DNA of 64,000 nucleotides from Haloferax elongans ATCC BAA-1513 (GTDB lineage Archaea; Halobacteriota; Halobacteria; Halobacteriales; Haloferacaceae), in assembly GCF_000336755.1 (NCBI RefSeq), contig NZ_AOLK01000022.1:258748-322747 (forward strand). The letters are read 5' to 3'. The notes under the pieces were generated by a model, which ran no database searches, was not told the DNA's origin, and saw only the letters and a program-made list of their open reading frames with translations. A program made the translations under genes and the position numbers. Positions 1-64,000 of the stretch are shown here, one piece after another. Each line of letters begins with the position of its first letter. Position 1 is the stretch's first letter.

Positions 1-106
1 CTCCAGTGACAACCGGACGATAGACGACGAACTGGCCCGCCGCGTCGCTGGCGGCGAGTTGAGTGTCGAGGAGGCACTGGACGAACACCGCGAGCGTGAA
101 ACGTGA
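1..106 (+). CDS. 3' end of an unidentified protein (partial)
   Basis: The frame starting at base 2 is open from the window edge to a TGA at 104-106 and encodes the last 34 residues of a protein that begins outside the window. The tail is highly charged and ends in an Ala/Glu/Arg helix (ELSVEEALDEHRERET). I cannot assign a family from this fragment. It is followed by about 135 bases of spacer before the next gene. Confidence 0.5.
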   Translation, partial: SSDNRTIDDELARRVAGGELSVEEALDEHRERET

Positions 107-241
107 GTCGGTCGCCGGTGTCACGCTGGCAGTTCAACCACTCGTTTCGTCCCGAATTGTTCCGATTAGTCCGCGTCTAACTCCCGAATTCGCGTGTTTT
201 GAGGTTCGGGCTTATACGGGTTCGGCGCGTATCTCCAGCCT

Positions 242-1165
242 ATGACATCCGTCAGCCCGAGCGCACTCGACGAGTCGCTCTCGTCAGTCCACGACGGAAC
301 AGAGTGGGTCGACAGACACGCCTACCCGTTCGAATCGAAGTGTCTCGGTCTCTCGGCCGGTGCAGTTCACTTCGTCGATGAGGGACCGGACGACGGCGGG
401 GAGGCGACGCTACTCATGCTCCACGGGAACCCGACGTGGTCGTTTCTCTACCGACACCTGATTCGCGGCCTGCGCGACGAGTACCGGTGTGTCGCACTCG
501 ACTACCTCGGGTTCGGACTGTCGGACCGCCCCGACGACTTTTCGTACCAGCCCGAAGCCCAGGCTGCTGTCGTCGAGGAGTTCATCCACGAACTCGGACT
601 CGAAGACGTCGTCCTCGTCGTCCAAGACTGGGGCGGCCCAATCGGTCTCTCGTACGCCATCGAGCGCCCCGACAACGTCCGCGGACTCGTCGTGATGAAC
701 ACGTGGATGTGGCCCGTGAACGAGGAGACGCATTTCAGTCGCTTCTCGTCGCTCCTCGGAAGTCGCCTCGGACGCGAACTCATCGAACGGTTCGACCTCT
801 TTACACGGGTGATGATGCCGATGGGGTTCGCCGACCGCTCGAAGCTCTCGGCGGCGGCACGCAAGCAGTACCGCATGGCGAACCGCGGCGACAGAACCGC
901 AACAGCAGTGTTTCCGAAGGCGATTCTCGATTCGACCGCGTGGCTCTCGTCGCTGTGGGAACGCCGCGAGCGCATCGCGTTCCTCCCCGCGCGAATCATC
1001 TGGGGGATGGAAGACATGGCGTTCCGTCCGGCCGAACTTCGAACGTTCGAGGGGCTGTTCGCGAACTCCTCGTCGGTCCGACTCCACGGGGTCGGCCACT
1101 ACGTCCAAGAGGAGTTTGGCCCCGACCTCGTGCCGCTGGTTCGGGACTTCCTCGAAACGTTGTGA
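242..1165 (+). CDS. Alpha/beta hydrolase, haloalkane dehalogenase-like
   Basis: A 307-residue alpha/beta hydrolase of the haloalkane dehalogenase/epoxide hydrolase group. Visible features are the oxyanion-hole motif HGNPTW (His about 61), a nucleophile elbow QDWGG with Asp129 followed by Trp130, the acid Asp258 in WGMED, and the catalytic His286 in GVGHY. An Asp nucleophile followed by Trp is typical of haloalkane dehalogenases, in which the Trp helps hold the halide. The substrate cannot be read from sequence, and many archaeal members probably act on other esters or epoxides. The start at 242 is favoured because a TATA-like CTTATAC lies about 30 bases upstream, which fits leaderless transcription. 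A VOC-family gene follows in the same direction 46 bases later. Confidence 0.8.
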   Translation: MTSVSPSALDESLSSVHDGTEWVDRHAYPFESKCLGLSAGAVHFVDEGPDDGGEATLLMLHGNPTWSFLYRHLIRGLRDEYRCVALDYLGFGLSDRPDDFSYQPEAQAAVVEEFIHELGLEDVVLVVQDWGGPIGLSYAIERPDNVRGLVVMNTWMWPVNEETHFSRFSSLLGSRLGRELIERFDLFTRVMMPMGFADRSKLSAAARKQYRMANRGDRTATAVFPKAILDSTAWLSSLWERRERIAFLPARIIWGMEDMAFRPAELRTFEGLFANSSSVRLHGVGHYVQEEFGPDLVPLVRDFLETL

Positions 1166-1211
1166 AGTCGCCCGCGCTGTGTTTATCACCGCACCGAGCA
1201 ACCGCTTCTGA

Positions 1212-1631
1212 ATGGACCCGAACATAACGGTCGTGACGCTCGGCGTGTCGGACCTCGACGAGTCGATTCGCTTCTACCGCGACGGTCTCGGATTTCCCCT
1301 GCGCGACCGCGACCCCGACAGTGACATCGCGTTCTTCACACTCGACGGGACGTGGCTCGCGCTCTACCCGTGGGACGCACTCGCCGAGGATGCGACCGTC
1401 CCGCCAGAGGCCGTCTCCTCCCCAGCAGAACGCGACTTCTCGGGCGTCACGATTGCCCACAACGTCTCCGAGAAATCGGACGTCGACGCCGCTCTCGAAA
1501 CGGCCGAAGCCGCGGGCGGAGAAATCGTCAAGCCCGCACAAGAGGTGTTTTGGGGCGGCTATTCCGGGTACTTCGCCGACCCGGACGGCCACCTGTGGGA
1601 AGTCGCGTATCCGAAACTCACCGACGACTGA
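1212..1631 (+). CDS. VOC family (glyoxalase/bleomycin-resistance fold) protein
   Basis: A 139-residue protein with the paired beta-alpha-beta-beta-beta modules of the vicinal-oxygen-chelate fold. The N-terminus carries the usual 'LGVSDLDESIRFYRDGLGF' signature and the C-terminus ends with 'GYFADPDGHLWEVAYPK', where the Glu of HLWEV is a usual metal ligand. Members include lyases, dioxygenases and resistance proteins, so the reaction is unknown. A GTTTATC box about 30 bases before the ATG suggests it has its own promoter, although it sits close behind the hydrolase gene. Confidence 0.8.
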   Translation: MDPNITVVTLGVSDLDESIRFYRDGLGFPLRDRDPDSDIAFFTLDGTWLALYPWDALAEDATVPPEAVSSPAERDFSGVTIAHNVSEKSDVDAALETAEAAGGEIVKPAQEVFWGGYSGYFADPDGHLWEVAYPKLTDD

Positions 1632-1649
1632 ACAGCCGAATCGGTGCAG

Positions 1650-3134
1650 TCAGTCGTTCTCGACGACCGCATCGACCGCCCGGCGCATGACTTCCCGAAC
1701 TGCGAGGCCCGTCTCTTTCGCCACCGCGAGCGCGTCGTCGTACTCGGCGCTGCGGTCGTAGACATCGCCATCGACGTCGCTTGCGATTTTGACCGCGACC
1801 TCGTAGGTGTCGCCGTCGATATCCAGCGACGCCGTCTCGAACTCGCGGCGTGCCGTCCAGCGGTGGCCCGCGCCGTGTTCTCTGATTCCGAGGGTTCCCG
1901 TTTCGACCGCGAGGCGGTAGGCGACGCGCTCGACGTCGTCGGGTTTGACGATGACCTTCACGAGATGACCCGGTCGGGACTTCTTCATCGTCGTCGGCAG
2001 GATGGTTACGTCACGTGCGCCCGCGTCTTTCAGCGTCTCTTGGAGGCTCCCGAGAACCTCGGGTTCGACGTCGTCGAGGTTGGTCTCCAGGACAGAGATG
2101 TCGTCTCGGACGAGTCGTGAGCCGCCGTCGCCGACGAGCGCACGGAGGACGTTCGGGTGGTCGGGGAAGTCCCACCCGCCAGCGCCGTAGCCCGACGACT
2201 CGACCGAAATCGAGGGGAGCGTCTCGACGCCCTCGGCGACGTGCGCGAGGATTGCCGCCCCCGTCGGGGTGAGCAGTTCGGCCTCGACCGGCCCGCCGCG
2301 GATGGACCAGTCGGCCTGTTCGACGACGTTGAGAACCGCGGGCGCGGGAATCGGGTAGGTACCGTGGCTCATCGTCGTCTCGCCGCCACCGACCGAGATG
2401 GGGCCGGTCACGACGCGCTCGACGTCGAGGTCATCGAGGAGGAGACACGTTCCGACCACGTCGGCGATGGCGTCGTCCGCGCCGACCTCGTGGAAGTGGG
2501 TCGCTTCGAGGTCGGTGCCGTGGACCTCGGCCTCGGCCTCGCCGAGGATGCGGAAGATAGCGGTCGCGTCCTCGATGACCGAGTCCGGCAGGTCCATCGA
2601 TTCGACGAGTTCGACGACTTCGGGGTAGGTCCGGTGTGGGCCGTGCCCCTCGGCATGGGTGTGGTCGTGGTGGTGGCTGTGGCCGTCGTCACCGTGGTCG
2701 TGCGAATGTCCGTGGGTGTGTCCGTCCTCGTGGGAGTGTCTGTGCCCGTGGTCGGAGTGACTGTGCCCGTGGTCGCTCCCACTGGCCAGACTGCCACGGA
2801 GGCGATGCTCACGACGTGAGTCGTGGTCGGTAGCGTCGTCGTCAGCATCGACGTCAGCGACCTCGTCGGCATCGGCGTCTGAATCGGATTTGTGCCCGTA
2901 TTCGTCCGCGCCGTGGCCTTCGCCACGCGGGTCGCCGCCGTCGGTCTCGGCGAGAAGCACGTCGACTTTGGTCGCCGAGATGCCGTTTTTATCGACGGTA
3001 CGGATGCGGTAGGAGACGTCGAGGTCGTCCTCGACGGGGGAGAGGACGTCCGGGTCGGCACCGGCGGCGACGAGCGTACCGAGAAGCATGTCGCCGCTGG
3101 CACCCATCCGGCCGTCGAACGCGAGCAGTCGCAT
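1650..3134 (-). CDS. larC: LarC-type nickel insertion protein with His-rich insert
   Basis: A 494-residue LarC homologue, the protein that inserts nickel into the pyridinium dithiocarboxylate pincer cofactor of lactate racemase-type enzymes. The start 'MRLLAFDGRMGASGDML' matches the family N-terminus, so I place the ATG at 3134 rather than at the upstream in-frame Met (3173). The conserved 'ATHFHEVGADDAIADVVG' segment and the C-terminal ferredoxin-like domain are present. Residues about 72-120 are an Asp/Glu/Ala-rich linker, and residues 122-167 contain 20 histidines, probably a metal-binding or metal-storage loop. No larA, larB or larE lies in the window, so the cofactor may serve a distant LarA-like enzyme. 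It is divergent from cdc48. Confidence 0.88.
   Translation of the reverse strand: MRLLAFDGRMGASGDMLLGTLVAAGADPDVLSPVEDDLDVSYRIRTVDKNGISATKVDVLLAETDGGDPRGEGHGADEYGHKSDSDADADEVADVDADDDATDHDSRREHRLRGSLASGSDHGHSHSDHGHRHSHEDGHTHGHSHDHGDDGHSHHHDHTHAEGHGPHRTYPEVVELVESMDLPDSVIEDATAIFRILGEAEAEVHGTDLEATHFHEVGADDAIADVVGTCLLLDDLDVERVVTGPISVGGGETTMSHGTYPIPAPAVLNVVEQADWSIRGGPVEAELLTPTGAAILAHVAEGVETLPSISVESSGYGAGGWDFPDHPNVLRALVGDGGSRLVRDDISVLETNLDDVEPEVLGSLQETLKDAGARDVTILPTTMKKSRPGHLVKVIVKPDDVERVAYRLAVETGTLGIREHGAGHRWTARREFETASLDIDGDTYEVAVKIASDVDGDVYDRSAEYDDALAVAKETGLAVREVMRRAVDAVVEND
2634..2771 (-). other. Histidine-rich metal-binding insert in LarC
   Basis: This segment encodes LarC residues 122-167, with 20 His, many Asp and few hydrophobic residues in repeated His-Gly-His-Ser-His style units. 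It lies between the N-terminal LarC domain and the segment beginning RTYPEVVELV. Such loops are known in nickel and zinc handling proteins (for example HypB or ZIP transporters), where they bind several metal ions. A role here is inferred from composition only. Confidence 0.8.
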
Positions 3135-3330
3135 ACCAATTCGTTGCTGTCGAAGGGTAAAAACGCCCGGCATCGTCGCGGCCGGGGGGTGTTTAGTCGG
3201 TAGGGATTAGTAGCCACCTGCCGTAGGGTCTGGTAGGCTGTCACCTGCGGGAAGACTGTCACCGAGGTCGACTCGGGGAAGGACTTATCCGAAGGCATCT
3301 CACAGGTATCAGCATCCCCGCGAGGATACT

Positions 3331-5559
3331 ATGAACGAAGTCCAACTCGAAGTGGCGAAGGCGTACCCGAACGACTCGGGGCGCGGTATCGCCCGTCTTG
3401 ACCCGGACACCCTGCTCCATCTCAAGCTCTCACCGGGCGACATCATCGAGATAGAAGGAGGGAAGACGACCGCCGCGAAGGTGTGGCGGGCAGACCGGCA
3501 AGACTGGAATACGGATACGGTTCGCATCGACGGGTTCACTCGGCAGAACGCCGACGTGAGCATCGGCGAGCGCGTAACTATTCGCAAGGCAGAGGCCAAG
3601 AAGGCCGACAAGCTCGTGCTCGCGCCGCCGGAGGAGGCGAGCGTGCAGTTCGGCTCTGACGCGGCCGGTATGGTCAAGCGGCAGATTCTCAAGCGGCCCG
3701 TGGTCGAACGCGACATCGTCCCGGTGATGTCGAGTACGAACCACCCATTCATGCGGTCGCCGGGACAGGCCATTCCGCTCATCTCGGTCGAGACGAAGCC
3801 TGAAGGCGTCGTCCTCGTCACCGAGGACACCGAGGTCGACCTCCGCGAGGAGCCGATTTCGGGATTCGAAAAGACCGGCGGCGGGATTACCTACGAGGAC
3901 ATCGGTGGCCTGACCAACGAGATTCAGCGCGTCCGCGAGATGGTCGAGTTGCCGATGAAGCACCCGCAAATCTTCCAAAAGCTCGGCATCGAGCCGCCGC
4001 AAGGGGTGCTGCTCCACGGCCCGCCCGGGACGGGGAAGACGCTCCTCGCCCGTGCGGTCGCCAACGAGACCTCTGCCAGTTTCTTCTCTATCGCTGGCCC
4101 GGAGATTATCTCGAAGTACTACGGCGAGTCCGAACAGCAACTCCGCGAGATATTCGAGGACGCCAAAGAGGAGTCGCCGAGTATCATCTTCATCGACGAA
4201 CTCGACTCCATTGCGCCGAAGCGTGAGGACGTGACTGGCGAGGTCGAACGCCGCGTCGTCGCCCAACTCTTGACGATGATGGACGGCCTCGAAGCCCGCG
4301 GTCAGGTCATCGTCATCGCGGCGACGAACCGCGTCGACTCCGTCGACCCCGCGCTGCGTCGCCCCGGTCGGTTCGACCGCGAAATCGAAATCGGCGTGCC
4401 CGACGAGGAGGGTCGCAAGGAGATTCTCCAGATACACACCCGCGGCATGCCGCTTTCGGACGACGTGAACCTCGACTCGCTGGCCGACGACACCCACGGC
4501 TTCGTCGGTGCCGACATCGAGGCGCTGACCAAGGAGGCGGCGATGAAGGCATTGCGCCGCTACCTGCCGGAAATCGACCTCGACCGCGAGGACATCCCAC
4601 CGAGTCTCATCGACCGGATGGTCGTCAAGAACGACGACTTCGGCGGTGCCCTCGGCGAGGTCGAACCCTCGGCGATGCGCGAGGTGCTCGTCGAGATTCC
4701 GAAGGTCACGTGGGACGACGTGGGCGGTCTCGAAGACCCCAAACAGAAGGTCAAAGAGAGCGTCGAGTGGCCGCTTGTCACTCCCGAGAAGTTCGACCGC
4801 ATGGGCATCGAGGCACCGAAAGGCGTCCTCCTCTACGGCCCACCCGGGACGGGGAAGACGCTCATCGCCAAGGCCGTCGCCAACGAGACGAACGCGAACT
4901 TCATCTCGGTGCGCGGGCCGCAACTGCTGTCGAAGTGGGTCGGTGAGTCGGAGAAGGCGATTCGGCAGACCTTCCGCAAGGCGCGGCAGGTGTCGCCGAC
5001 GATTATCTTCTTCGACGAGCTGGACGCGCTCGCGCCAGCCCGCGGCAACGACATGGGCAACAACGTCTCCGAGCGCGTCGTCAACCAGCTCCTGACCGAG
5101 TTGGACGGCCTCGAAGACGCCGGGAACGTCATGGTCATCGCGGCGACGAACCGCCCGGACATGATTGACCCCGCGCTCATCCGTTCAGGTCGCTTCGACC
5201 GACTCGTCCTCATCGGCCAGCCCGAGGAGGAAGGCCGCGAGCAGATTCTGGACATTCACACCCAGTCGACCCCGCTCGCGCCGGACGTGAGCCTCCGCGA
5301 AATCGCCGAGATTACCGACGGCTACGTCGGGTCGGACCTCGAATCCATCTGCCGCGAGGCAGCTATCGAGGCGCTCCGCGAGGACGACGAGGCCGAGGAA
5401 ATCGAGATGCGACACTTCCGCAAGGCGATGGAGGCGGTGCGGCCGACCATCACGGAAGACCTGATGCGCTACTACGAAGAGATTCAAGACCAGTTCAAGG
5501 GCGGCTCCCGCGAGGGACTCTCCCCCGACACCCGCGACGGTCGTATCGGCTTCCAGTAA
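3331..5559 (+). CDS. cdc48: Cdc48/VCP family AAA+ ATPase
   Basis: A 742-residue archaeal Cdc48 (p97/VCP) homologue with full domain order: N-terminal double-psi barrel plus four-stranded barrel (about 1-185), D1 AAA domain and D2 AAA domain. Walker A motifs GPPGTGKT occur at about residues 230 and 504. Walker B motifs IIFIDELD and IIFFDELD and arginine-finger segments ([15 protein letters not shown]) are present in both rings. The family forms hexamers that unfold substrates with ATP and can feed the archaeal proteasome. The ORF ends GRIGFQ without an obvious long C-terminal proteasome-docking tail. The gene is divergent from larC and followed by a T-rich terminator. Confidence 0.95.
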
Positions 5560-5577
5560 GTCGACGCCTGCGGGGGT

Positions 5578-5620
5578 CTCGTTTTTTAAGAGTATCAGAC
5601 CGATAGCGGGGGCGCTATCT
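5578..5620 (+). terminator. T-rich terminator after cdc48
   Basis: About 20 bases after the cdc48 stop a run GTTTTTTAA (5581-5589) occurs, the typical archaeal U-rich termination signal. It is followed by a short hairpin-capable sequence GATAGCG-GGG-CGCTATC. No gene starts in the next 100 bases on either strand. Confidence 0.5.
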
Positions 5621-5705
5621 GGCGGTCCGCCTCTGGCGAAAATCCGAATCCGTAGAATACGATAGTGATGACGTGTTGAATAGAGAGGGTGTATCGGTCA
5701 GCAGG

Positions 5706-6077
5706 TCAGTCGGCGGGAGCGACCGTGGTGCGCTGTTCTTCAGCAGGTGACGTACTCATCTCCGCTCCGAGACCGATTCCTGCAACGGCGACACCCATAA
5801 CAAGCAGTCCGAGCGGACTTCGAAGGCTTCCAAGTGGAAGGTCTGAGTGGATACCGAACAGCGGGACTCCCGTCACCAAGAGAGCGAGCAGAATCTGTGG
5901 AACAGTGTTTGGGTTCTCCAGACTGGACAGATTTCGGGCCACTAACCACCCAGCCATGCCCCACGTGAGTCCGAGAAACAACAGTAATTGTGCGTCCCAC
6001 GACCCATCGAGATAGTACACCCCAGACGCGAATATGCCAGCGATGACACCAACTGAGAGGGCTTTGGAGTCGACCAT
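5706..6077 (-). CDS. Small membrane protein, unknown function
   Basis: An ORF of 123 residues from the Met at 6077 (MVDSKALSVG); an upstream Met at 6101 would add 8 residues without support. There are about four hydrophobic segments: residues around 8-25, 30-45, 60-78 and 85-103. A charged tail (EEQRTTVAPAD) follows. GC content is lower than in neighbouring genes. I do not recognise a family. It is divergent from the 68-residue membrane protein at 6192. Confidence 0.55.
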   Translation of the reverse strand: MVDSKALSVGVIAGIFASGVYYLDGSWDAQLLLFLGLTWGMAGWLVARNLSSLENPNTVPQILLALLVTGVPLFGIHSDLPLGSLRSPLGLLVMGVAVAGIGLGAEMSTSPAEEQRTTVAPAD

Positions 6078-6156
6078 GCTTTCGAGACAGAATATAGACA
6101 TAAAAGTGTTGAGTCAGACGTGAGATGGGTCTGTCAATCCCGAACCTGTTGTCACA

Positions 6157-6185
6157 GAATTATTTTGTGAGTCTGTTCCGAACAG
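6157..6185 (+). promoter_or_regulatory. Promoter with inverted repeats between two small membrane genes
   Basis: TTATTTTG at about 6160-6167 lies 25-32 bases before the ATG at 6192 and would serve as the TATA box of a leaderless gene. It is embedded in an imperfect palindrome, CACAGAAT-T-ATTTTGTG. A second perfect palindrome, CTGTTC-C-GAACAG (6173-6185), lies between the TATA box and the start. These could be operator sites, but that is inference. Confidence 0.4.
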
Positions 6186-6191
6186 AAGGTA

Positions 6192-6398
6192 ATGGATAGA
6201 AAACGACTTATGCGCTATCTTTTTGCCGGTTACATTCTCGCTGTGTTATTAGTTCAAGCAGCAGGTGGGGGTGACGCCTTTCCAATCACCAACGGGATAA
6301 AAACAGTCAACGTCGCCCTTCTCCTCGGTCTGGTTATCCTGCTGCTCGTCAATTACTACGTCCATCACAGCGAGACCAGTCCACGAATTCACGAGTAG
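6192..6398 (+). CDS. Small two-TM membrane protein, unknown function
   Basis: A 68-residue protein with two hydrophobic stretches (about 8-25 and 39-54), a basic N-terminus (MDRKRLMRYLF) and a short polar tail. The TATA-like box at the right leaderless distance (about -30) supports it as a real gene. No family is recognised. It is divergent from another small membrane protein at 5706-6077. Confidence 0.5.
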   Translation: MDRKRLMRYLFAGYILAVLLVQAAGGGDAFPITNGIKTVNVALLLGLVILLLVNYYVHHSETSPRIHE

Positions 6399-6684
6399 TT
6401 TTGGACGACCCCCAACCAGAGTCCAACACGACCGCAACGCCCCCCACAGAGTCAGTTAGGACTGGTGTGACACACATATAGAGTGTATCCCGCGAGTGAG
6501 TCACTTTCGAGAGGGCTGACCAGTACATTTTTGTCAACGGATTCGAGTATCAGGTGATAGAGCTGACCGATGACCGTTTCTTTCTGCTTCTGAGCTGACT
6601 GTCACCTCCGTCTCCATCGAGGGTGTCGTCAGCTTCGCGTGCCGCTGTATCGCTCGTTAGCCACCCTGCAGCCACAGATACATC

Positions 6685-7254
6685 ATGTCACGACCAACGT
6701 TTATCGAGTGCGACCGGCTCGAACTCAAGCCCCCTGAAGAAGACGACATCGAGTTCCTCAGAGAGGGAGCGAACCACCCTGACGTCCGCCGATACATCAA
6801 CGTATTCAGAACCCCGTACACCGAAGAACGCTACCGAGACGAGCTTTGGCCAAGAGAACACGACGAAGACACTGTCTCGCTACTCGTCGTTCCGACCGAC
6901 GGCGATCTCTCGGGGGAGCCAATTGGCTCGGTACAACTCGCCCCCGTTATCTATACAGATGGATACGCGAACTTTGGCGTGTGGTTCCATCCGAAGGCGT
7001 GGGGAGAAGGATACGCCCTCGAAGCTAGCGCACACCTGCTTGAATACGGATTCAAAGAACTCAGATTACACCGTGTCTCTGCGACCGTGATGGCCCCAAA
7101 CGAGGATTCTCAGTCGCTTTGTCAACGTCTCGGATTCGTACACGAAGGGACTGCTCGCCAATCACAATTCGCGAACGGGGAGTACGTGGATGTCGAACGG
7201 TACGGGTTACTCGCTTCGGAGTGGGAAGGCCCGAACGAGGTGCTGGAGAGTTGA
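6685..7254 (+). CDS. GNAT N-acetyltransferase, RimJ/RimL type
   Basis: A 189-residue GNAT acetyltransferase. The segment 'FGVWFHPKAWGEGYALEAS' is the acetyl-CoA loop (motif A, here Gly-rich with Trp) typical of RimJ/RimL-like members, followed by 'LRLHRVSATVMAPNEDSQSL', the conserved strand and asparagine helix. Members acetylate protein N-termini, ribosomal proteins, spermidine or antibiotics; the substrate here is unknown. It is preceded by a gene-free stretch of about 290 bases and followed by about 215 bases of spacer. Confidence 0.85.
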   Translation: MSRPTFIECDRLELKPPEEDDIEFLREGANHPDVRRYINVFRTPYTEERYRDELWPREHDEDTVSLLVVPTDGDLSGEPIGSVQLAPVIYTDGYANFGVWFHPKAWGEGYALEASAHLLEYGFKELRLHRVSATVMAPNEDSQSLCQRLGFVHEGTARQSQFANGEYVDVERYGLLASEWEGPNEVLES

Positions 7255-7471
7255 CGAGGTAACGAAGTCGTCTCTGGTACCCTGTACAGGGGATACGTCT
7301 ACTGACCGACCCCTCTCGATGGGCAGACCTGACGAAGCAATCGAGGAGGCACTGACAGGAAAGTAGATGAGGTAGTGGAGAGACATGTCGGTGTGCTCCT
7401 TTGGAACGTGGTGAATGTATATTCTCAGAGACCGGTTCCGACACTGAATCCAAACCCACCGATTGTAGGCC

Positions 7472-8566
7472 ATGAGTGACCGAATTATCGGCTACGACGT
7501 GGCACGGTCGTTCGCCGTCGTCGGGATGGTCATCGTGAATTTCGAGATTGTGATGGGGGCCGGTTCGAATGGCCCACACTGGGTGTTGTCTATCTCACAG
7601 TTGTTTCACGGCCGCGCGGCCGCCTTGTTCGTCGTGTTGGCGGGCGTGGGAATAACGCTGTACACGAACAGAGCGCGACTGGCGGGAGATAGCGAGACCC
7701 TCCGAAAAAAGCGGAACACGCTGTTCAGACGTGCGGTGTTCCTCTTCGTGGTTGGATTACTGTACGTCCCTATCTGGCCAGCAGACATCCTGCACTTCTA
7801 CGGATTGTATCTCACCATCGGTGCGCTCGCCGTGACCGCGTCCAGACGGCGACTGTGGATACTCATGAGTGGGTTCGTGCTCGGCTTCGTGGTGCTCCTG
7901 TTCGTCGTCGACTACGAGCGCGGCTGGGATTTCGCGACACTCACCTACACGAACTTCTGGACCGTCCGCGGCATGGTCCGACATCTACTGTATAATGGCT
8001 TCCACCCAGTGTTCCCGTGGGTGGCGTTTCTGCTGTACGGGATGCTTCTCGGCCGGATGAACCTGCAGAACGTCACCCTTCGGCGGCGGGTACTGGCCGG
8101 TGCAATCGCAGTCGTGGTCGTCGCAGAAGCGACCTCCCGGATGCTCACCGAGACACTCGTCAGTAGTCTCCCATCGGTTCCGCAGTCGGATATCGTGGCC
8201 TTGTTCGGGACTCAGCCGATGCCGCCGATGCCGCTCTACATTCTCGCGGGGGCTGGTACCGCGACTATCGTTATCACAGGGTGTCTCGAACTCTGTGAGT
8301 ACGTCTCTGATGAGGACCTGCTGCAGCCATTCGTCGCGACCGGACAGATGGCGTTGAGCCTCTACGTCGCACACGTCTTGCTCGGAATGGGTGTTCTGGA
8401 GATGGTTGGTCGCCTCGAAAACCAGTCGCCACCCTTTGCGATGGCCAGCGCACTCACGTTCTCCGTACTCGGTATCATCTTCTCGTCTCTCTGGCTCCAA
8501 CGGTACTCACGCGGCCCACTCGAACAGGTCATGCGCACGCTGACGGATAGGACGTTCTGGTCGTGA
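7472..8566 (+). CDS. DUF418/DUF1624-like multi-TM membrane protein
   Basis: A 364-residue integral membrane protein with about nine to ten hydrophobic segments. The N-terminus 'IIGYDVARSFAVVGMVIVNFEI' and the 'HGRAAALFVVLAGVGITLY' region match the DUF418/DUF1624 acyltransferase-like group (heparan-alpha-glucosaminide N-acetyltransferase relatives), in which the first TM helix starts with G-x-D-x-x-R. The C-terminal part includes 'ATGQMALSLYVAHVL', also typical. It could transfer an acyl group to a surface glycan, but the substrate is unknown. Confidence 0.75.
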   Translation: MSDRIIGYDVARSFAVVGMVIVNFEIVMGAGSNGPHWVLSISQLFHGRAAALFVVLAGVGITLYTNRARLAGDSETLRKKRNTLFRRAVFLFVVGLLYVPIWPADILHFYGLYLTIGALAVTASRRRLWILMSGFVLGFVVLLFVVDYERGWDFATLTYTNFWTVRGMVRHLLYNGFHPVFPWVAFLLYGMLLGRMNLQNVTLRRRVLAGAIAVVVVAEATSRMLTETLVSSLPSVPQSDIVALFGTQPMPPMPLYILAGAGTATIVITGCLELCEYVSDEDLLQPFVATGQMALSLYVAHVLLGMGVLEMVGRLENQSPPFAMASALTFSVLGIIFSSLWLQRYSRGPLEQVMRTLTDRTFWS

Positions 8567-9142
8567 AAACGGGAGGTGGTGAATCGCGTGCTAGGGTTTA
8601 CTATCACTGTTTCACGGCTCGCGCTCTCAGAACAGGGTGATAATATAACAGGTGAGGAATCCCACCCCACCGCGGAGAGTATCCCACCACGGCCTAAACC
8701 GAGTTGGGCAGCTCGGTTAGGCAAGGCGCCGGTGTTTACTGTCAGAGGCACTCCGGCAAATAACACAACGACGTACTGTGACATAAATTGTTGATTTCAC
8801 TCCGGCAGTAACAACAGGATATTCAACCAGGATGAGGCCATAGGAAAACGAATGACCACAAACAGCGTGAATGGGACTAAATTCATCCACTAGAGTTCCC
8901 CTCGATACCTGCCGTAGTGTCCTCTCCCCACTCGTCGCCGAGGAGATAGTCGTACACCGACTCTCGCTGGACGGCATGTCTGTCGTCTGTGGTTTCTTGA
9001 GACTTGTGACAATCACGACTGCTGTTTCTGTCTGGCACGCTTCGACGTTCGGCTATCTGTTCGTCCAGACGCAGGCCTGACCTACTGTCCCATCTCTGGT
9101 GGGTCTGTTTGCACCGAACAAAACGAAACCGCAGCGATACCC
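8567..9142. other. 576-base gene-poor intergenic region
   Basis: No convincing gene is visible. Short open frames at 8576-8794 and 8871-9080 lack family features and a promoter at leaderless distance. AT content is higher than in the flanks. The region contains a strong hairpin (8692-8722), a GGCGCC palindrome at 8725-8730, and a 10-base direct repeat CACTCCGGCA at 8749-8758 and 8798-8807. It may be the relic of a lost mobile element or hold a small RNA; neither is shown. Confidence 0.5.
8692..8722. repeat. Strong imperfect hairpin in intergenic region
   Basis: The arms GCCTA(A)ACCGAG and CTCGGTTAGGC are complementary apart from one bulged A, and pairing continues inward (TT...AG with a GU pair) to a GGGC tetraloop, giving a stem of about 15-16 pairs. 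It is not followed by a T run, so it does not look like a simple terminator. Subterminal hairpins of IS200/IS605 elements look similar, but no transposase is present. Confidence 0.55.
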
Positions 9143-9823
9143 TTAGAACAGAAGCGAGTCGTCGTTGTCAATCATGTAGAGCGTCCGCGCCGCCACGTTG
9201 ACCGCGTGGTCGCCGATGCGTTCGAGGTCACGCACCGTAAGTAGGAGGCGGCGGACGTCGATGAGGAACTCTTCGGGGTCGAGTTCGCCGTCGCCTTCGA
9301 AGTCGCTTCCAGTCATAAGGTCGCGCACGATGGTCTGGGAGGCTTGGTTACACATCGTGTCGATGTTGTCGTCGCGCTCGGCCACGGAGTGACACAGTTC
9401 TGTGTCTTCGCTCTCGTAGGCATCCATGGCCTGGTCGACCATGTCGAGGGCGGCATCGCCGATACGTCGGATATCGACTTCCGTGTACACGTCGTTTTCC
9501 GCGTCGATGGCGTACTGTGCGAGGTTCGTCGCGAGGTCACCGATACGTTCGAGGTCGGTGATAATCTTGAACGAGGCCGTGATGAACCGGAGGTCGCTCG
9601 CGACTGGCTGTTGGAGTGCGAGCAGGTCGATGCAGTCCTGTTCGAGGTCGAGGTAGATGCGGTTGATTTCGTGGTCACCTTCGATGACTTCCTCGGCTTT
9701 GCGCTCGTCTTTGTCTTCGAGCGCATCGAGTGCGTATCGGACGCGCTCGGCGACGAGCTCGCTGAGGTACAAGACGTCCTCTTCGAGTTCGTTGAGCAGC
9801 GTTTGATAACTGTTGCGGGCCAT
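9143..9823 (-). CDS. phoU: PhoU phosphate transport regulator
   Basis: A 226-residue PhoU with two three-helix-bundle repeats. Each carries the family motif: 'FKIITDLERIGDLATNLAQ' in the first half and 'LLTVRDLERIGDHAVNVAART' in the second. PhoU couples the Pst transporter to phosphate control. The start is the Met of MARNSYQTLL at 9823; the 39 in-frame codons upstream encode unrelated sequence. It is the last gene of the leftward pst operon, 134 bases after pstB, so some separate expression is possible. Confidence 0.92.
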   Translation of the reverse strand: MARNSYQTLLNELEEDVLYLSELVAERVRYALDALEDKDERKAEEVIEGDHEINRIYLDLEQDCIDLLALQQPVASDLRFITASFKIITDLERIGDLATNLAQYAIDAENDVYTEVDIRRIGDAALDMVDQAMDAYESEDTELCHSVAERDDNIDTMCNQASQTIVRDLMTGSDFEGDGELDPEEFLIDVRRLLLTVRDLERIGDHAVNVAARTLYMIDNDDSLLF

Positions 9824-9957
9824 ACGTGGCGTTGCGTTAGGCGTGGTGAAATTCCTTGTGATGCCACTGGTGACGATAGCATGTGACAAGCAAAAACCAG
9901 ATAAGAAAGCGAGAGACCGGAACCCCGCACGTGGGCGCAACTGCCCCGTGTGGTCGA

Positions 9958-10848
9958 CTATCCGAACTTCCCGGTGATGTAGTCTTCGACGCGCTGGCTC
10001 TCGGGGTTCTCGAAGATTTTCTGGGTGTCGTCGAACTCGACGAGTTCACCGCCGGTGAGGAAGACCGCGGTCTTGTCTGAGATACGCGCCGCCTGCTGCA
10101 TGTTGTGCGTGACGATGACCACGGTGTAGTCTTCGGCGAGTTCCTCGACGAGGTCCTCGATTTGCGAGGTTGCGACAGGGTCGAGCGCGGATGCCGGCTC
10201 GTCCATCAGGAGGACTTCGGGGTCGGTCGCAATCGCGCGAGCGATACAGAGGCGCTGTTGTTGGCCGCCGGAGAGGTCGAGACCGGATTCGTGGAGGCGG
10301 TCTTTGACCTCGTCCCAGAGGGCGGCGCGCTTCAGCGATTCCTCGACGATTTGGTCGTAGTCGCCGTCGATACCCTGAATCTTCAGACCGTAGACGACGT
10401 TGTCGTAGATGCTCTTCGGGAAGGGGTTCGGCTTCTGGAAGACCATCCCGACGCGACGGCGGAGTGCAACGGGGTCGACGTCGTCGTCGTAGACGTTCTT
10501 GCCGCGAAGCGTCAGGTTCCCCTCGACGCGCGCGACGTCGATGAGGTCGTTCATCCGGTTGATACACCGGAGGAACGTCGATTTCCCACACCCCGACGGA
10601 CCAATCATCGCGGTGACGCTGTTTTCGGGAATCTCCATCGAGATATCCGTGAGCGCGTGGTCGTCGCCGTACCAGACGTTGATGTCTTCCGATTCGATGA
10701 CGATATCGGCGTCGTCTGTGACCGAACTCTCGGCCGCCGAGAGGCCATCACTCACGTCGGTCTCGACGAGCATCTCGTCGTTCGTCGGGTCGTTTGTCCC
10801 GGTCATTGCTGATGATTCAACCTCGGTCTCTTTGTCTCTTTGGCTCAT
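9958..10848 (-). CDS. pstB: Phosphate ABC transporter ATP-binding protein PstB
   Basis: A 296-residue ABC ATPase. Walker [10 protein letters not shown] is at residues 83-91, the signature [14 protein letters not shown] and Walker B VLLMDEP follow, and '[18 protein letters not shown]' is typical of PstB. The first 45 residues are an acidic extension not found in bacterial PstB; a shorter start at Met15 (10806) is possible. It powers PstC/PstA for phosphate import. The stop of pstA lies 8 bases upstream, so the two genes are cotranscribed. Confidence 0.95.
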
Positions 10849-10856
10849 TGGCTGTA

Positions 10857-12485
10857 TTAGGTTTCGCTTTCGTACTTGTTCCGGAGGACGATGGCGATGG
10901 AGTTCATCGCGAGGAGCACTGCGAGGAGAACGACGACACCAGCGGGCACGGCCTTGGTGTAGAAGTCCTCACTGGCGAACAGACTCGACCACGCATACAC
11001 CTGCAGCGGCATCGCGCTTACCTTCGACGAGAGTTCCGTCGGGAGGTTGAAAAGCACGTTCGGGGCACCAATCATGATGAGCGGTGCGGTCTCACCGATT
11101 GCGCGGCCGAGCGCGAGGATAGTCCCAGTGAGGATTCCGGGGAACGCCTCGGGGAGAACCACGTTCCGAACCGTCTGCCAGCGTGTCGCGCCCATTCCGT
11201 ACGATGCCTGTCGCATGTCGTTCGGGACAGAGCGAATCGCCTCACGAGAGGAGATGATGACGATTGGCAGGATGAGCAGTGCAAGCGTCGCACCACCGAT
11301 GAGAACGGTCCCGGTTGCCTGTCCGAGGTACGTGACGAACACGCCCAGACCAAGCAGTCCGTAGACGACAGAGGGGACGCCAGCGAGATTCGAGATGTTG
11401 ACGTCGATAAAGCGGGTGAACCGGTTGTCCGGGGCGTACTCTTCGAGATACACCGCGGCACCGACACCGAGCGGGAACGAGAGTGCGGCCACGGTGACCA
11501 TCAGGAGGATGGACCCACCGATGGCGGGGTAGAGACCAGCGTTCTCGGCAGACCCGCTGTGCGAACTGGTGAGGAACTGCCAGTCGGTCCACGCCTGCGG
11601 TCCGGCGAATCCGAGCGCGTCGACGGCGACAGCGCCGACGAGCGCGCCGACGATGACGGTAGCCGCGAAGACGAGGCCGGGTTTCAGCTCTTCGCGGGTG
11701 ATAACAGAACCGCCAGCGTACGCCGCGGTGGGAACGAACGAAACCGCGGTCACGACGACGAGCGCGTTGGCATCGATACCGACCAACGGTCCGACGATAG
11801 CACCGAGGGCCGTGAGAACGAGCGCGCTTGCACCGGCGGCCAATCCAGCTTTGTTGTCTTCGCGAACCCGAGCGATGTACTGACCGACGACGAGTGCAGT
11901 GACGCCGCCGAGGACGAGCGTCAGGATAATCCAGTCAGTGGGAACGACTGGGGCCTTCTGGACGAGTTCCGGGATGCTGTGGAAGTAGCCCGGGACGCCA
12001 AACAGCGAGAGGAAGAACAACAGGCCTGTGGCGGCCACGCGTGCGGTGAAGGGAATCTGCCTTTCGTACTTTGTCAGCAGGACGGTCCCGGCCACGGCGA
12101 CGACGAGACCGACCGCATAGGAGAACCCGGTCAGTGGCGGGATGATATCGATGAAGACGATTGCGACGCCACCGCTGAACATCAGCGAGACGAGCAGCGC
12201 GCCGACGACCATGCCACCGAGTTTGAGCGCTTCGCGGTTCCGACGATAGAGTGCGCCGCCGACGAGTATCGTCGGAAGGACGAGCGTCAAGAAGAACGTC
12301 AGGTGCCATCCGGCGTCGGCCGTGAGCGGCTGAATGGCGTCGTTGGCGACGTAGACGAGAAGCACCGCCAGCGTGACGATACCGAACATCGTCGCGGCCA
12401 ACAGCAAGTACCGGAAGATGAGCCCGGCGGTCCGGCTGACTTGCCCGAACCCTTGTGCGTAACTGGAATCTTGTTCGGTTGCCAT
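10857..12485 (-). CDS. pstA: Phosphate ABC transporter permease PstA, N-terminally extended
   Basis: A 542-residue protein, almost twice the usual PstA length of about 290. The ABC permease core occupies about residues 300-542 and contains the coupling EAA-type segment ending '[16 protein letters not shown]'. Residues 1-290 add about eight hydrophobic segments (for example 21-46, 62-78, 89-112, 120-137, 184-203, 214-236 and 270-290). The ends are clean and the frame is uninterrupted, so this is an inserted membrane module rather than a frameshift fusion. It lies one base after the pstC stop and 8 bases before pstB. Confidence 0.92.
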
Positions 12486-12486
12486 C

Positions 12487-13446
12487 TCAGTAGACCTCCC
12501 GGTAGCGTCGTGCGACGAAGTCGCTGATGATGTTCATGATGAGTGTGATGACGAACAGGACCAGCCCGATTGCGAACAGACTGCGGTAGGCGAGGCCGCC
12601 ACCGGTGATGTCACCGGTCAGAAGCTGGACCATCGCGGCCGTCATCGGCAGCGCGCCTTCGAGGTACGATGCCGGGTTCAGCGGGTTGAGGAACTTCGCC
12701 TGCGCACCGGCGGCGACGGTGACGGCCATCGTCTCGCCGATTGCACGCGAGAGCGCGAGAATGAACGACGAGAAGATGCCGGAGAGCGCGGCGGGGACGA
12801 CGATACCCGTCGAAACGTCGAACTTCGTCGCACCCATCCCGTACCCGGCCTGTCGGAGTTCGTCAGGCACGGCCGACATCGCGTCTTCACTGATGGACGC
12901 GACCATCGGGATAATCATGATGCCGACGACGATGCTCGCCGAGAGCATGTTGAACGTCCCGATGTCGGGGAAGACGACCCGCAGCGCGGGCGTGATGTAG
13001 ATGAGCGCGAAGAACCCGTAGACGACGGTTGGGACGCCGGCGAGGATTTCGAGCGCAGGCTTGAGGAGGGAGCGAGCCTGCGGACTCGCGTACTCGCTCA
13101 GGTAGATGGCCGTCGCCACTCCGAGCGGGAGTGCGATGATGGCGGAGCCGAAAGTCACCATCAGCGTAGCCGAGATGAGGGCCATCACACCGAACTCTTT
13201 GCTATGTATTTGCCAGGTCGTTCCCGTGAGGAAGTCGACGAGGTTCGCCGTCTCTCCTGCGACACCCATCAGCGGTGCGGTGAGGCTGAAGAACTTGGAC
13301 GCCTCTGTGATGAGGAGCCCAACGATGCTGAGGGTTGTGACGACGGAAAGCGCCGCGCACAGGAAGAAGAACGACCGCGTCAGCAACTCACGCGGAGCGT
13401 TCTCCGTGTTCCGCGTGAGGTCTGCTTCGAGGTCATCTGTACTCAT
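12487..13446 (-). CDS. pstC: Phosphate ABC transporter permease PstC
   Basis: A 319-residue permease with about six TM segments and the typical 'LPLGVATAIYLSEYA' and 'LEILAGVPTVVYGFFAL' motifs, and the EAA loop 'ALSRAIGETMAVTVAAGA'. With PstA it forms the phosphate channel in the cytoplasmic membrane. It follows pstS by 62 bases and abuts pstA. The N-terminal 30 residues are hydrophilic and acidic, as is common in haloarchaea. Confidence 0.94.
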   Translation of the reverse strand: MSTDDLEADLTRNTENAPRELLTRSFFFLCAALSVVTTLSIVGLLITEASKFFSLTAPLMGVAGETANLVDFLTGTTWQIHSKEFGVMALISATLMVTFGSAIIALPLGVATAIYLSEYASPQARSLLKPALEILAGVPTVVYGFFALIYITPALRVVFPDIGTFNMLSASIVVGIMIIPMVASISEDAMSAVPDELRQAGYGMGATKFDVSTGIVVPAALSGIFSSFILALSRAIGETMAVTVAAGAQAKFLNPLNPASYLEGALPMTAAMVQLLTGDITGGGLAYRSLFAIGLVLFVITLIMNIISDFVARRYREVY

Positions 13447-13508
13447 TGGATTGTATGAATCGTGGTGTATGAAAAAGCGCTTCGTTACCCTATTCTGGCA
13501 GTAGACGC

Positions 13509-14570
13509 TCAGTTAGCCTCTTCGATGGCCGAATTGAGCTTATCGAGCATCTCCTGCTGCTCGTCTTCACCGAGCGGCACGTAGCCGACTTCGTCGGCGA
13601 CGATTTTCTTGCTCGTGGAGTTTTCCATCCAGTAGCGGGCGAACTCGGCGACGTGGTCCTTCGCGAGCGACCCCTTGGCGGGGTAGGTAAACAGCGGGCG
13701 CGAAAGCGGCGTGTAGTCGCCGGAGAGCGCCGTGTCGAGGGACGGCTCGACGTAGCCGTCGCCGTTGTCGACAGCGACTGCCTGGACGGCGTCGGTGTTC
13801 TCGCTGTAGTACGCGAAGCCCATGTAGCCGATAGCGAACTCCGACCCCATGACACCCTGAATGATGGTGCGGTCCTGTTCGGTCGCAGAGTAGTCCTGAC
13901 GGTGACCCGGACCTTCCTCGCCGATGATGGCCTCGATGAAGTAGTCGTAGGTACCGGAGGCGTCGGTGGGACCGAAGATTTCGATTTCTTCCTCGGGCCA
14001 CTCGGAGTTGACGTCGGACCACATCGTCGGCTTCCCTTCGGCCGAGAAGATGGTCTTGAGCTGCTCGACGGTGAGTCCCTCGCCGATGAAGTCGTTGTCG
14101 TTGTTGACGATGACCGTCAGAGCGTCGGTTGCGACCTTGAGTTCGACGGGAGTGACGTCGTTATCCGCACACTGCTGTTCTTCCTCGCCCTTGATGGGGC
14201 GCGAGGCGTTGTTGAAGTCCGTCTGGCCGGGACAGAAGTAGTTCGCGAAGCCGCCACCGGAGCCGGTGGACTGGAGATTGATGTTGACCTCGGAGTGCTC
14301 CTTCTTGAAGCGCTCTCCCATCGCGGTAGCAAGTGGGAAGACGGTCGAAGAGCCAGCGATGTTGATGTCGCCCGAGAGCGTCGCGCTCTCGCCGGAGCCA
14401 GACCCCGAACCGGAGTCCTCAGAGCCACCCGAGCCACCGGACGCTTCGGTGGGTTCGGATTCAGAGTTGCTGTTGTTTTCCGTACAGCCAGCGAGCCCGG
14501 TGAGTCCAGCCGCGCCAGAAGCAATCAGGAACTTGCGTCGCGACAGGATGTCGTCCGTCTTGCGCGTCAT
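13509..14570 (-). CDS. pstS: Phosphate-binding lipoprotein PstS
   Basis: A 353-residue phosphate-binding protein and first gene of the operon. The N-terminus has a Tat motif (SRRKFL at 10-15), a hydrophobic stretch and a lipobox LAGC with Cys29, so it is exported folded and lipid-anchored. Next comes a Ser/Gly/Glu linker (about 35-62), then the PstS fold: 'INIAGSSTVFPLATAMGERF', 'STGSGGGFANYFCPGQTDFNNASR' and 'GPTDASGTYDYF', which hold the Ser/Thr/Asp/Arg phosphate ligands. Tat export and a low-complexity linker are usual for haloarchaeal solute-binding lipoproteins. Confidence 0.94.
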   Translation of the reverse strand: MTRKTDDILSRRKFLIASGAAGLTGLAGCTENNSNSESEPTEASGGSGGSEDSGSGSGSGESATLSGDINIAGSSTVFPLATAMGERFKKEHSEVNINLQSTGSGGGFANYFCPGQTDFNNASRPIKGEEEQQCADNDVTPVELKVATDALTVIVNNDNDFIGEGLTVEQLKTIFSAEGKPTMWSDVNSEWPEEEIEIFGPTDASGTYDYFIEAIIGEEGPGHRQDYSATEQDRTIIQGVMGSEFAIGYMGFAYYSENTDAVQAVAVDNGDGYVEPSLDTALSGDYTPLSRPLFTYPAKGSLAKDHVAEFARYWMENSTSKKIVADEVGYVPLGEDEQQEMLDKLNSAIEEAN

Positions 14571-14916
14571 TATCGCTATGAATCCGATTTGTGGGTAAAT
14601 ACGCTGCTATGACAAATATATAGAGGTACGTTCTGGTATGTGGGTCATGGGGACTGACAGAACATTCGATGCGAATCTCCGGGTCAGTGAGCCGTCCTTC
14701 GGATAGCAGTGAGGCGTGTGAATATCTCCCGAAGCGTTCGACTCCCCGCAACCCCCGGGGTGATGATTACGGCCTGACACCACTTGCCCCCCAAGAGATG
14801 GATATTGGCACTCGTATCACCCCCAACTAACCCGAAACTCCACCCAACAGGGTAATTCCATCCACCATTATATAGAGATAGACAGTTTTATTGTGCGTAA
14901 ACGACCATGCTCGCGT
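14571..14916. promoter_or_regulatory. Divergent control region between pstS and abrB-phoU
   Basis: A 346-base spacer with no gene. The leftward pst promoter probably uses the AT box AAATATATAGAG at 14614-14625 (TATATATTT read leftward), giving a leader of roughly 20-30 bases. The rightward gene has a TATA-like TTATATAG at 14868-14875 and TTTTATTG at 14885-14892, the latter at leaderless distance from the ATG at 14917. The 9-mer TATATAGAG occurs near both promoters in the same orientation. The middle is C-rich (for example CCCCCGGGG). Phosphate-dependent control is expected from the gene content, but no P-box could be defined. Confidence 0.5.
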
Positions 14917-15918
14917 ATGGTCGAAACCCGAAAGGTGCAGGTGACAGGCGGTTCCACCTACACCGTCTCCATCCCCAAAGACTGGGCGACGGAAAACGGC
15001 GTCTCCGCCGGAAGCGAAGTCGAATTCTACCCCGAAGGCGACTCCTTATTCTTGACTCCGCGCTCCGAAGAGGAGCGAACCGAGGGTACTCTCGACATCA
15101 CGAACCTCGAAGGCGACGAACTCACGCGCGCGGTCATGACGATGTACGTGAGTGGGTTCGACATCATCGCGCTGGAGAGTTCGCGCATCACGACCGACCA
15201 GCGACGAACCATCCGCGAGGCGACCCAGAGTCTCGTCGGGCTGGAAGTGCTCGAAGAGACGCGCGACCGAGTAGTCATCCGCGACTTGCTGGACTCGTCC
15301 GAGCTCTCGATTCACAACGCGGTCACGCGCATGCGACTCATCTCACTGTCGATGCTCGAAGACGCTATCGCGGCCCTTGCCGAACTGGACACGGACATGG
15401 CCCGCGACGTCATCCAGCGCGACGACGACGTCGACCGTCTCTGGATGGTCGTCTCCCGAATCTTCCGCGCCACCCTCCGCACTCCGAAGGCGGCCGAGGA
15501 ACTCGGCCTGCCCCGTGAGGCGTGTTTCGACTACCAATCCGCCGCACGACAGCTCGAACGTATCGGCGACCACGCGACCAAGATTGCCCACCTGACGCTG
15601 AACTTCGAAGAACCCGTCGACGAGGAAATCGTCGTTGCCATCGAGGACCTCTTCGACGAGGCCAAGAAGGTCGTCAACGGCGGGATGGACGCCCTGTTCG
15701 CCGAGGACAGCAACGAGGCGACGCGACTGGCAAACGAGTCGCGTGAGGCCGTCCAGGCCATCGACGAGCGAGCCCGGAAAATCGACGAACTCCTCCGCGG
15801 TCTCGACCCAGCCCGTGCGCAACTGCTCGGTCTCATCGTCGACTCCGTCTCCCGGAGTGCCGACTACGGCGGCAACATCGCCGAGACGGCGCTTCAGAAG
15901 GCCGCACCGACGCCCTAA
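14917..15918 (+). CDS. AbrB-PhoU fusion, probable phosphate regulator
   Basis: A 333-residue protein. Residues about 3-48 form an AbrB/SpoVT-type swapped-hairpin DNA-binding domain ('TRKVQVTGGSTYTVSIPKDWA... SAGSEVEFYP'). The rest is PhoU-like with two helical repeats, including 'ARQLERIGDHATKIAHLTL' and a second Asp/Gly motif 'SRSADYGGNIAETAL'. It probably senses the Pst/phosphate state through the PhoU part and binds DNA through the AbrB part. I start at the ATG at 14917 because the AbrB strand begins there; the ORF is open to 14893. It is divergent from pstSCAB-phoU, which is its obvious candidate target. Confidence 0.88.
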   Translation: MVETRKVQVTGGSTYTVSIPKDWATENGVSAGSEVEFYPEGDSLFLTPRSEEERTEGTLDITNLEGDELTRAVMTMYVSGFDIIALESSRITTDQRRTIREATQSLVGLEVLEETRDRVVIRDLLDSSELSIHNAVTRMRLISLSMLEDAIAALAELDTDMARDVIQRDDDVDRLWMVVSRIFRATLRTPKAAEELGLPREACFDYQSAARQLERIGDHATKIAHLTLNFEEPVDEEIVVAIEDLFDEAKKVVNGGMDALFAEDSNEATRLANESREAVQAIDERARKIDELLRGLDPARAQLLGLIVDSVSRSADYGGNIAETALQKAAPTP

Positions 15919-16092
15919 CCGCTCTCTTTCGACCACCAGAGAGTCGGAGGCGCCTCTCCAAATCTATTGAGTTTATTTCACGGTGCTTCCTCGAGCGGCG
16001 GTGCTATCGCTCAGTGAGGCGAGTGGCATGCCGCTGGCTCTCAGCAAAAAGACAGTCGGTGCCGCGTCAGGAGCGACGCGGCAGAGAGAACG

Positions 16093-16470
16093 TTATTCTT
16101 CGTCGACGGCGACGGCGTTGACCTGACCGTCCTGACCGGGACGGGAGGTAACGCGGGCGCGACCGGCGCTCGTGTCGATGATGGAGCCCTTCGTGATGAT
16201 GTTCCGGCGGGCGTAGTTGACGTTCGACGGGTTGTCGATGACGCCTTCGATGTCGGCCTGCGTGACCTCTGCGCCGTCGGCGACCTGTGCGACGTTCGTC
16301 GAGAGCGTGCGGAGCTTCTCGTTGTCGCCGCGGGAGTCGATGGTCTGGAATCGGGGTTCGCCGACCGTCGTGGCGGCGGGCTCGCGACCCAGCTGGTAGC
16401 GCTTCTTGTTCGAAGACGGCTTGAGCCGCCCACCGGTTCGCTTCCGCTTGGAGCGTCCTTGGTCCTTCAT
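16093..16470 (-). CDS. rps8e: Small ribosomal subunit protein eS8
   Basis: A 125-residue archaeal/eukaryotic-type ribosomal protein S8e. The basic start 'MKDQGRSKRKRTGGRLKP' and the 'NVNYARRNIITKGSIIDTSAGRARVTSRPGQDGQVNA' C-terminus are diagnostic. It is transcribed as a single gene, divergent from the DUF2240 gene at 16621. The basic N-terminus contrasts with the acidic proteome, as expected for an rRNA-binding protein. Confidence 0.95.
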   Translation of the reverse strand: MKDQGRSKRKRTGGRLKPSSNKKRYQLGREPAATTVGEPRFQTIDSRGDNEKLRTLSTNVAQVADGAEVTQADIEGVIDNPSNVNYARRNIITKGSIIDTSAGRARVTSRPGQDGQVNAVAVDEE

Positions 16471-16620
16471 ACGGGGTAAAAACCTCGGTGACTACTTGAA
16501 TCGCTCGAATCAGCTCTTGTGAGGCGTTCGCATATGTGTGTGGCGGGGAGCTGAGCGTGTGGAGGGACGCACCGAAGCGAACACAAACCATTTTGGTCGC
16601 CCACCGCCGCCTCCGAACCA

Positions 16621-17067
16621 ATGAGTCTCGACGTCACCGTCGCCGTCCCGTTCCGTCAGCACGGGTCGACCCGCCTCGGCGAGGGCGAGTTCGTCGTCGC
16701 CCTGTCGCTCGACCGCGACTGGTTCTCGCCAGACCAGGCAAAACGCCTCATCGACCTCGCCGCGGGCCGCGGCCTCGTCGAACGCGACGGCACCGAAATC
16801 GTCGCGACGTTCGACCCCGCCGACGTGCAGGTTCCCGAGGAGTTCGAACCAGACGCGTCGGTCCTCCGCGAGCAGTCCGCGTTCGAACAGATTCTCGACG
16901 CCTGCGTCGCTGCTGGCATCGAAAAACAGGCTGCCGTCGCCGGTATCAACGAGCGACAGTCGAAACTTGGTGTGACCGCCGAGGCTGCCGCCGTGCTCTT
17001 CGCTCGCTCGAATGGCGTCGAGGTAGGCGACGCGGCTGCGAAGGCCAAGTCAGGGTTAGCGGAGTAA
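16621..17067 (+). CDS. DUF2240 family protein
   Basis: A 148-residue protein with the N-terminal segment 'VTVAVPFRQHGSTRLGEGEFVVALSLDRDWFSPDQAKRL', which matches archaeal DUF2240. The helix-rich N-terminal half resembles a winged-helix module ('PDQAKRLIDLAAGRGLVERDG'), and the C-terminal half is Ala-rich helix. Function is unknown. It is divergent from rps8e and 64 bases upstream of another uncharacterised gene. Confidence 0.75.
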   Translation: MSLDVTVAVPFRQHGSTRLGEGEFVVALSLDRDWFSPDQAKRLIDLAAGRGLVERDGTEIVATFDPADVQVPEEFEPDASVLREQSAFEQILDACVAAGIEKQAAVAGINERQSKLGVTAEAAAVLFARSNGVEVGDAAAKAKSGLAE

Positions 17068-17131
17068 CACCCGGCGCGACACGGTCCGGCCGAAGCGACA
17101 CCCCAAAACCGTCGCCCCGCGAACGTCGGGT

Positions 17132-17530
17132 ATGGTCGTCGATAGACTCTCGGACGGGAAGCGCATCGCACAGCTTCTCGCGTCCGAACTGACCGGGCAC
17201 GAAGACACGTTCTCGATTCTCTCCATCGTCGATTCCGACGCCGACGTCGAGCCAACCGACGACGGGGCGCTCGCCTACGCCGTCGCGGCCGACAACGAAC
17301 GCGTTGCCGAAGTGTACGTCCAGCCCGACCGGACCCGAATCGAATTCATCGCCTACCCCGACGTAACCGCCGAGGCAGCGGACGAAGAAGGGCTCCGGGT
17401 TCGTCCAAAAGCAGTCCGGCCTCCGCGGACGCTGGTGTTCGTCGAAGACGGTGCGCAGGTGAAGTGGACGCTTCCGGCGTTCCGCGCGTTAGTCGCAGCA
17501 CTCGAAGCTGACGCGGACGAATCGAACTGA
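17132..17530 (+). CDS. Uncharacterised haloarchaeal protein
   Basis: A 132-residue soluble acidic protein with mixed alpha/beta character. It begins 'MVVDRLSDGKRIAQLLASELTG', has a central strand-rich part and ends with a helix 'LPAFRALVAALEADADESN'. There is no cysteine and no TM segment. I do not recognise a characterised family. It follows the DUF2240 gene in the same direction and may be cotranscribed with it. Confidence 0.6.
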   Translation: MVVDRLSDGKRIAQLLASELTGHEDTFSILSIVDSDADVEPTDDGALAYAVAADNERVAEVYVQPDRTRIEFIAYPDVTAEAADEEGLRVRPKAVRPPRTLVFVEDGAQVKWTLPAFRALVAALEADADESN

Positions 17531-17597
17531 GAGCGAACGCAGCCGAATCGAACCGAGAGCAGACGCGAGAAGAAAAATCAGCGGTCAGCGAGCAGTT

Positions 17598-18257
17598 TCA
17601 GAGGTCGGCGAGCAGTTCGGGGAGTCGCGTCGGGAGTTCGGCGCGAGGGATGTGTGCGATAGCCCGTGGGTCCGGGTCGTCACAGCCCTCGCCGAGCACC
17701 TGAACGGGACGGATACCGACGTCGTGCGCACCGGCGATATCGTGGTGGACGCTGTCGCCGACGTAGACCAGTTCGTCGGGCTCGACGTCGAGCGCATCGA
17801 GGAGCGCGTCGAACGCCCGTCCGTCCGGTTTGCCAGCCGGGAGCGCGCCGGTCACGAGGGCGGCGTCGAAGTAGTCGTTCCAGCCGAGTTTGTCGAGTTT
17901 CGCCTCCTGTGCGACGACCGGACCGTTGGTGAGGAGGCCGACGCGGTAGGTCGTTCTAAGCCCCGCGAGCATCGCCGCGACGCCCTCGACGGGGACGACA
18001 GCGTCAGTGATGCGTTCGCGGTAGGCCGTCGCCACGTGCTTCGGATCCACCGCCGAGTCGTGCTCGGCGAGCAGTGACTCGAAAATCGGCGTCCGAGTGC
18101 GGTTCGTGAGGTTTTGTTGGTGCGCCTCCAGATACGCCTCTCGAGACAGTTGCGGTGCGCCCGCCGCAGCCGCAGCTTCTTCGAGGATTGTCTCGCGGTC
18201 CCGCGTCGGGACGGCGAGCGTGTAGTCGAGGTCGAACCCGACTGCGGTGACAGACAT
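17598..18257 (-). CDS. HAD superfamily hydrolase
   Basis: A 219-residue HAD phosphatase. Motif I is FDLDYTL near residue 8 (nucleophile Asp and acid Asp), motif II is LLTNGP, motif III is the Lys in AGKPDGRAF and motif IV is VYVGDSVHHDIAGA. The helical cap lies between motifs I and II, so it is a subclass I member, like phosphoglycolate phosphatases and 2-haloacid dehalogenases. The Tyr in DLDYTL (usually Gly) is common in archaeal members. The start is the Met at 18257. It is divergent from nurA. Confidence 0.87.
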   Translation of the reverse strand: MSVTAVGFDLDYTLAVPTRDRETILEEAAAAAGAPQLSREAYLEAHQQNLTNRTRTPIFESLLAEHDSAVDPKHVATAYRERITDAVVPVEGVAAMLAGLRTTYRVGLLTNGPVVAQEAKLDKLGWNDYFDAALVTGALPAGKPDGRAFDALLDALDVEPDELVYVGDSVHHDIAGAHDVGIRPVQVLGEGCDDPDPRAIAHIPRAELPTRLPELLADL

Positions 18258-18388
18258 CGTCGTCGGAGCCTTGGACAGCAAGTGATATGAGCGTGCCGGG
18301 AACCGGCAGTGCATCAACTGTCGTTTGGGCGCGGGAGTCGCCTCCGATGGAGAGGCGGGTTTTTTACTGTCCGCGACGACGCCGAGGT

Positions 18389-19663
18389 ATGACGCTCGAC
18401 CCCGTCCACGTCGACGACATCGCGTCGATGGCGGGCGCTATCGCCACGTCGGTCGACGACGCCGACCACGACGACATCGCGCGGACGGTGTGGGAACAGT
18501 GGCTCGACCCGCTTCGCGCCACCGACGGCGGCTTGCCCATCGTCGAGGCGCTGGGCGACCAGCAACTCTACGCGGCCGCAATCGACGACATCGCGCTCGC
18601 GGACTCGCCGTTTCCAACCGTCCACGGACTCGACTCCGGGACCATCAACCCGACGACGTTCAAGAACGGCCTCGTCCTCGACGTCGCACACGCCGCGATG
18701 GCGTCGGACCCCTCGAACCTCGACCTCCACCGCCACCGCAGCATCGTCATGACGGTCCACACGCGCGACCGAACCGCCCACTTCGACGACGAGTGGTACC
18801 GCTCTGACGAAGGATACGGTCGTCGTCGAACGCTCCGTGCACCGCGGGTCAGTAAGTACGCAGAGGGCGTCGTTCACGCGCTCTCGCTGTATCTCGCCGA
18901 GAGTTCGCACGCGCTCGAACACGCCGAGAAGGTCGACGACCTGCTCCTTCTCGACGGCCCGCTGTACCCCAAGGAACTCCTGAGTTGGCAAGACCGCGAC
19001 GCGGAACTCCGCGACCTCGCGCGGGAGGCCAAGCCGAAGCAGGTCGTCGAGAACTACGTCCGTCTCGTCGAACACTTCGTCGAGCGAGACGTTCCACTGG
19101 CCGGATTCGTCAAGAACCCCGCCGCGAAGAACATCGTCAAGACCGTCCAGAAGCACTTCCGGGAGACCGGCGGCGGCGACGTACCGTGGATCGACGACAC
19201 CTCGTTTTTCGTCCACCTGCTCGAACGTGGCGATGGAGTCGACCACGAAGGCAGAGAGACGAACGCGCTCACGTTCACGAACTGGTTCGTCTCGCGCGGC
19301 GGGGCCGACCGTCAGTTGAGCGCCGACGGCGACGCCTTCGGTATCGACCGAAAACTCGACCCGGAGGCGTACACGGTCACGTTCTTCGTCCTGTACGACC
19401 CGCGGACCGACGTCTGCTACCGAATCGAAGCGCCCTACGCGTTCACGAAAGACCCGGACGTCCGCGAGGACCTAATGCACCACCTCGTTCGCGATGTGGC
19501 GGCCGAGCGCGGCCCGCCGAAGGCAATCGCGAAAGCCGACGAACTCGCGCGGGTGAGTGGCGTCGAAAAAGCCGCGCTTCGCCGGAAGTTAGAAGAGACG
19601 CTGTCGTCGGGGTCGATGCGCACCTACGACGACGTGCGCTGGCACGAAGGCGAAGGCGAGTAG
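18389..19663 (+). CDS. nurA: NurA 5'-3' nuclease for DNA end resection
   Basis: A 424-residue NurA-domain nuclease. The first catalytic Asp lies in 'TVHGLDSGTI', the second in 'LLLLDGPLYPKE', and 'GFVKNPAAKNIVK' and 'FVLYDPRTDVCYRIEAP' are further family motifs. NurA works with the HerA helicase to resect DNA ends for homologous recombination in archaea. herA lies 480 bases downstream in the same direction, separated by one antiparallel gene. The ATG at 18389 is preferred; 34 in-frame codons upstream are open but overlap the HAD gene promoter. Confidence 0.88.
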   Translation: MTLDPVHVDDIASMAGAIATSVDDADHDDIARTVWEQWLDPLRATDGGLPIVEALGDQQLYAAAIDDIALADSPFPTVHGLDSGTINPTTFKNGLVLDVAHAAMASDPSNLDLHRHRSIVMTVHTRDRTAHFDDEWYRSDEGYGRRRTLRAPRVSKYAEGVVHALSLYLAESSHALEHAEKVDDLLLLDGPLYPKELLSWQDRDAELRDLAREAKPKQVVENYVRLVEHFVERDVPLAGFVKNPAAKNIVKTVQKHFRETGGGDVPWIDDTSFFVHLLERGDGVDHEGRETNALTFTNWFVSRGGADRQLSADGDAFGIDRKLDPEAYTVTFFVLYDPRTDVCYRIEAPYAFTKDPDVREDLMHHLVRDVAAERGPPKAIAKADELARVSGVEKAALRRKLEETLSSGSMRTYDDVRWHEGEGE

Positions 19664-20014
19664 TCAGGCCGCGGCGTCGCCTTCGTCTTCCGGCCTGATA
19701 ACTTCGATTCGGACGTCGGTGCTGGCGACACCGACGCGCGCGAACTGCGTCCGAATGTGTTCTTTTGCCGCCGTAATCGCTTGCTCGCGAGTGTCGAAGC
19801 CGCGGGGAAGCGGCGTGTCGAACGCGACCCGAATCTTCTGCCCGTCGATGGTCGTTTCGGTGCCGCCGCTTTCGACTTCGTAGAACTCGTCGCAGACCCA
19901 GACGTAGGGCGCGTCCTCGTCGGGCGCACCCCGGTAGCTGGGCGCTTCTTCACCCCGTTCGAAAATCGTGCCAGTGAGGGCAGTTCCGCCGCCGTGACCG
20001 CGGACCAAGAGCAT
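19664..20014 (-). CDS. Conserved hypothetical protein, opposite strand between nurA and herA
   Basis: A 116-residue alpha/beta protein starting MLLVRGHGGGTALTG (Met at 20014); a longer GTG start at 20101 is unlikely. It contains a small beta-rich N-terminal part ('FERGEEAPSYRG', 'VWVCDEFYEV') and a C-terminal helix-strand part ('ITAAKEHIRTQFARVG...VRIEVIRPEDEGD'). No family is recognised with confidence. Its stop abuts the nurA stop, so the two genes are convergent, and it is divergent from herA. Confidence 0.65.
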   Translation of the reverse strand: MLLVRGHGGGTALTGTIFERGEEAPSYRGAPDEDAPYVWVCDEFYEVESGGTETTIDGQKIRVAFDTPLPRGFDTREQAITAAKEHIRTQFARVGVASTDVRIEVIRPEDEGDAAA

Positions 20015-20146
20015 AGCTATCCTAGGGCGGCGACACTGAAAAGGCGTGCGAGAAAAGCGTGTCCGCCGAGACGACGCGATGGTCGGTGGCATCCCCACCA
20101 CGGCCGGTGGTGAGACTTTTTACTCGTCGCCCGAGAGCCTTCGGAC

Positions 20147-22090
20147 ATGACTGACCTGGGGGACTTCAACGACTTCGTCGGCGACGAGGACGACGACGCG
20201 ACCACTGACTCCGCGTCCGAGTTTGAGTCCGAGTCCGAGCTTGCGTCTCAGCCCGAGCCACGCGACCAGTCGGACGACAGCGAAGGCGAGGACGCCGTCA
20301 CAGGATACGACGCTGACCGCGGCGAGACTGGTAGTGAGCGCGGCGACGTCGCGGCGGAGGCGACAGCAGACGACAGCGTCTCCTTCGAACAGTACGATGC
20401 GGACCCCGTCGGCACCGAACGCGGTCTCGGTGCGCTCTCGGTCTCGCAGGGGCTTCGCGTCTCTGAGGACCGAGACCGAACGACGCTGCGGGCGTTCGTC
20501 ACGGCGGGCAACCGCGAGCACGTCCGTCTCGGAAAGTACCTCATCGTCCCCTATCCGGGCGACGAACTGCTGTTCTGCCGAATCGTCGGCCTGGAGTACG
20601 CCCAGGAGTTCCAGGCCGACGACGCGACCGAGATTCACGCCCGCCGGGCGATGCGCCGGTCGGCCGAGGAGTTTGCCGAGCGCGACTACAAGTTCGTCGC
20701 CGAACTCGACCCCATCGCGGTGCTGTTTTCGGACCGCGGCGAACTGAAGCGCCGGATGGTCGACCGCGTGCCCAAACCGGGTGCGACAGTCGGCGAAGCA
20801 GACGACGCGACGCAAATCAAGACCGGACTGAAGATTCCCGAGGAGGGCGTCTTCCTCGGCCATCTCTCCGTCAGCGGCGAGAAGGTCCGAACCGCGGCAC
20901 AACCGCCGACCATCGACTATCGACTGAAAGACGACTACACCGACGGCGACCCACTGGTCTTCCGACACACCCTTGTCGCGGGCGGAACCGGGTCGGGAAA
21001 AACCCACGGGTCGAAAAATATCCTCCGGCAGTATCTCTCTCCCGAGCGAACCTACGAGATGGACGACGGCCGAGACGTACAGACCGCAGTCGTCCAGTTC
21101 GACCCACAGGACGAATACGCCCAGATGCACGACGACAACCCGGATATGGACGCCGAAACCGCCCAGCGCTACGAGCGTGAGGGTATCGCGTACGGCGGCC
21201 ACGACGACACTGTCGCACTCGTCCCCAAGATGGCCGGGTCGTCGTATCCGGGGTCGAACCACCGCGCCGAGCAGTTGGAGTTCACCATCCCCTTCTCGAT
21301 GGCCCGAGACCTCCCGTGGTTGGTCGCTGGAAGCAATCTCAACGATAACCAGTATCCGGCGCTCCTCGAACTGCTGAATCGGTTCTTCCGCAACTACGGC
21401 GACCAAGGAACCTACGACGAGTTCCTGACGTTCCTCGACGACCCGGCGCTCAAAGAGGAACTCCACGAGTCCGGGCGCGTCCACGAAGCGACGTTCGACG
21501 CGGTCAAGCGCCGGGTTCGAGGCGTTCCGAGCGGGGTGTTCGACCAAGATGCGCGGCCAATCACGGACCTCGACCACGAACTCGTCCGACCCGGTGGCCT
21601 GACCGTCGTTCCAACCTATCACCTGCCGTCGAGTCGCGCCAAAGAGCTATTCGTCCTCGCCGTCTCGTCGCTTCTCATCGACGACAAACTCTCGAACGAC
21701 CCCGAAAGCGAGCGAATCAAAGAGACACCGCTAGTGCTGGGGATGGACGAGGCCCACAACTTCCTGACCGACGCCGACACCGTGCAGGCCCAGAAGGTCA
21801 TCCAGAAGTTCACGGAAGCGGCCAAACAGGGTCGCAAAGAGCGACTCGGCCTGTTTCTCATCACGCAGGACCCACAGGACATCGCCGACCCGGTGTTCAA
21901 ACAGGTGAACACGAAAGTCGTGCTCAACCTCGGTGACGAAGACGCTATCAAGAGCGTCAACATCCCGCCGAACCTCGAAGACAAGGTCCCGTACATGGAG
22001 AAAGGCCAGATGGTCGTCTACTCGCCGGACAACTCCGAACCGGTCGAACTGACTGGCCTCTCGACGTGTGTGACGCGCCACGGCGACTGA
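20147..22090 (+). CDS. herA: HerA-type DNA translocase/helicase ATPase
   Basis: A 647-residue HerA/FtsK-superfamily ATPase. The first 80 or so residues are an acidic disordered leader rich in Glu, Ser and Asp. The HAS-barrel region follows, then Walker A GGTGSGKTHGS at about residue 280 and Walker B 'LVLGMDEAHNFL' at about 535, followed by 'LFLITQDPQDIADPVFKQVNTKVVLNL', the sensor/arginine region. HerA forms hexamers that drive NurA in end resection. The nearby nurA supports the call, although other HerA/DUF87 ATPases exist. Confidence 0.85.
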   Translation: MTDLGDFNDFVGDEDDDATTDSASEFESESELASQPEPRDQSDDSEGEDAVTGYDADRGETGSERGDVAAEATADDSVSFEQYDADPVGTERGLGALSVSQGLRVSEDRDRTTLRAFVTAGNREHVRLGKYLIVPYPGDELLFCRIVGLEYAQEFQADDATEIHARRAMRRSAEEFAERDYKFVAELDPIAVLFSDRGELKRRMVDRVPKPGATVGEADDATQIKTGLKIPEEGVFLGHLSVSGEKVRTAAQPPTIDYRLKDDYTDGDPLVFRHTLVAGGTGSGKTHGSKNILRQYLSPERTYEMDDGRDVQTAVVQFDPQDEYAQMHDDNPDMDAETAQRYEREGIAYGGHDDTVALVPKMAGSSYPGSNHRAEQLEFTIPFSMARDLPWLVAGSNLNDNQYPALLELLNRFFRNYGDQGTYDEFLTFLDDPALKEELHESGRVHEATFDAVKRRVRGVPSGVFDQDARPITDLDHELVRPGGLTVVPTYHLPSSRAKELFVLAVSSLLIDDKLSNDPESERIKETPLVLGMDEAHNFLTDADTVQAQKVIQKFTEAAKQGRKERLGLFLITQDPQDIADPVFKQVNTKVVLNLGDEDAIKSVNIPPNLEDKVPYMEKGQMVVYSPDNSEPVELTGLSTCVTRHGD

Positions 22091-22175
22091 CCCGCGTCGC
22101 CACGACTGCATCACGACAGCGAATCTTCCCCGCCCGTCGCCCGGGTTTTTGTCCTCGCACCGATTAGGGCGTTGC

Positions 22176-22610
22176 ATGGCCGAACACGTGCTCGTTCCTG
22201 TCGACGGGTCGCCGCAGTCCATCGCTGCGCTCCGGTTTGCCGCTTCGGAGTGGCCCGACGCACGACTGACGCTGCTTCACATCATCAATCCCTCCAACGC
22301 CGACTACAGAGAACGGGCGCTCAGCGGAACCCAAGAGTGGTACCAAGAAGAAAAACGCGAGGCACGAGAGACGTTCGCAGAGGCGAAAGCCGAGGTCGGA
22401 CTGGTCGACAGCGACCGCGAGGTCGATGAAAAAATCGCAGTCGGAAGCCCTGCCGGAACCATCGTGGACGTACTGGAAGCCGACGACGCGGACTTCGACC
22501 ACGTCGTGATGGGCAGCCACGGCCGCACGGGTGTCTCGCGCATCGTCCTCGGGAGCGTCGCGGAAGCGGTCGTTCGACATGCGCCCGTTCCGGTGACTAT
22601 CGTCAGATGA
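22176..22610 (+). CDS. Universal stress protein UspA family, ATP-binding type
   Basis: A 144-residue UspA-fold protein, start Met in MAEHVLVPVDGSPQS (22176). It has the N-terminal 'LVPVDGS' nucleotide strand and the C-terminal ATP-binding motif 'VMGSHGRTGVSRIVLGSVAEAVV' (G-2x-G-9x-G-S/T), so it is of the ATP-binding class. Role: small stress or signalling protein, mechanism unknown. It sits alone between herA and a nitroreductase gene. Confidence 0.9.
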   Translation: MAEHVLVPVDGSPQSIAALRFAASEWPDARLTLLHIINPSNADYRERALSGTQEWYQEEKREARETFAEAKAEVGLVDSDREVDEKIAVGSPAGTIVDVLEADDADFDHVVMGSHGRTGVSRIVLGSVAEAVVRHAPVPVTIVR

Positions 22611-22806
22611 GACAGACACGCGGCTTCGAACGCGGGCACGTGACGAGCGTCGAGTGACTGTTTCTCGGGGGCCGCCCACGTTGCCGTCGTAGTTACACGA
22701 GTGTTATTAGGTGAGATTGACGCAACGAGTGGTGCGAGCACACCGAAATCGGCGTTTTCGACCGGGTTCACACGTCCTATTATGCCGAGGGCCATTTCGG
22801 TAAATA

Positions 22807-23478
22807 ATGGATTTCGAAGAGGTCGCCACGACCCGCCGTTCGCTCCACGAGTACGCCGACGAACCGCTCGACGACGAGACGCTCGAAACAATATTCGAGA
22901 ACGCGATTCAGGCACCGTCGAGCTACAACCTTCAGCCGTGGGAGTTTGTCGTCCTGCGCGAAGATGAAACGCAGGAAGCCCTCCGTGAAGCCGCCTACGA
23001 CCAAGAGCACGTCACTGGTGCCGCCGCATCGGTCGTCATCCTCGGTAACAAGGATCCCGAAGCGCACGCCGAAACCGTCGCCGACGACATGCTCGAAAAG
23101 GGCTACCTGCCGAACGAGGAAGTCCGCGATGGGATTCTCGAAAACATCGCTGGCATGGCCGACCTCCCCGAACAGGAACGCCGGGTCTGGACCGTCCGTT
23201 CGACCTCGCTCGTCGCGATGTCGCTCATGCACGCCGCGTGGAACGAGGGCGTCGCCACCTGTCCCATCGGCGGCTTCGACTCCGACGCCGTCCTCGACGC
23301 CTTCGACGTCGACGGCGACCAGTACGAACCCGTGATGCTGCTGACGATGGGCATCCCCGCCGCCGACGCTGGTGAACTGGACGCCGAGCGCAAGTATCGC
23401 CGCCCAGTAGACGAAGTCGTCCACTACGAGGAGTTCACCCCGGAGCAGTCTGCCGACCCCGCCCCGGCAGACGACTAA
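22807..23478 (+). CDS. Nitroreductase family FMN oxidoreductase
   Basis: A 223-residue FMN-dependent nitroreductase-fold protein. It begins 'MDFEEVATTRRSLHEYADEPL' with the usual R-R-S phosphate-binding stretch, followed by 'IQAPSSYNLQPWEFVVLR', a conserved flavin-binding motif. The C-terminus has 'MLLTMGIPA' and then 'RKYRRPVDEVVHYEEF', also typical. Members reduce nitro compounds, quinones or flavins with NAD(P)H, so the physiological substrate is not known. Confidence 0.88.
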   Translation: MDFEEVATTRRSLHEYADEPLDDETLETIFENAIQAPSSYNLQPWEFVVLREDETQEALREAAYDQEHVTGAAASVVILGNKDPEAHAETVADDMLEKGYLPNEEVRDGILENIAGMADLPEQERRVWTVRSTSLVAMSLMHAAWNEGVATCPIGGFDSDAVLDAFDVDGDQYEPVMLLTMGIPAADAGELDAERKYRRPVDEVVHYEEFTPEQSADPAPADD

Positions 23479-23536
23479 TCCGCAACTCCGAGCGATAATT
23501 CATAGCTTTATCACAGATGAGTCGGTACGTGCGAGT

Positions 23537-23698
23537 ATGCCAATCATGTCGAGTGATGACTTCTCGATACATGCCGACGATTGCGAGGACGTCGGCGCCG
23601 GAATGTCGATTTCCGACCTGCCCGACGAGGTGACCTCTATCGACGACTTAGAGTGTGAGTGCTGGAGCGACTACGACTCGCTCGAAGACATCGAGTGA
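23537..23698 (+). CDS. Tiny acidic protein with Cys residues
   Basis: A 53-residue ORF from ATG 23537 to TGA 23698. It is very acidic (many Asp/Glu, no Lys or Arg) and has Cys at residue 16 plus a CEC pair at residues 40-42 followed by Trp. A TTTATC box about 30 bases upstream fits a leaderless start. A start at the internal Met (23546) is possible. Small Cys-containing acidic proteins are abundant in haloarchaea and often bind zinc, but here only three Cys are visible. It is convergent with the KaiC-like ATPase gene. Confidence 0.55.
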   Translation: MPIMSSDDFSIHADDCEDVGAGMSISDLPDEVTSIDDLECECWSDYDSLEDIE

Positions 23699-23742
23699 CG
23701 CGACAGGACGTGACCCGATAGAAGAAGGCTCGTTTCTCGCAA

Positions 23743-24993
23743 TCAGAAGATGTTCGCCTGTCGGTAGACGCTGATACCCTCGTCGGTGAGTTCGTACGGT
23801 TTCGTCTCCCGCGAGTGATTCGCATCGCGAATCTTCTGAATCTCGATTGCCAGTCGCGTCTCCCGGAAGTCGTCGGGACGAACGTACTGCAGGACGAACA
23901 CGGCGTCGGCGAGATATTCGACGAGGCCGTGACGCGACGTGTGCGGATTGTCTCTGTCTGCTTCGGAAGTGAGCATCGTCGTCACGCCGGCGTTCTTGAG
24001 CGACCGCGCGAAGTCGAACACCTCGCTGCGGCGCTTCGACGGGTGGTCGTACATCATCTCGAGAAGCGACACCGAGTCGAGGACGAGCCTGTCGGCACCG
24101 AACTGCTCGACGAGACGCGGGAGATCGTTTCGAATGCTCGTGAGGCTGTTTGCCATCTCCACGGGGTCCATGGCGACGACCGACAGTTGGCCATCGTCTT
24201 CGTATCCTGAGAAGTCCCATCCCTTCTCGTCGGCCGTATCGAGGATGCGTTCGCGACTCTCTTCGAGCGTGATGTAGACTCCACTGCCACCGTTTTTGAG
24301 CGCTTCGTGGAGGAACTGAATTCCGAACGTCGTCTTCCCTGTCCCGGCGCTCCCGATAGCGACCATGAGCGAACGCTTCGGAACTCCGCCGAGAATCATC
24401 TCGTCGAGACCGCTGATTCCGACGTCGATACGGTCGATATCGGATTCGAAGTCCTCGTCGTCGAACGATGGGGAGCCTTGCCCGCCGGGGGCACCACCGC
24501 CACCGCCGAATCCGAATCCTGCACCCGGTTCACTCGACCCACCTTCGCCCGGTGCGCCACCCATGGTGTCCGGCGACGGGGCATTCTCGAGCGCGGTCGC
24601 GAAGTCGGTTCCGAAGGGGTTGTCGTCCGACTCGTCCGCGGACGTCTCGGGCATCGATGCGTCGCCTTCGGCGTCGAAACCGGCGTCCGACCCCGGCGCA
24701 GACAGTGTGTCGTCGTCCGTCTCGACAGGTGTCTCTGTGTCGGGGGTCGGTGCCGTGTCGTCGAACTCAGTTGCTGTCTCGTCGACTGCCGTTTCCGTCT
24801 CGTCGAACTCAGATTCCGTCTCGTCAACCGCCGATGCTGTCTCGTCGGCTGGGGACTCTGACTCCGCGTGGTCGTCGACTTCCTCGTCGTCGCTGATTTC
24901 TTCCTCGTCAGCGGCTTGTTCGTCGGTGTCGGCTTGTTCGTCGGCCTCTTGGAGGGCCCGTTCGAACCAGTCGTCGTCGCTCACGGGAACCAC
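23743..24993 (-). CDS. KaiC/RecA-like ATPase with long acidic N-terminal tail
   Basis: A 416-residue protein. Residues about 1-182 are low-complexity and probably disordered: Asp/Glu/Ala/Thr-rich repeats of DET (about 55-80) and then a Gly-rich segment (about 145-174). The RecA/KaiC domain covers about 183-416, with Walker A GSAGTGKTT at 214-222, 'YITLEESRERI' and a Walker B-like 'ADRLVLDSVSLL'. It has a single KaiC domain, as in RadA-paralogue/KaiC-like signalling ATPases (for example FlaH/ArlH). Target and partner are unknown. It is divergent from nadK. Confidence 0.85.
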   Translation of the reverse strand: MVPVSDDDWFERALQEADEQADTDEQAADEEEISDDEEVDDHAESESPADETASAVDETESEFDETETAVDETATEFDDTAPTPDTETPVETDDDTLSAPGSDAGFDAEGDASMPETSADESDDNPFGTDFATALENAPSPDTMGGAPGEGGSSEPGAGFGFGGGGGAPGGQGSPSFDDEDFESDIDRIDVGISGLDEMILGGVPKRSLMVAIGSAGTGKTTFGIQFLHEALKNGGSGVYITLEESRERILDTADEKGWDFSGYEDDGQLSVVAMDPVEMANSLTSIRNDLPRLVEQFGADRLVLDSVSLLEMMYDHPSKRRSEVFDFARSLKNAGVTTMLTSEADRDNPHTSRHGLVEYLADAVFVLQYVRPDDFRETRLAIEIQKIRDANHSRETKPYELTDEGISVYRQANIF

Positions 24994-25124
24994 CAGCGGG
25001 AGCCCAAGTGGACGACTTCCGTCGCTGCCATCACAACAACGTTGGCAGCGGACGTGATGAACGTTTCCCGTATTGGCCCGCCTGTGACGGTGGGCTTTTG
25101 ACCGGGGCCATCGAACCGCGGGCT

Positions 25125-25946
25125 ATGAACGTCGGCATCGTCGCGCAGAAGGGTAACAGTCGAGCCGCGTATCTCGCGGCAGACATGCGCGAGGCACTCG
25201 CGGCCGTCGATGCCGAGGCACTGGTCGACGACGCGACGGCCGAACAACTCGGTATCGACGGCCTCCCGGTCGAGGAGTTCGCCGACTGCGACCTCGTGGT
25301 GAGTATCGGCGGTGACGGTACATTCCTCTATGCCGCCCGTGGGGGCGACGGCGTGCCGATTCTCGGCGTCAACCTCGGCGAAGTCGGCTTTCTCAACGCC
25401 GTCTCGCCCGACGACGCCATCGACGCCGTCCTCGACGTAGTCGAACAAATCCGCGCCGACGAACCAGCGATTCGCGAAGTCCCGCGCATCGTCGCCCGGG
25501 GCGACGACTGGGAACTGGACCCCGCGATGAACGAGGTCGTCGTCCACGGCCCCCGCCGAGGCCACGGCGGGGGCGCAGGCATCGAGGTTCGTGTCGATGG
25601 CTCGCTGTACTCCGGCGGGCACGCCGACGGCGTCCTCGTGTCGACGCCCGCAGGGAGCACGGCCTACAACCTCAGCGAGAGCGGCCCACTCGTCCACCCC
25701 GGCGTCGAAGGTCTCGTCGTCACGGAGATGGCCGCCAGCGAGGGGATGCCCTCGCTCGTCGTCCCACTCGACGCCACAGTGACCGTAACGGTCACAGATG
25801 CCGAGGAAGCCATCGTCGTCGGCGACGGTCGGACGCGACGAACCGTCGAACCCCCAATCGAGGTCACTATCGAGCAGTCTGACTCACCAGTCCGACTCGC
25901 CGGACCGACCTCGGATTTCTTCGAAGCCCTCGGAAAACTCGACTAG
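25125..25946 (+). CDS. nadK: NAD kinase
   Basis: A 273-residue NAD kinase, which makes NADP from NAD and ATP. The GGDG motif is at residues 62-65 (SIGGDGTFLYA), followed by 'ILGVNLGEVGFL' and the NAD-binding 'STPAGSTAYNLSESGPLVHP' motif. The start is the Met of MNVGIVAQKGNS at 25125; upstream codons encode unrelated residues. It is a single gene divergent from the KaiC-like ATPase. Confidence 0.93.
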   Translation: MNVGIVAQKGNSRAAYLAADMREALAAVDAEALVDDATAEQLGIDGLPVEEFADCDLVVSIGGDGTFLYAARGGDGVPILGVNLGEVGFLNAVSPDDAIDAVLDVVEQIRADEPAIREVPRIVARGDDWELDPAMNEVVVHGPRRGHGGGAGIEVRVDGSLYSGGHADGVLVSTPAGSTAYNLSESGPLVHPGVEGLVVTEMAASEGMPSLVVPLDATVTVTVTDAEEAIVVGDGRTRRTVEPPIEVTIEQSDSPVRLAGPTSDFFEALGKLD

Positions 25947-25971
25947 TACGCCGCCGCCGTTCGACAGCCAC

Positions 25972-26697
25972 TCACTCGGCTGGTTCTGCGCGCGGAATCT
26001 GCCCCCACTCGACATCGACGAGTGTGTTCGGCGGGTCGCGAAGTCCGGGTTGCGAGACGATTTCGAACGTTCGGTTCTCCGTCTCCGGCGTAAAGAGCGC
26101 GTGAACGAGCACGTTTGCAACGTCGGCGCGGGGGATGCTCCCGCAGACCGAGTCGCCGCCCTCGCCGACGAGCACGTCGCCTGTCGCCGGAGAATCAGTC
26201 AGCGCGCCCGGTCGGACGATAGTGTAGTCCATCGAGGTTTCTTTCAGGCGCTCCTCGCTGCGTTCTTTGGCCGAGAGGACACCCCCAGCGGTGAGAACTG
26301 CGCGAATAGAGAGCGGAAGACCACCCTTGGAGTCGCCAACGCCGATAGACGAGGTGAGAACGAAGCGTTTGACGTCCGCGTCGGCCGCCGCGTCGATGAG
26401 GTTGACGAGGCCCGTGCCGTCGACGAGGTCGCCGCGGATATCTTCGAGGCGAAGCGCGGCCCCGGCTGCTGAGACGACCGCATCGACATCAGCCACCGCA
26501 CGCGCCGCGTCGTCAGGGTCGAGAAGGTCGCCAACGACGACTTCGTCGACGCCCTGCGCCCGGAGCGAATCGGCAGCGTCCGCATCGCGAGTAACCGCCC
26601 GCACGACGAACGGCGTCTCCGACAACGCCTCGACGACGTGCTGGCCGGTCTTTCCTGTCGCTCCTGCCACGAGCACGCGTCCGTCGGTCCGTGTCAT
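25972..26697 (-). CDS. NmrA/atypical SDR NAD(P)-binding oxidoreductase
   Basis: A 241-residue Rossmann-fold protein from the Met at 26697 (two extra codons upstream are possible). 'VLVAGATGKTGQHVVEAL' is the nucleotide-binding glycine motif, and 'FVLTSSIGVGDSKGG' and 'DYTIVRPGALTDSP' follow the atypical SDR pattern. The classical YxxxK catalytic pair is not evident, as in NmrA-like or YwnB-type proteins. It may be a reductase or a redox-sensing protein; the sequence does not distinguish these. The gene lies between nadK and carB, converging with nadK. Confidence 0.82.
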   Translation of the reverse strand: MTRTDGRVLVAGATGKTGQHVVEALSETPFVVRAVTRDADAADSLRAQGVDEVVVGDLLDPDDAARAVADVDAVVSAAGAALRLEDIRGDLVDGTGLVNLIDAAADADVKRFVLTSSIGVGDSKGGLPLSIRAVLTAGGVLSAKERSEERLKETSMDYTIVRPGALTDSPATGDVLVGEGGDSVCGSIPRADVANVLVHALFTPETENRTFEIVSQPGLRDPPNTLVDVEWGQIPRAEPAE

Positions 26698-26823
26698 ACC
26701 CACACGTAGCGGCGGGGGTCAATAACCTTCGTGGACGCGTCAAAAGTCGGGTATCCCGAAAGGGAGTGGTCGAAACGCGGTTCGCGTGTGTAAAAGCGGG
26801 TCGCAGCGTGCCGTCGGAGTGCC

Positions 26824-29800
26824 TTACTGGCCCCAGTTGGCGACGACGCGCGGACGCTCGGAGACGGGGTGGACGTCGATATCTTCGTCGGCCGAGGCGC
26901 GCGCTTCGAGCGCGGCTTTCGCCGAGGCGAGCGTCGAGAAGTAGCTCACGTCTTCTTCGACGCAGTCGATGAGCAGTTCGCGGTTCCGCGAGACGACGAA
27001 GTCGATTTCGCCCTCACGGAGCGTGGTGAGCATGGCGTCACCCTCGAAGTCGTCGGGCGTGACAACATCGTAGAACTCGGCGAAGTCGTCGAGGAGCTCC
27101 TGTCCGGCCTCACTGTCGGCGTCCGGGAACTCGGAGTCCGAGAGGTCGATGAGAGCCGTTCCAGCGTCGGGAACGGCGTCGCCCGCGGCGGCCTGAGCCT
27201 TCTCGTAGGCCTTGCCGAACGTGGTCGCGGTGCCCATGACCTCACCCGTAGACTTCATCTCCGGGCCGAGGCGCGGGTCCGAACCCGGCAGGCGGTCGAA
27301 CGGAAGGACGACTTCCTTGACCGAGACCTGCTCGGGAATCTGCTCGGCTGCGTCAAGTTCGTCCAGCGTCTGGCCCGCCATGACCTTCGCGGCGAGTTTG
27401 GCAATCGGAACGCCGGTCGCCTTCGAGACGAACGGGACGGTACGCGAGGAACGCGGGTTGGCTTCGAGGACATACACGTCGTTCGAGCCGTCTTCGTTCT
27501 CCTTGACAGCCAGTTGGACGTTCATCAGGCCGACCGTGTCGAGTGCCGTGGCGATGTCCTCTGTGACTTCGCGGACGCGTGTCAGCGTCTCTTCGTCGAG
27601 CGAGCGCGGCGGAATCATACACGCGGAGTCGCCGGAGTGGACGCCAGCGGCCTCGACGTGTTCCATCACACCACCGATGAGGACGTTCTCGCCGTCGGAG
27701 ACAGCGTCCACGTCGAGTTCGACGCCGTCGGCGAGGAACTCGTCGATGAGGATTGGCTTGTCGGGCGAGACGCGAACTGCTTCCTCGATGTACTCACAGA
27801 GTTCGTCGTCGGAGTGGACCACGTCCATCGCACGGCCACCGAGGACGTACGACGGGCGGACGAGGACGGGGTAGCCGATGTCGTTGGCGAGTTCGAGCGC
27901 CTCTTTTTCGCTCGTCGCAGAGCCACCTTCTGGCTGGAGGATGCCGAGGTCGTCCATCAGGCGGTTGAAGCGGTCGCGGTCCTCGGCGAGGTCCATCGCG
28001 TCGACGGTGGTGCCGAGCACCTCGCAGTCGAGTCCGCGGCGCTGCAGTTCGGACTCGAGCGGGTGGCCGATGTTGACCGAAGTCTGGCCGCCGAACTGGA
28101 CCATGACGCCGTCGGCGTCGATGGCCTCGATGACGTCCGCGACTTCCTCGGCCGTGATGGGTTCGAAGAACAGGCCGTCGGAGGTGTCGTAGTCGGTCGA
28201 GACCGTCTCGGGGTTGTTGTTGACGACGTGCGCGTCGATGCCCATATCGCGGAGCGCCTGCACCGCGTGGACCGAACAGTAGTCGAACTCGACACCCTGT
28301 CCGATGCGAATCGGGCCGCCGCCGACCACGACGATACTTTCGAGGTCGCGGTCGACCTGCAGTTCTTCGCCAGCGGCCGCGCCCTTGAGCGGGCCACTGA
28401 AGAACTCCGGCTTGCGCGAGGAGTAGTAGTACGGCGTCTGTGCGGCGAACTCGCCAGCACAGGTGTCGACCTGTTTGTACGAGCGGCCGGGGACTTCCTG
28501 TTCGACTTCGTCGACGGTCGCGCCGGTCGTCGCTGCGATGCTGGCGTTCGTGTGGCCGACGGTCGCCGCTTCGGTGAAGTCACCTTCGGCGGCCGCTTCG
28601 ACCGCTTCGACGACGCGGCTGAAGCGCTCGACGTACCACTCTTTCATGCCGGTCATCTCGACGACGTCCTCGACCGTGTAACCGCGCTCGAACGCCTCGA
28701 AGATGGCGTAGGGGCGGTCGGGCGAGGGCTGTTCGAGGAACTCGGCTTCGAGTTCGTCGTCCGGGATTTCATCCCAGTCGGGAGCGGGTTCGTACTCGGT
28801 GGAGCGAAGCGCCTTGAGGAACGACTCCTCGAAGGTCCGGCCGATTGCCATCGCCTCGCCCGTGGACTTCATCGCCGTCGAGAGCGTGAAGTCCACGTCG
28901 CCGAACTTGTCCTTGGGCCACCGCGGAATCTTCGTCACCACGTAGTCGATTGCGGGTTCGAACGCGGCGGTGGTCTCGCCGGTAATCTCGTTGGTAATCT
29001 CGTGGAGGCGCTTGCCGAGTGCGACCTTCGCGGTCACGCGGGCGATTGGGTAGCCAGTCGCCTTCGAGGCGAGCGCGGAAGACCGGGAGACACGTGGGTT
29101 CACTTCGACGACGCGGTACTCGCCGCCGGGCGTGCCGTCGTCGTGCCACGCGAACTGGATGTTACAGCCACCCTGAATCCCGAGTTCGCGAATGACTTCG
29201 AGCGCGGCGTCGCGCATCTCCTGGTGCCCCTCGTCGGGGATGACCTGCGACGGCGTGACGACCATCGACTCGCCGGTGTGGATACCCATCGGGTCGATGT
29301 TCTCCATGTTACAGATGATGATACAGGAGTCGTCGGCGTCGCGCATCACTTCGTATTCGAGTTCGACCCATCCGGAGATGGATTCGGTGATGAGCACCTC
29401 GCTGTTGCGCGAGAGGCGCAGTCCCTTGCGGACGCGGGCGACGAGTTCGTCCATCTCGTGGACGACGCCGGACCCGGAGCCGCCGAGCGTGTAGGTCGTG
29501 CGGGCGATGACGGGGAGGCCGCCGACTTCGTCGACGGCGTCCTCGACGCGCACTTCGAGGTCCTCTTCGGTGATGTTCGAGACCTTCTCGCCGTCTTCCA
29601 GCGAGATGGTGGTCGAACGTGGAACGGGCTGTCCGATTTTCTCCATCCGCTGGCGGAACAGGTCGCGGTCCTCGGTCGCGTAAATCGTGTCCAGCGGCGT
29701 CCCCATGATGTCGACATCGAACTCGTCGAGGACGCCTTCCTCAGCCAACTCTGCGGTGACGTTCAGACCCGTCTGACCGCCCAGCCCGGCGATGACGCCG

Positions 29801-30078
29801 TCGGGGCGTTCGTTCCGAATAATCTCGGCGATGGCGTCGGTCGTGATAGGCTCGATGTAGACCTTGTCGGCCATCTCCGGGTCCGTCATAATCGTCGCCG
29901 GGTTGGAGTTGACGAGGACAACTCGTGCACCCTCTTCCTGAAGCGCGCGGCAAGCCTGCGCGCCGGAATAGTCGAATTCCGCCGCCTGTCCAATCTGGAT
30001 TGGGCCACTTCCGATGAGCAGAATCGTCCGGTCCTCGGTTCCTGTCTGAGTCCCGGCCGGGGTGTCCTCGTCAGTCAT
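26824..30078 (-). CDS. carB: Carbamoyl-phosphate synthase large subunit
   Basis: A full-length 1084-residue CarB that makes carbamoyl phosphate from ammonia (supplied by CarA), bicarbonate and two ATP, feeding arginine and pyrimidine synthesis. Both ATP-grasp halves are present. The first starts 'ILLIGSGPIQIGQAAEFDYSGAQA' and the second 'VVVGGGPIRIGQGVEFDYCSVHA'. 'EVNPRVSRSSALASKATGYP' and 'EANPRSSRTVPFVSKATGVP' mark the active sites. The C-terminal allosteric domain (about 940-1084) ends 'ERPRVVANWGQ'. carA is not in the window, so it is encoded elsewhere. Confidence 0.96.
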   Translation of the reverse strand: MTDEDTPAGTQTGTEDRTILLIGSGPIQIGQAAEFDYSGAQACRALQEEGARVVLVNSNPATIMTDPEMADKVYIEPITTDAIAEIIRNERPDGVIAGLGGQTGLNVTAELAEEGVLDEFDVDIMGTPLDTIYATEDRDLFRQRMEKIGQPVPRSTTISLEDGEKVSNITEEDLEVRVEDAVDEVGGLPVIARTTYTLGGSGSGVVHEMDELVARVRKGLRLSRNSEVLITESISGWVELEYEVMRDADDSCIIICNMENIDPMGIHTGESMVVTPSQVIPDEGHQEMRDAALEVIRELGIQGGCNIQFAWHDDGTPGGEYRVVEVNPRVSRSSALASKATGYPIARVTAKVALGKRLHEITNEITGETTAAFEPAIDYVVTKIPRWPKDKFGDVDFTLSTAMKSTGEAMAIGRTFEESFLKALRSTEYEPAPDWDEIPDDELEAEFLEQPSPDRPYAIFEAFERGYTVEDVVEMTGMKEWYVERFSRVVEAVEAAAEGDFTEAATVGHTNASIAATTGATVDEVEQEVPGRSYKQVDTCAGEFAAQTPYYYSSRKPEFFSGPLKGAAAGEELQVDRDLESIVVVGGGPIRIGQGVEFDYCSVHAVQALRDMGIDAHVVNNNPETVSTDYDTSDGLFFEPITAEEVADVIEAIDADGVMVQFGGQTSVNIGHPLESELQRRGLDCEVLGTTVDAMDLAEDRDRFNRLMDDLGILQPEGGSATSEKEALELANDIGYPVLVRPSYVLGGRAMDVVHSDDELCEYIEEAVRVSPDKPILIDEFLADGVELDVDAVSDGENVLIGGVMEHVEAAGVHSGDSACMIPPRSLDEETLTRVREVTEDIATALDTVGLMNVQLAVKENEDGSNDVYVLEANPRSSRTVPFVSKATGVPIAKLAAKVMAGQTLDELDAAEQIPEQVSVKEVVLPFDRLPGSDPRLGPEMKSTGEVMGTATTFGKAYEKAQAAAGDAVPDAGTALIDLSDSEFPDADSEAGQELLDDFAEFYDVVTPDDFEGDAMLTTLREGEIDFVVSRNRELLIDCVEEDVSYFSTLASAKAALEARASADEDIDVHPVSERPRVVANWGQ

Positions 30079-30222
30079 CGTCGCAATCCAATCCGCACAT
30101 CGTAATAAGTCCGGCGAAAAATTACGAGGTCCGAAACTCGATTGCGAATTTCGAAAATCACACCGAGCGCCGACAGACCGCCCGGGGAAGGCTTTTGAGG
30201 AGGTTGTGAGAACACGCTACGC

Positions 30223-31245
30223 ATGCCTAACGTGTTCACGACTCCCCCGCCGCTCGAACCGGGGAGTCGAATCGCCGTTGCCGCCCCCTCACGTCCAATC
30301 GACGAGTCCATGCTGGACCGCGCGTGCGACCGGTTGCGGGAGACGTTCGACCTCGAACCAGTCGTCTTCGAGTCGGCACACAAAGACTGGGAGTGGCTTC
30401 GAGACAATCCGCAGGCGCGCGCGGAAGAAATCATGAACGCGTTCGAGGACCCCACGATTCGGGGTATTATCGCAGTCACCGGCGGCGACGACCAGATTCG
30501 ACTGCTGAAGCACCTCGACCCGGACCGACTGACCGCGTCGCCGACACGGTTCTACGGCTACAGCGACAACGACAACCTTCGGCTGTTCCTTTGGAACCAC
30601 GGTATCGTGAGCTACGGTGCGACGCTTCACCCGACGCTTACCGTCGACCCGGCGATTCACCCCTACCTCGAACGCTACCTCCGGCGCGCGTTCTTCCAGT
30701 CGTCTCTCGGCGTCGTCGAACCGGCTCCCGAGTGGACCGACGAGTGGTTCGACTTCGACTCTGGAGAGTCGCGTGAGTGGCACGAAAACTCCGGCCGGAC
30801 GTGGCACGGTGAAAACCGCGTGACAGGCCGCCTCTGGGGCGGGTCGTTCGCCATCGTCAAGTGGCACCTCCAGACGAATCGCTACCTTCCGAACCCCACG
30901 GACCTCGACGGGACGGTTCTCGCGCTCGAAACGTCCGAGGACGTGCCCCTTCCCCGCGAGGTTCGGTACACCCTGCGAACCATGGGTGAACGCGGCCTTC
31001 TCGAACGGTTCGACGGCGTGATGATGGGCAGACCGCGGACGTTCTCACCTGACTTAGAGTGGGAGCCACCGGAAGACTACGGCGAGCAACTCCGAGAGGA
31101 GGTCCTGTCTGTCCTCGACGAGTACAACCCTGACGCGACCGCCGTCTTCGACGTCGAGTTCGGGCACGCCGACCCGAACGTCCCGCTTCCACTCGGCGCG
31201 AAGGCGACGCTCGACCCCACTGTCGGGCGAGTTCGGTTCGAGTAG
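30223..31245 (+). CDS. S66 family peptidase (LdcA/MccF-like)
   Basis: A 340-residue S66 serine peptidase. The nucleophile Ser lies in 'RFYGYSDNDNLRLFLWNHG', the Glu region in 'GRLWGGSFAIVKWHL...LALETSEDV', and the His in 'DVEFGHADPNVPLPLGAKATLDP'. Bacterial relatives cleave L,D-peptidoglycan peptides or microcin C conjugates. Haloarchaea have no peptidoglycan, so a detoxification (MccF-like) or other amide/ester-cleaving role is more likely. It is divergent from carB. Confidence 0.87.
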   Translation: MPNVFTTPPPLEPGSRIAVAAPSRPIDESMLDRACDRLRETFDLEPVVFESAHKDWEWLRDNPQARAEEIMNAFEDPTIRGIIAVTGGDDQIRLLKHLDPDRLTASPTRFYGYSDNDNLRLFLWNHGIVSYGATLHPTLTVDPAIHPYLERYLRRAFFQSSLGVVEPAPEWTDEWFDFDSGESREWHENSGRTWHGENRVTGRLWGGSFAIVKWHLQTNRYLPNPTDLDGTVLALETSEDVPLPREVRYTLRTMGERGLLERFDGVMMGRPRTFSPDLEWEPPEDYGEQLREEVLSVLDEYNPDATAVFDVEFGHADPNVPLPLGAKATLDPTVGRVRFE

Positions 31246-31341
31246 CCGTCACCGTTGTCGTCTCGTTTTCGGCGCGCTCTGCTGCCAGCGTTCTACTAGG
31301 CGTAAAAGCGTGAGCACGGCGTGTCATCAGCGTGCCATCAG

Positions 31342-31368
31342 AAAATCTATTACTTAGTGATATCACTA
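31342..31368 (+). promoter_or_regulatory. thiC promoter with perfect palindrome
   Basis: The perfect palindrome TAGTGATATCACTA (14 bases) at 31355-31368 lies 7-20 bases before the thiC ATG (31375). An AT-rich AAATCTAT box at about 31344-31351 is at leaderless distance from the ATG. A protein bound at the palindrome would block initiation. Thiamine-dependent control by a ThiN-type archaeal regulator (ThiR) is a reasonable guess, not shown by the sequence. No TPP riboswitch hairpin is evident. Confidence 0.55.
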
Positions 31369-31374
31369 GGTCAT

Positions 31375-32823
31375 ATGGCGCAGACACAGCTCCAACACGC
31401 ACGCGAGGGTACCATTACCCCGGCGATGGAACGAATCGCCGACCGCGAGAATCGAACACCGGAGTTCGTTCGCGAGCAGGTTGCATCCGGGCAGGCAGTC
31501 ATCCCGAGTAACCACAACCACGAGTCGCTGGACCCGATGATTATCGGCCGAGAGTTCTCCACGAAGGTCAACGCGAACATCGGGAACAGCGAAGAGACGA
31601 GTGATTTGAAAGGCGAACTCGAAAAACTCCACACGGCAGTCCACTACGGCGCTGACACGGTGATGGACCTCTCGACCGGGACGAACCTCGACGAGATTCG
31701 CGAGGCGAACGTGGCTCACTCGCCCGTGCCCGTCGGAACGGTCCCGATTTACGAGGCAGTCAAGCAAGCAGAGAGTCCGGAAGACATCACCCGCGACCTC
31801 CTCGTGGACGTCATCGAGAAGCAGGCCGAGCAGGGCGTCGATTACATGACGATTCACGCTGGCGTGCTGATGGAACACCTACCGCTCACAGACGGCCGAA
31901 AGACGGGCATCGTCTCACGCGGGGGGTCGATTCTCGCCCAGTGGATGGAAGAAAACAGCATGCAGAACCCACTGTACGTGGCGTTCGAGGAACTCTGTGA
32001 GATATTCGCCGAGCACGACGTGACCTTCTCGCTCGGCGACGGTCTCCGGCCCGGATGTGTCGCCGACGCGGGCGACGAAGCGCAGTACGCCGAACTGGAG
32101 ACACTTGGCGAACTCACTCGCACTGCGTGGGACCACGGCGTACAGGTCATGGTCGAAGGCCCCGGCCACGTCCCGATGGACCAGGTCGCGGAGAACGTCG
32201 AGAAACAGCAGGAAGTCTGTGACGGTGCGCCCTTCTACGTCCTCGGCCCGCTCGTCACCGACGTCGCGCCCGGCTACGACCACATCACGAGCGCCATCGG
32301 CGCGACCGAGGCGGGACGCGCCGGTGCCGCGATGCTGTGTTACGTCACGCCGAAAGAACACCTCGGGCTACCCGAGAAGGAAGACGTTCGAGAAGGGTTG
32401 GCCGCGTATCGAATCGCCGCCCACGCCGCCGACGTTGCGAACGACCTGCCCGGCGCGCGCGACTGGGACGACGCGCTCTCGGAAGCGCGCTATCAGTTCG
32501 ACTGGCGGCGACAGTTCGACCTCGCGCTCGACCCCGAGCGCGCCCAGAGTTATCACGACCAGACGCTCCCCGGCGACAACTACAAAGAAGCGCGCTTCTG
32601 CTCGATGTGCGGCGTCGAGTTCTGTTCGATGCGAATCGACCAGGACGCGCGCGACGCGGACGGCGAGATGACTGCCATCGAAGACGAGACCGACCTGAGC
32701 GAGTCGCTCGCGGCGGAGACGAACCTCCCGCCGGTCGGCACGCACGACACGAGTCGCGTCCCCGAGAAAATCGAAATCGACGGCGTCACCTTCACGCCGG
32801 AGTCGTCACACGCGGACGACTAA
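31375..32823 (+). CDS. thiC: Phosphomethylpyrimidine synthase ThiC
   Basis: A 482-residue ThiC, a radical SAM enzyme that rearranges aminoimidazole ribotide into the thiamine pyrimidine (HMP-P). The 4Fe-4S motif CSMCGVEFC (Cys-x2-Cys-x4-Cys) is near the C-terminus, and the barrel motifs '[19 protein letters not shown]', '[11 protein letters not shown]' and '[16 protein letters not shown]' are all present. Start is the ATG at 31375, directly after the palindromic candidate operator. It stands alone; thiE and thiD lie elsewhere. Confidence 0.96.
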
Positions 32824-32851
32824 GCCGGCACTCCCTGCTGGCGGTTCGTCG

Positions 32852-33382
32852 TTAGGCGTACGGCCCGGGGTCAAGGTCGCGCTGGGCGCGGTACTGCTCG
32901 ACGAACTCGCTCACGTCGAACTGGAGCATCTTCTCTTCGAACTCGGTGATTGCGCCGTCGTCGGACGCGTGGCTCACGGCGTGTTCCATGAGTTCGACGA
33001 CCAGTTCGACGATAATCTCGTGGAGTCGGCGAGAGTCGAAGTCAGTCACCCAGACGATGCCGGCCCCGACTTCGCCGTCGTCAGACACGTCCTCGGAGAC
33101 GACCGCCTTGGGGAACTCTTCGAGGACGATGCCCATGAGGTGGGCCGTGCCGAACTCCGGCATGTCCTCGCTCGTCGTTTCGATGGTCCCTTGCAGCACC
33201 TCGACGAGGAATTCGGGGAGGAATCGGTCGGCAGGGTGGACGTCCATGACGACGGCGTGGGCGTCGCCACAGGGACAGTCGAACTCTCGCTTCCCGAGGT
33301 CGAGTTCACGGACGCGTTTCTGTTCGCCGCAGGGGAGGTCGAGGACCGCCCCGCGTCCGCCGGGGACGCGCGGTTCAGACAT
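32852..33382 (-). CDS. DUF5815-like haloarchaeal protein with CxC
   Basis: A 176-residue acidic protein with Cys residues in 'PCGEQKRVRELDL' and 'FDCPCGDAHAV', a possible zinc-binding ribbon of three to four Cys. It is otherwise alpha/beta and ends 'EQYRAQRDLDPGPYA'. It resembles the DUF5815 family of haloarchaea; I am moderately sure of this. Function is unknown. It is convergent with thiC, 28 bases from its stop. Confidence 0.6.
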   Translation of the reverse strand: MSEPRVPGGRGAVLDLPCGEQKRVRELDLGKREFDCPCGDAHAVVMDVHPADRFLPEFLVEVLQGTIETTSEDMPEFGTAHLMGIVLEEFPKAVVSEDVSDDGEVGAGIVWVTDFDSRRLHEIIVELVVELMEHAVSHASDDGAITEFEEKMLQFDVSEFVEQYRAQRDLDPGPYA

Positions 33383-33453
33383 ACCGAGGGATTACGGTCC
33401 TCGGTGTTTAAAAGTCGCGTTCTGGGGTGTTACCCCGTGGAGAAGAAGTGTGG

Positions 33454-33705
33454 TCAGCGACGGCCCGAAACGAAGAGGATGGGGCCGACGATGAGCAGCG
33501 CGATGCCCAGGAACAGGTAGTGGGGCTTTGCGATTGCCACCGGGGTCAACAGGAAGATGAGCCCGAAGACGATGGTGTTGATGCCGAGGATACGCCGGGA
33601 CTTCAGCGGCAGTGCCCCTACGGTTGACAGGATGAACACGAGCAGCAGCGCCTGCCCAATGTTGTAATTGAGCAGAAAGCTGTCGATGAGCTGAAGGGGA
33701 AGCAT
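33454..33705 (-). CDS. Small multi-TM membrane protein, unknown function
   Basis: An 83-residue protein with three to four hydrophobic segments (about 5-28, 44-58 and 63-78) and a short basic tail (SGRR). No charged domain is present. No family is recognised. It is preceded by a spacer containing a CCATATGG palindrome and a C-rich run. Confidence 0.55.
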   Translation of the reverse strand: MLPLQLIDSFLLNYNIGQALLLVFILSTVGALPLKSRRILGINTIVFGLIFLLTPVAIAKPHYLFLGIALLIVGPILFVSGRR

Positions 33706-33813
33706 TCTTGTTTTCTCGGTCGGTTCGATTCGACTATCAAAGTTCCGTTATTGCCGTTCCGTTTGGGACCTACAGCCCCCCATATGGTGGTGGGGTGTCG
33801 CCTCTAGGTGCGC

Positions 33814-34044
33814 TCAGTGCTGCTGGTCGTCCGGCCCATTAATTTCGAGCGGGCGAATCCACCCGTACCAGACGACCAAAACCATCCCAGCGTAGCCGAG
33901 GACGAACACGACCATCCCGAGGTCGTTGTATCCCGCTTCTCCGAGCAGTCGGCGCAAGACGCCCGGAACGACGATGCCGGCCGTCACGACCGCGATGAGG
34001 AGGAGTCGGCCACGGGTGAACCACGACCCCTGTGTCTCGTTCAT
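33814..34044 (-). CDS. Small two-TM membrane protein, unknown function
   Basis: A 76-residue protein from Met 34044 (MNETQGSWFTRGR), with hydrophobic segments at about 14-28 and 42-60 and an acidic tail (NGPDDQQH). The start at the second in-frame Met is preferred; twelve codons upstream are open but would encode a basic extension. No family is recognised. It is divergent from the Eis-like acetyltransferase gene. Confidence 0.55.
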   Translation of the reverse strand: MNETQGSWFTRGRLLLIAVVTAGIVVPGVLRRLLGEAGYNDLGMVVFVLGYAGMVLVVWYGWIRPLEINGPDDQQH

Positions 34045-34185
34045 GTCTTCGCGTCGGGGGCGCGACGACGTGAATGGCACGGTTCGTCCGACAGCACGGT
34101 GCGTGCGCCGAAATCACCCGACTGCAGCACGAAAATCCGAGACCCCTCACCCAAAACATATATTCACCGCCGACGCAGCGGTGCC

Positions 34186-35421
34186 ATGCATCTTCGTCCC
34201 CTTCCCGAGGAGCACCTAGAGACGTACGACGAGTTCCTCTACTACTCCTTCCGGGCCGAAGACGGCCCCGACTGGGACGACGAGAACCCACCCGACCCAG
34301 ACATTTACAACCCTCGCGGCTTCTACGACGCCCCTCCCGACATTGCCGAAGAGGACCTTTCTGCCTCGGACCTCGTGACCGTCTGCGCCTTCTACGACTT
34401 CACGGCGCGTGTCCGCGGCGAGTGGCACCCGCTTCCGGGCATCTCCGCGGTCGCGTCCCCACCGGAAACCCGCCGTCAGGGGCACGTGTCCGCGATGCTC
34501 GACGAACTGCTCGTGGAGTTCCGCGAGTCCGGTCGGTATCTCTCCGCGCTTTGGCCCTTCGAGTACGAGTTCTACCGACGACTCGGCTGGGAACGGACCA
34601 ACAACTACGCGAAGACGACCGTCCCCGTGGACGAACTCGATGCTGTCGCCCCCCGAGCAAGCGGCCAGTTCGTCCGCTTCGAGACCGACGACTGGGCGCG
34701 ACTCGACAGGGTCTACGCCGAGGCGTCGCCCGAAGACCTTGCACTCGACCGGACCGAAGGGTGGTGGCGGCACCGCGTCTTCCGCGGCTGGCAGAAAGAC
34801 CCGTACGTCTACGGGTGGGAACGCGACGGCGACCTCCGAGGGTACCTCATCTACCGAATCGACGGGAGTTCCGGGGACCGGACGATGAAAATCGAGGAAC
34901 TCGCCGCCGTCGATGCGGAAGCGCGGGGGCACCTCCTGCGGTTCGTCCGTGACCACGACTCGCAGATAGCGACCGTGACCATTCGGCGCGAACACGAATC
35001 GACGCGCCTCATCGACGACCTGACCGACCCGCGCGCTGCGACAGTCGAGATACAACCCGGCCCGATGGTCCGCATCGTCGATGTCGAAGCCGCGCTCGAA
35101 GCCGTATCGCTCCCCTCCGATGCAGCAGGCGAGTTCGTCCTCGACGTGTCTGACGACCACTGCCCGTGGAACGACGGCACCTTCCACGTCGTCGTCGCGG
35201 ACGGGGAGGCGCGGGTCGAATCAGTGGAGATTACCACCAATAGCCACACCGACGCCGACGCGACGACCGATATCGGCGCGCTCTCACAACTGCTCGTCGG
35301 TGCCCGGTCGGTCGACGAGTTGGTCCGAACCGACTCGCTCTCGGTTCGGGACGATGCGACTCGGGACGTGCTCACGGCGACGTTCACAGAGCGAGACTGC
35401 TACCTCCGCGAGTTTTTCTGA
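34186..35421 (+). CDS. Eis-like GNAT N-acetyltransferase
   Basis: A 411-residue protein with the arrangement of Eis-type enhanced-intracellular-survival acetyltransferases. The N-terminal GNAT domain has the acetyl-CoA motif in 'AVASPPETRRQGHVSAMLDELL' and 'LWPFEYEFYRRLGWERTNNYAKTTVPV'. A second GNAT-like domain and a C-terminal sterol-carrier-like region (about 300-411) ending in a hydrophobic tail (CYLREFF) follow. Such enzymes acetylate amines, including aminoglycosides in bacteria. A CATATAT box at -29 to -23 supports the ATG at 34186. The substrate is unknown. Confidence 0.85.
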   Translation: MHLRPLPEEHLETYDEFLYYSFRAEDGPDWDDENPPDPDIYNPRGFYDAPPDIAEEDLSASDLVTVCAFYDFTARVRGEWHPLPGISAVASPPETRRQGHVSAMLDELLVEFRESGRYLSALWPFEYEFYRRLGWERTNNYAKTTVPVDELDAVAPRASGQFVRFETDDWARLDRVYAEASPEDLALDRTEGWWRHRVFRGWQKDPYVYGWERDGDLRGYLIYRIDGSSGDRTMKIEELAAVDAEARGHLLRFVRDHDSQIATVTIRREHESTRLIDDLTDPRAATVEIQPGPMVRIVDVEAALEAVSLPSDAAGEFVLDVSDDHCPWNDGTFHVVVADGEARVESVEITTNSHTDADATTDIGALSQLLVGARSVDELVRTDSLSVRDDATRDVLTATFTERDCYLREFF

Positions 35422-35491
35422 AGTCGCGCGACCAAGTCGGGGCGTCGCTTCGGCTGCTCGTTCGGTACGCTTTTTTGTCGACAGGGTTCGA

Positions 35492-36523
35492 ATGGTCGCC
35501 GTGACATCACTTCCGGTCCTCGTCGTGTTCGCCGTCGTCGGGTCCGCCCTCGCGTGGAAGGGTGGCGACCTACTCGTCAGGGCGTCTGACCGTCTCGGCG
35601 CGTACTATGGCCTCCCGGCTATCGTTCAGGGCGCAGTCATCGCCGCCGTCGGGTCGAGCTTTCCCGAACTGTCGAGCATCATCATCGCGACGCTCCGGTA
35701 CGGCGCATTCGACATCGGTATCGGCGCTATCGTCGGCTCGGCGGTCTTCAACATCCTCGTGATTCCGGCGGTGTCGGCGCTGGCGGGAGAGAACCAACGG
35801 CTCGCGTCGAATCGAGACCTCGTGTACAAGGAAGCGCAGTTCTACCTGCTCGCGCTCGCCGTCCTCGTGTTGACGTTCTCGCTGGCGGTTATCTACCGTC
35901 CCACAAACGGCCCCGAGCAGTTGGACGGGGTCGTCACGCCCGCGCTCGCGACGATTCCGCTCGCGTTGTACGGCCTCTATCTCTTCATGCAGTACCACGA
36001 CACGCTGGACCACCGCGCAATATTGACGCAAGTCGTAAACGACATCGACCCGCTTCGGCAGTGGGTCGCACTCGTCGTCTCGCTGGTCGTGATTCTGGTC
36101 GGAGCCGAACTACTCGTGCGTGCGGCGGTCGGATTCGGCGAACTATTCGGCACCTCGACGTTCCTCTGGGGGCTGACCGTCGTCGCCGCCGGGACGAGCC
36201 TCCCCGACACGTTTGTCAGTGTCACGGCCGCCCGACAAGGCAACGCGACCATGAGTCTCGCGAACGTCTTCGGAAGCAACGTCTTCGCGCTCCTCGTTGC
36301 ACTCCCGGCGGGGATTTTCGTGGCAGGCGGTGCGGTCATTGCCTTCGAAGAAGTCGTGCCCATGATGGGCTTTCTGACCGGCGCGTCCATCGTCTTCTTC
36401 GCCGTCCTCCGAACCGAGATGGCGCTGACGCGCGGAGAGTCGTTCGTCCTACTCGGAACCTACGGCCTGTTTCTCGCGTGGCTGGTCGCGGAGAGCTTCG
36501 GGGTCATTCAGCTCCTCGGCTGA
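35492..36523 (+). CDS. Calcium/sodium antiporter, NCX (CaCA) family
   Basis: A 343-residue cation antiporter with ten hydrophobic segments in two homologous halves. The ion-binding alpha motifs are 'IVQGAVIAAVGSSFPELSSII' in the first half and 'LTVVAAGTSLPDTFVSVTAARQG' in the second, a G-(S/T)-S-x-P-(E/D) pair typical of NCX. The transported ion is probably Na+/Ca2+, but selectivity is not certain. It is 70 bases downstream of the acetyltransferase gene, after a TTTTTT run. Confidence 0.9.
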   Translation: MVAVTSLPVLVVFAVVGSALAWKGGDLLVRASDRLGAYYGLPAIVQGAVIAAVGSSFPELSSIIIATLRYGAFDIGIGAIVGSAVFNILVIPAVSALAGENQRLASNRDLVYKEAQFYLLALAVLVLTFSLAVIYRPTNGPEQLDGVVTPALATIPLALYGLYLFMQYHDTLDHRAILTQVVNDIDPLRQWVALVVSLVVILVGAELLVRAAVGFGELFGTSTFLWGLTVVAAGTSLPDTFVSVTAARQGNATMSLANVFGSNVFALLVALPAGIFVAGGAVIAFEEVVPMMGFLTGASIVFFAVLRTEMALTRGESFVLLGTYGLFLAWLVAESFGVIQLLG

Positions 36524-36556
36524 CCGGGAGCGCCCCTCAGAGAGCCTGTGACACCA

Positions 36557-38257
36557 TCACGCACCCGGTGGCTCGACCCAGATTGGGCCAACCCACGCGG
36601 CCCCGGGGAACTCGCAGTGTCGCGGAACCTGCGTGACGCGAAGATAGTACACGTCGGCCTCTGACCGTCGCTTCTCGTCCCACGTCATCCCCTCGACAGG
36701 GTCGTCGTCGGTCCACGAGACGCTCGTCGTGTACGTCGAAAGCGGGGCGTCGGGGTCGGCGGTGAGCGCCTGTGTTCGCCACACTTCGCCGTTCTTGACG
36801 ACTTCCACGCGTTCGAGCGGAGCGGTACCAGCAACGTCGACGGCGACTTCCCGGGCCTCGTCGCGGGCGTCGAGTCGGACCGTGCTGTCGGTCTCACCGG
36901 GTGAGACACCTGCAACCGAAATGTCGGCGAGGATGCGGTGTGGTTGAGAAGTACCGTACACTCGGCGCGACCGAAGGGACTCGAAGATGGACGCTCGGGT
37001 CAAGTCAGGAGCGCGGAACGCCGTGAGACCGCCGGGGTAGCTTCGCTCGTTCCAGATTCGCCAGATGCTCGCCCAGCCCACGCCGTCTCTGAGCCACTCG
37101 ATGGTCGACGGGAGATGCGGGTCGGCGTGGATGAGCGAGTGGCCGGGATGCGGGCCGTGGTAATCTGCCCCGGCAATCATCCCGATTCGGTTTCCCATCG
37201 CGAGCGCGTCGCGGACGTAATGGCCCGGGTCGGGAATCTCGCCGCGACCCATCGCCAGCGGGAAGGGGTTCCCGTCGGCCCGGGGGCGCTCGCCGGAGCC
37301 CCACTGTGAGTACACTTCGACCAGCGGCGCGAGTTCGTCGTCGTAGTCGACGGCGGAGAAATCGAAGGGATACATCGCCTCGGTCGGATGGTGGGGTATC
37401 GTCACGACTCGCGAGTCGTGCGTCTGTTCGAACTCGCGGAGGCGGTCCCAGAGCTTCTCGTAGGTGTTCGTCGTTCCGGTCCGCGAGTCGAAGAGGATGG
37501 CGTCGTCTCCGTCTTCGAAGTAGACGTTGATGTGGCCGCCGCAGTTCGGCTGCTTGGTCCACTCGTAGCCGAACAGCGTGACGAACTCACCGGGGTCGTC
37601 GAAGCGGTCTGCAACCCGCCGCAGTCGGTCGAAGTACCAGTTGTGCATCAGCGCGCGCTGGAGCGTCGGCGGGATGAAAAATCCCATCGTGTCGTGGTCG
37701 GTGTAGGCGACGACGTCGAGCGCCATCACGTCGCGGCCGAACCGATAGCCACGTGATGGATTCCCGGTCCCATCGGAGAGCCGCGAGTGGAGGTGGATGT
37801 CGCCCCAGTAGACGCGTTCGGCTGGCTCTTCGGCCGTCACCGACACCGGGTTCGAGACGTACCGCTTGTCGCCGCCGGGACGGGAAAACGTGAGGTAGTG
37901 GATGCCGGGCGTCTCGAAGGACGCTGTGCCGGGGAGCGTGACGTACCCCTCGTCTCGACCGGCGAACGAGACGCGCGATGGATAGTCGGCCTCGTCGTCA
38001 GTCGCCGAGACGTGCAGGTCGCCGTCGTACACGTCGTGGAGTCGCTCGTACTCGTCCCACACCTGCACCGTCAGGTCGAGCGATTCGCCCACGGCGGCCG
38101 TCGAAGGGAGAATCGCGTGAACGCGGTCGAACGACCCGGTTCGACTGGCCCACAGACCACGAAGAGACGGCCGTCGCTCGGCGAAGATGCGGGCAGTCTC
38201 CGCGAACTTCGTGAGCGTGTCGTCGAGCACACCGGACGGTAGGACCGGGGGAACCAA
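36557..38257 (-). CDS. DUF3604 PHP-domain protein
   Basis: A 566-residue protein. After an N-terminal beta-rich domain (about 1-155), the PHP-type metallohydrolase domain begins with 'YWGDIHLHSRLSDGTGNP', followed by 'AYTDHDTMGF', 'VTIPHHPTEAMYP' and 'MIAGADYHGPHPG', the metal-binding His/Asp set. 'EYLRYG'-like text is absent, and a C-terminal beta-rich region (about 440-566) follows. DUF3604 proteins are predicted metal-dependent hydrolases, possibly phosphoesterases; their substrates are unknown. It converges with the exchanger gene. Confidence 0.85.
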   Translation of the reverse strand: MVPPVLPSGVLDDTLTKFAETARIFAERRPSLRGLWASRTGSFDRVHAILPSTAAVGESLDLTVQVWDEYERLHDVYDGDLHVSATDDEADYPSRVSFAGRDEGYVTLPGTASFETPGIHYLTFSRPGGDKRYVSNPVSVTAEEPAERVYWGDIHLHSRLSDGTGNPSRGYRFGRDVMALDVVAYTDHDTMGFFIPPTLQRALMHNWYFDRLRRVADRFDDPGEFVTLFGYEWTKQPNCGGHINVYFEDGDDAILFDSRTGTTNTYEKLWDRLREFEQTHDSRVVTIPHHPTEAMYPFDFSAVDYDDELAPLVEVYSQWGSGERPRADGNPFPLAMGRGEIPDPGHYVRDALAMGNRIGMIAGADYHGPHPGHSLIHADPHLPSTIEWLRDGVGWASIWRIWNERSYPGGLTAFRAPDLTRASIFESLRSRRVYGTSQPHRILADISVAGVSPGETDSTVRLDARDEAREVAVDVAGTAPLERVEVVKNGEVWRTQALTADPDAPLSTYTTSVSWTDDDPVEGMTWDEKRRSEADVYYLRVTQVPRHCEFPGAAWVGPIWVEPPGA

Positions 38258-38412
38258 GAATCGGATGGCGAAGACGACGAATCAACGTCGGGTTCGCGAG
38301 CGCAGTCGCTCACCGAGGAAAAAACTAACTCGCCGCGAGAAGGGAACTGTCGCGACGAGCGAGGTTGATATTGACCGCAAGAGCGGCCGGGGTCGGAGGG
38401 TTCCGAACCTGC

Positions 38413-38541
38413 TTAGTCGCCCGGGGTGTTGCCGCGCTGGTAGCGACCGACCATCTTCCACATCGCTGCGTTCAGGTCTTCGCCGTCGGCAGCGGACTGG
38501 AGCTGTCGGTACAGGTGTTCGGAAACGTCGATGGTAGGCAT
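38413..38541 (-). CDS. 42-residue antitoxin-like protein
   Basis: From Met 38541 the ORF encodes MPTIDVSEHLYRQLQSAADG and a basic-polar helical tail (LNAAMWKMVGRYQRGNTPGD). The strand-then-helix start ('TIDVSEHLYRQLQ') is like ribbon-helix-helix or VapB-type antitoxins. The 53 codons upstream in frame are low-confidence. No PIN-domain or other toxin gene is adjacent, so it is either an orphan regulator or a remnant of a pair. Confidence 0.5.
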   Translation of the reverse strand: MPTIDVSEHLYRQLQSAADGEDLNAAMWKMVGRYQRGNTPGD

Positions 38542-38949
38542 CACCAGTCCATATGTCGTGTATGGTTTTAATACTACTGGAATACAGAACTGAGTAAATT
38601 TGGTCGGAGGGCGAGAGGCTGGTAGCGGGGAATCGCACGACTGCTCGGTATTTCTCATCGAGTTCGAGGGTCCGAAATGGTGACTTTGAGGGACAGCCAT
38701 ATATCAGATTTCGTTGGTTTTCGCTGACAATCGCTCGGCCACCGGCCGTGGTTATCTCCGTGACCGTCGACTAGCTTTCGTCGTCGACGGGGAAGCTGCG
38801 ACACCAACTTTGGCTCGACTACCCCAGAGTGTCGCCAGCCGAATCTCTACATATTATTCGTATGTCTATTTTATTCCTTCGGGGGAAGAGCTAACTTGTA
38901 ATCTGAAAATGATATTGTAGGCGAATAAATAACGGAGTTGCGCCCCACC
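38542..38949. other. 408-base AT-rich spacer, no gene seen
   Basis: The region between the 42-residue gene and the histidine kinase gene has no ORF with family features. A short frame at 38714-38920 (68 residues) lacks supporting motifs. AT content rises after 38840. A TATA-like box near 38925 (GAATAAATAA) is close to the ATG at 38950 and may be part of the kinase promoter. Confidence 0.5.
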
Positions 38950-39900
38950 ATGTCCATTCCATCAACCCACCAACAGTACGGATTTTCCATCGAACAGTGG
39001 CTGAAAACCGTCCTCCGGTGGGAGTTGACGCCGCTTCGAATTTCGTTGCTCTATCTGGTTCTCGGGACAGGGTCGCTCTTTTTCTCGGACGTGTTGTTGG
39101 TCCAGCGGGTCGAATCAGCGGCCTTGCTCGCCCAATTGCAAGCCGCTAAAGGAGGGCTGGAAGTGCTCTTCACCGCCGGTTTCATTTACGTGTTGACGAA
39201 GCGGAGTCGCCGCTCGCTGCAACAGAAGAACGCGTCCCTCCGGGAATTGAAAGAAGAACGCACCGTTCTTCACCGCGTGTTCCGGCACAACCTCCGGAAC
39301 AGCATGAACATCGTCCAAGGCTCGGCGACCAACCTTGCTCGGGACCTTCCAGCCCCGAACGACAACCAGGATATCGACCGTATTCTCCGACAGAGTGACC
39401 GCGTGGTCAGGCTCTGCGAACACGCGTCGACGATAGAGGAGACGACGATGGTCGACGACGAAAATCACGTCGCCATCGACCTCTCGAAACTCGTCGACGC
39501 CACCGTCACCGAAATCCGAGCCCAGTACCCCGACGTCGACATCACCACTGACGTTCCCGACGACCTGACTGCACGGGCACATCCACAACTCGAAACCGCC
39601 CTCGAAGAAGCGATTTCGAACGCGTACCGACACGCCGGTGCCGACTCACCGCATATCGAGGTATCAGCCGAGCGAACCCGCGAGAACGTGGTGGTTCACG
39701 TCGTCGACGACGGACCGGGGATTCCAGACATCGAATACGAGGCGTTAGAGTCCGGTCCGAAAACGTCCATCACGCATGGCTCTGGGTTGGGCATGTGGAT
39801 GATGAACTGGGTGCTTCGGCAATCTGGTGGGGCGCTTCGGTTTCGGCCGTCCGGTTCGGGCGGGCACGTGGTGTTTGTACTGCAGGGTGCCGAGAGATGA
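38950..39900 (+). CDS. Membrane histidine kinase
   Basis: A 316-residue sensor kinase. Two N-terminal hydrophobic segments (about 24-45 and 65-80) form a membrane hairpin, followed by a short coiled region. The H-box is 'VFRHNLRNSMNIVQGSA' with His113, and the HATPase domain has N-box EEAISNAYRHA, G1 DDGPGIPD and G2 'GSGLGMWMMNWVLRQSGG'. No PAS or HAMP domain is visible. Start is ATG 38950; the TTG at 38938 is less likely. No receiver gene is adjacent, so the partner is unknown. Confidence 0.87.
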   Translation: MSIPSTHQQYGFSIEQWLKTVLRWELTPLRISLLYLVLGTGSLFFSDVLLVQRVESAALLAQLQAAKGGLEVLFTAGFIYVLTKRSRRSLQQKNASLRELKEERTVLHRVFRHNLRNSMNIVQGSATNLARDLPAPNDNQDIDRILRQSDRVVRLCEHASTIEETTMVDDENHVAIDLSKLVDATVTEIRAQYPDVDITTDVPDDLTARAHPQLETALEEAISNAYRHAGADSPHIEVSAERTRENVVVHVVDDGPGIPDIEYEALESGPKTSITHGSGLGMWMMNWVLRQSGGALRFRPSGSGGHVVFVLQGAER

Positions 39901-40142
39901 TGCTAATCGGCCTTCTGGATGCACTTCTCAAAGTTGCGTTCGGAGTCTCTGACACGCTCTCAGCTCTCTCACTCGCCAGACAGCGTCGATATGACTCACT
40001 ACGCAGTGTCGACAGCCGTAATCGATGTTGTTGCACGACCGCGAGAGAACACTCTCTATCGGGTGTAGTTTCGTCAGAAGTTGGGTGGCCGGGGAGTTTG
40101 AGCCCCTAACTCTCATCGGCAACGAATCGTTCCCGATGTGAG

Positions 40143-40216
40143 TGGGCCAACGCGGATTTGAACCGCGGGCCTCCCGGTTATCAGCCGAGCGCTCAACCTG
40201 ACTGAGCTATTGGCCC
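40143..40216 (-). tRNA. trnI: tRNA-Ile (anticodon GAT)
   Basis: The minus strand folds as a 74-base tRNA. The acceptor stem GGGCCAA pairs with TTGGCCC followed by discriminator A. The D arm is GCTCAGTCAGGTTGAGC, the anticodon loop CTGATAA contains GAT, the variable loop follows, and the T arm has GCGGTTCAAATCCGC. No intron is seen. CCA is not encoded; it would be added after transcription. Confidence 0.95.
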
Positions 40217-40407
40217 AGGTAAGCGCATTCACTCGTTGTGCGCTGTTGATTTTAAGACTTTCTTTTCGAACCAGCGTTGGTGCGTGTTAGTGAATGTCGC
40301 CGTCGTCGGTCGATTCCGTGATTTCGAGCAGTCGCTATGCACACGGCTACAGGTGTGAAAGCCCCGGAGAACCACGGGACACGAGACAGAACAGCAGAAT
40401 CAGCGCG

Positions 40408-40905
40408 TTACTCGGAGTCGTCGCCGCCGAATCGATACGAGTTGGGGTCGGCGTCGTAGACGCCGTCGCCGCTGGAGTCGCCCTGCGGGAAGCCAGCGGT
40501 CCACACCGTGCCCGAGACGAACCCGTCGGCGCGCTTGTCGAGGTACGGCTTGACGACGAACCGCTTGAGCACCTCGCGGATGGGATAGCGCGTCACCGGA
40601 ATGGAGATGAGGAAGCCGATAGTGTCGGTGACGAGGCCGGGCGTCAGGAGGAACGCGCCCGCCGCGATGAGCAGGCCACCGTCCATGAGTTCGTTCGTCG
40701 GCAGGTCGCCTGTCGCGAACTTCGATTGGAGATTCCGAAGCGTGTGTCTCCCCTCTGCGCGGACGATGAGCATCCCGACCAAGCCGGTCAGGACCACGAG
40801 CGCGACAGTTGGCACGAGGTCGATGTACTGCGCGACGACCACGAGGAGCAAGGCGTCGGAGAGAGGGATGAGGAGCAAGAGCGCCATGAGCGTGCGCGTT
40901 CGCAT
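40408..40905 (-). CDS. fxsA: FxsA family membrane protein
   Basis: A 165-residue protein with about four hydrophobic segments and the FxsA signature in its middle ('DGGLLIAAGAFLLTPGLVTDTIGF') and 'LVGMLIVRAEGRHTLRNLQ'. E. coli FxsA relieves F-plasmid exclusion of phage T7, but its cellular role is unknown. The start is the Met at 40905 (MRTRTLMALLLLIPLSD). A charged C-terminal tail (about 140-165) lies in the cytoplasm. It is divergent from the DUF255 gene. Confidence 0.85.
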   Translation of the reverse strand: MRTRTLMALLLLIPLSDALLLVVVAQYIDLVPTVALVVLTGLVGMLIVRAEGRHTLRNLQSKFATGDLPTNELMDGGLLIAAGAFLLTPGLVTDTIGFLISIPVTRYPIREVLKRFVVKPYLDKRADGFVSGTVWTAGFPQGDSSGDGVYDADPNSYRFGGDDSE

Positions 40906-41031
40906 GGTCGCCACTACCGGGTCGCGGCCCATAGCCCTTTTGTCACCGGAGTGGCGCGGGGGTCATCGACACCCCGCCGTGTGCCTTGCCACCTCGAAGC
41001 GCTTACCCGCATCCACCGCGCATGAACTGAC

Positions 41032-42681
41032 ATGACCGACGAGACGCGCGTCGAGTGGCGAGCGTGGGGTGCTGACGCGTTCGCCGAGGCGCAGTCGGCC
41101 GACAAGCCGATTCTGTTGTCGTTGACAGCGACGTGGTGTTCGGACTGCCACGAGATGGACGCCGAAACGTACGCAGAACCGCGCATCGCTGCGAACATCA
41201 ACGACGACTTCGTCCCGATTCGGGTCGACGTGGACCGACACCCACGGATTCGAGAGCGCTACAACATGGGTGGCTTCCCGTCGACAGTCTTCCTCACGCC
41301 CGACGGGCGGCCCATGACCGGGACGACGTTCGTCCGACCGGACGGGATGCGACAAGTCATAGAGCGCGTCAGAGAGGTGTGGGAAAAGAAGGGGTCCGAC
41401 GCCGGTCGAATGCCTCGCGCGCTCGCCGGCGACCTGCCGCCGGGTGGCGAGCTATCGGAGCGAATCGAAGAACACCTCGCGGGGCAACTGGAGGTCACCT
41501 TCGACGAGCAGCACGGTGGCTGGGGCGACGCCCAGAAGTTCCCACTCCCACGCACCATCGAGTTCGCACTCAAGCGCGACCAACAGCGCGCGCTCCGAAG
41601 TCTGGACGCGGTTCGAGACGGCCTCTTCGACCCTGTCGAGGGTGGGTTCTTCCGCTACGCCGACGACCGCTCGTGGACGAATCCCCACCGCGAGAAGACG
41701 CTCGAATCGAACGCCGCCCTGTTGCGAGCGTTCGCAAACGGGTATCGATACACCGGCGACAGCGCATACCGCGACCCGGCAGTCGAGACGGCGCACTTCC
41801 TCGTCGAGTCGCTGTGGTCGGGGACGGGCTTCGGCGGAAGCATGGGCCCGGCTGCGGGAACCGACTACTACCTCCTCGGTGCCGAAGGGCGCGAGGACTC
41901 GCCCGGCCCGCGAACCGACTTCACCGTCTACGCCGGTGGCAACGCCCTCGCAGTCGACGCGCTTCTCGTCCTCGCCGGGCTCACCGACGACGAGACCGCC
42001 CGCAAGTACGCCGACCGGGCGCTCCATCGAATCGGAGAAGACCTGGTCGACGACGGGGTCGTGACACACTTCCGGTCCGGCGGTGACACAGGCGAGTCGC
42101 TCCTTCTCGAAGACCACGCCCGCGTGGTCGCGGCCGCCTGTCGCGCCCGACAAGTCTTGGGAACCGACGGTGTCGCTGGCGAATCGTACCTCGACTTCGC
42201 GACATCTGTCGCGGATACCGCCATCGACGAACTCTTGGATGACGGGTCGTTCCGCGACGGGCCAGCGACCGGCGACGGCCTCCTCGCACATCCCCTCCGC
42301 CCGCTCGATGGAAATGTCGAGATGGCGAACGCGCTCGTCGACCTCGCCATTCTGACCGGTGACGACCGCTACCGCGACGTTGCCGAAGAGACCATGGCCG
42401 CATTCGCAGGAGCGTGGGACCGCATCGGCGTCCAGGTCGCCGAATTCGGGTCCGTCGCCGCCCGTCTCCTCCGCGACCCACTCGTGGTCGAAATCGGCGG
42501 CGACGTGGGGACAGACCTCCACCGAGCAGCACTCAGAGTGGCCGACCACGAGGCCCTCGTCGTCCCCGACGCGGACGTCGAACACGAGACTGCACGTGTC
42601 AGCCTCGGAGAGACAAATCGAGAGGCAACCACTCCAGACGAGTTGATGCGAGCGGTGTCTTCAGTCACACCCGACGCCTAA
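41032..42681 (+). CDS. DUF255 thioredoxin-fold protein (YyaL-like)
   Basis: A 549-residue protein. The N-terminal DUF255 thioredoxin-like domain has CSDC (Cys36, Cys39) in 'LSLTATWCSDCHEMD' and ends near 'GGFPSTVFLTPDGRPM'. The remainder (about 130-549) is an alpha/alpha barrel resembling six-hairpin glycosidases/epimerases. It matches the YyaL/DUF255 family, though its catalytic chemistry is not known. It is likely cytosolic, as no signal peptide is visible. Confidence 0.85.
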   Translation: MTDETRVEWRAWGADAFAEAQSADKPILLSLTATWCSDCHEMDAETYAEPRIAANINDDFVPIRVDVDRHPRIRERYNMGGFPSTVFLTPDGRPMTGTTFVRPDGMRQVIERVREVWEKKGSDAGRMPRALAGDLPPGGELSERIEEHLAGQLEVTFDEQHGGWGDAQKFPLPRTIEFALKRDQQRALRSLDAVRDGLFDPVEGGFFRYADDRSWTNPHREKTLESNAALLRAFANGYRYTGDSAYRDPAVETAHFLVESLWSGTGFGGSMGPAAGTDYYLLGAEGREDSPGPRTDFTVYAGGNALAVDALLVLAGLTDDETARKYADRALHRIGEDLVDDGVVTHFRSGGDTGESLLLEDHARVVAAACRARQVLGTDGVAGESYLDFATSVADTAIDELLDDGSFRDGPATGDGLLAHPLRPLDGNVEMANALVDLAILTGDDRYRDVAEETMAAFAGAWDRIGVQVAEFGSVAARLLRDPLVVEIGGDVGTDLHRAALRVADHEALVVPDADVEHETARVSLGETNREATTPDELMRAVSSVTPDA

Positions 42682-42695
42682 GTCGGCGGTTTTCC

Positions 42696-42732
42696 AACCG
42701 GATGTTGGTGTAAACATCCGGTTTGTTTATAA
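42696..42732 (+). promoter_or_regulatory. trmB promoter with perfect inverted repeat
   Basis: The arms AACCGGATGTT (42696-42706) and AACATCCGGTT (42713-42723) are an exact 11-base inverted repeat with spacer GGTGTA. It is immediately followed by TTTATAA (42726-42732), 24-30 bases before the ATG at 42756. This is where a TrmB-family regulator would contact its own promoter. Autoregulation is inferred. A terminator function for the upstream gene cannot be excluded, as the stop at 42681 is 14 bases before the repeat. Confidence 0.65.
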
Positions 42733-42755
42733 CGAAGAAACGAGACAGACGGAGC

Positions 42756-43559
42756 ATGGCGAGTCTTCGAGATCTTGGATTATCGGAATACGAAGCGCGG
42801 GCGTACCGCGCGCTCCTTCGGACGGGAGCAACGACGGCCAAAGAACTCTCACGGGCGAGTGACGTTCCGATGGGCCGAATCTACGACGTGTTGAACAGCC
42901 TCGAGCAGTACCACCTCATTCGGAGTCAGGCAGCGAGTCGGCCCAAGAAGTACGTCGCCGTCGAACCCGACACGGCGCTCGACCGGCTGCTCGAAAGCAA
43001 GCGACAGGAGTTAGACGAGAAAGCCCAGCAGTACCAGGAAGTCGTCGACGAGTTGACGACCGAACTCGACGCCGCAGAGCCGGTTCACGACCAGTTCTGG
43101 ACGGCCGCAGTCGGCGACGACGAGACGGTCGACCTGCTCATCGAGCGACTGTCGGCGGCCGACGAGAGCCTCGTGATGGTTGCTGGGACGCCCTCGCCGC
43201 AGTTCGACCTCGGAGCGGTCGGCGACCTCGTCGTCGAAGAAATCGAGGCGGCACTCGAACGCGGCGTCGACGTTTCGGTTCTCATGTCTCCCGATATGGT
43301 CGATTCGCTCCCGGAGAGTGTCGGGCGGCGCTACATGGACCAGCTCTCTGACCACCCGAAGTTCCACGTTCGGACTGCAGAGAATCTGACGGGCGTGTTC
43401 AACCTCATCGACGACGTCGAAGTCTGTATCGAGGTGCCGAATCCGCTGGACCCCGGACAGGCCTTTGCGATGATCGACCTGAAAGACCCGGACTTCGCCG
43501 CGGACCTTCGAGAAACGTTCGAGCCCCGGTGGGAACGGGCGGTCCCACTGGCGCTGTAA
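42756..43559 (+). CDS. TrmB family transcriptional regulator
   Basis: A 267-residue TrmB-type regulator. The N-terminal winged-helix domain ('LGLSEYEARAYRALLRTGATTAKELSRASDVPMGRIYDVLNSLEQYHLI') is diagnostic. It is followed by a coiled linker (about 80-115) and a PLD-like ligand-binding domain ending 'ADLRETFEPRWERAVPLAL'. TrmB members respond to sugars or other metabolites; the ligand is unknown. Start is ATG 42756. An inverted repeat lies just upstream of its TATA box. Confidence 0.92.
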   Translation: MASLRDLGLSEYEARAYRALLRTGATTAKELSRASDVPMGRIYDVLNSLEQYHLIRSQAASRPKKYVAVEPDTALDRLLESKRQELDEKAQQYQEVVDELTTELDAAEPVHDQFWTAAVGDDETVDLLIERLSAADESLVMVAGTPSPQFDLGAVGDLVVEEIEAALERGVDVSVLMSPDMVDSLPESVGRRYMDQLSDHPKFHVRTAENLTGVFNLIDDVEVCIEVPNPLDPGQAFAMIDLKDPDFAADLRETFEPRWERAVPLAL

Positions 43560-43575
43560 GGAAAGTCGGGTTGGG

Positions 43576-44502
43576 TTAGCGCGCGAGTTCGTCGCGAAGC
43601 TGTCCCAGCGTCACTTCTCGTTCTGCGTGGGCGTTGTGCTGGTGAATCGATTCGTCGTTCGACTGCTTCATGTGAACGACGGCGTCATCTGCGAGGTGGT
43701 CGAAGCTCTCGACGACCATCTCGGCCATCGACCGGACGCAGTCTTCGACGAACTTCGCGTTCGCGTGTGCGTGGTACGTCATGTGGTCTTCGTCCGGGCG
43801 CTTCGCGAGGTTGTAGATGCGCGCTGACATCGAATCACGGGCCATGTCGACGAGGTCGATGAGGTCGACATCCGGTGACCCCTCGGTCTCGACGGTGAGC
43901 GTGGCGTGACCGCGCTGGGAGTGACCCGGTTGCGGGACTTGGTCGAGGAACTCCTCGATAGTGTCGTCGTCGACCGCGAGGTCCTGGAGGACGTCGCGGG
44001 CGCGGGACGCCGACATGCCCTGCGAGCAGGGACAGACGGTCATGCCGACGACTTCGGCACCGATCTCTTCGCGGGTTCCCTCGTCGGTTGCCGTCGCACC
44101 GGCGATGATTTTCGCGGTGCTCTGGGTCGCCAGCCCGCTTGCAGGGGTGTCTTCCCGCATGACGAGTTCGGCGGTCATCTTGACCTCGGCGGTCGTCGTG
44201 TAGTCGTGTTTTGCGAGCAATCGTTCGGCAGCGTCGCCGCACATGTCTTCGACGCGATAGGCGGGTTCGGAGACCGCAGCTTCGAGAACCTCGTCGATAA
44301 CCTGCATATTACGGCTCATGTCGATACCCTTGCGTCCGCCGGGCAGGTCGACGAATACCTCGAACTCAGCCATCAAGATGAGCGGCCGCTTGTCGTCACG
44401 GGCAATCTTGACGAGCTTCTCGACGCCTGTGACGCCGACCTGACTCAATCCGACCGTTACGTCGGGCTGAGAGGCCTGTACGTCAGGCAACTGGTGACTC
44501 AT
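43576..44502 (-). CDS. mptA: GTP cyclohydrolase MptA
   Basis: A 308-residue MptA (type IB/GCYH-IB) that converts GTP into a cyclic dihydroneopterin phosphate, the first step of archaeal pterin synthesis and of the precursor for archaeosine. '[17 protein letters not shown]', '[22 protein letters not shown]' and the metal site Cys in '[11 protein letters not shown]' are typical. The C-terminal His-rich '[24 protein letters not shown]' region is also conserved. It is divergent from the Nfu gene and converges with the trmB gene 16 bases away. Confidence 0.95.
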
Positions 44503-44690
44503 CGGGGAAGCAAAAGGACTGTCCGTGATTAGGGCTTTCGGTAGGGGACCCGAATCGGTGCAACTCGCGGTGGCGTACGGCGACGGCTCGTGGAAAGACA
44601 GCAGTCGGTTGCGGGTCCGTTCGACCAGTTCGTGTTCGCGCTCGTGTTAGTGGGACAATCTATTTGCATAATGTTGGCGTATGACATGAT

Positions 44691-45017
44691 ATGAGTGCCG
44701 AAGGCCTCGAACGACAGACCCGGAGTTACCTCAGCAACAACATCCCGCAGATTCAGGAACACGGCGGGTTCTTCGAGATTCAAGACGTGGACGAGAAAGC
44801 GGGTGAAGTGACAGTCGCAATCGGTGGCGCGTGTTCAGGGTGTGGCATCGCACCGATGACGATGAAAGCGATACGGCACCGCCTCCCCGAAGAACTCGAC
44901 GGCATCTCGAAAGTGAACGTGGTTCGCGCGGGCGGGCCGCGAGCCGCGGTCATGCCGACGAAGACCGAGGAGATGGAAGAGATGGACGAGTACGAAGACT
45001 ACTCACCGCCGTTCTGA
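44691..45017 (+). CDS. NifU C-terminal domain (Nfu) Fe-S scaffold protein
   Basis: A 108-residue Nfu-domain protein. The Fe-S ligand motif CSGC is at Cys48 and Cys51 ('GGACSGCGIAPMTMK'), within the typical 'VAIGGACSGC...MKAIRHRLPEEL' context. It is expected to carry or donate Fe-S clusters. The acidic C-terminal tail (MEEMDEYEDYSPPF) is a haloarchaeal addition. It stands alone, divergent from mptA. Confidence 0.9.
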   Translation: MSAEGLERQTRSYLSNNIPQIQEHGGFFEIQDVDEKAGEVTVAIGGACSGCGIAPMTMKAIRHRLPEELDGISKVNVVRAGGPRAAVMPTKTEEMEEMDEYEDYSPPF

Positions 45018-45117
45018 GCGGTCGGTAGTCCGACTGTTTTCGTTCGAGCGTCTCGGCTGTGGGTTGCGTCGCTATCGAGCGGTTGCACCGGCCCGACCCG
45101 AGACCCGGACTCGCTGA

Positions 45118-45543
45118 CTACGGCCAGTCGTCGCGGCCGTCGTCGTCTTCGAAGGGGTCTTCGACCGGGTCGTCGTCGCCAGCGAGAGGCCACTCGGCGG
45201 CGTCGGCCGCCTCTTCGACGGGGAGGAACTCCCAGCCGGCTTCCTCGGCGATACTGCGGTCGTCGTCGGTCGTGCCGACGAAGACGTGTCTGTCCGTGTC
45301 GAACTGACGCATCACGTTTTCGAGGCTCTCCTCGACGCCGCGCGGCCCGGAGAAGAAGTCCTGACGGATTCGCTCCTTCCGGGTGAAGTTGGTCACGACG
45401 TAGGTCGGCTTCTCGCTTACCACGCCGACGTACTTCGACCAGCGCCGCGCGTCGCTAAAGGCCCCATTGGGGTCGGCGAGGCGCTTGAGCGCCTCCAGTT
45501 CGAACGCGAGCGTCATCGTCCCTTGGCCGCCGCCTGCTGCCAT
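45118..45543 (-). CDS. Conserved haloarchaeal protein, DUF7124-like
   Basis: A 141-residue alpha/beta protein starting MAAGGGQGTMTLAFELEALK (45543); a later Met at 45516 is possible. The 'TRKERIRQDFFSGPRGVEESLENVMRQF' segment and 'VFVGTTDDDRSIAEEAGWEFLP' suggest a small helix-strand fold. The tail is Asp-rich. I think it belongs to a haloarchaea-only DUF, without certainty. Function is unknown. Confidence 0.6.
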   Translation of the reverse strand: MAAGGGQGTMTLAFELEALKRLADPNGAFSDARRWSKYVGVVSEKPTYVVTNFTRKERIRQDFFSGPRGVEESLENVMRQFDTDRHVFVGTTDDDRSIAEEAGWEFLPVEEAADAAEWPLAGDDDPVEDPFEDDDGRDDWP

Positions 45544-45663
45544 GTCCTGCGATAGCGGCGAAGCGTGGAAAACCACTTCGGTCCTCGCCGTCGCTCGGCA
45601 GCACGGCTCGCGGGTGACGGGACGACAGGAAAGTCGTTGTAAGCGAACGATACAGTGGGACGT

Positions 45664-45903
45664 CTACTGGATGCGGACGTACTCAGTAAATACGACGACG
45701 TCTCCACGCGAGAGATTCGTGGATTCCGGGTCGATATCGAGGTGACCCGAGGGAAGCGCAGTCGTGAGAGCCTGTTGCGTCCGGTCGCTCAGTTCGTCGA
45801 AGTGTCGAACCCGAGCACCCGGGGGAACGTCCGTGATTGGCACGACGGCAGGAGCAGCTTTGAACGCTGACGCCGATGCCGGCTGTCCATCCTTCGATGA
45901 CAT
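45664..45903 (-). CDS. Small haloarchaeal protein with FDEL...FTEYVR end
   Basis: A 79-residue protein if started at MSSKDGQPASA (45903); an upstream Met at 45945 adds 14 residues. The C-terminal half 'VRHFDELSDRTQQALTTAL...VVVFTEYVRIQ' resembles a haloarchaeal domain seen in many small proteins ('FDELSE... F.DYYRV'), often annotated as DUF7979. Function is unknown. It is not part of an evident operon. Confidence 0.5.
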   Translation of the reverse strand: MSSKDGQPASASAFKAAPAVVPITDVPPGARVRHFDELSDRTQQALTTALPSGHLDIDPESTNLSRGDVVVFTEYVRIQ

Positions 45904-46020
45904 ATGGTAACACATGGCTTTGGATACCATAAGTGTTTGTGACATATCAACGTATCACAATCCATGAATGAGTGACAGGGTTACTGGGAGAGTCGGCGTG
46001 TTCGACAGCCAGCCGCGTCG

Positions 46021-46115
46021 AAAACGAGGGTGAGAGTGAGAATGAGAGAGGTAGAGAGGTGAGAGTGAGAGATAGTGGTGGAAGTGAAAGAGACGGAGAA
46101 GTGAGAGTGAGAGAC
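46021..46115. repeat. GTGAGA-rich purine tract
   Basis: The top strand is a degenerate repeat of GTGAGA/GAGAG units. It contains no C from about 46026 to 46093. The bottom strand is pyrimidine-rich (TCTCTCAC...) and lies just after the stop of the leftward FAD oxidoreductase gene (46160), so it may form its 3' end. Composition strongly differs from the rest of the window. Confidence 0.6.
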
Positions 46116-46159
46116 TGAACGAACGCTATCCGTCCAGAAGAACGTCGAGAGACGCGGTC

Positions 46160-47401
46160 TTACTGCTCGGCCGCCGCGCCTTCGAGGTCTTCGAGTTCGA
46201 AGTCCTGCTTGACGAGAGTTTCCTTCTGACCGCTGATGTCGACCTGTTCGCGCATCAGCTTCTTGTACTTCGTCTGCGGCGAGAGGTCGCCGATGAGGAC
46301 GCCGCCGACGATTTTGCCGTCCTTGATGGCGAGACGCCGCCATTCGGTATCGGAGTACTTGGCTTCGACGTGGTCGTCGCCGAGAGTCGGGTGACCGAAC
46401 GAGAGGAACGGGAAGTCGAAGTGCGTGATGGAGTACGACGAGACCCAGCGGAACTCTTCGGTGCCGTAGTCGACCATGTTCTTCGCGGCGATAGTGCCCT
46501 GTTCCTTGGCGGAGCCCCACGCACCGTTCTGGGCGCGCTCGCCGAGGATGAGGTCGTGGAACTCGGTGATGTCACCGGCGGCGAAGATATCGTCGTGGTT
46601 CGTCCGCATGTACTCGTCCACGTAGATGCCGTTGTCGTACTCGATGTCGGTGCCCCGGAGAATCTCGGTGTTGAAGTTGAGACCGATGGCGATGCCGACG
46701 AAGTCAGCGTCGTAGTGGTCACCGTTGGGGTCGACAGCCGTCGTGACGCGGTCCTCGTCGTCGACTTCGAAGTGGTCGACGCCGGAGTCGAAGACGGGTT
46801 CAACGTTGCGCTCGCGGAGCGCGTTGTGGATAATCTCTGCGCCGTCCTGCGAGAGCGCGTAGCGCCACCACGCTTTGCCGCGCATGAGGTACTTGCCTTC
46901 GACGTCCTGTGCGGCGGTGATAGCCGCGAGGTCGATGCCGAGGAGGCCCGCACCGATGACGACCGAGTTCTCGGCCTGTTCCATGTGCTCTTTGATGTTG
47001 CGAGCGTCCTGGAACGTCCAGAAGTGGTGGATACCTTCGGCGTCGGAGTTCTCGACAGGGAGTTGCGTCGGCGTGCCACCGATAGCGAGGAGGAGTTTGT
47101 CGTATTCGTACTCGGTCCCGTCGTGGGCGGTGACCGTGTGCGCGTCGGGGTCGATGTTCGTGACGAGCGTGTTCAGTTCGAGGTCGACGTCGCGGTCGTC
47201 GTACCACGACTCGTCGTGGATAGAGATCGGCGCCTCGGGGAGTTTGCCCTTGGCGAATTCTTTGATCAGAATACGATTGTACAGTGCTTCACCCTCGTCG
47301 GTGAGGATTGTGATGTCGGCCTCAGGGTCCTCCTCGCGGAGCGTCTCCGCGGCGGAGGCACCCGCGATACCGTCGCCGACGATCACGTACGATTGACTCA
47401 T
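46160..47401 (-). CDS. FAD-dependent pyridine nucleotide-disulphide oxidoreductase family
   Basis: A 413-residue two-Rossmann flavoprotein. The FAD motif is 'YVIVGDGIAGASAAE' at the N-terminus and the NAD(P)H motif 'SVVIGAGLLGIDLAA' in the middle. 'IFAAGDITEF' binds FAD near residue 280, and a C-terminal domain follows (about 330-413). It looks like a rubredoxin/ferredoxin reductase or NADH-dependent nitrite reductase-type oxidoreductase, without a CxxC disulphide site. The start is Met 47401 (MSQSYVIVGDG); the longer frame to 47449 is unlikely. Confidence 0.88.
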   Translation of the reverse strand: MSQSYVIVGDGIAGASAAETLREEDPEADITILTDEGEALYNRILIKEFAKGKLPEAPISIHDESWYDDRDVDLELNTLVTNIDPDAHTVTAHDGTEYEYDKLLLAIGGTPTQLPVENSDAEGIHHFWTFQDARNIKEHMEQAENSVVIGAGLLGIDLAAITAAQDVEGKYLMRGKAWWRYALSQDGAEIIHNALRERNVEPVFDSGVDHFEVDDEDRVTTAVDPNGDHYDADFVGIAIGLNFNTEILRGTDIEYDNGIYVDEYMRTNHDDIFAAGDITEFHDLILGERAQNGAWGSAKEQGTIAAKNMVDYGTEEFRWVSSYSITHFDFPFLSFGHPTLGDDHVEAKYSDTEWRRLAIKDGKIVGGVLIGDLSPQTKYKKLMREQVDISGQKETLVKQDFELEDLEGAAAEQ

Positions 47402-47506
47402 AACCCGACGTTTGTATTCGGGGTTAATGTGGATTGCTATCTCCCTCATTATTCATGAGGCGGCCAAAAACCGAAGCGAGAGGCGACAACCCCAAAATAT
47501 GACGGG

Positions 47507-47893
47507 CTAGTGGCACTCGTTGGCAGTGTCACAGTCGGCGGTCCCAGCGCCGTCGGTGACGACCGGCGATGCACCAGTTCGAACCCGTCGAATTCCGGCG
47601 CGAACGCGCCAAAGTGCGCGTCGGAGGTCGACGAGAACACCGCTATCGGCGAGGGCACGCACGCCAGCGCGGAGCACGATGCCAGCGCCGACAAATCCGA
47701 GTGGCCAACCGACGAACAATGCGACGAGGCCAACCCCGGCACCAAGTGGTGCGAGAACTGCCGCCAGAAGGGTCGCCGTAGTGATGCCAACGACGGCAGC
47801 GATGACGACGAACAACGTGTCTACGAGCGTTTCAACGCCCTGTGGGGCGCGGTCGAGCGGGTCGGGAAGTCCGAGAGTAGTGTCGTGTCCCAT
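47507..47893 (-). CDS. Small membrane protein, unknown function
   Basis: A 128-residue protein from Met 47893 (MGHDTTLGLPDPL). Two to three hydrophobic segments occupy about 25-70 ('LFVVIAAVVGITTATLLAAV', 'GVGLVALFVGWPLGFVGAGIVL'). The C-terminal part is basic (Arg-rich, 'LRRALWRVRAGIRRVR') and ends with a short tail containing two Cys (GTADCDTANECH). No family is recognised. It lies between the oxidoreductase and a regulator gene. Confidence 0.55.
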   Translation of the reverse strand: MGHDTTLGLPDPLDRAPQGVETLVDTLFVVIAAVVGITTATLLAAVLAPLGAGVGLVALFVGWPLGFVGAGIVLRAGVRALADSGVLVDLRRALWRVRAGIRRVRTGASPVVTDGAGTADCDTANECH

Positions 47894-47981
47894 GGTCGTT
47901 TTCCTCATTTGGATAGACGACCCCCGACACCAAAAGCGTAAGCAGAATGATAGTTTTGTAAGCTACCTTACCGTAGCTGTA

Positions 47982-48890
47982 TTATGCAACTTGTTCGACA
48001 CGTTCCGTGTACGAATCGACACACGTGAGCGTCTCGTCGAGTTCGACGACGAGGGCTTCGTCACCGTCTTCGACGCGAACGCGGAGTCGCCACGGGTCGG
48101 TATCGACGACGGTGAGTGCCTCGTTGCCGACGACCCACGGGAAGCGCCAGAAGTGGGTCGCACAGAAGTCGGTGTTCCGCGACGAGAGGAAGCCGAGGAC
48201 TGTCGTTTCGTCGAGAAGCACGAGTCCAACGGGTGAGACGGCTTCGTAGGCGCACTGTCCGCATCGGTGGCTCACGACTACGTCGAGGTCGTACAGGTCC
48301 GACTCGGGAGTGAGAACTGTCTCAGTCGTGCCGCCACACTCCGGGCAGACCCCGTCGGCGGCGAGACAGTGGAGGTGTCGAACGCGCTGGTCGAACGCGC
48401 CGAGAAGCGCCTCCGGTGAGCGCCCGTCGATTCCGCCCGGTGGGAACTCCTCGTGTGCGTGGACGCGCCCGCAGTCTGCACACGCGATGGTGAGTTTCTC
48501 GTCCGCGTAGGTCGCTTCGAGTGCACCATCACAGTCGACACACGTCCCCGGTGCGGGAAACGCCGGTAACACCGGGTCCTCGTTGAACGTCCCTGCGAGC
48601 ACGGCACGAACGACCTTCTCCCCGGCGTGGCGGAAGTCGTAGCCGTCGTCAGTCTTGCGGACGAATTGGCCGCGGAGTTTGCCGAGGTGGTAGTTGAATC
48701 GGGCGCTGTCGTCGACGCCGACACGCCGTCGGAGTTCCGAGAACGGAACCGGTCTGTCGGGTGACTCCCAGAGTGCTTCGAGGATGTTCAATCGCGTCTC
48801 GTCGGCCACGATGGCGAACGCTTCGGCCGGGGAGATGCAGTCCTCACAGCCGAGGAGCGTGTCCTCGTGTGTGGGGGCGGAATCGCTCAT
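47982..48890 (-). CDS. Winged-helix regulator with zinc-ribbon modules
   Basis: A 302-residue protein from Met 48890. A Cys pair (LGCEDCISP) precedes an ArsR-like winged helix ('AIVADETRLNILEALWESPDRPVPFSELRRRVGVDDSARFNYHLGKL'). Three Cys pairs follow: 'CVDCDG', 'CADCGRVH' and 'CPECGGT', then a Cys pair in 'HRCGQCAYEA'. This suggests zinc-ribbon domains that may bind DNA, metal or partner proteins. Such HTH-plus-ribbon regulators are a haloarchaea-enriched family (DUF7351-like). The target is unknown. Confidence 0.78.
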   Translation of the reverse strand: MSDSAPTHEDTLLGCEDCISPAEAFAIVADETRLNILEALWESPDRPVPFSELRRRVGVDDSARFNYHLGKLRGQFVRKTDDGYDFRHAGEKVVRAVLAGTFNEDPVLPAFPAPGTCVDCDGALEATYADEKLTIACADCGRVHAHEEFPPGGIDGRSPEALLGAFDQRVRHLHCLAADGVCPECGGTTETVLTPESDLYDLDVVVSHRCGQCAYEAVSPVGLVLLDETTVLGFLSSRNTDFCATHFWRFPWVVGNEALTVVDTDPWRLRVRVEDGDEALVVELDETLTCVDSYTERVEQVA

Positions 48891-49025
48891 ATCGTACTCA
48901 TCGACTTCGAGCGACAATAAAACAGGTCGTGTAATTTTCTTTTGTCTCCTGCGGAACACGTGGGGAGTGGGCATCCACAGGTACACGTGGTCTTTACGTG
49001 CATCCGACCCTTAGCGGGCGACGAA

Positions 49026-49628
49026 ATGAAGATTCGTCAGAACATCCGCCACTTCGCGACGAAAAAGGCGCTCACCATGCCCGTCATCGGCGACATCGCC
49101 ACCGAGAAGATGGTGGACCTTCACGTTCGCGTCTTCGGCGAGCGCGCGGACCCCGACCACCGAGAGGAGCGCGAACCGCACATGGCGGCGTTCTTCGAGT
49201 GCACCTTCGACACCTATCTGGCGGCACTGGGTGAGGGGTTCCCGGAGGCCGAGGCCCGGGAAATTACCCACATCCAGGCCAACTTCGACTTCTACAACCA
49301 CGGCTGGACCGAGATGATGGAGTTCCCGGCAGACGAACTCGAAGCCCACTACGAGCGCTACCAGCAGTTCTTCGAGCGCTACGACATCGACATCGCCAAC
49401 CCGCTGGGCGAATTCCGCACCATCGACATCCCGGACGCGCCCGCGACGCTGGAGAAGTTGGAGAACCCCGAACATCCCCACGCCGAAGGCGGTTTCGCCG
49501 ACGACGTGTACGTCGAAGACGCCAGCGGTGAGGTCGCCACCGGCGGTACCGAAGAGCCAGACGACGTCGACGTGAGCGTCGCACCCGGCATGCAAGAGGT
49601 CGACGACGTCGACGAAGAAGCGGCCTAA
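49026..49628 (+). CDS. DUF6149-like haloarchaeal protein
   Basis: A 200-residue protein starting MKIRQNIRHFATKKALTMPV. Its core (about 10-130) is helical and includes 'HIQANFDFYNHGWTEMMEF' and 'LEAHYERYQQFFERYDIDI'. The C-terminal 60 residues are acidic and probably disordered. It matches DUF6149 in my recognition, a family of unknown function in haloarchaea. It is divergent from the zinc-ribbon regulator gene. Confidence 0.65.
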   Translation: MKIRQNIRHFATKKALTMPVIGDIATEKMVDLHVRVFGERADPDHREEREPHMAAFFECTFDTYLAALGEGFPEAEAREITHIQANFDFYNHGWTEMMEFPADELEAHYERYQQFFERYDIDIANPLGEFRTIDIPDAPATLEKLENPEHPHAEGGFADDVYVEDASGEVATGGTEEPDDVDVSVAPGMQEVDDVDEEAA

Positions 49629-49643
49629 ATCACAGTTCTCCAA

Positions 49644-51128
49644 TCAGTCGTCGCTCGGAATCGGTGGGCCGGTGTCGACGACGCTTTCTTTCCAGGTTCC
49701 GCGCGTGAACCACGCCAGCGCGAGGAGCGCCGCGGCGACGTTCGAGAAGGCGATACCGTACCAGACTCCCGTCGGCCCCATCGAGAAGAACTCGACGAGG
49801 ACGAACGACGCCGGAATTCGAAGCACCCACAGCGAGATGAGCGAGAATATCATCGCCGTCCGGGTCGACCCACTGCCGCGGAAGCCACCGTTGACGATGT
49901 TGAACGCTCCGAGGAAGAGGAACGTCGGACCGATGATTCGGAGATAGTCGACGCCAATCGAGATGACCGTCTCCTCACCGGGGATGAACACCGCAACGAT
50001 GGGTTCGGCGAAGAAGTACGCTATCGTGGAGACGAACACGAGTGCGCCGACGATGATGCCGACCGCCCAGAAGACTGCGCGCTCCGCCCGGTCGGCTTGG
50101 TCCGCGCCGAGGTTCTGCCCAACGACCGTCGAAGTCCCCTGTGCGAGTCCGATTGCGGGGAGGAACACGAGCGAGTTGAGACGGTTGCCGATACCGAACG
50201 CCGCGACTGCGGTTTCGGTGTCGACACCGCCCGCGTTCACTGCGGCGTAGGCCACGAGCGCCGTGAGCGCCGTGACACCGAGTGCGCGCGTCGATTGCTC
50301 GATGCTCGACGGAGCGCCGATACGGACGATTTTCTCGACCGTCTCGCGCTCAGGGATGAGGTCCCGCGGCGAGAGGCTGATACCGACGCGACCGGACAGC
50401 AAGAGCCAAAAGCCGACGAGCGCGCCAACACCGCGAGAGAACACCGTCGCGATAGCTGCTCCTTGGACGCCGAACCCGGAGAATCCAGTCGCGGCGAAAA
50501 GCGACTGGCGTAGCCCGTCGAGACCGAGGACGGCAAAGACCGGATTCGCGTCGAACCCGAGGATGAGGAAGGGGTCGAGAACGACGTTGATGATGACGCC
50601 GAATGCCATCAGGTACATCGGTGTCTTGGTGTCGCCCCAGCCGCGCAGCAGGGCTTGGAAGATGAAAAAGCCGAACATGAACGCGACGCCGAGGAAGATA
50701 GTGCGCGTGTAATCGACCGAAAGCTGGTGGACCTCTGTTCCGGGCGTCGTCCCGATAAGCGGCAGCAACACCGGCGTCAGAAGATAGCCGAGCGCGGCGA
50801 ATCCAGCAGACAACAGGATGACGAAGCCGAGGGTCTGTCCGGCGACGCGGTCGACCTCGTCGTCGTTGCCCGCGCCTTTGTTCTGGGCGACGAGCACCGT
50901 CCCGGCGACGGTGAAGCCGCCGCCGAACGAAATCATGAGGAAGACGAGCGGCCACGAGAAAGACAGCGCAGAGACCGCATTCGCGCCGACGCGGCCGACC
51001 CAGAAGGTGTCGGCGAGGTTGTACGCCACCTGCATCATCTGCGAGAGGACGATGGGGAGCGACAGCACCAACATCGGCTTGACGAGTTCGCCGTCGACGA
51101 GATTGACGTCTTTCGGCTTCGCGCTCAC
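49644..51128 (-). CDS. MATE family efflux transporter
   Basis: A 494-residue multidrug/toxin extrusion transporter with about twelve TM segments in two bundles. 'LVDGELVKPMLVLSLPIVLSQMMQVAYNLADTFWVGRVG' is the family's first helix pair, and 'IVSALRQG'-like motifs are replaced by 'FGIGNRLNSLVFLPAIGLAQGTSTVVGQNLGA', a conserved MATE segment. The first bases of its start overlap the stop of the TetR gene by four bases, so it is translationally coupled and controlled with it. The exported compound is unknown. Confidence 0.93.
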   Translation of the reverse strand: MSAKPKDVNLVDGELVKPMLVLSLPIVLSQMMQVAYNLADTFWVGRVGANAVSALSFSWPLVFLMISFGGGFTVAGTVLVAQNKGAGNDDEVDRVAGQTLGFVILLSAGFAALGYLLTPVLLPLIGTTPGTEVHQLSVDYTRTIFLGVAFMFGFFIFQALLRGWGDTKTPMYLMAFGVIINVVLDPFLILGFDANPVFAVLGLDGLRQSLFAATGFSGFGVQGAAIATVFSRGVGALVGFWLLLSGRVGISLSPRDLIPERETVEKIVRIGAPSSIEQSTRALGVTALTALVAYAAVNAGGVDTETAVAAFGIGNRLNSLVFLPAIGLAQGTSTVVGQNLGADQADRAERAVFWAVGIIVGALVFVSTIAYFFAEPIVAVFIPGEETVISIGVDYLRIIGPTFLFLGAFNIVNGGFRGSGSTRTAMIFSLISLWVLRIPASFVLVEFFSMGPTGVWYGIAFSNVAAALLALAWFTRGTWKESVVDTGPPIPSDD

Positions 51129-51781
51129 TGCGACCCCTCCTCGCGGAGGAGGTCCGAGACGACGAACGTTTCGAGCGCCGCCCGAACCTCGTTCGGTGCC
51201 TCAGTCGCTGCCGTCTGTTCGTTCTCCGCGTCCGGTTCCGAGACGACGACCCGCTGGAGCCGTGCCCCGTCGAGTGCAGCGAACAGCAGTGTGGCCGTCC
51301 GGTCAGGGTCGACATCGCGGAAGACACCCTGCTCGATACCGTCGCGGATGACGTCCGCAAGGCGTCCTCGAATCGCCGCCTCGTTTTGGGCGATTTGCTT
51401 GCGGTACGCCTCGACGTAGGGGGCTTGGGTCCGAATCTCGGCGAGGGCGAGACCGAAGCGGTCGTACTCGCCGTCGTCGTCCTCGTCGGGGACCATCTTG
51501 TCGAGGAGGAACCGAAGTCGCTCCTCGGGCGCGTCGCCTTCGGTCTCTTCGACTCGCTGTTCGAAGTGGTCGAGGAGGAAATCGAGGAACGCGACGAGCA
51601 GCTCGCGTTTCGTCCCGTAGTGGTAGTGGAGGAGGGACTTACTCTTTCCAGCCTCGTCGGCGATTCGCTGCATCGTCAACTCGGCGTACCCGTGGGCACA
51701 CAACGCCCGATAGGTCGCCTCCATCAACGTCTCGTGGACCTCGTCGGGGACCGACCGGTCCGAGGTGGAGTCCGTAGTCAC
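51125..51781 (-). CDS. TetR family transcriptional regulator
   Basis: A 218-residue TetR regulator with the N-terminal HTH 'LMEATYRALCAHGYAELTMQRIADEAGKSKSLLHYHYGTKRELLVAFLDFL', followed by a helical ligand domain. The start is GTG at 51781 (first Met-coded position in the frame). It is the first gene of a two-gene operon with the MATE exporter. A perfect palindrome lies directly upstream, so it probably represses its own operon and responds to the exported drug. Confidence 0.92.
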   Translation of the reverse strand: MTTDSTSDRSVPDEVHETLMEATYRALCAHGYAELTMQRIADEAGKSKSLLHYHYGTKRELLVAFLDFLLDHFEQRVEETEGDAPEERLRFLLDKMVPDEDDDGEYDRFGLALAEIRTQAPYVEAYRKQIAQNEAAIRGRLADVIRDGIEQGVFRDVDPDRTATLLFAALDGARLQRVVVSEPDAENEQTAATEAPNEVRAALETFVVSDLLREEGSQ

Positions 51782-51783
51782 TA

Positions 51784-51797
51784 ACTGACTAGTCAGT
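51784..51797 (-). promoter_or_regulatory. Palindromic operator of the tetR-MATE operon
   Basis: ACTGACTAGTCAGT is a perfect 14-base palindrome located three bases before the GTG start of the leftward tetR gene. Further upstream in the leftward direction is a T-rich CCTTTTCACG that may be the TATA-like box, so the palindrome would sit at the transcription start. This is the usual position for a TetR operator. The match to a TetR binding site is inferred from position and symmetry. Confidence 0.65.
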
Positions 51798-51932
51798 CAG
51801 CGACGTGAAAAGGGGTTCCGAATCCGAAACAGATTGCCGGTAAGCGTGGCTCGGTGTGTCGTGCCGAGTGAGACTAAAAAACGAGAGCGTGCTACAGTCG
51901 CCGGTCGGTTGTTGCAGTCGTCAGTCAGTCGG

Positions 51933-53249
51933 TTACTGCAGCCGCTTGTCGATTCTGTCGGCGACTTCGTAGCCTGCGACGATACCGCCGTTGAGGGAGC
52001 GCTCGGGATACTGCGCTTCCGAGGCCATCCCCGCGTAGTAGACGCCCTCGGCGACGTCGTCTGCGAGGTCGTACGGGACGACGAGGTCGAGGTAGCCGCG
52101 TTCGTAGACCGGGCCAGCCCGGGGGTTTCGTGAGACCTTGAACTCCTCGACGGCCGAGCGGTCGAAGTCGGGGAACATGTCCTCGATTTCGTCGAACCAC
52201 ACGTCTTCGACTTCCTCGTCGGACAGTTGCCAGAGGTCTTCGTGCGGCCCCTGAACGTAGCTTGCGACGTACAGCAGGTGGTCGCCGCCGTAGCGTTCGG
52301 TCGGGACGAAGTTCGTGTGTTCGATAAGCGAGCCAAAGGGTGCGTCGTGGGCGATGTTGAGCCAGTAGGTGTCCATCAGCGACTCGGACATGGTGGCAAG
52401 CCCGCAGACCGCCCCTTGGAAGTCGATTTCGCACTCGAACCCGGTCAGGTCTTCGAGGACGTTCGGCATCGCCGCGACGACCACCGAATCCACCTCGTGG
52501 ACCTCAGTCTCGTCTGCCGTTTCGACGGTGATGGTGTCGACTTCGTCGCCCTCGGTGTCGAGTTCGGTCACTCGCGACCCGGTTTGGATGTTCTCGCGAC
52601 CGACGGCGTCGATGAGCGCATCGATAAGCGGGGCGAATCCGCCGTCGAAGTAGCCGAGCAGTTCGCCGCGAAGAAGGTCACGCTCGCCGCGGAAGCGGAC
52701 GCGGCCGAGGAACCACGCCGCCGACACGTCGTGTTTACGCTCGCCGAACTTGCCGTCGAGAAGCGGGTCCACGAAGTTGTCGTAGACGCCTCGCGTGGTG
52801 TGTTCGACCACGAAGTCCTCGATTGGCGTGTGTTCGTACTCGGCGAGTTCCTCGTAGGCGTCGAAGTCGGGGATGCCACCGCGCACGTCGATACCGAGCG
52901 TGAGCATGCCGAGGCGGAACTTGTCGTAGAGGCTCATATGCGGGTAGGCGGCGATTTGCCACGCCGTGTCCAGCGGATGGACCACGCCGTCGACGTAGTA
53001 GGCGTTCTTGCCGATGCGCCACTCGAGGTCGTCGCCGAGGCCGAGTTCGTCGGCGAGTTCGACGATGGTCTCTTCGGACTTCGAGAGGTGGTGGTAGTAC
53101 CGTTCGATGTCGTCGCCGTTCGTCTCGTACGTCGCTGCGAGTCCGCCGAGCGAGTCGCTCGCCTCGAAGACTCGCACGTCGTGACCCCGTTTCCGGAGTC
53201 GATACGCCGCGGCGAGACCCGCGATGCCGCCGCCGACGATACCTATCAT
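51933..53249 (-). CDS. FAD-dependent amine oxidase-fold oxidoreductase
   Basis: A 438-residue flavoprotein with the N-terminal FAD motif 'IGIVGGGIAGLAAAYRLRKRGHDVRVFEA' and the 'SLGGLAATYE' motif of the amine-oxidase/protoporphyrinogen-oxidase superfamily. The end 'GVYYAGMASEAQYPERSLNGGIVAGYEVADRI' closes the FAD site. Relatives include UDP-galactopyranose mutase-like, HpnE-like and carotenoid desaturase-type enzymes, so the substrate is unclear. It is divergent from the 7TM kinase gene. Confidence 0.82.
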   Translation of the reverse strand: MIGIVGGGIAGLAAAYRLRKRGHDVRVFEASDSLGGLAATYETNGDDIERYYHHLSKSEETIVELADELGLGDDLEWRIGKNAYYVDGVVHPLDTAWQIAAYPHMSLYDKFRLGMLTLGIDVRGGIPDFDAYEELAEYEHTPIEDFVVEHTTRGVYDNFVDPLLDGKFGERKHDVSAAWFLGRVRFRGERDLLRGELLGYFDGGFAPLIDALIDAVGRENIQTGSRVTELDTEGDEVDTITVETADETEVHEVDSVVVAAMPNVLEDLTGFECEIDFQGAVCGLATMSESLMDTYWLNIAHDAPFGSLIEHTNFVPTERYGGDHLLYVASYVQGPHEDLWQLSDEEVEDVWFDEIEDMFPDFDRSAVEEFKVSRNPRAGPVYERGYLDLVVPYDLADDVAEGVYYAGMASEAQYPERSLNGGIVAGYEVADRIDKRLQ

Positions 53250-53346
53250 GCGCCGGAGTTTGCCGGGGGCACGAAAGGCCTTTCTGGTTGACTGCTCCCG
53301 TACGAGAAGTAGAGGGATTTATCCCACGTCAAACAACTCAACGAGC

Positions 53347-55068
53347 ATGAACGGCGTGTCTCACTGGCAGGCTACGCCCTATACGCTCCCGCTCGGGGTC
53401 GGTGCAGGAGTCTTCGTAGCACTCGGTGTGTACCTGCTCCGACGACGCTCGGAACAGCGACTCGTCCCGGGGACGGTACTCGGAGCGCTCCTGCTTTTCG
53501 CTTCTGGGTTGTGGATGGGGATGTACGCCCTCGAACTCTCTCGGACCGACTTCGCGACGAAGGTGCTTTTGAACCAACTCGGCTACGTCGGTATCGCCCC
53601 CATTCCGGTCCTGTGGTTCGCCTACGTGATGCGCCACACCGACATTGCCGACCTCCCGCGGTCGGTCTGGGCCGCGCTCGGGACCGTTCCGGTCGTCGTC
53701 ATCGGTCTCGTGCTGACGAACGACTGGCACCATCTCATCTGGCGTCACCTCTGGATATCCATGGACAGCGGGTACGCTATCCTCGTCAACGACCACGGAA
53801 TCGCGTTCCTAGGGTACATCGTCTACGCGTACGTCCTCATCGTCATCGGTCTCGCGGTTCTCGTCCACGAACTCGTCCGGGCCGACGGCATCTACCAAAA
53901 GCAGACCGCTGGGTTGCTCGTCGGCGGGGCGGTCCCCGCAGTTGCGGGTCTCGTCTACGTCCTCGGCGCGAGCCCAGTCACCGGCCTCAACCTTCCGACG
54001 CTCTCGTTTTCTTTCGCTGCGGGAACCGTCGCGTGGAGCGTCTTCCGCCACCGATTGTTCACGCTCGTCCCAGTGGCGTGGGAGTCGGCCGTCGAATCGA
54101 TGGACGTCGCAGCGTTCGTCCTCGACGCGAACGACATAATACTCGCTGCGAACTCGGCGGGCGAAAAGTGCCTCCGCGTCGACCTCGACGACGCCTACGG
54201 CCGCCCCGCGTCTGCCGTCCTTCCCGATACACTCGTCGCGACGCTCGAAGACGAAACCAACTCGGAGGTGGTCCTCACCTGCGACGGCGACACGAAAGAC
54301 GTGCTGGTCGAGACGAACTCGCTCGGCGAGGACGCAGTCGCCGCGGGCAGATTGCTGCTCGTCCGCGACATCACCGACCGCAAAGAGCGAGAGCGACGAC
54401 TCGAACGCCAGAACGAACGCCTCGACGAGTTCGCATCTGTCGTCTCACACGACCTTAGAAATCCACTCACGGTTGCGCGTGGCTATCTGGAGTTAGCACA
54501 CGAGACGGGTGAGGACGCGCACTTCGAGCGCATCGAAGAGTCCCACGACCGGATGGAAGCGATTATCGAAGACCTCCTGACGCTTGCCAGACGGGGCGAG
54601 ACGCTCTCGGACCTCTCGCCGGTCGATATCGCAACTGTCGCACGCGAGGCGTGGGACGGCGTGGCCGCGGCGAACGTGACCGTCGACGTAGCAGTCGACC
54701 GGACCATCATGGCCGACCGGGGACGACTCAGGCAACTGTTCGAGAACCTCTTTCGCAACTCCGCCGAACACGGTGTCACCGACGGGAATTCGTCAGTCGC
54801 CATCGTCGTCGACACGCTCGACGACGGGTTTTACGTCGAAGACGACGGCCCCGGGATTCCCGAAGCAGACCGCGAGCAGGTCTTCGAGCGCGGCTATACG
54901 ACCCACGATGACGGGACCGGACTTGGACTGCCAATCGTTCACTCGGTGGCAGAAGCACACGGGTGGACAATCGAACTGACCACGGGCGAGACCGGCGGTG
55001 CTCGGTTCGAGTTCTACGGTGTCGAAGACGTTCAAGACACCGCGACGCCCGAAATCACTACGGGTTGA
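53347..55068 (+). CDS. 7TM sensor histidine kinase with PAS domain
   Basis: A 573-residue kinase. The first 230 residues form a histidine-kinase-type 7TM region (His_kinase_N style), followed by a PAS domain (about 240-340, 'AAFVLDANDIILAANSAGEKCLRVDLDDAYG'). The dimerisation domain has 'FASVVSHDLRNPLTVARGYLEL' with the phospho-His at about 367, and the HATPase domain has 'ENLFRNSAEHG', 'DDGPGIPEAD' and 'GTGLGLPIVHSVAEAHG'. The sensed signal is unknown. The next gene (thrB) starts 62 bases after its stop but is not functionally related. Confidence 0.9.
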   Translation: MNGVSHWQATPYTLPLGVGAGVFVALGVYLLRRRSEQRLVPGTVLGALLLFASGLWMGMYALELSRTDFATKVLLNQLGYVGIAPIPVLWFAYVMRHTDIADLPRSVWAALGTVPVVVIGLVLTNDWHHLIWRHLWISMDSGYAILVNDHGIAFLGYIVYAYVLIVIGLAVLVHELVRADGIYQKQTAGLLVGGAVPAVAGLVYVLGASPVTGLNLPTLSFSFAAGTVAWSVFRHRLFTLVPVAWESAVESMDVAAFVLDANDIILAANSAGEKCLRVDLDDAYGRPASAVLPDTLVATLEDETNSEVVLTCDGDTKDVLVETNSLGEDAVAAGRLLLVRDITDRKERERRLERQNERLDEFASVVSHDLRNPLTVARGYLELAHETGEDAHFERIEESHDRMEAIIEDLLTLARRGETLSDLSPVDIATVAREAWDGVAAANVTVDVAVDRTIMADRGRLRQLFENLFRNSAEHGVTDGNSSVAIVVDTLDDGFYVEDDGPGIPEADREQVFERGYTTHDDGTGLGLPIVHSVAEAHGWTIELTTGETGGARFEFYGVEDVQDTATPEITTG

Positions 55069-55129
55069 GATATTCGCCGCAGTTGCGACGTTCGCCACAT
55101 TTTTATCTGCGATACGGCAACAGCGGGGC

Positions 55130-56011
55130 ATGGTTACGGTCCGCGCACCCGCCACGAGCGCAAATCTCGGCAGCGGGTTCGACGTTTTCGGTGTGGCACT
55201 CGACCGTCCCGCCGACGTGGTTCACGTCGAGCGAGCGGACCGCACAACAATCGAAGTGACCGGCGTCGGCAGCCAATACATCCCCACCGACCCGAACCGC
55301 AACGTCGTGGGGGCTGTCGCCGAGGCGCTCGACGCACCGGCGCACATCCGCATCGACAAGGGTGTTCGACCCTCCTCTGGGCTCGGGTCGTCGGCAGCGA
55401 GTTCCGCGGCCGCCGCCCTCGCACTGAACGAACTGTACGACCGCGGCCTCTCGCGTGAGGAACTCGTCCCAATCGCCGCAGAAGGCGAAGCGGTCGTCTC
55501 CGGCGAGGCACACGCCGACAACGTCGCGCCTGCGCTCCTCGGTGGGTTCACCGTCGCAACCGACGAAGGCGTCACCACCATCGACGCAGACATTCCGCTC
55601 GTCGCGTGCCTCCCCGAAATCGTCGTCTCGACGCGGGACGCGCGCCGAGTCGTCCCGAAGCAGGCGAGTATCGACGACCTCGTCCACACTGTCGGGCGCG
55701 CAGCGACGCTCTCTGTGGGAATGTGCCGCCGCGACCCGAGACTCGTCGGTGCTGGAATGGACGACCGAGTCGTCACGCCAGCGCGTGCGGAACTCATCAC
55801 CGGCTACGACGAAGTCCGCAGCGCTGCACTCGCCGCCGGAGCAGACGGCGTGACTGTGTCCGGGGCAGGCCCGTCGATTCTCGCTGTCTGCGGTTCGAAC
55901 GACCGAACCCGCGTCGCCGCCGCGATGCTCGAAGCCTTCGACGACGTCGACGTATCCGCCCAAGCCTACAAGACTCGCGTCGGCAGTGGCGCAGAAATAT
56001 TCGAATTCTGA
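55130..56011 (+). CDS. thrB: Homoserine kinase
   Basis: A 293-residue GHMP kinase that phosphorylates homoserine for threonine synthesis. 'MVTVRAPATSANLGSGFDVFGVAL' is the typical ThrB start, and the ATP-binding motif 2 'GVRPSSGLGSSAASSAAAALALN' follows. 'VTVSGAGPSILAVC' is motif 3. The ATG at 55130 is preferred; the frame is open upstream but lacks family sequence. A TTTTATC box at -29 supports its own promoter. Confidence 0.94.
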   Translation: MVTVRAPATSANLGSGFDVFGVALDRPADVVHVERADRTTIEVTGVGSQYIPTDPNRNVVGAVAEALDAPAHIRIDKGVRPSSGLGSSAASSAAAALALNELYDRGLSREELVPIAAEGEAVVSGEAHADNVAPALLGGFTVATDEGVTTIDADIPLVACLPEIVVSTRDARRVVPKQASIDDLVHTVGRAATLSVGMCRRDPRLVGAGMDDRVVTPARAELITGYDEVRSAALAAGADGVTVSGAGPSILAVCGSNDRTRVAAAMLEAFDDVDVSAQAYKTRVGSGAEIFEF

Positions 56012-56144
56012 GTAGTAGTTAGACAGACGTGCGTTCCGTTTATGGTCCCGTATTCAGCGCTGTAAGCTACTGGAACGAATTGACATGGCTCGTGCTAGCA
56101 CGATTCCGAGAAGACTTTTCTCATTAACGCGAGACGTTGTGGGT

Positions 56145-56636
56145 ATGAAACGAGCACTCGTCGTCGTCTCGCCGAACGAGCGGTCGAAGCGCATCCTCCG
56201 AGAAGCCGGTGAATTCGCCGCCGGCAGTGGAGCGGAACTCGTCGTCCTCACGGTCACACCCAGCGAGGAGTTCGAGCGAACACGCTCGGCACTCGCTGAC
56301 GTTGGTTCGTCGGACGTCGTCTACGGTATCGACCAAGCGACCGAATCCGCGCGTCGCCGTGCGGACCGCGTCGCTCGCGAAGCCCTCGACGGACTCGACG
56401 TCGACTACCGCATCGTCGCCGACATCGGCCCAGAAGTCGACTCCGTGCTGGAGACGGCGCAGTGGGAAGCGTGCGACCACCTGTTCATCTCGGGTCGCCG
56501 CCGCTCGCCAGCCGGAAAGCTCATCTCGCGCGACCTGACGCAGACGCTGATGCTGCAGTTCGACGGGCCAGTCACCGTCCTCCTCGGCGAAGAAGACGAA
56601 GCAGAAGCGGAAGAAGACCGCGAGCTGTTCGCCTGA
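56145..56636 (+). CDS. Universal stress protein-like, no clear ATP motif
   Basis: A 163-residue UspA-fold protein, start MKRALVVVSPNERSKRILRE. The fold is clear from the alternating strand and helix pattern and 'HLFISGRRRSPAGKLISRDLTQTLMLQFDGPVTVLLGE', but the G-2x-G-9x-G-S/T ATP motif is replaced (SGRRRSPAG...). It is thus a non-canonical USP. The acidic tail (EEDEAEAEEDRELF) is haloarchaeal. It contrasts with the canonical one at 22176-22610. Confidence 0.82.
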   Translation: MKRALVVVSPNERSKRILREAGEFAAGSGAELVVLTVTPSEEFERTRSALADVGSSDVVYGIDQATESARRRADRVAREALDGLDVDYRIVADIGPEVDSVLETAQWEACDHLFISGRRRSPAGKLISRDLTQTLMLQFDGPVTVLLGEEDEAEAEEDRELFA

Positions 56637-56741
56637 GACAGACGACTAGTTCTCTTTTCTCAGCCACCCCGGAGCAACTGCTCGATTGCGGGCGGCTTCG
56701 CTCTGTGATGCGTCGAACGAATAGAAAGTGAAGAACTCGGC

Positions 56742-57650
56742 TTAGACGCCGCGGCCCTGCAGCTTCTTCTCTTCGGGCATGTCGACGTTCGCTTCGCCCT
56801 TCATGCCCTTGCCGATGCCGGAGGCGATGTCGGCGAGTTTGTCGGGGTCGTCCCAGTTGTTGACCGCCTCGACGACTGCCTTGCCCATCGTCTCTGGGTC
56901 CTCTGCGCCGAAGATACCGGAGCCGACGAAGATACCGTCACACTCGTGGTACATCATGAGCGCGGCGTCGGCAGGCGTCGCGATGCCACCGGCGGCGAAA
57001 TTGACGACCGGCAGGCGGCCCATCTCGGCCGTCTCGTGGACGAGGTCGGCTGGGGCTTCGTGTTCGCGGGCCCACTTCTCGCGCTCGTCGTGGTTCAGAC
57101 CCGTCAGCGTGCGAATCTGGTTCTTGATAGTGCGCTGGTGCGTGACAGCCTGGTTCACGTCGCCCGTGCCGGCTTCGCCCTTCGTGCGAATCATCGCAGC
57201 ACCCTCGTGGATGCGGCGGAGCGCTTCGGGGAGGTTGCGAGCACCGCAGACGAACGGGGCGGTGAACTCGCGCTTGTCGATGTGATAGTCGTTGTCGGCG
57301 GGGGTGAGAACTTCGCTCTCGTCGACCATGTCCACGCCGATAGATTCGAGAATCTGCGCTTCGGTGTAGTGGCCAATTCGGGCCTTCCCCATCACCGGGA
57401 TGGAGACGGCGTCGATGATTTCTTTGACCTTCTCTGGGTCGGCCATGCGAGAGACGCCACCGCGTTTGCGGATGTCGGCCGGAACGGCTTCGAGGGCCAT
57501 GACGGCAACCGCGCCAGCTTCCTCGGCAATCTTCGCCTGTTCAGCGTCGACGACGTCCATGATGACGCCGCCCTTCTGCATCTGGGCGAACCCGCGCTTG
57601 ACGAGTTCCGTCCCGCGCCGGAGTTCCTCCAGGTCGGTCTCCTCTGCCAT
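56742..57650 (-). CDS. pdxS: Pyridoxal 5'-phosphate synthase lyase subunit PdxS
   Basis: A 302-residue PdxS (Pdx1/SNZ) that builds PLP from ribose 5-phosphate, glyceraldehyde 3-phosphate and ammonia. '[24 protein letters not shown]', '[28 protein letters not shown]', '[31 protein letters not shown]' and the C-terminal '[24 protein letters not shown]' are all characteristic and hold the reactive lysines. It starts at Met 57650; the 99 codons upstream are spurious. The glutaminase pdxT is not in the window. Confidence 0.96.
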
Positions 57651-57771
57651 GTTTCTGGCTTGCGACTGGGTACACTTAAGCGGTCGCTTCCGGTCGTCAG
57701 TCACTCCCACGGGCGGCGGCCGCATGGGGAAGACCGGCACCGCTTTTACTCGGCCACGCTTTCGCCCGGTT

Positions 57772-58536
57772 ATGGACGAGGCGACGCGACTGCGCCGCAT
57801 ACTCGACGACCCGAGACGCCTCTTCGGTGACGACGACCTCCCACCGAACACGAACCTGCCGTGGTGGCTCGCGCCGCTTCCCACGTGGCTGGAGAACTTC
57901 GGCCTCAACGTCGCGTGGCTGGTCGTCGCCATCAACCTCGTCGGCACCGCGTTCGGGTTTTGGTACTACGGCATCCACCCGTTTTCTGACCCAATCGTCC
58001 AACTGCAGTTCGCCAGCGAACCACTCGTGATGTGGCCGTTCGTCCCCGACAGCCCGGTGGCGACACTCTTTATCGCTCTCTCGCTCGCGCTCTGGAAACT
58101 CGGACGCTCGAACGAGTACATAAACGCGCTCGCCTTCTTCGGCTGCTGGAAGCTCGGCTTGTGGACGCCGTTCGTCCTCGCGGCCTTCGCCGACTCGTTC
58201 CTCGCGGTCACGTGGTTCCCGATGTATCTGTTTTTGTTCTTCAGCCACCTCGCCATGGTGGTCCAGGCGTTCCTCATCCAGCGCTACTCGGCGTTCCCGA
58301 TTCGCGCCGTCGCCGTCGCCGTCGCGTGGTACGGCTTCAACGACCTCGTCGATTACTTCGTTCCACTCGTCGGCGACCCGCACCACACGGCGCTCCCGGT
58401 CGCTGACTCGGCGGCCGCCTACGGGACGACGGTGCTTCAGGTCGCGGCCGCCGGCGCAGTGTTCCTGACGCTCTTTGCGACGTTCCTCGCGCTCGCAACT
58501 CGCGTGAAAAAGCTCGAACTCGGCGGTCTCGCGTGA
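57772..58536 (+). CDS. DUF1405 family membrane protein
   Basis: A 254-residue protein with about six TM segments and the archaeal DUF1405 pattern: '[23 protein letters not shown]', '[23 protein letters not shown]' and '[16 protein letters not shown]'. Function is unknown; no ligand motif is evident. It lies divergent from pdxS and upstream of a 25-base tandem repeat. Confidence 0.88.
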
Positions 58537-58566
58537 GTCGGGGCTGGCGGGCCGCCTGACGCCTCT

Positions 58567-58659
58567 GGATTCGATACGGCTCGGGGGTCCGAACTCGATA
58601 CGGCCCTGGGGTTCCGAACTCGATACGGCCCTGGGGTTCCGAACTCGATACGACCCCGG
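58567..58659. repeat. 25-base tandem repeat, about 3.7 copies
   Basis: Two adjacent identical copies of a 25-base unit (GAACTCGATACGGCCC, then TGGGGTTCC) occupy 58591-58615 and 58616-58640. They are flanked by a diverged partial copy before (from 58567) and a truncated one after (from 58641). It lies in the 160-base gap between the DUF1405 gene and the next gene. It is non-coding and not a CRISPR, because there are no unique spacers. Confidence 0.75.
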
Positions 58660-58696
58660 ACTAGCCTTTTGCTCGTCGCGTGCAAATCGCCGCGCA

Positions 58697-59752
58697 ATGA
58701 CTCTCTTCGACCGCGTGGCCGACCTGCCGCTCACCATCGAGTCCGTCTCGCGCGAGCAATTCGAGAGCGACACGTCGAGTGGCTTTCACCGCAAGACGAC
58801 CGTTTTCAAGCTCTCCGGGGAGGGCGAGACGGGGCGAGGCGAAGACGTGACCTACGACGTTGAGGACCACGACGCGCTGACCAAGACGCCCGGGAACGTG
58901 TTCGACATCGTCGGGTCGTACGACTCGTTCGTCAACTTCTCGGCCGCACTCGACGGGACCGACCTCTTTCCGACGAAAGTTCCCGAGCGCGAACCCTCGC
59001 TTCACTACCGACGGTGGGCGCTCGAATCGGCCGGGCTCGACCTCGCACTCCGCCAGAACGACACAGACCTCGCGAGCGTGCTCGACCGCGAGCGCGACCC
59101 GGTCCGGTTCGTCGTGAGCACACGTCTCGGCGACCCACCGTCGGCCGACCGCGTCGAGATGCTCCTCGAACGTGACCCCGACTGCGAGTTCAAACTCGAC
59201 CCGACGAGCGACTGGGACGCCGACCTCGTGGAGTCGCTCTCGGAGAGAGACTGTGTCCGCATCCTCGACTTGAAAGGCCAGTACGAAGGCACGGACGTCG
59301 ACCAAGACCCCGACCCAGAACTGTACGAGCGAGTCGTCACCGGGTTCCCCGAGGCCGTCGTCGAAGACCCGGCCTTTACCGACGAAACGCGCCCGGTGTT
59401 CGACGGTGCGGAAGACCGTGTCTCGTGGGACGCACCCATTACGGGCGTCGAATCGGTCGAAGCACTCCCGTTCGAGCCCTCGTGGTTGAACATCAAGCCC
59501 TCGCGGTTCGGAACCGTCGAATCGCTCCTCGAAACTATCGAGTACGCCGAGGAACGAGGGATGTCACTCTACGGCGGCGGTCAGTTCGAACTCGACGTCG
59601 GCCGCGACCACATTCAGTTGCTCGCGTCGGTGTTCTACCCCGACGGGCCGAACGACGTTGCGCCCCGAGAGTTCAACCTCCCGGAACCACCGGCAGGGTT
59701 GCCGACGAGTCCACTCACGCCGAGCGAAGGTTCAGCGGGGCTCGACTTCTGA
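58697..59752 (+). CDS. Enolase-superfamily-like protein
   Basis: A 351-residue protein of unassigned reaction. It shows the barrel pattern of the enolase superfamily: Lys166 ('CEFKLDP'), Asp191 ('RILDLKG'), Glu223 ('VVEDPAF'), Asp245 ('RVSWDAP') and Lys267 ('LNIKPSRFG'), in the order and spacing of muconate-lactonizing/o-succinylbenzoate synthase-type enzymes. A Gly-rich 'SLYGGGQFELDVGRDH' follows at about 290-305. The first barrel Lys of the usual KxK pair is Phe-Lys only. It may use a carboxylate substrate, but no operon partner suggests which. Confidence 0.65.
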   Translation: MTLFDRVADLPLTIESVSREQFESDTSSGFHRKTTVFKLSGEGETGRGEDVTYDVEDHDALTKTPGNVFDIVGSYDSFVNFSAALDGTDLFPTKVPEREPSLHYRRWALESAGLDLALRQNDTDLASVLDRERDPVRFVVSTRLGDPPSADRVEMLLERDPDCEFKLDPTSDWDADLVESLSERDCVRILDLKGQYEGTDVDQDPDPELYERVVTGFPEAVVEDPAFTDETRPVFDGAEDRVSWDAPITGVESVEALPFEPSWLNIKPSRFGTVESLLETIEYAEERGMSLYGGGQFELDVGRDHIQLLASVFYPDGPNDVAPREFNLPEPPAGLPTSPLTPSEGSAGLDF

Positions 59753-59817
59753 GGACCAAAAAATGAGGGATGGGGGAAGGTGTACAGGAAGGGTGAACGA
59801 CGTGCGTCCGTGCCAGC

Positions 59818-60240
59818 TTAGAGGACGTTGAGGCCGACGACGCCCCCGAGTACCAGCCCGTACGCGAGGTGGAACACGAGGAAGCCGACCGCCTGTTGCA
59901 TATCGGCTTGCATGCCGAGGACGAGTCGCATCCAGAACACGGCGGCGACGACGAACAGGACGATTGCGTAGGCGAGGCCAGCAATGATGCCCGCAGTGAG
60001 CGTCGAGACGCTCAGCACTAGCGGGACGACGAGCACGAAGACGATGCCTGCGACGGTTCCGTACAGGAAGTGCAGGGCCATGCCTTGCATCATGTACTCC
60101 GCCGGGGGGTCGTCGCCGACGTACTTCGACCAGAAGGCCGCAGTCGGCGGCGGAGAATCGTCTCCCATCGTCATCATCAAGGCGGTCATGACTACGGTCG
60201 CGAGCAGCCCACCGACGAGGCCTGCGAGTATCGACGCCAC
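59818..60240 (-). CDS. Small multi-TM membrane protein, unknown function
   Basis: A 140-residue protein with four hydrophobic segments (about 5-25, 55-74, 78-103 and 115-138), a Gly-rich first helix and a loop with 'DDSPPPTAAFWSKYVGDDPPAEYMMQG'. It resembles other haloarchaeal membrane proteins of unknown function (DUF6789-like), with low certainty. It is converging with the enolase-like gene. Confidence 0.6.
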   Translation of the reverse strand: MASILAGLVGGLLATVVMTALMMTMGDDSPPPTAAFWSKYVGDDPPAEYMMQGMALHFLYGTVAGIVFVLVVPLVLSVSTLTAGIIAGLAYAIVLFVVAAVFWMRLVLGMQADMQQAVGFLVFHLAYGLVLGGVVGLNVL

Positions 60241-60405
60241 GTGTTGTTCACCCGGCTAAAACTGGGGGCGGAACCCGATTAAGCGCGAGGCGGCACGGTT
60301 TGCCGGATGCACCGCGCCCCTAGGCTTATATACACGATAGTGACCAGAACGCACAGCCCCGTCCCGTCTTGCACATCGTTCCGCCCATGGGTTGGTTCAC
60401 GCGGC

Positions 60406-61332
60406 TTACTCGTCGCTGTCGGCGTGGGCGCGCACCCACAACTCACCGATGCGCGAGAGTCGCGTTCGGTAGGATTTCCCGCGTTCCTGCTGTTCGATGT
60501 AGCCTTTGCCACCGGGACCGAGGCGGTCTACGTTGTAGATGACCTTCGACCGGAAGGAGTCGGTGTACTCCTCGTTCATCTCGCGGGCGAGCGCCTCCGC
60601 GAGTTCGGAGACGGACCCGAACTCGCCGTGTTCGCCGAGTTTGAACAGGATGACTTCCTCGAAGGGCTTGACGTTCGAGAAGGACGCGACCGGGAGTTCG
60701 ACGATGTGTCGGTCGTCGATTTGCTTCGCGCCGATTGTGGTTCCGCGCTCGTCGAACTCCGCCAGGAGGTCCGACGAACTCTCGATTCGCTCGCGGAGTC
60801 GCTCGTCGTCTATCTCGCCGGATTCGAGGATGTCTTCGAGGAGGTCACGCCCCGTGCGCAACTCCTCGGCGAGTTCGCTTTCGAGGTACTTCTCCGGGGC
60901 CGTGTAGTAGGTGTGGATGCGCTCGCGGTCGGCCTGCCGTTCGACCATAATCGAGTGCGCGGCGGTCGCGAAGGCAAAGGAGACCGGCCGCGGCATGGCG
61001 CTCACGTTGACCCAGACTTCGCCCGGTTCGTCGTCGTCGCCCCGGAGTTCGTCGTCGGCGTCGAGTTCCGCGTTGATGAGGTCGTACGCCTGCTCGAAGG
61101 CGGCGTCGTAGTCGTACACGTCGTCGACGACGACCCGGTGGGTCTCCGCGCCGAGGAGGTTCTGGAAGTCCTTTTCGAGTTTTCCAGAGAGGTCCTTCGA
61201 GTACTCGACGTTCGCCTCGCTCCCGACGGCCCCCTCCAGCAGGATGACGCGGTCGACGTCCAACTGGTCGCGAATGAGCGGCGCGATGAGTCGGTCGTAG
61301 TCGAACCCGACGGGAACGATGTGCGTCTGCAT
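60406..61332 (-). CDS. HFX_2341-family transcriptional regulator (CARF-like N-terminus)
   Basis: A 308-residue protein. The N-terminal domain (about 1-145, 'THIVPVGFDYDRLIAPLIRDQLDVDRVILLEG' and 'EVWVNVSAMPRPVSFAFATAA') has the Rossmann-like look of CARF/Csa3-type ligand domains. The C-terminal part has a winged helix ('HGEFGSVSELAEALAREMNEEYTDSFRSKVIYNVDRL GPGGKGYIEQQ'). It matches the haloarchaeal HFX_2341 family of regulators. In Csa3 the CARF domain binds cyclic oligonucleotides and the HTH controls CRISPR genes, but no CRISPR or cas gene lies nearby. Start is Met 61332. Confidence 0.75.
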   Translation of the reverse strand: MQTHIVPVGFDYDRLIAPLIRDQLDVDRVILLEGAVGSEANVEYSKDLSGKLEKDFQNLLGAETHRVVVDDVYDYDAAFEQAYDLINAELDADDELRGDDDEPGEVWVNVSAMPRPVSFAFATAAHSIMVERQADRERIHTYYTAPEKYLESELAEELRTGRDLLEDILESGEIDDERLRERIESSSDLLAEFDERGTTIGAKQIDDRHIVELPVASFSNVKPFEEVILFKLGEHGEFGSVSELAEALAREMNEEYTDSFRSKVIYNVDRLGPGGKGYIEQQERGKSYRTRLSRIGELWVRAHADSDE

Positions 61333-61499
61333 ACGTTGAACGGTGGTGTGGCAGTTATAAAAATGGCCAGACTGTCGGTCGGTGAGCCGGGCGCTGGCGG
61401 TGTGTCTCTTCTGCACCGTGGAGTTCGAGGACCCGACGAACGACTCCACAGAGAGGCGAAGGAAAGTAATTTTATTGCTGACACTACTGCAGGTCGCCC

Positions 61500-61691
61500 A
61501 TGGAACGAAACAAGGCGCTCACGGTGTACGTCATCCTCCCGTGTCTCCTGTTTGGGATTGTCTTCGTGGCCGCACTCACGAAGCTCTCTACCAGCGTCAG
61601 TCTCAACCAACTCCGCCTGTTGACGACCGCATTCGGTGTGGTCTTGACACTAATCGTCCACACGAAGAAAGACGAATTATCGAAGCAGTAA
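61500..61691 (+). CDS. Small two-TM membrane protein
   Basis: A 63-residue protein with two hydrophobic segments (about 8-26 and 38-54) joined by a short loop, and a basic tail (HTKKDELSKQ). A TTTTATTG box 25-33 bases before the ATG fits leaderless transcription and supports the call. No family is recognised. Confidence 0.6.
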   Translation: MERNKALTVYVILPCLLFGIVFVAALTKLSTSVSLNQLRLLTTAFGVVLTLIVHTKKDELSKQ

Positions 61692-61771
61692 GTTCCGACC
61701 CACTCGTGAGACCACGATTCGACTGACAGTAATTCCACAGCAGATTCTCGTTGTCACATCTTCGCAGGGCT

Positions 61772-62893
61772 TCAATCGCCACTCCACCACTCCCACACCA
61801 ACCAAACCCCAACTCCACCCACAAACGCCACTCCCAGATTCACCACCACGCCAACGACCCCAATCGCGACGACAAACGGGGACGCACCGACCCCAACCTC
61901 CCGAAGACTCGTCCGGCCTAACTGTACCCCAATAATCGCAAGTACGACGCCGAGCATCGAAACCGGGTACGCGGCCGCAACGTCCACGGCAAACAGGGCG
62001 ACGAGCACGTATCCAACCCCCAACACCACGTTCGCGCCCGCAGTCCGGGCACCGAAGGCGTATTTCCCGGCAACCCCGCCGCTGCCGTGGCACATCGGAA
62101 GGCCGCCGAAGGGGACCGCGAGGAGGTTCATCACGCCCATGCTGGAGGCGAGTTCGTCGGCCGACACGTCGCGGTCGAAGTAATCCGAGAGGAGGACCGA
62201 TGTCGCGAGGGCGGCGTTGCCGACGGTCATCGCCAACTGGGCGGCCGCCGCTTCGAACGCCGGGAGGGTGACAGTCGCGAGCGTGAACGTTGCAGGCGTG
62301 AACAGCGCGCTGTCGCCGAGCGACGGAATCGTGAGTCCGAGCGTTCCAACGTCGGACGCTGCAATCCCGGCACCGACCACGAGGACGGCGAGAGCGCTCA
62401 GATTCCAGCGCCGGGCGAGAGCCGCGAAGGCGGCGATGCCGACCGCAACACCGGCCAAAAGCGGGTCGCCGACACCCAGTTCGATGCCCGTCGAGAGGAG
62501 AACGAGTGCGACGCCGAACTGGACGCCGCGAACGACGGGCGCGCCGATGTAGTGGCTCAGTCGGCCGAGTGAGTTCGTTCGACCGATAGCGAGGAGGGTG
62601 ACACCGAGAACGAGACCGGCGACGAGCGCCTCACCAGTGGTGACTGTCTCGGCGAGGAGGAGGGCCGCGAGCGCCTTCATCGGTTCGACCGAAAGCGGGG
62701 CCGCGTAGTACAGGCCCCACACGATCTGAAAGACACCGAACCAGACGAGGACGAGCGTCAGCGAGAGGTCGGTCAGCCGTGCGACGGCGACCACGATGGG
62801 GAGGACCGTAACCGAATCACCGACCGCACCGGTGAACTCGTTCCACGCGAAATCGACGGCGAGTTCGTCGCGATACGGCAGCGATACGGCCAT
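61772..62893 (-). CDS. MOT1-like molybdate/sulfate transporter
   Basis: A 373-residue polytopic protein with about ten to eleven TM segments. The segment 'GGLPMCHGSGGVAGKYAFGARTAGANVVLG' matches the conserved MOT1 (molybdate transporter 1) motif P-x-C-H-G-x-G-G, and 'NEFTGAVGDSVTVLPIVVAVA' the first. MOT1 is a SulP-related family for molybdate; the ion specificity cannot be fixed from sequence. No molybdopterin gene lies next to it. Confidence 0.75.
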   Translation of the reverse strand: MAVSLPYRDELAVDFAWNEFTGAVGDSVTVLPIVVAVARLTDLSLTLVLVWFGVFQIVWGLYYAAPLSVEPMKALAALLLAETVTTGEALVAGLVLGVTLLAIGRTNSLGRLSHYIGAPVVRGVQFGVALVLLSTGIELGVGDPLLAGVAVGIAAFAALARRWNLSALAVLVVGAGIAASDVGTLGLTIPSLGDSALFTPATFTLATVTLPAFEAAAAQLAMTVGNAALATSVLLSDYFDRDVSADELASSMGVMNLLAVPFGGLPMCHGSGGVAGKYAFGARTAGANVVLGVGYVLVALFAVDVAAAYPVSMLGVVLAIIGVQLGRTSLREVGVGASPFVVAIGVVGVVVNLGVAFVGGVGVWLVWEWWSGD

Positions 62894-62977
62894 CCAGACA
62901 CAGTACGATGGATTCCTGCAAATATGTTTGCGTAACGATAGGTGTGCGCAGACAGAGTGAATTGAAACTGGATTCAG

Positions 62978-63364
62978 TTACTCCCACTTCGAGATGTCGA
63001 GGTGGACGCCGCCACGGATGAAGTCGATTCCCATGAAGACCATCATGGGGACGATTGTGACGATGGCCAGCGCGCCGAAGAAGACGTCTCCGCGCGTTCC
63101 ACCGAGCTCTGGCGCAACGTTTGCGACCATCCCGATGCCGAAACAGAGGTATCCGAGGCCTGCGACGACGTGCCAGTCGAGCGATGCTGCTCCGACGCCG
63201 ACCGAGTCGCGCAGTGCGGCGGTAATCAAGAGCAGTCCGGCCATGGCGAACCCGCCCATCCAGACCCATTGGTGGAGGTGTTCGGGCGAGCCAAAGAGTG
63301 CTATCGGGAGGGCGAGAACGACCATGTCGAACACGCCGAGTCCGAAGAGAAACCGTCGTTTCAC
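62978..63364 (-). CDS. Small membrane protein, GTG start
   Basis: A 128-residue protein if started at the GTG at 63364 (VKRRFLFGLGVFDMVVLALPIALFG). It has four hydrophobic segments (about 5-22, 35-50, 63-85 and 93-112) and ends ISKWE. The frame is open upstream but encodes an Arg-rich sequence unlike a protein, so the GTG start is preferred. No family is recognised. It lies between the transporter and the isochorismatase gene. Confidence 0.55.
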   Translation of the reverse strand: MKRRFLFGLGVFDMVVLALPIALFGSPEHLHQWVWMGGFAMAGLLLITAALRDSVGVGAASLDWHVVAGLGYLCFGIGMVANVAPELGGTRGDVFFGALAIVTIVPMMVFMGIDFIRGGVHLDISKWE

Positions 63365-63426
63365 ACGGGTGACCTCACCCAGTGACGGTGTAAATCCACC
63401 GACATTATTGTGGCGCGTAAGTCGGC

Positions 63427-64000
63427 CTACCGCGCCTGCAACACTGCTTCCGTCGGTACTACCGCCGCGAACTCGCCGTTCAAATGCGCCAGCGCGGTTC
63501 GGTGCATCTCGTCGGCCGAGTAGGATTCGCCGTCCGGCCCCTCGCGGTCGAACGTCGCGGTCGCGTCGGACGGGAGATACACCTCGAATCCGAGGTTCTC
63601 GGCCATCCGCGTCGTCGTCGAGACGCAGTGGTCGGTCGTCAGGCCGCAGACGACGAGCGTGTCGTAGTCGCGCTCGCGGAGCCATCCTTCGAGGTCGGTG
63701 CCGATGAACCCGCTGTTGACGTGTTTCGTGAACACCGGTTCGCCCTCGACGGGTTCGGCTTCGGGCTTCCAGTCGAAACCTTCGCCATCGCTGCGGAGCG
63801 GTGAGTCGGGTTCTGTGGACTCATGGCGGACGTGCACCACGGGAGCGTCCACGCCGCGCCATGCCGCCAGCAAGTCGGCGATACGGGTTTCCATTTCGGG
63901 GTTGTTTCTGTCACCCCAGCCCGGCGCGTCGAAGCCGACCTGCATGTCGATGCAGACGAGCACAGCGTCCTCGGGGAGTTCGAGCCCCGGTGTCGGTGTG
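63427..64000 (-). CDS. Isochorismatase-fold hydrolase (5' end outside window)
   Basis: A cysteine hydrolase of the isochorismatase/nicotinamidase fold. The catalytic Asp is in '[10 protein letters not shown]', Lys in '[10 protein letters not shown]' and Cys in '[28 protein letters not shown]'. The frame continues to the window edge with '[12 protein letters not shown]' before the first valine, so the gene probably begins beyond 64000. Substrates of this fold include isochorismate, nicotinamide and ureides; the one here is unknown. Confidence 0.87.

Follow-up and report, generated by a model that had tools for sequence, protein, structure and literature searches.

The thiC gene of this stretch is preceded by a perfect palindrome, raising the question of whether the repeat marks a protein operator through which thiamine controls the gene, as an earlier note on this DNA had proposed, or whether it reflects an RNA element or chance. 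The features at the locus are listed below; the window is the whole 64-kb stretch of DNA that was analysed.

31342-31349, plus strand: AT-rich, TATA-like promoter box AAAATCTA, abutting the 24-bp element
31350-31373, plus strand: full 24-bp candidate operator TTACTTAGTGATATCACTAGGTCA, which fits the pattern TNACnnnGTnnTAnnACnnnGTnA
31355-31368, no strand: perfect 14-base palindrome TAGTGATATCACTA, 0 mismatches, the core of the candidate operator
31375-32823, plus strand: thiC, phosphomethylpyrimidine synthase, 482 amino acids (PF01964, E 2.5e-189)

The palindrome at thiC is the core of a larger element

The identity of thiC is secure, as TIGR00190 and NF009895 both exceeded their cut-offs. The palindrome claimed at 31355-31368 was matched exactly, and its placement between an AT-rich box and the thiC ATG (31375) was likewise borne out, with the box directly upstream and 6 nt separating TAGTGATATCACTA from the ATG. 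At the position of the box, many aligned relatives carry TTTATA or TTTATT. The extent of the site required revision: the 14-mer is real, but it forms only the core of a 24-bp element that fills the gap between the box and thiC and ends 1 nt before the ATG.

Perfection of the palindrome is by itself poor evidence. The window contains 12 perfect 14-base palindromes versus 9.0 +/- 2.8 in 60 dinucleotide shuffles, a near-chance level; the shuffle probability of finding one within the 129 nt upstream of thiC was 0.007. Even when up to 3 mismatches are allowed, TAGTGATATCACTA has no other match in the window; the expected number is 0.35. Across the whole genome, six sites lie within 2 mismatches of the 14-mer, compared with none for the reversed pattern: one at thiC, one at thi4, three in long open frames and one in another region. 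Because four of the six lie away from thiC and thi4, the 14-mer alone is unspecific, and we dropped it as a genome-wide probe. Nor is exact palindromy kept among relatives; H. larsenii, for example, has TAGTGATATTACTA. The thiC palindrome is therefore significant because it is conserved, and not because it is palindromic.

The element is conserved at thiC and thi4 across Halobacteria

We took 28 named thiC genes of haloarchaea and aligned their upstream regions with that of the window (n=29). The earlier note had given absence from the thiC promoters of close relatives as one observation that would refute an operator; we found one ungapped 24-column motif in the window and in all 28 of these promoters, at 30.2 bits, as compared to 9.9-10.7 bits in ten shuffled control sets. 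Columns T1, A3, T9, T12, A13 and A16 are invariant among the 29 promoters, and C17 and T22 (28/29 each) and G8 (26/29) are nearly so. A matrix trained on these thiC elements found 31350-31373 as the sole site above 12 bits in the window, scoring 31.8 on the plus strand and 32.7 on the minus strand, with a runner-up of 11.4.

The dyad centre of the motif coincides with the middle of the 14-base palindrome, and the strongest second centre of symmetry falls in the left ACnnnGT unit. In some thiC and thi4 promoters (L011, L170, L188 and L204) a second, weaker operator match lies 13 nt off. Given this second centre and these weaker matches, ACnnnGT units spaced 13 nt apart may be the true recognition unit.

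Among 145 Halobacteria genomes, thiC is present in 92. The element was found at 92 of 92 thiC genes, whose scores all exceed the 99th percentile of a background of 1313 windows, each 191 nt long; these genes were scored in batches of 30 and 62, and at least 9 of them (that of the window and 8 others) had also served for training. In the second batch, 60 of the 62 loci scored above every background window. The lowest of these 62 (G021) reached 7.1, at a site 61 nt from the start of the match. Two thiC matches are irregular as genes: one (G132:C1:1260493-1261920) contains a single TAA, which may reflect gene disruption, a sequencing error or a match that reads past the end of the gene, and another (G009:C2:138307-139751) falls into two parts that lie in different frames.

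The gene thi4 is present in 131 of the 145 genomes, and we examined 68 of its promoters. With the matrix built from thiC alone, the best site of the locus fell in the promoter in 30 of 30 cases, the lowest of which scored 8.2-8.7. Of 38 further thi4 promoters, 37 exceeded the 99th percentile, the one miss being G136 at 1.9 bits.

The element is restricted to thiamine genes

For counting sites, the exact 24-mer pattern was too strict (30 of the 145 genomes matched versus 6 with a reversed control pattern), and we instead used a sequence-only model built from the 29 thiC elements and run on the same 145 genomes. At E<=0.1, this model returned 63 rows corresponding to 61 sites: 44 at thiC, 10 at thi4, 5 at tenA, each directly upstream of the tenA gene, and 2 at a gene for an Nramp-like transporter. 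No site at this threshold lay elsewhere in the 145 genomes. The recurrence that the earlier note proposed to look for in haloarchaeal promoters was thus found at thiC, thi4 and tenA; of its two further candidates, thi4 carries the element and thiM does not appear to, as no site was seen there. We conclude that the 24-bp element is common to haloarchaeal thiamine-gene promoters and is restricted to thiamine genes.

When the threshold was set at E<=3 for the 15 genomes of the genus Haloferax, 28 sites were found: 11 at thiC, 11 at thi4, 4 at Nramp-like genes and 2 away from thiamine genes (G148, E 0.84; G076, E 0.68). The genome studied here has three model sites, located at thiC, at the start of thi4 (G000:C12:16935) and at the Nramp-like gene (G000:C26:60572). 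A weaker site (L249:2129), of 19.7 bits, precedes tenA by 100 nt in the same cluster as the Nramp-like gene. The predicted regulon of this genome thus probably includes tenA and the Nramp-like transporter.

We also searched 16 genomes picked either because they lack thi4 (G100 among them has thiC) or because they are Haloferax in which the genus-wide search had shown no operator (G147 and G151). In 12 of the 16, no model site was found at E<=5. In two genomes without thiC and thi4 (G003 and G012), a single site lies upstream of a gene for a thiamine-binding protein; in G003 this assignment rests on PF01910, and the gene that follows codes for a solute-binding protein. The remaining sites were found in G001 and in G100, the latter with no recognisable thiamine gene alongside. 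The G003 and G012 sites fit a scenario in which the regulator has been turned to the control of uptake in auxotrophs.

A ThiN-domain protein is the probable regulator

The earlier note had suggested looking for co-occurrence with a ThiN-domain regulator (ThiR), and such a protein is indeed present. The genome encodes a single ThiN-domain protein, of 301 amino acids, with an HTH_3 domain at residues 25-59 and a ThiN domain at residues 139-298. Its gene (L011:2116-3021) overlaps the tail of the preceding frame (L011:1475-2119); about 1.5 kb separates the end of the gene from thi4, and the thi4 operator is 2.4 kb away. All 145 Halobacteria genomes contain a relative (weakest best match E 1.7e-59), and the stretch SQSAVSKYAHG is invariant in 30 of 30 homologues. 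Residues 154-300 align to the ThiN-domain thiamine phosphate synthases of PDB entries 2php (MJ0236; E 1.1e-17) and 2pb9 (E 2.5e-10); unlike these synthases, ThiR has an HTH domain and, by Pfam scan, no ThiD domain. Many haloarchaea have further ThiR matches, some of them full-length at about 40% identity (for example, G102:C2:459439-460314). The resulting ambiguity between paralogues as the candidate binder applies to those haloarchaea and not to the present genome, with its single ThiN protein.

The recurrence at thiC, thi4 and tenA, together with a protein of the ThiR type, supports the proposal of a protein operator for thiamine control. We consider it very likely that the 14-mer forms the core of an operator for ThiR and that binding of ThiR, dependent on thiamine phosphate, represses thiC. 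According to this model, ThiR would sense thiamine phosphate and, when thiamine is plentiful, would occupy the 24-bp element that separates the TATA-like box from the start of thiC. Bound ThiR would block assembly of the initiation complex, and thiC, thi4 and probably tenA and the Nramp-like transporter gene would consequently be on only when thiamine is scarce. For ThiR as the binder, thiamine phosphate as the effector and repression as the outcome, we draw on published work: ThiR and a thiamine regulon have reportedly been described, with Haloferax volcanii as an experimental case, and Hwang et al. (2017, J Bacteriol e00810-16) and Rodionov et al. (2017, J Bacteriol e00743-16) reportedly found that ThiR represses thi4 and thiC with thiamine and binds with thiamine phosphate. 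Both of these studies of ThiR appear among the references of PMC12029414. A thiamine-gene operator of this kind is thus already known.

The present case resembles the published archaeal regulon in its HTH and ThiN regulator, its palindromic operator, its thiC and thi4 targets, its haloarchaeal setting and its consistency with leaderless transcripts. The likeness is one of kind and covers these features.

Could a different thiamine-responsive DNA-binding protein occupy the element? ThiR occurs in genomes with and without the element, and since it is found in all 145 genomes and thiC in 92, its presence alone does not tie it to the site. However, ThiR is the lone ThiN protein here, possesses an HTH and is encoded near thi4, and the published work reportedly identifies it as repressing thiC and thi4 in Haloferax volcanii. 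We therefore regard another binder as improbable.

Less probable still is an RNA element, either a TPP riboswitch or a hairpin attenuator, in a thiC leader. The TPP riboswitch (THI element, RF00059) controls thiC in many bacteria, and the perfect palindrome could form a hairpin if it were transcribed. The element described here resembles that riboswitch in its link to thiC control, but it is a DNA element at the promoter, and a search of 30900-33000 against 4227 Rfam families gave no match at E<=1. Furthermore, the arms are fixed letters in the 29 promoters and the central columns lack stem covariation: columns 10 and 15 are complementary in 10% of promoters, below the 24% expected from the columns, and columns 11 and 14 in 41%, below the expected 47%. 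The Rfam result and the absent covariation led us to reject RNA explanations. The element is also probably untranscribed, because only 1 nt separates its end from the ATG and leaderless transcripts are common in Hfx. volcanii, where they account for 72% of protein-coding transcripts (PMC4983044). The positions of the box and the element fit a leaderless thiC transcript that begins with the ATG or right beside it. A chance palindrome or generic promoter feature, which the near-chance number of palindromes in the window would allow, has a similarly negligible probability and is refuted by the conservation at all 92 thiC genes and by the location of 61 of 61 genome-wide sites at thiamine-linked genes.

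A candidate target in the Nramp family

Sequence alone was sufficient to confirm one putative protein operator common to haloarchaeal thiamine genes. It also provides a usable 24-bp pattern, whose main use is as a guide to the Nramp-like transporter.

G000:C26:60572-60594 (L249:3073): operator match upstream of the Nramp-family gene P0004 (L249:3133-4482), adjoining a tenA-like gene

P0004 matches the Pfam Nramp domain (PF01566, E 5.1e-70) and has relatives in 64 of the 145 genomes. Its operator lies upstream of a TATA-like stretch, a geometry unlike that of thiC. We examined 30 of the 64 loci, and in 29 the locus had its best match to the operator in the 215-nt upstream window; only 11 of these loci reach 15 bits.

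In canonical Nramp metal transporters, metal binding involves DPGN of TM1 and Met-Pro-His of TM6. P0004 shares the Pfam domain with canonical Nramp metal transporters but is without these metal-site residues. A literature search for Nramp together with ThiR, thiamine transport or HMP returned nothing relevant. We tentatively suggest, as a possibility somewhat short of even, that the reach of the ThiR operator includes an Nramp-fold carrier of thiamine or a precursor rather than of metal, which, if true, would represent a branch of the Nramp family with organic substrates. All 30 homologues examined have GPAT or GPAS at the TM1 position of DPGN, which is present in the solved Nramp aligned with them, and TM6 of the homologues reads AVH in place of Met-Pro-His.
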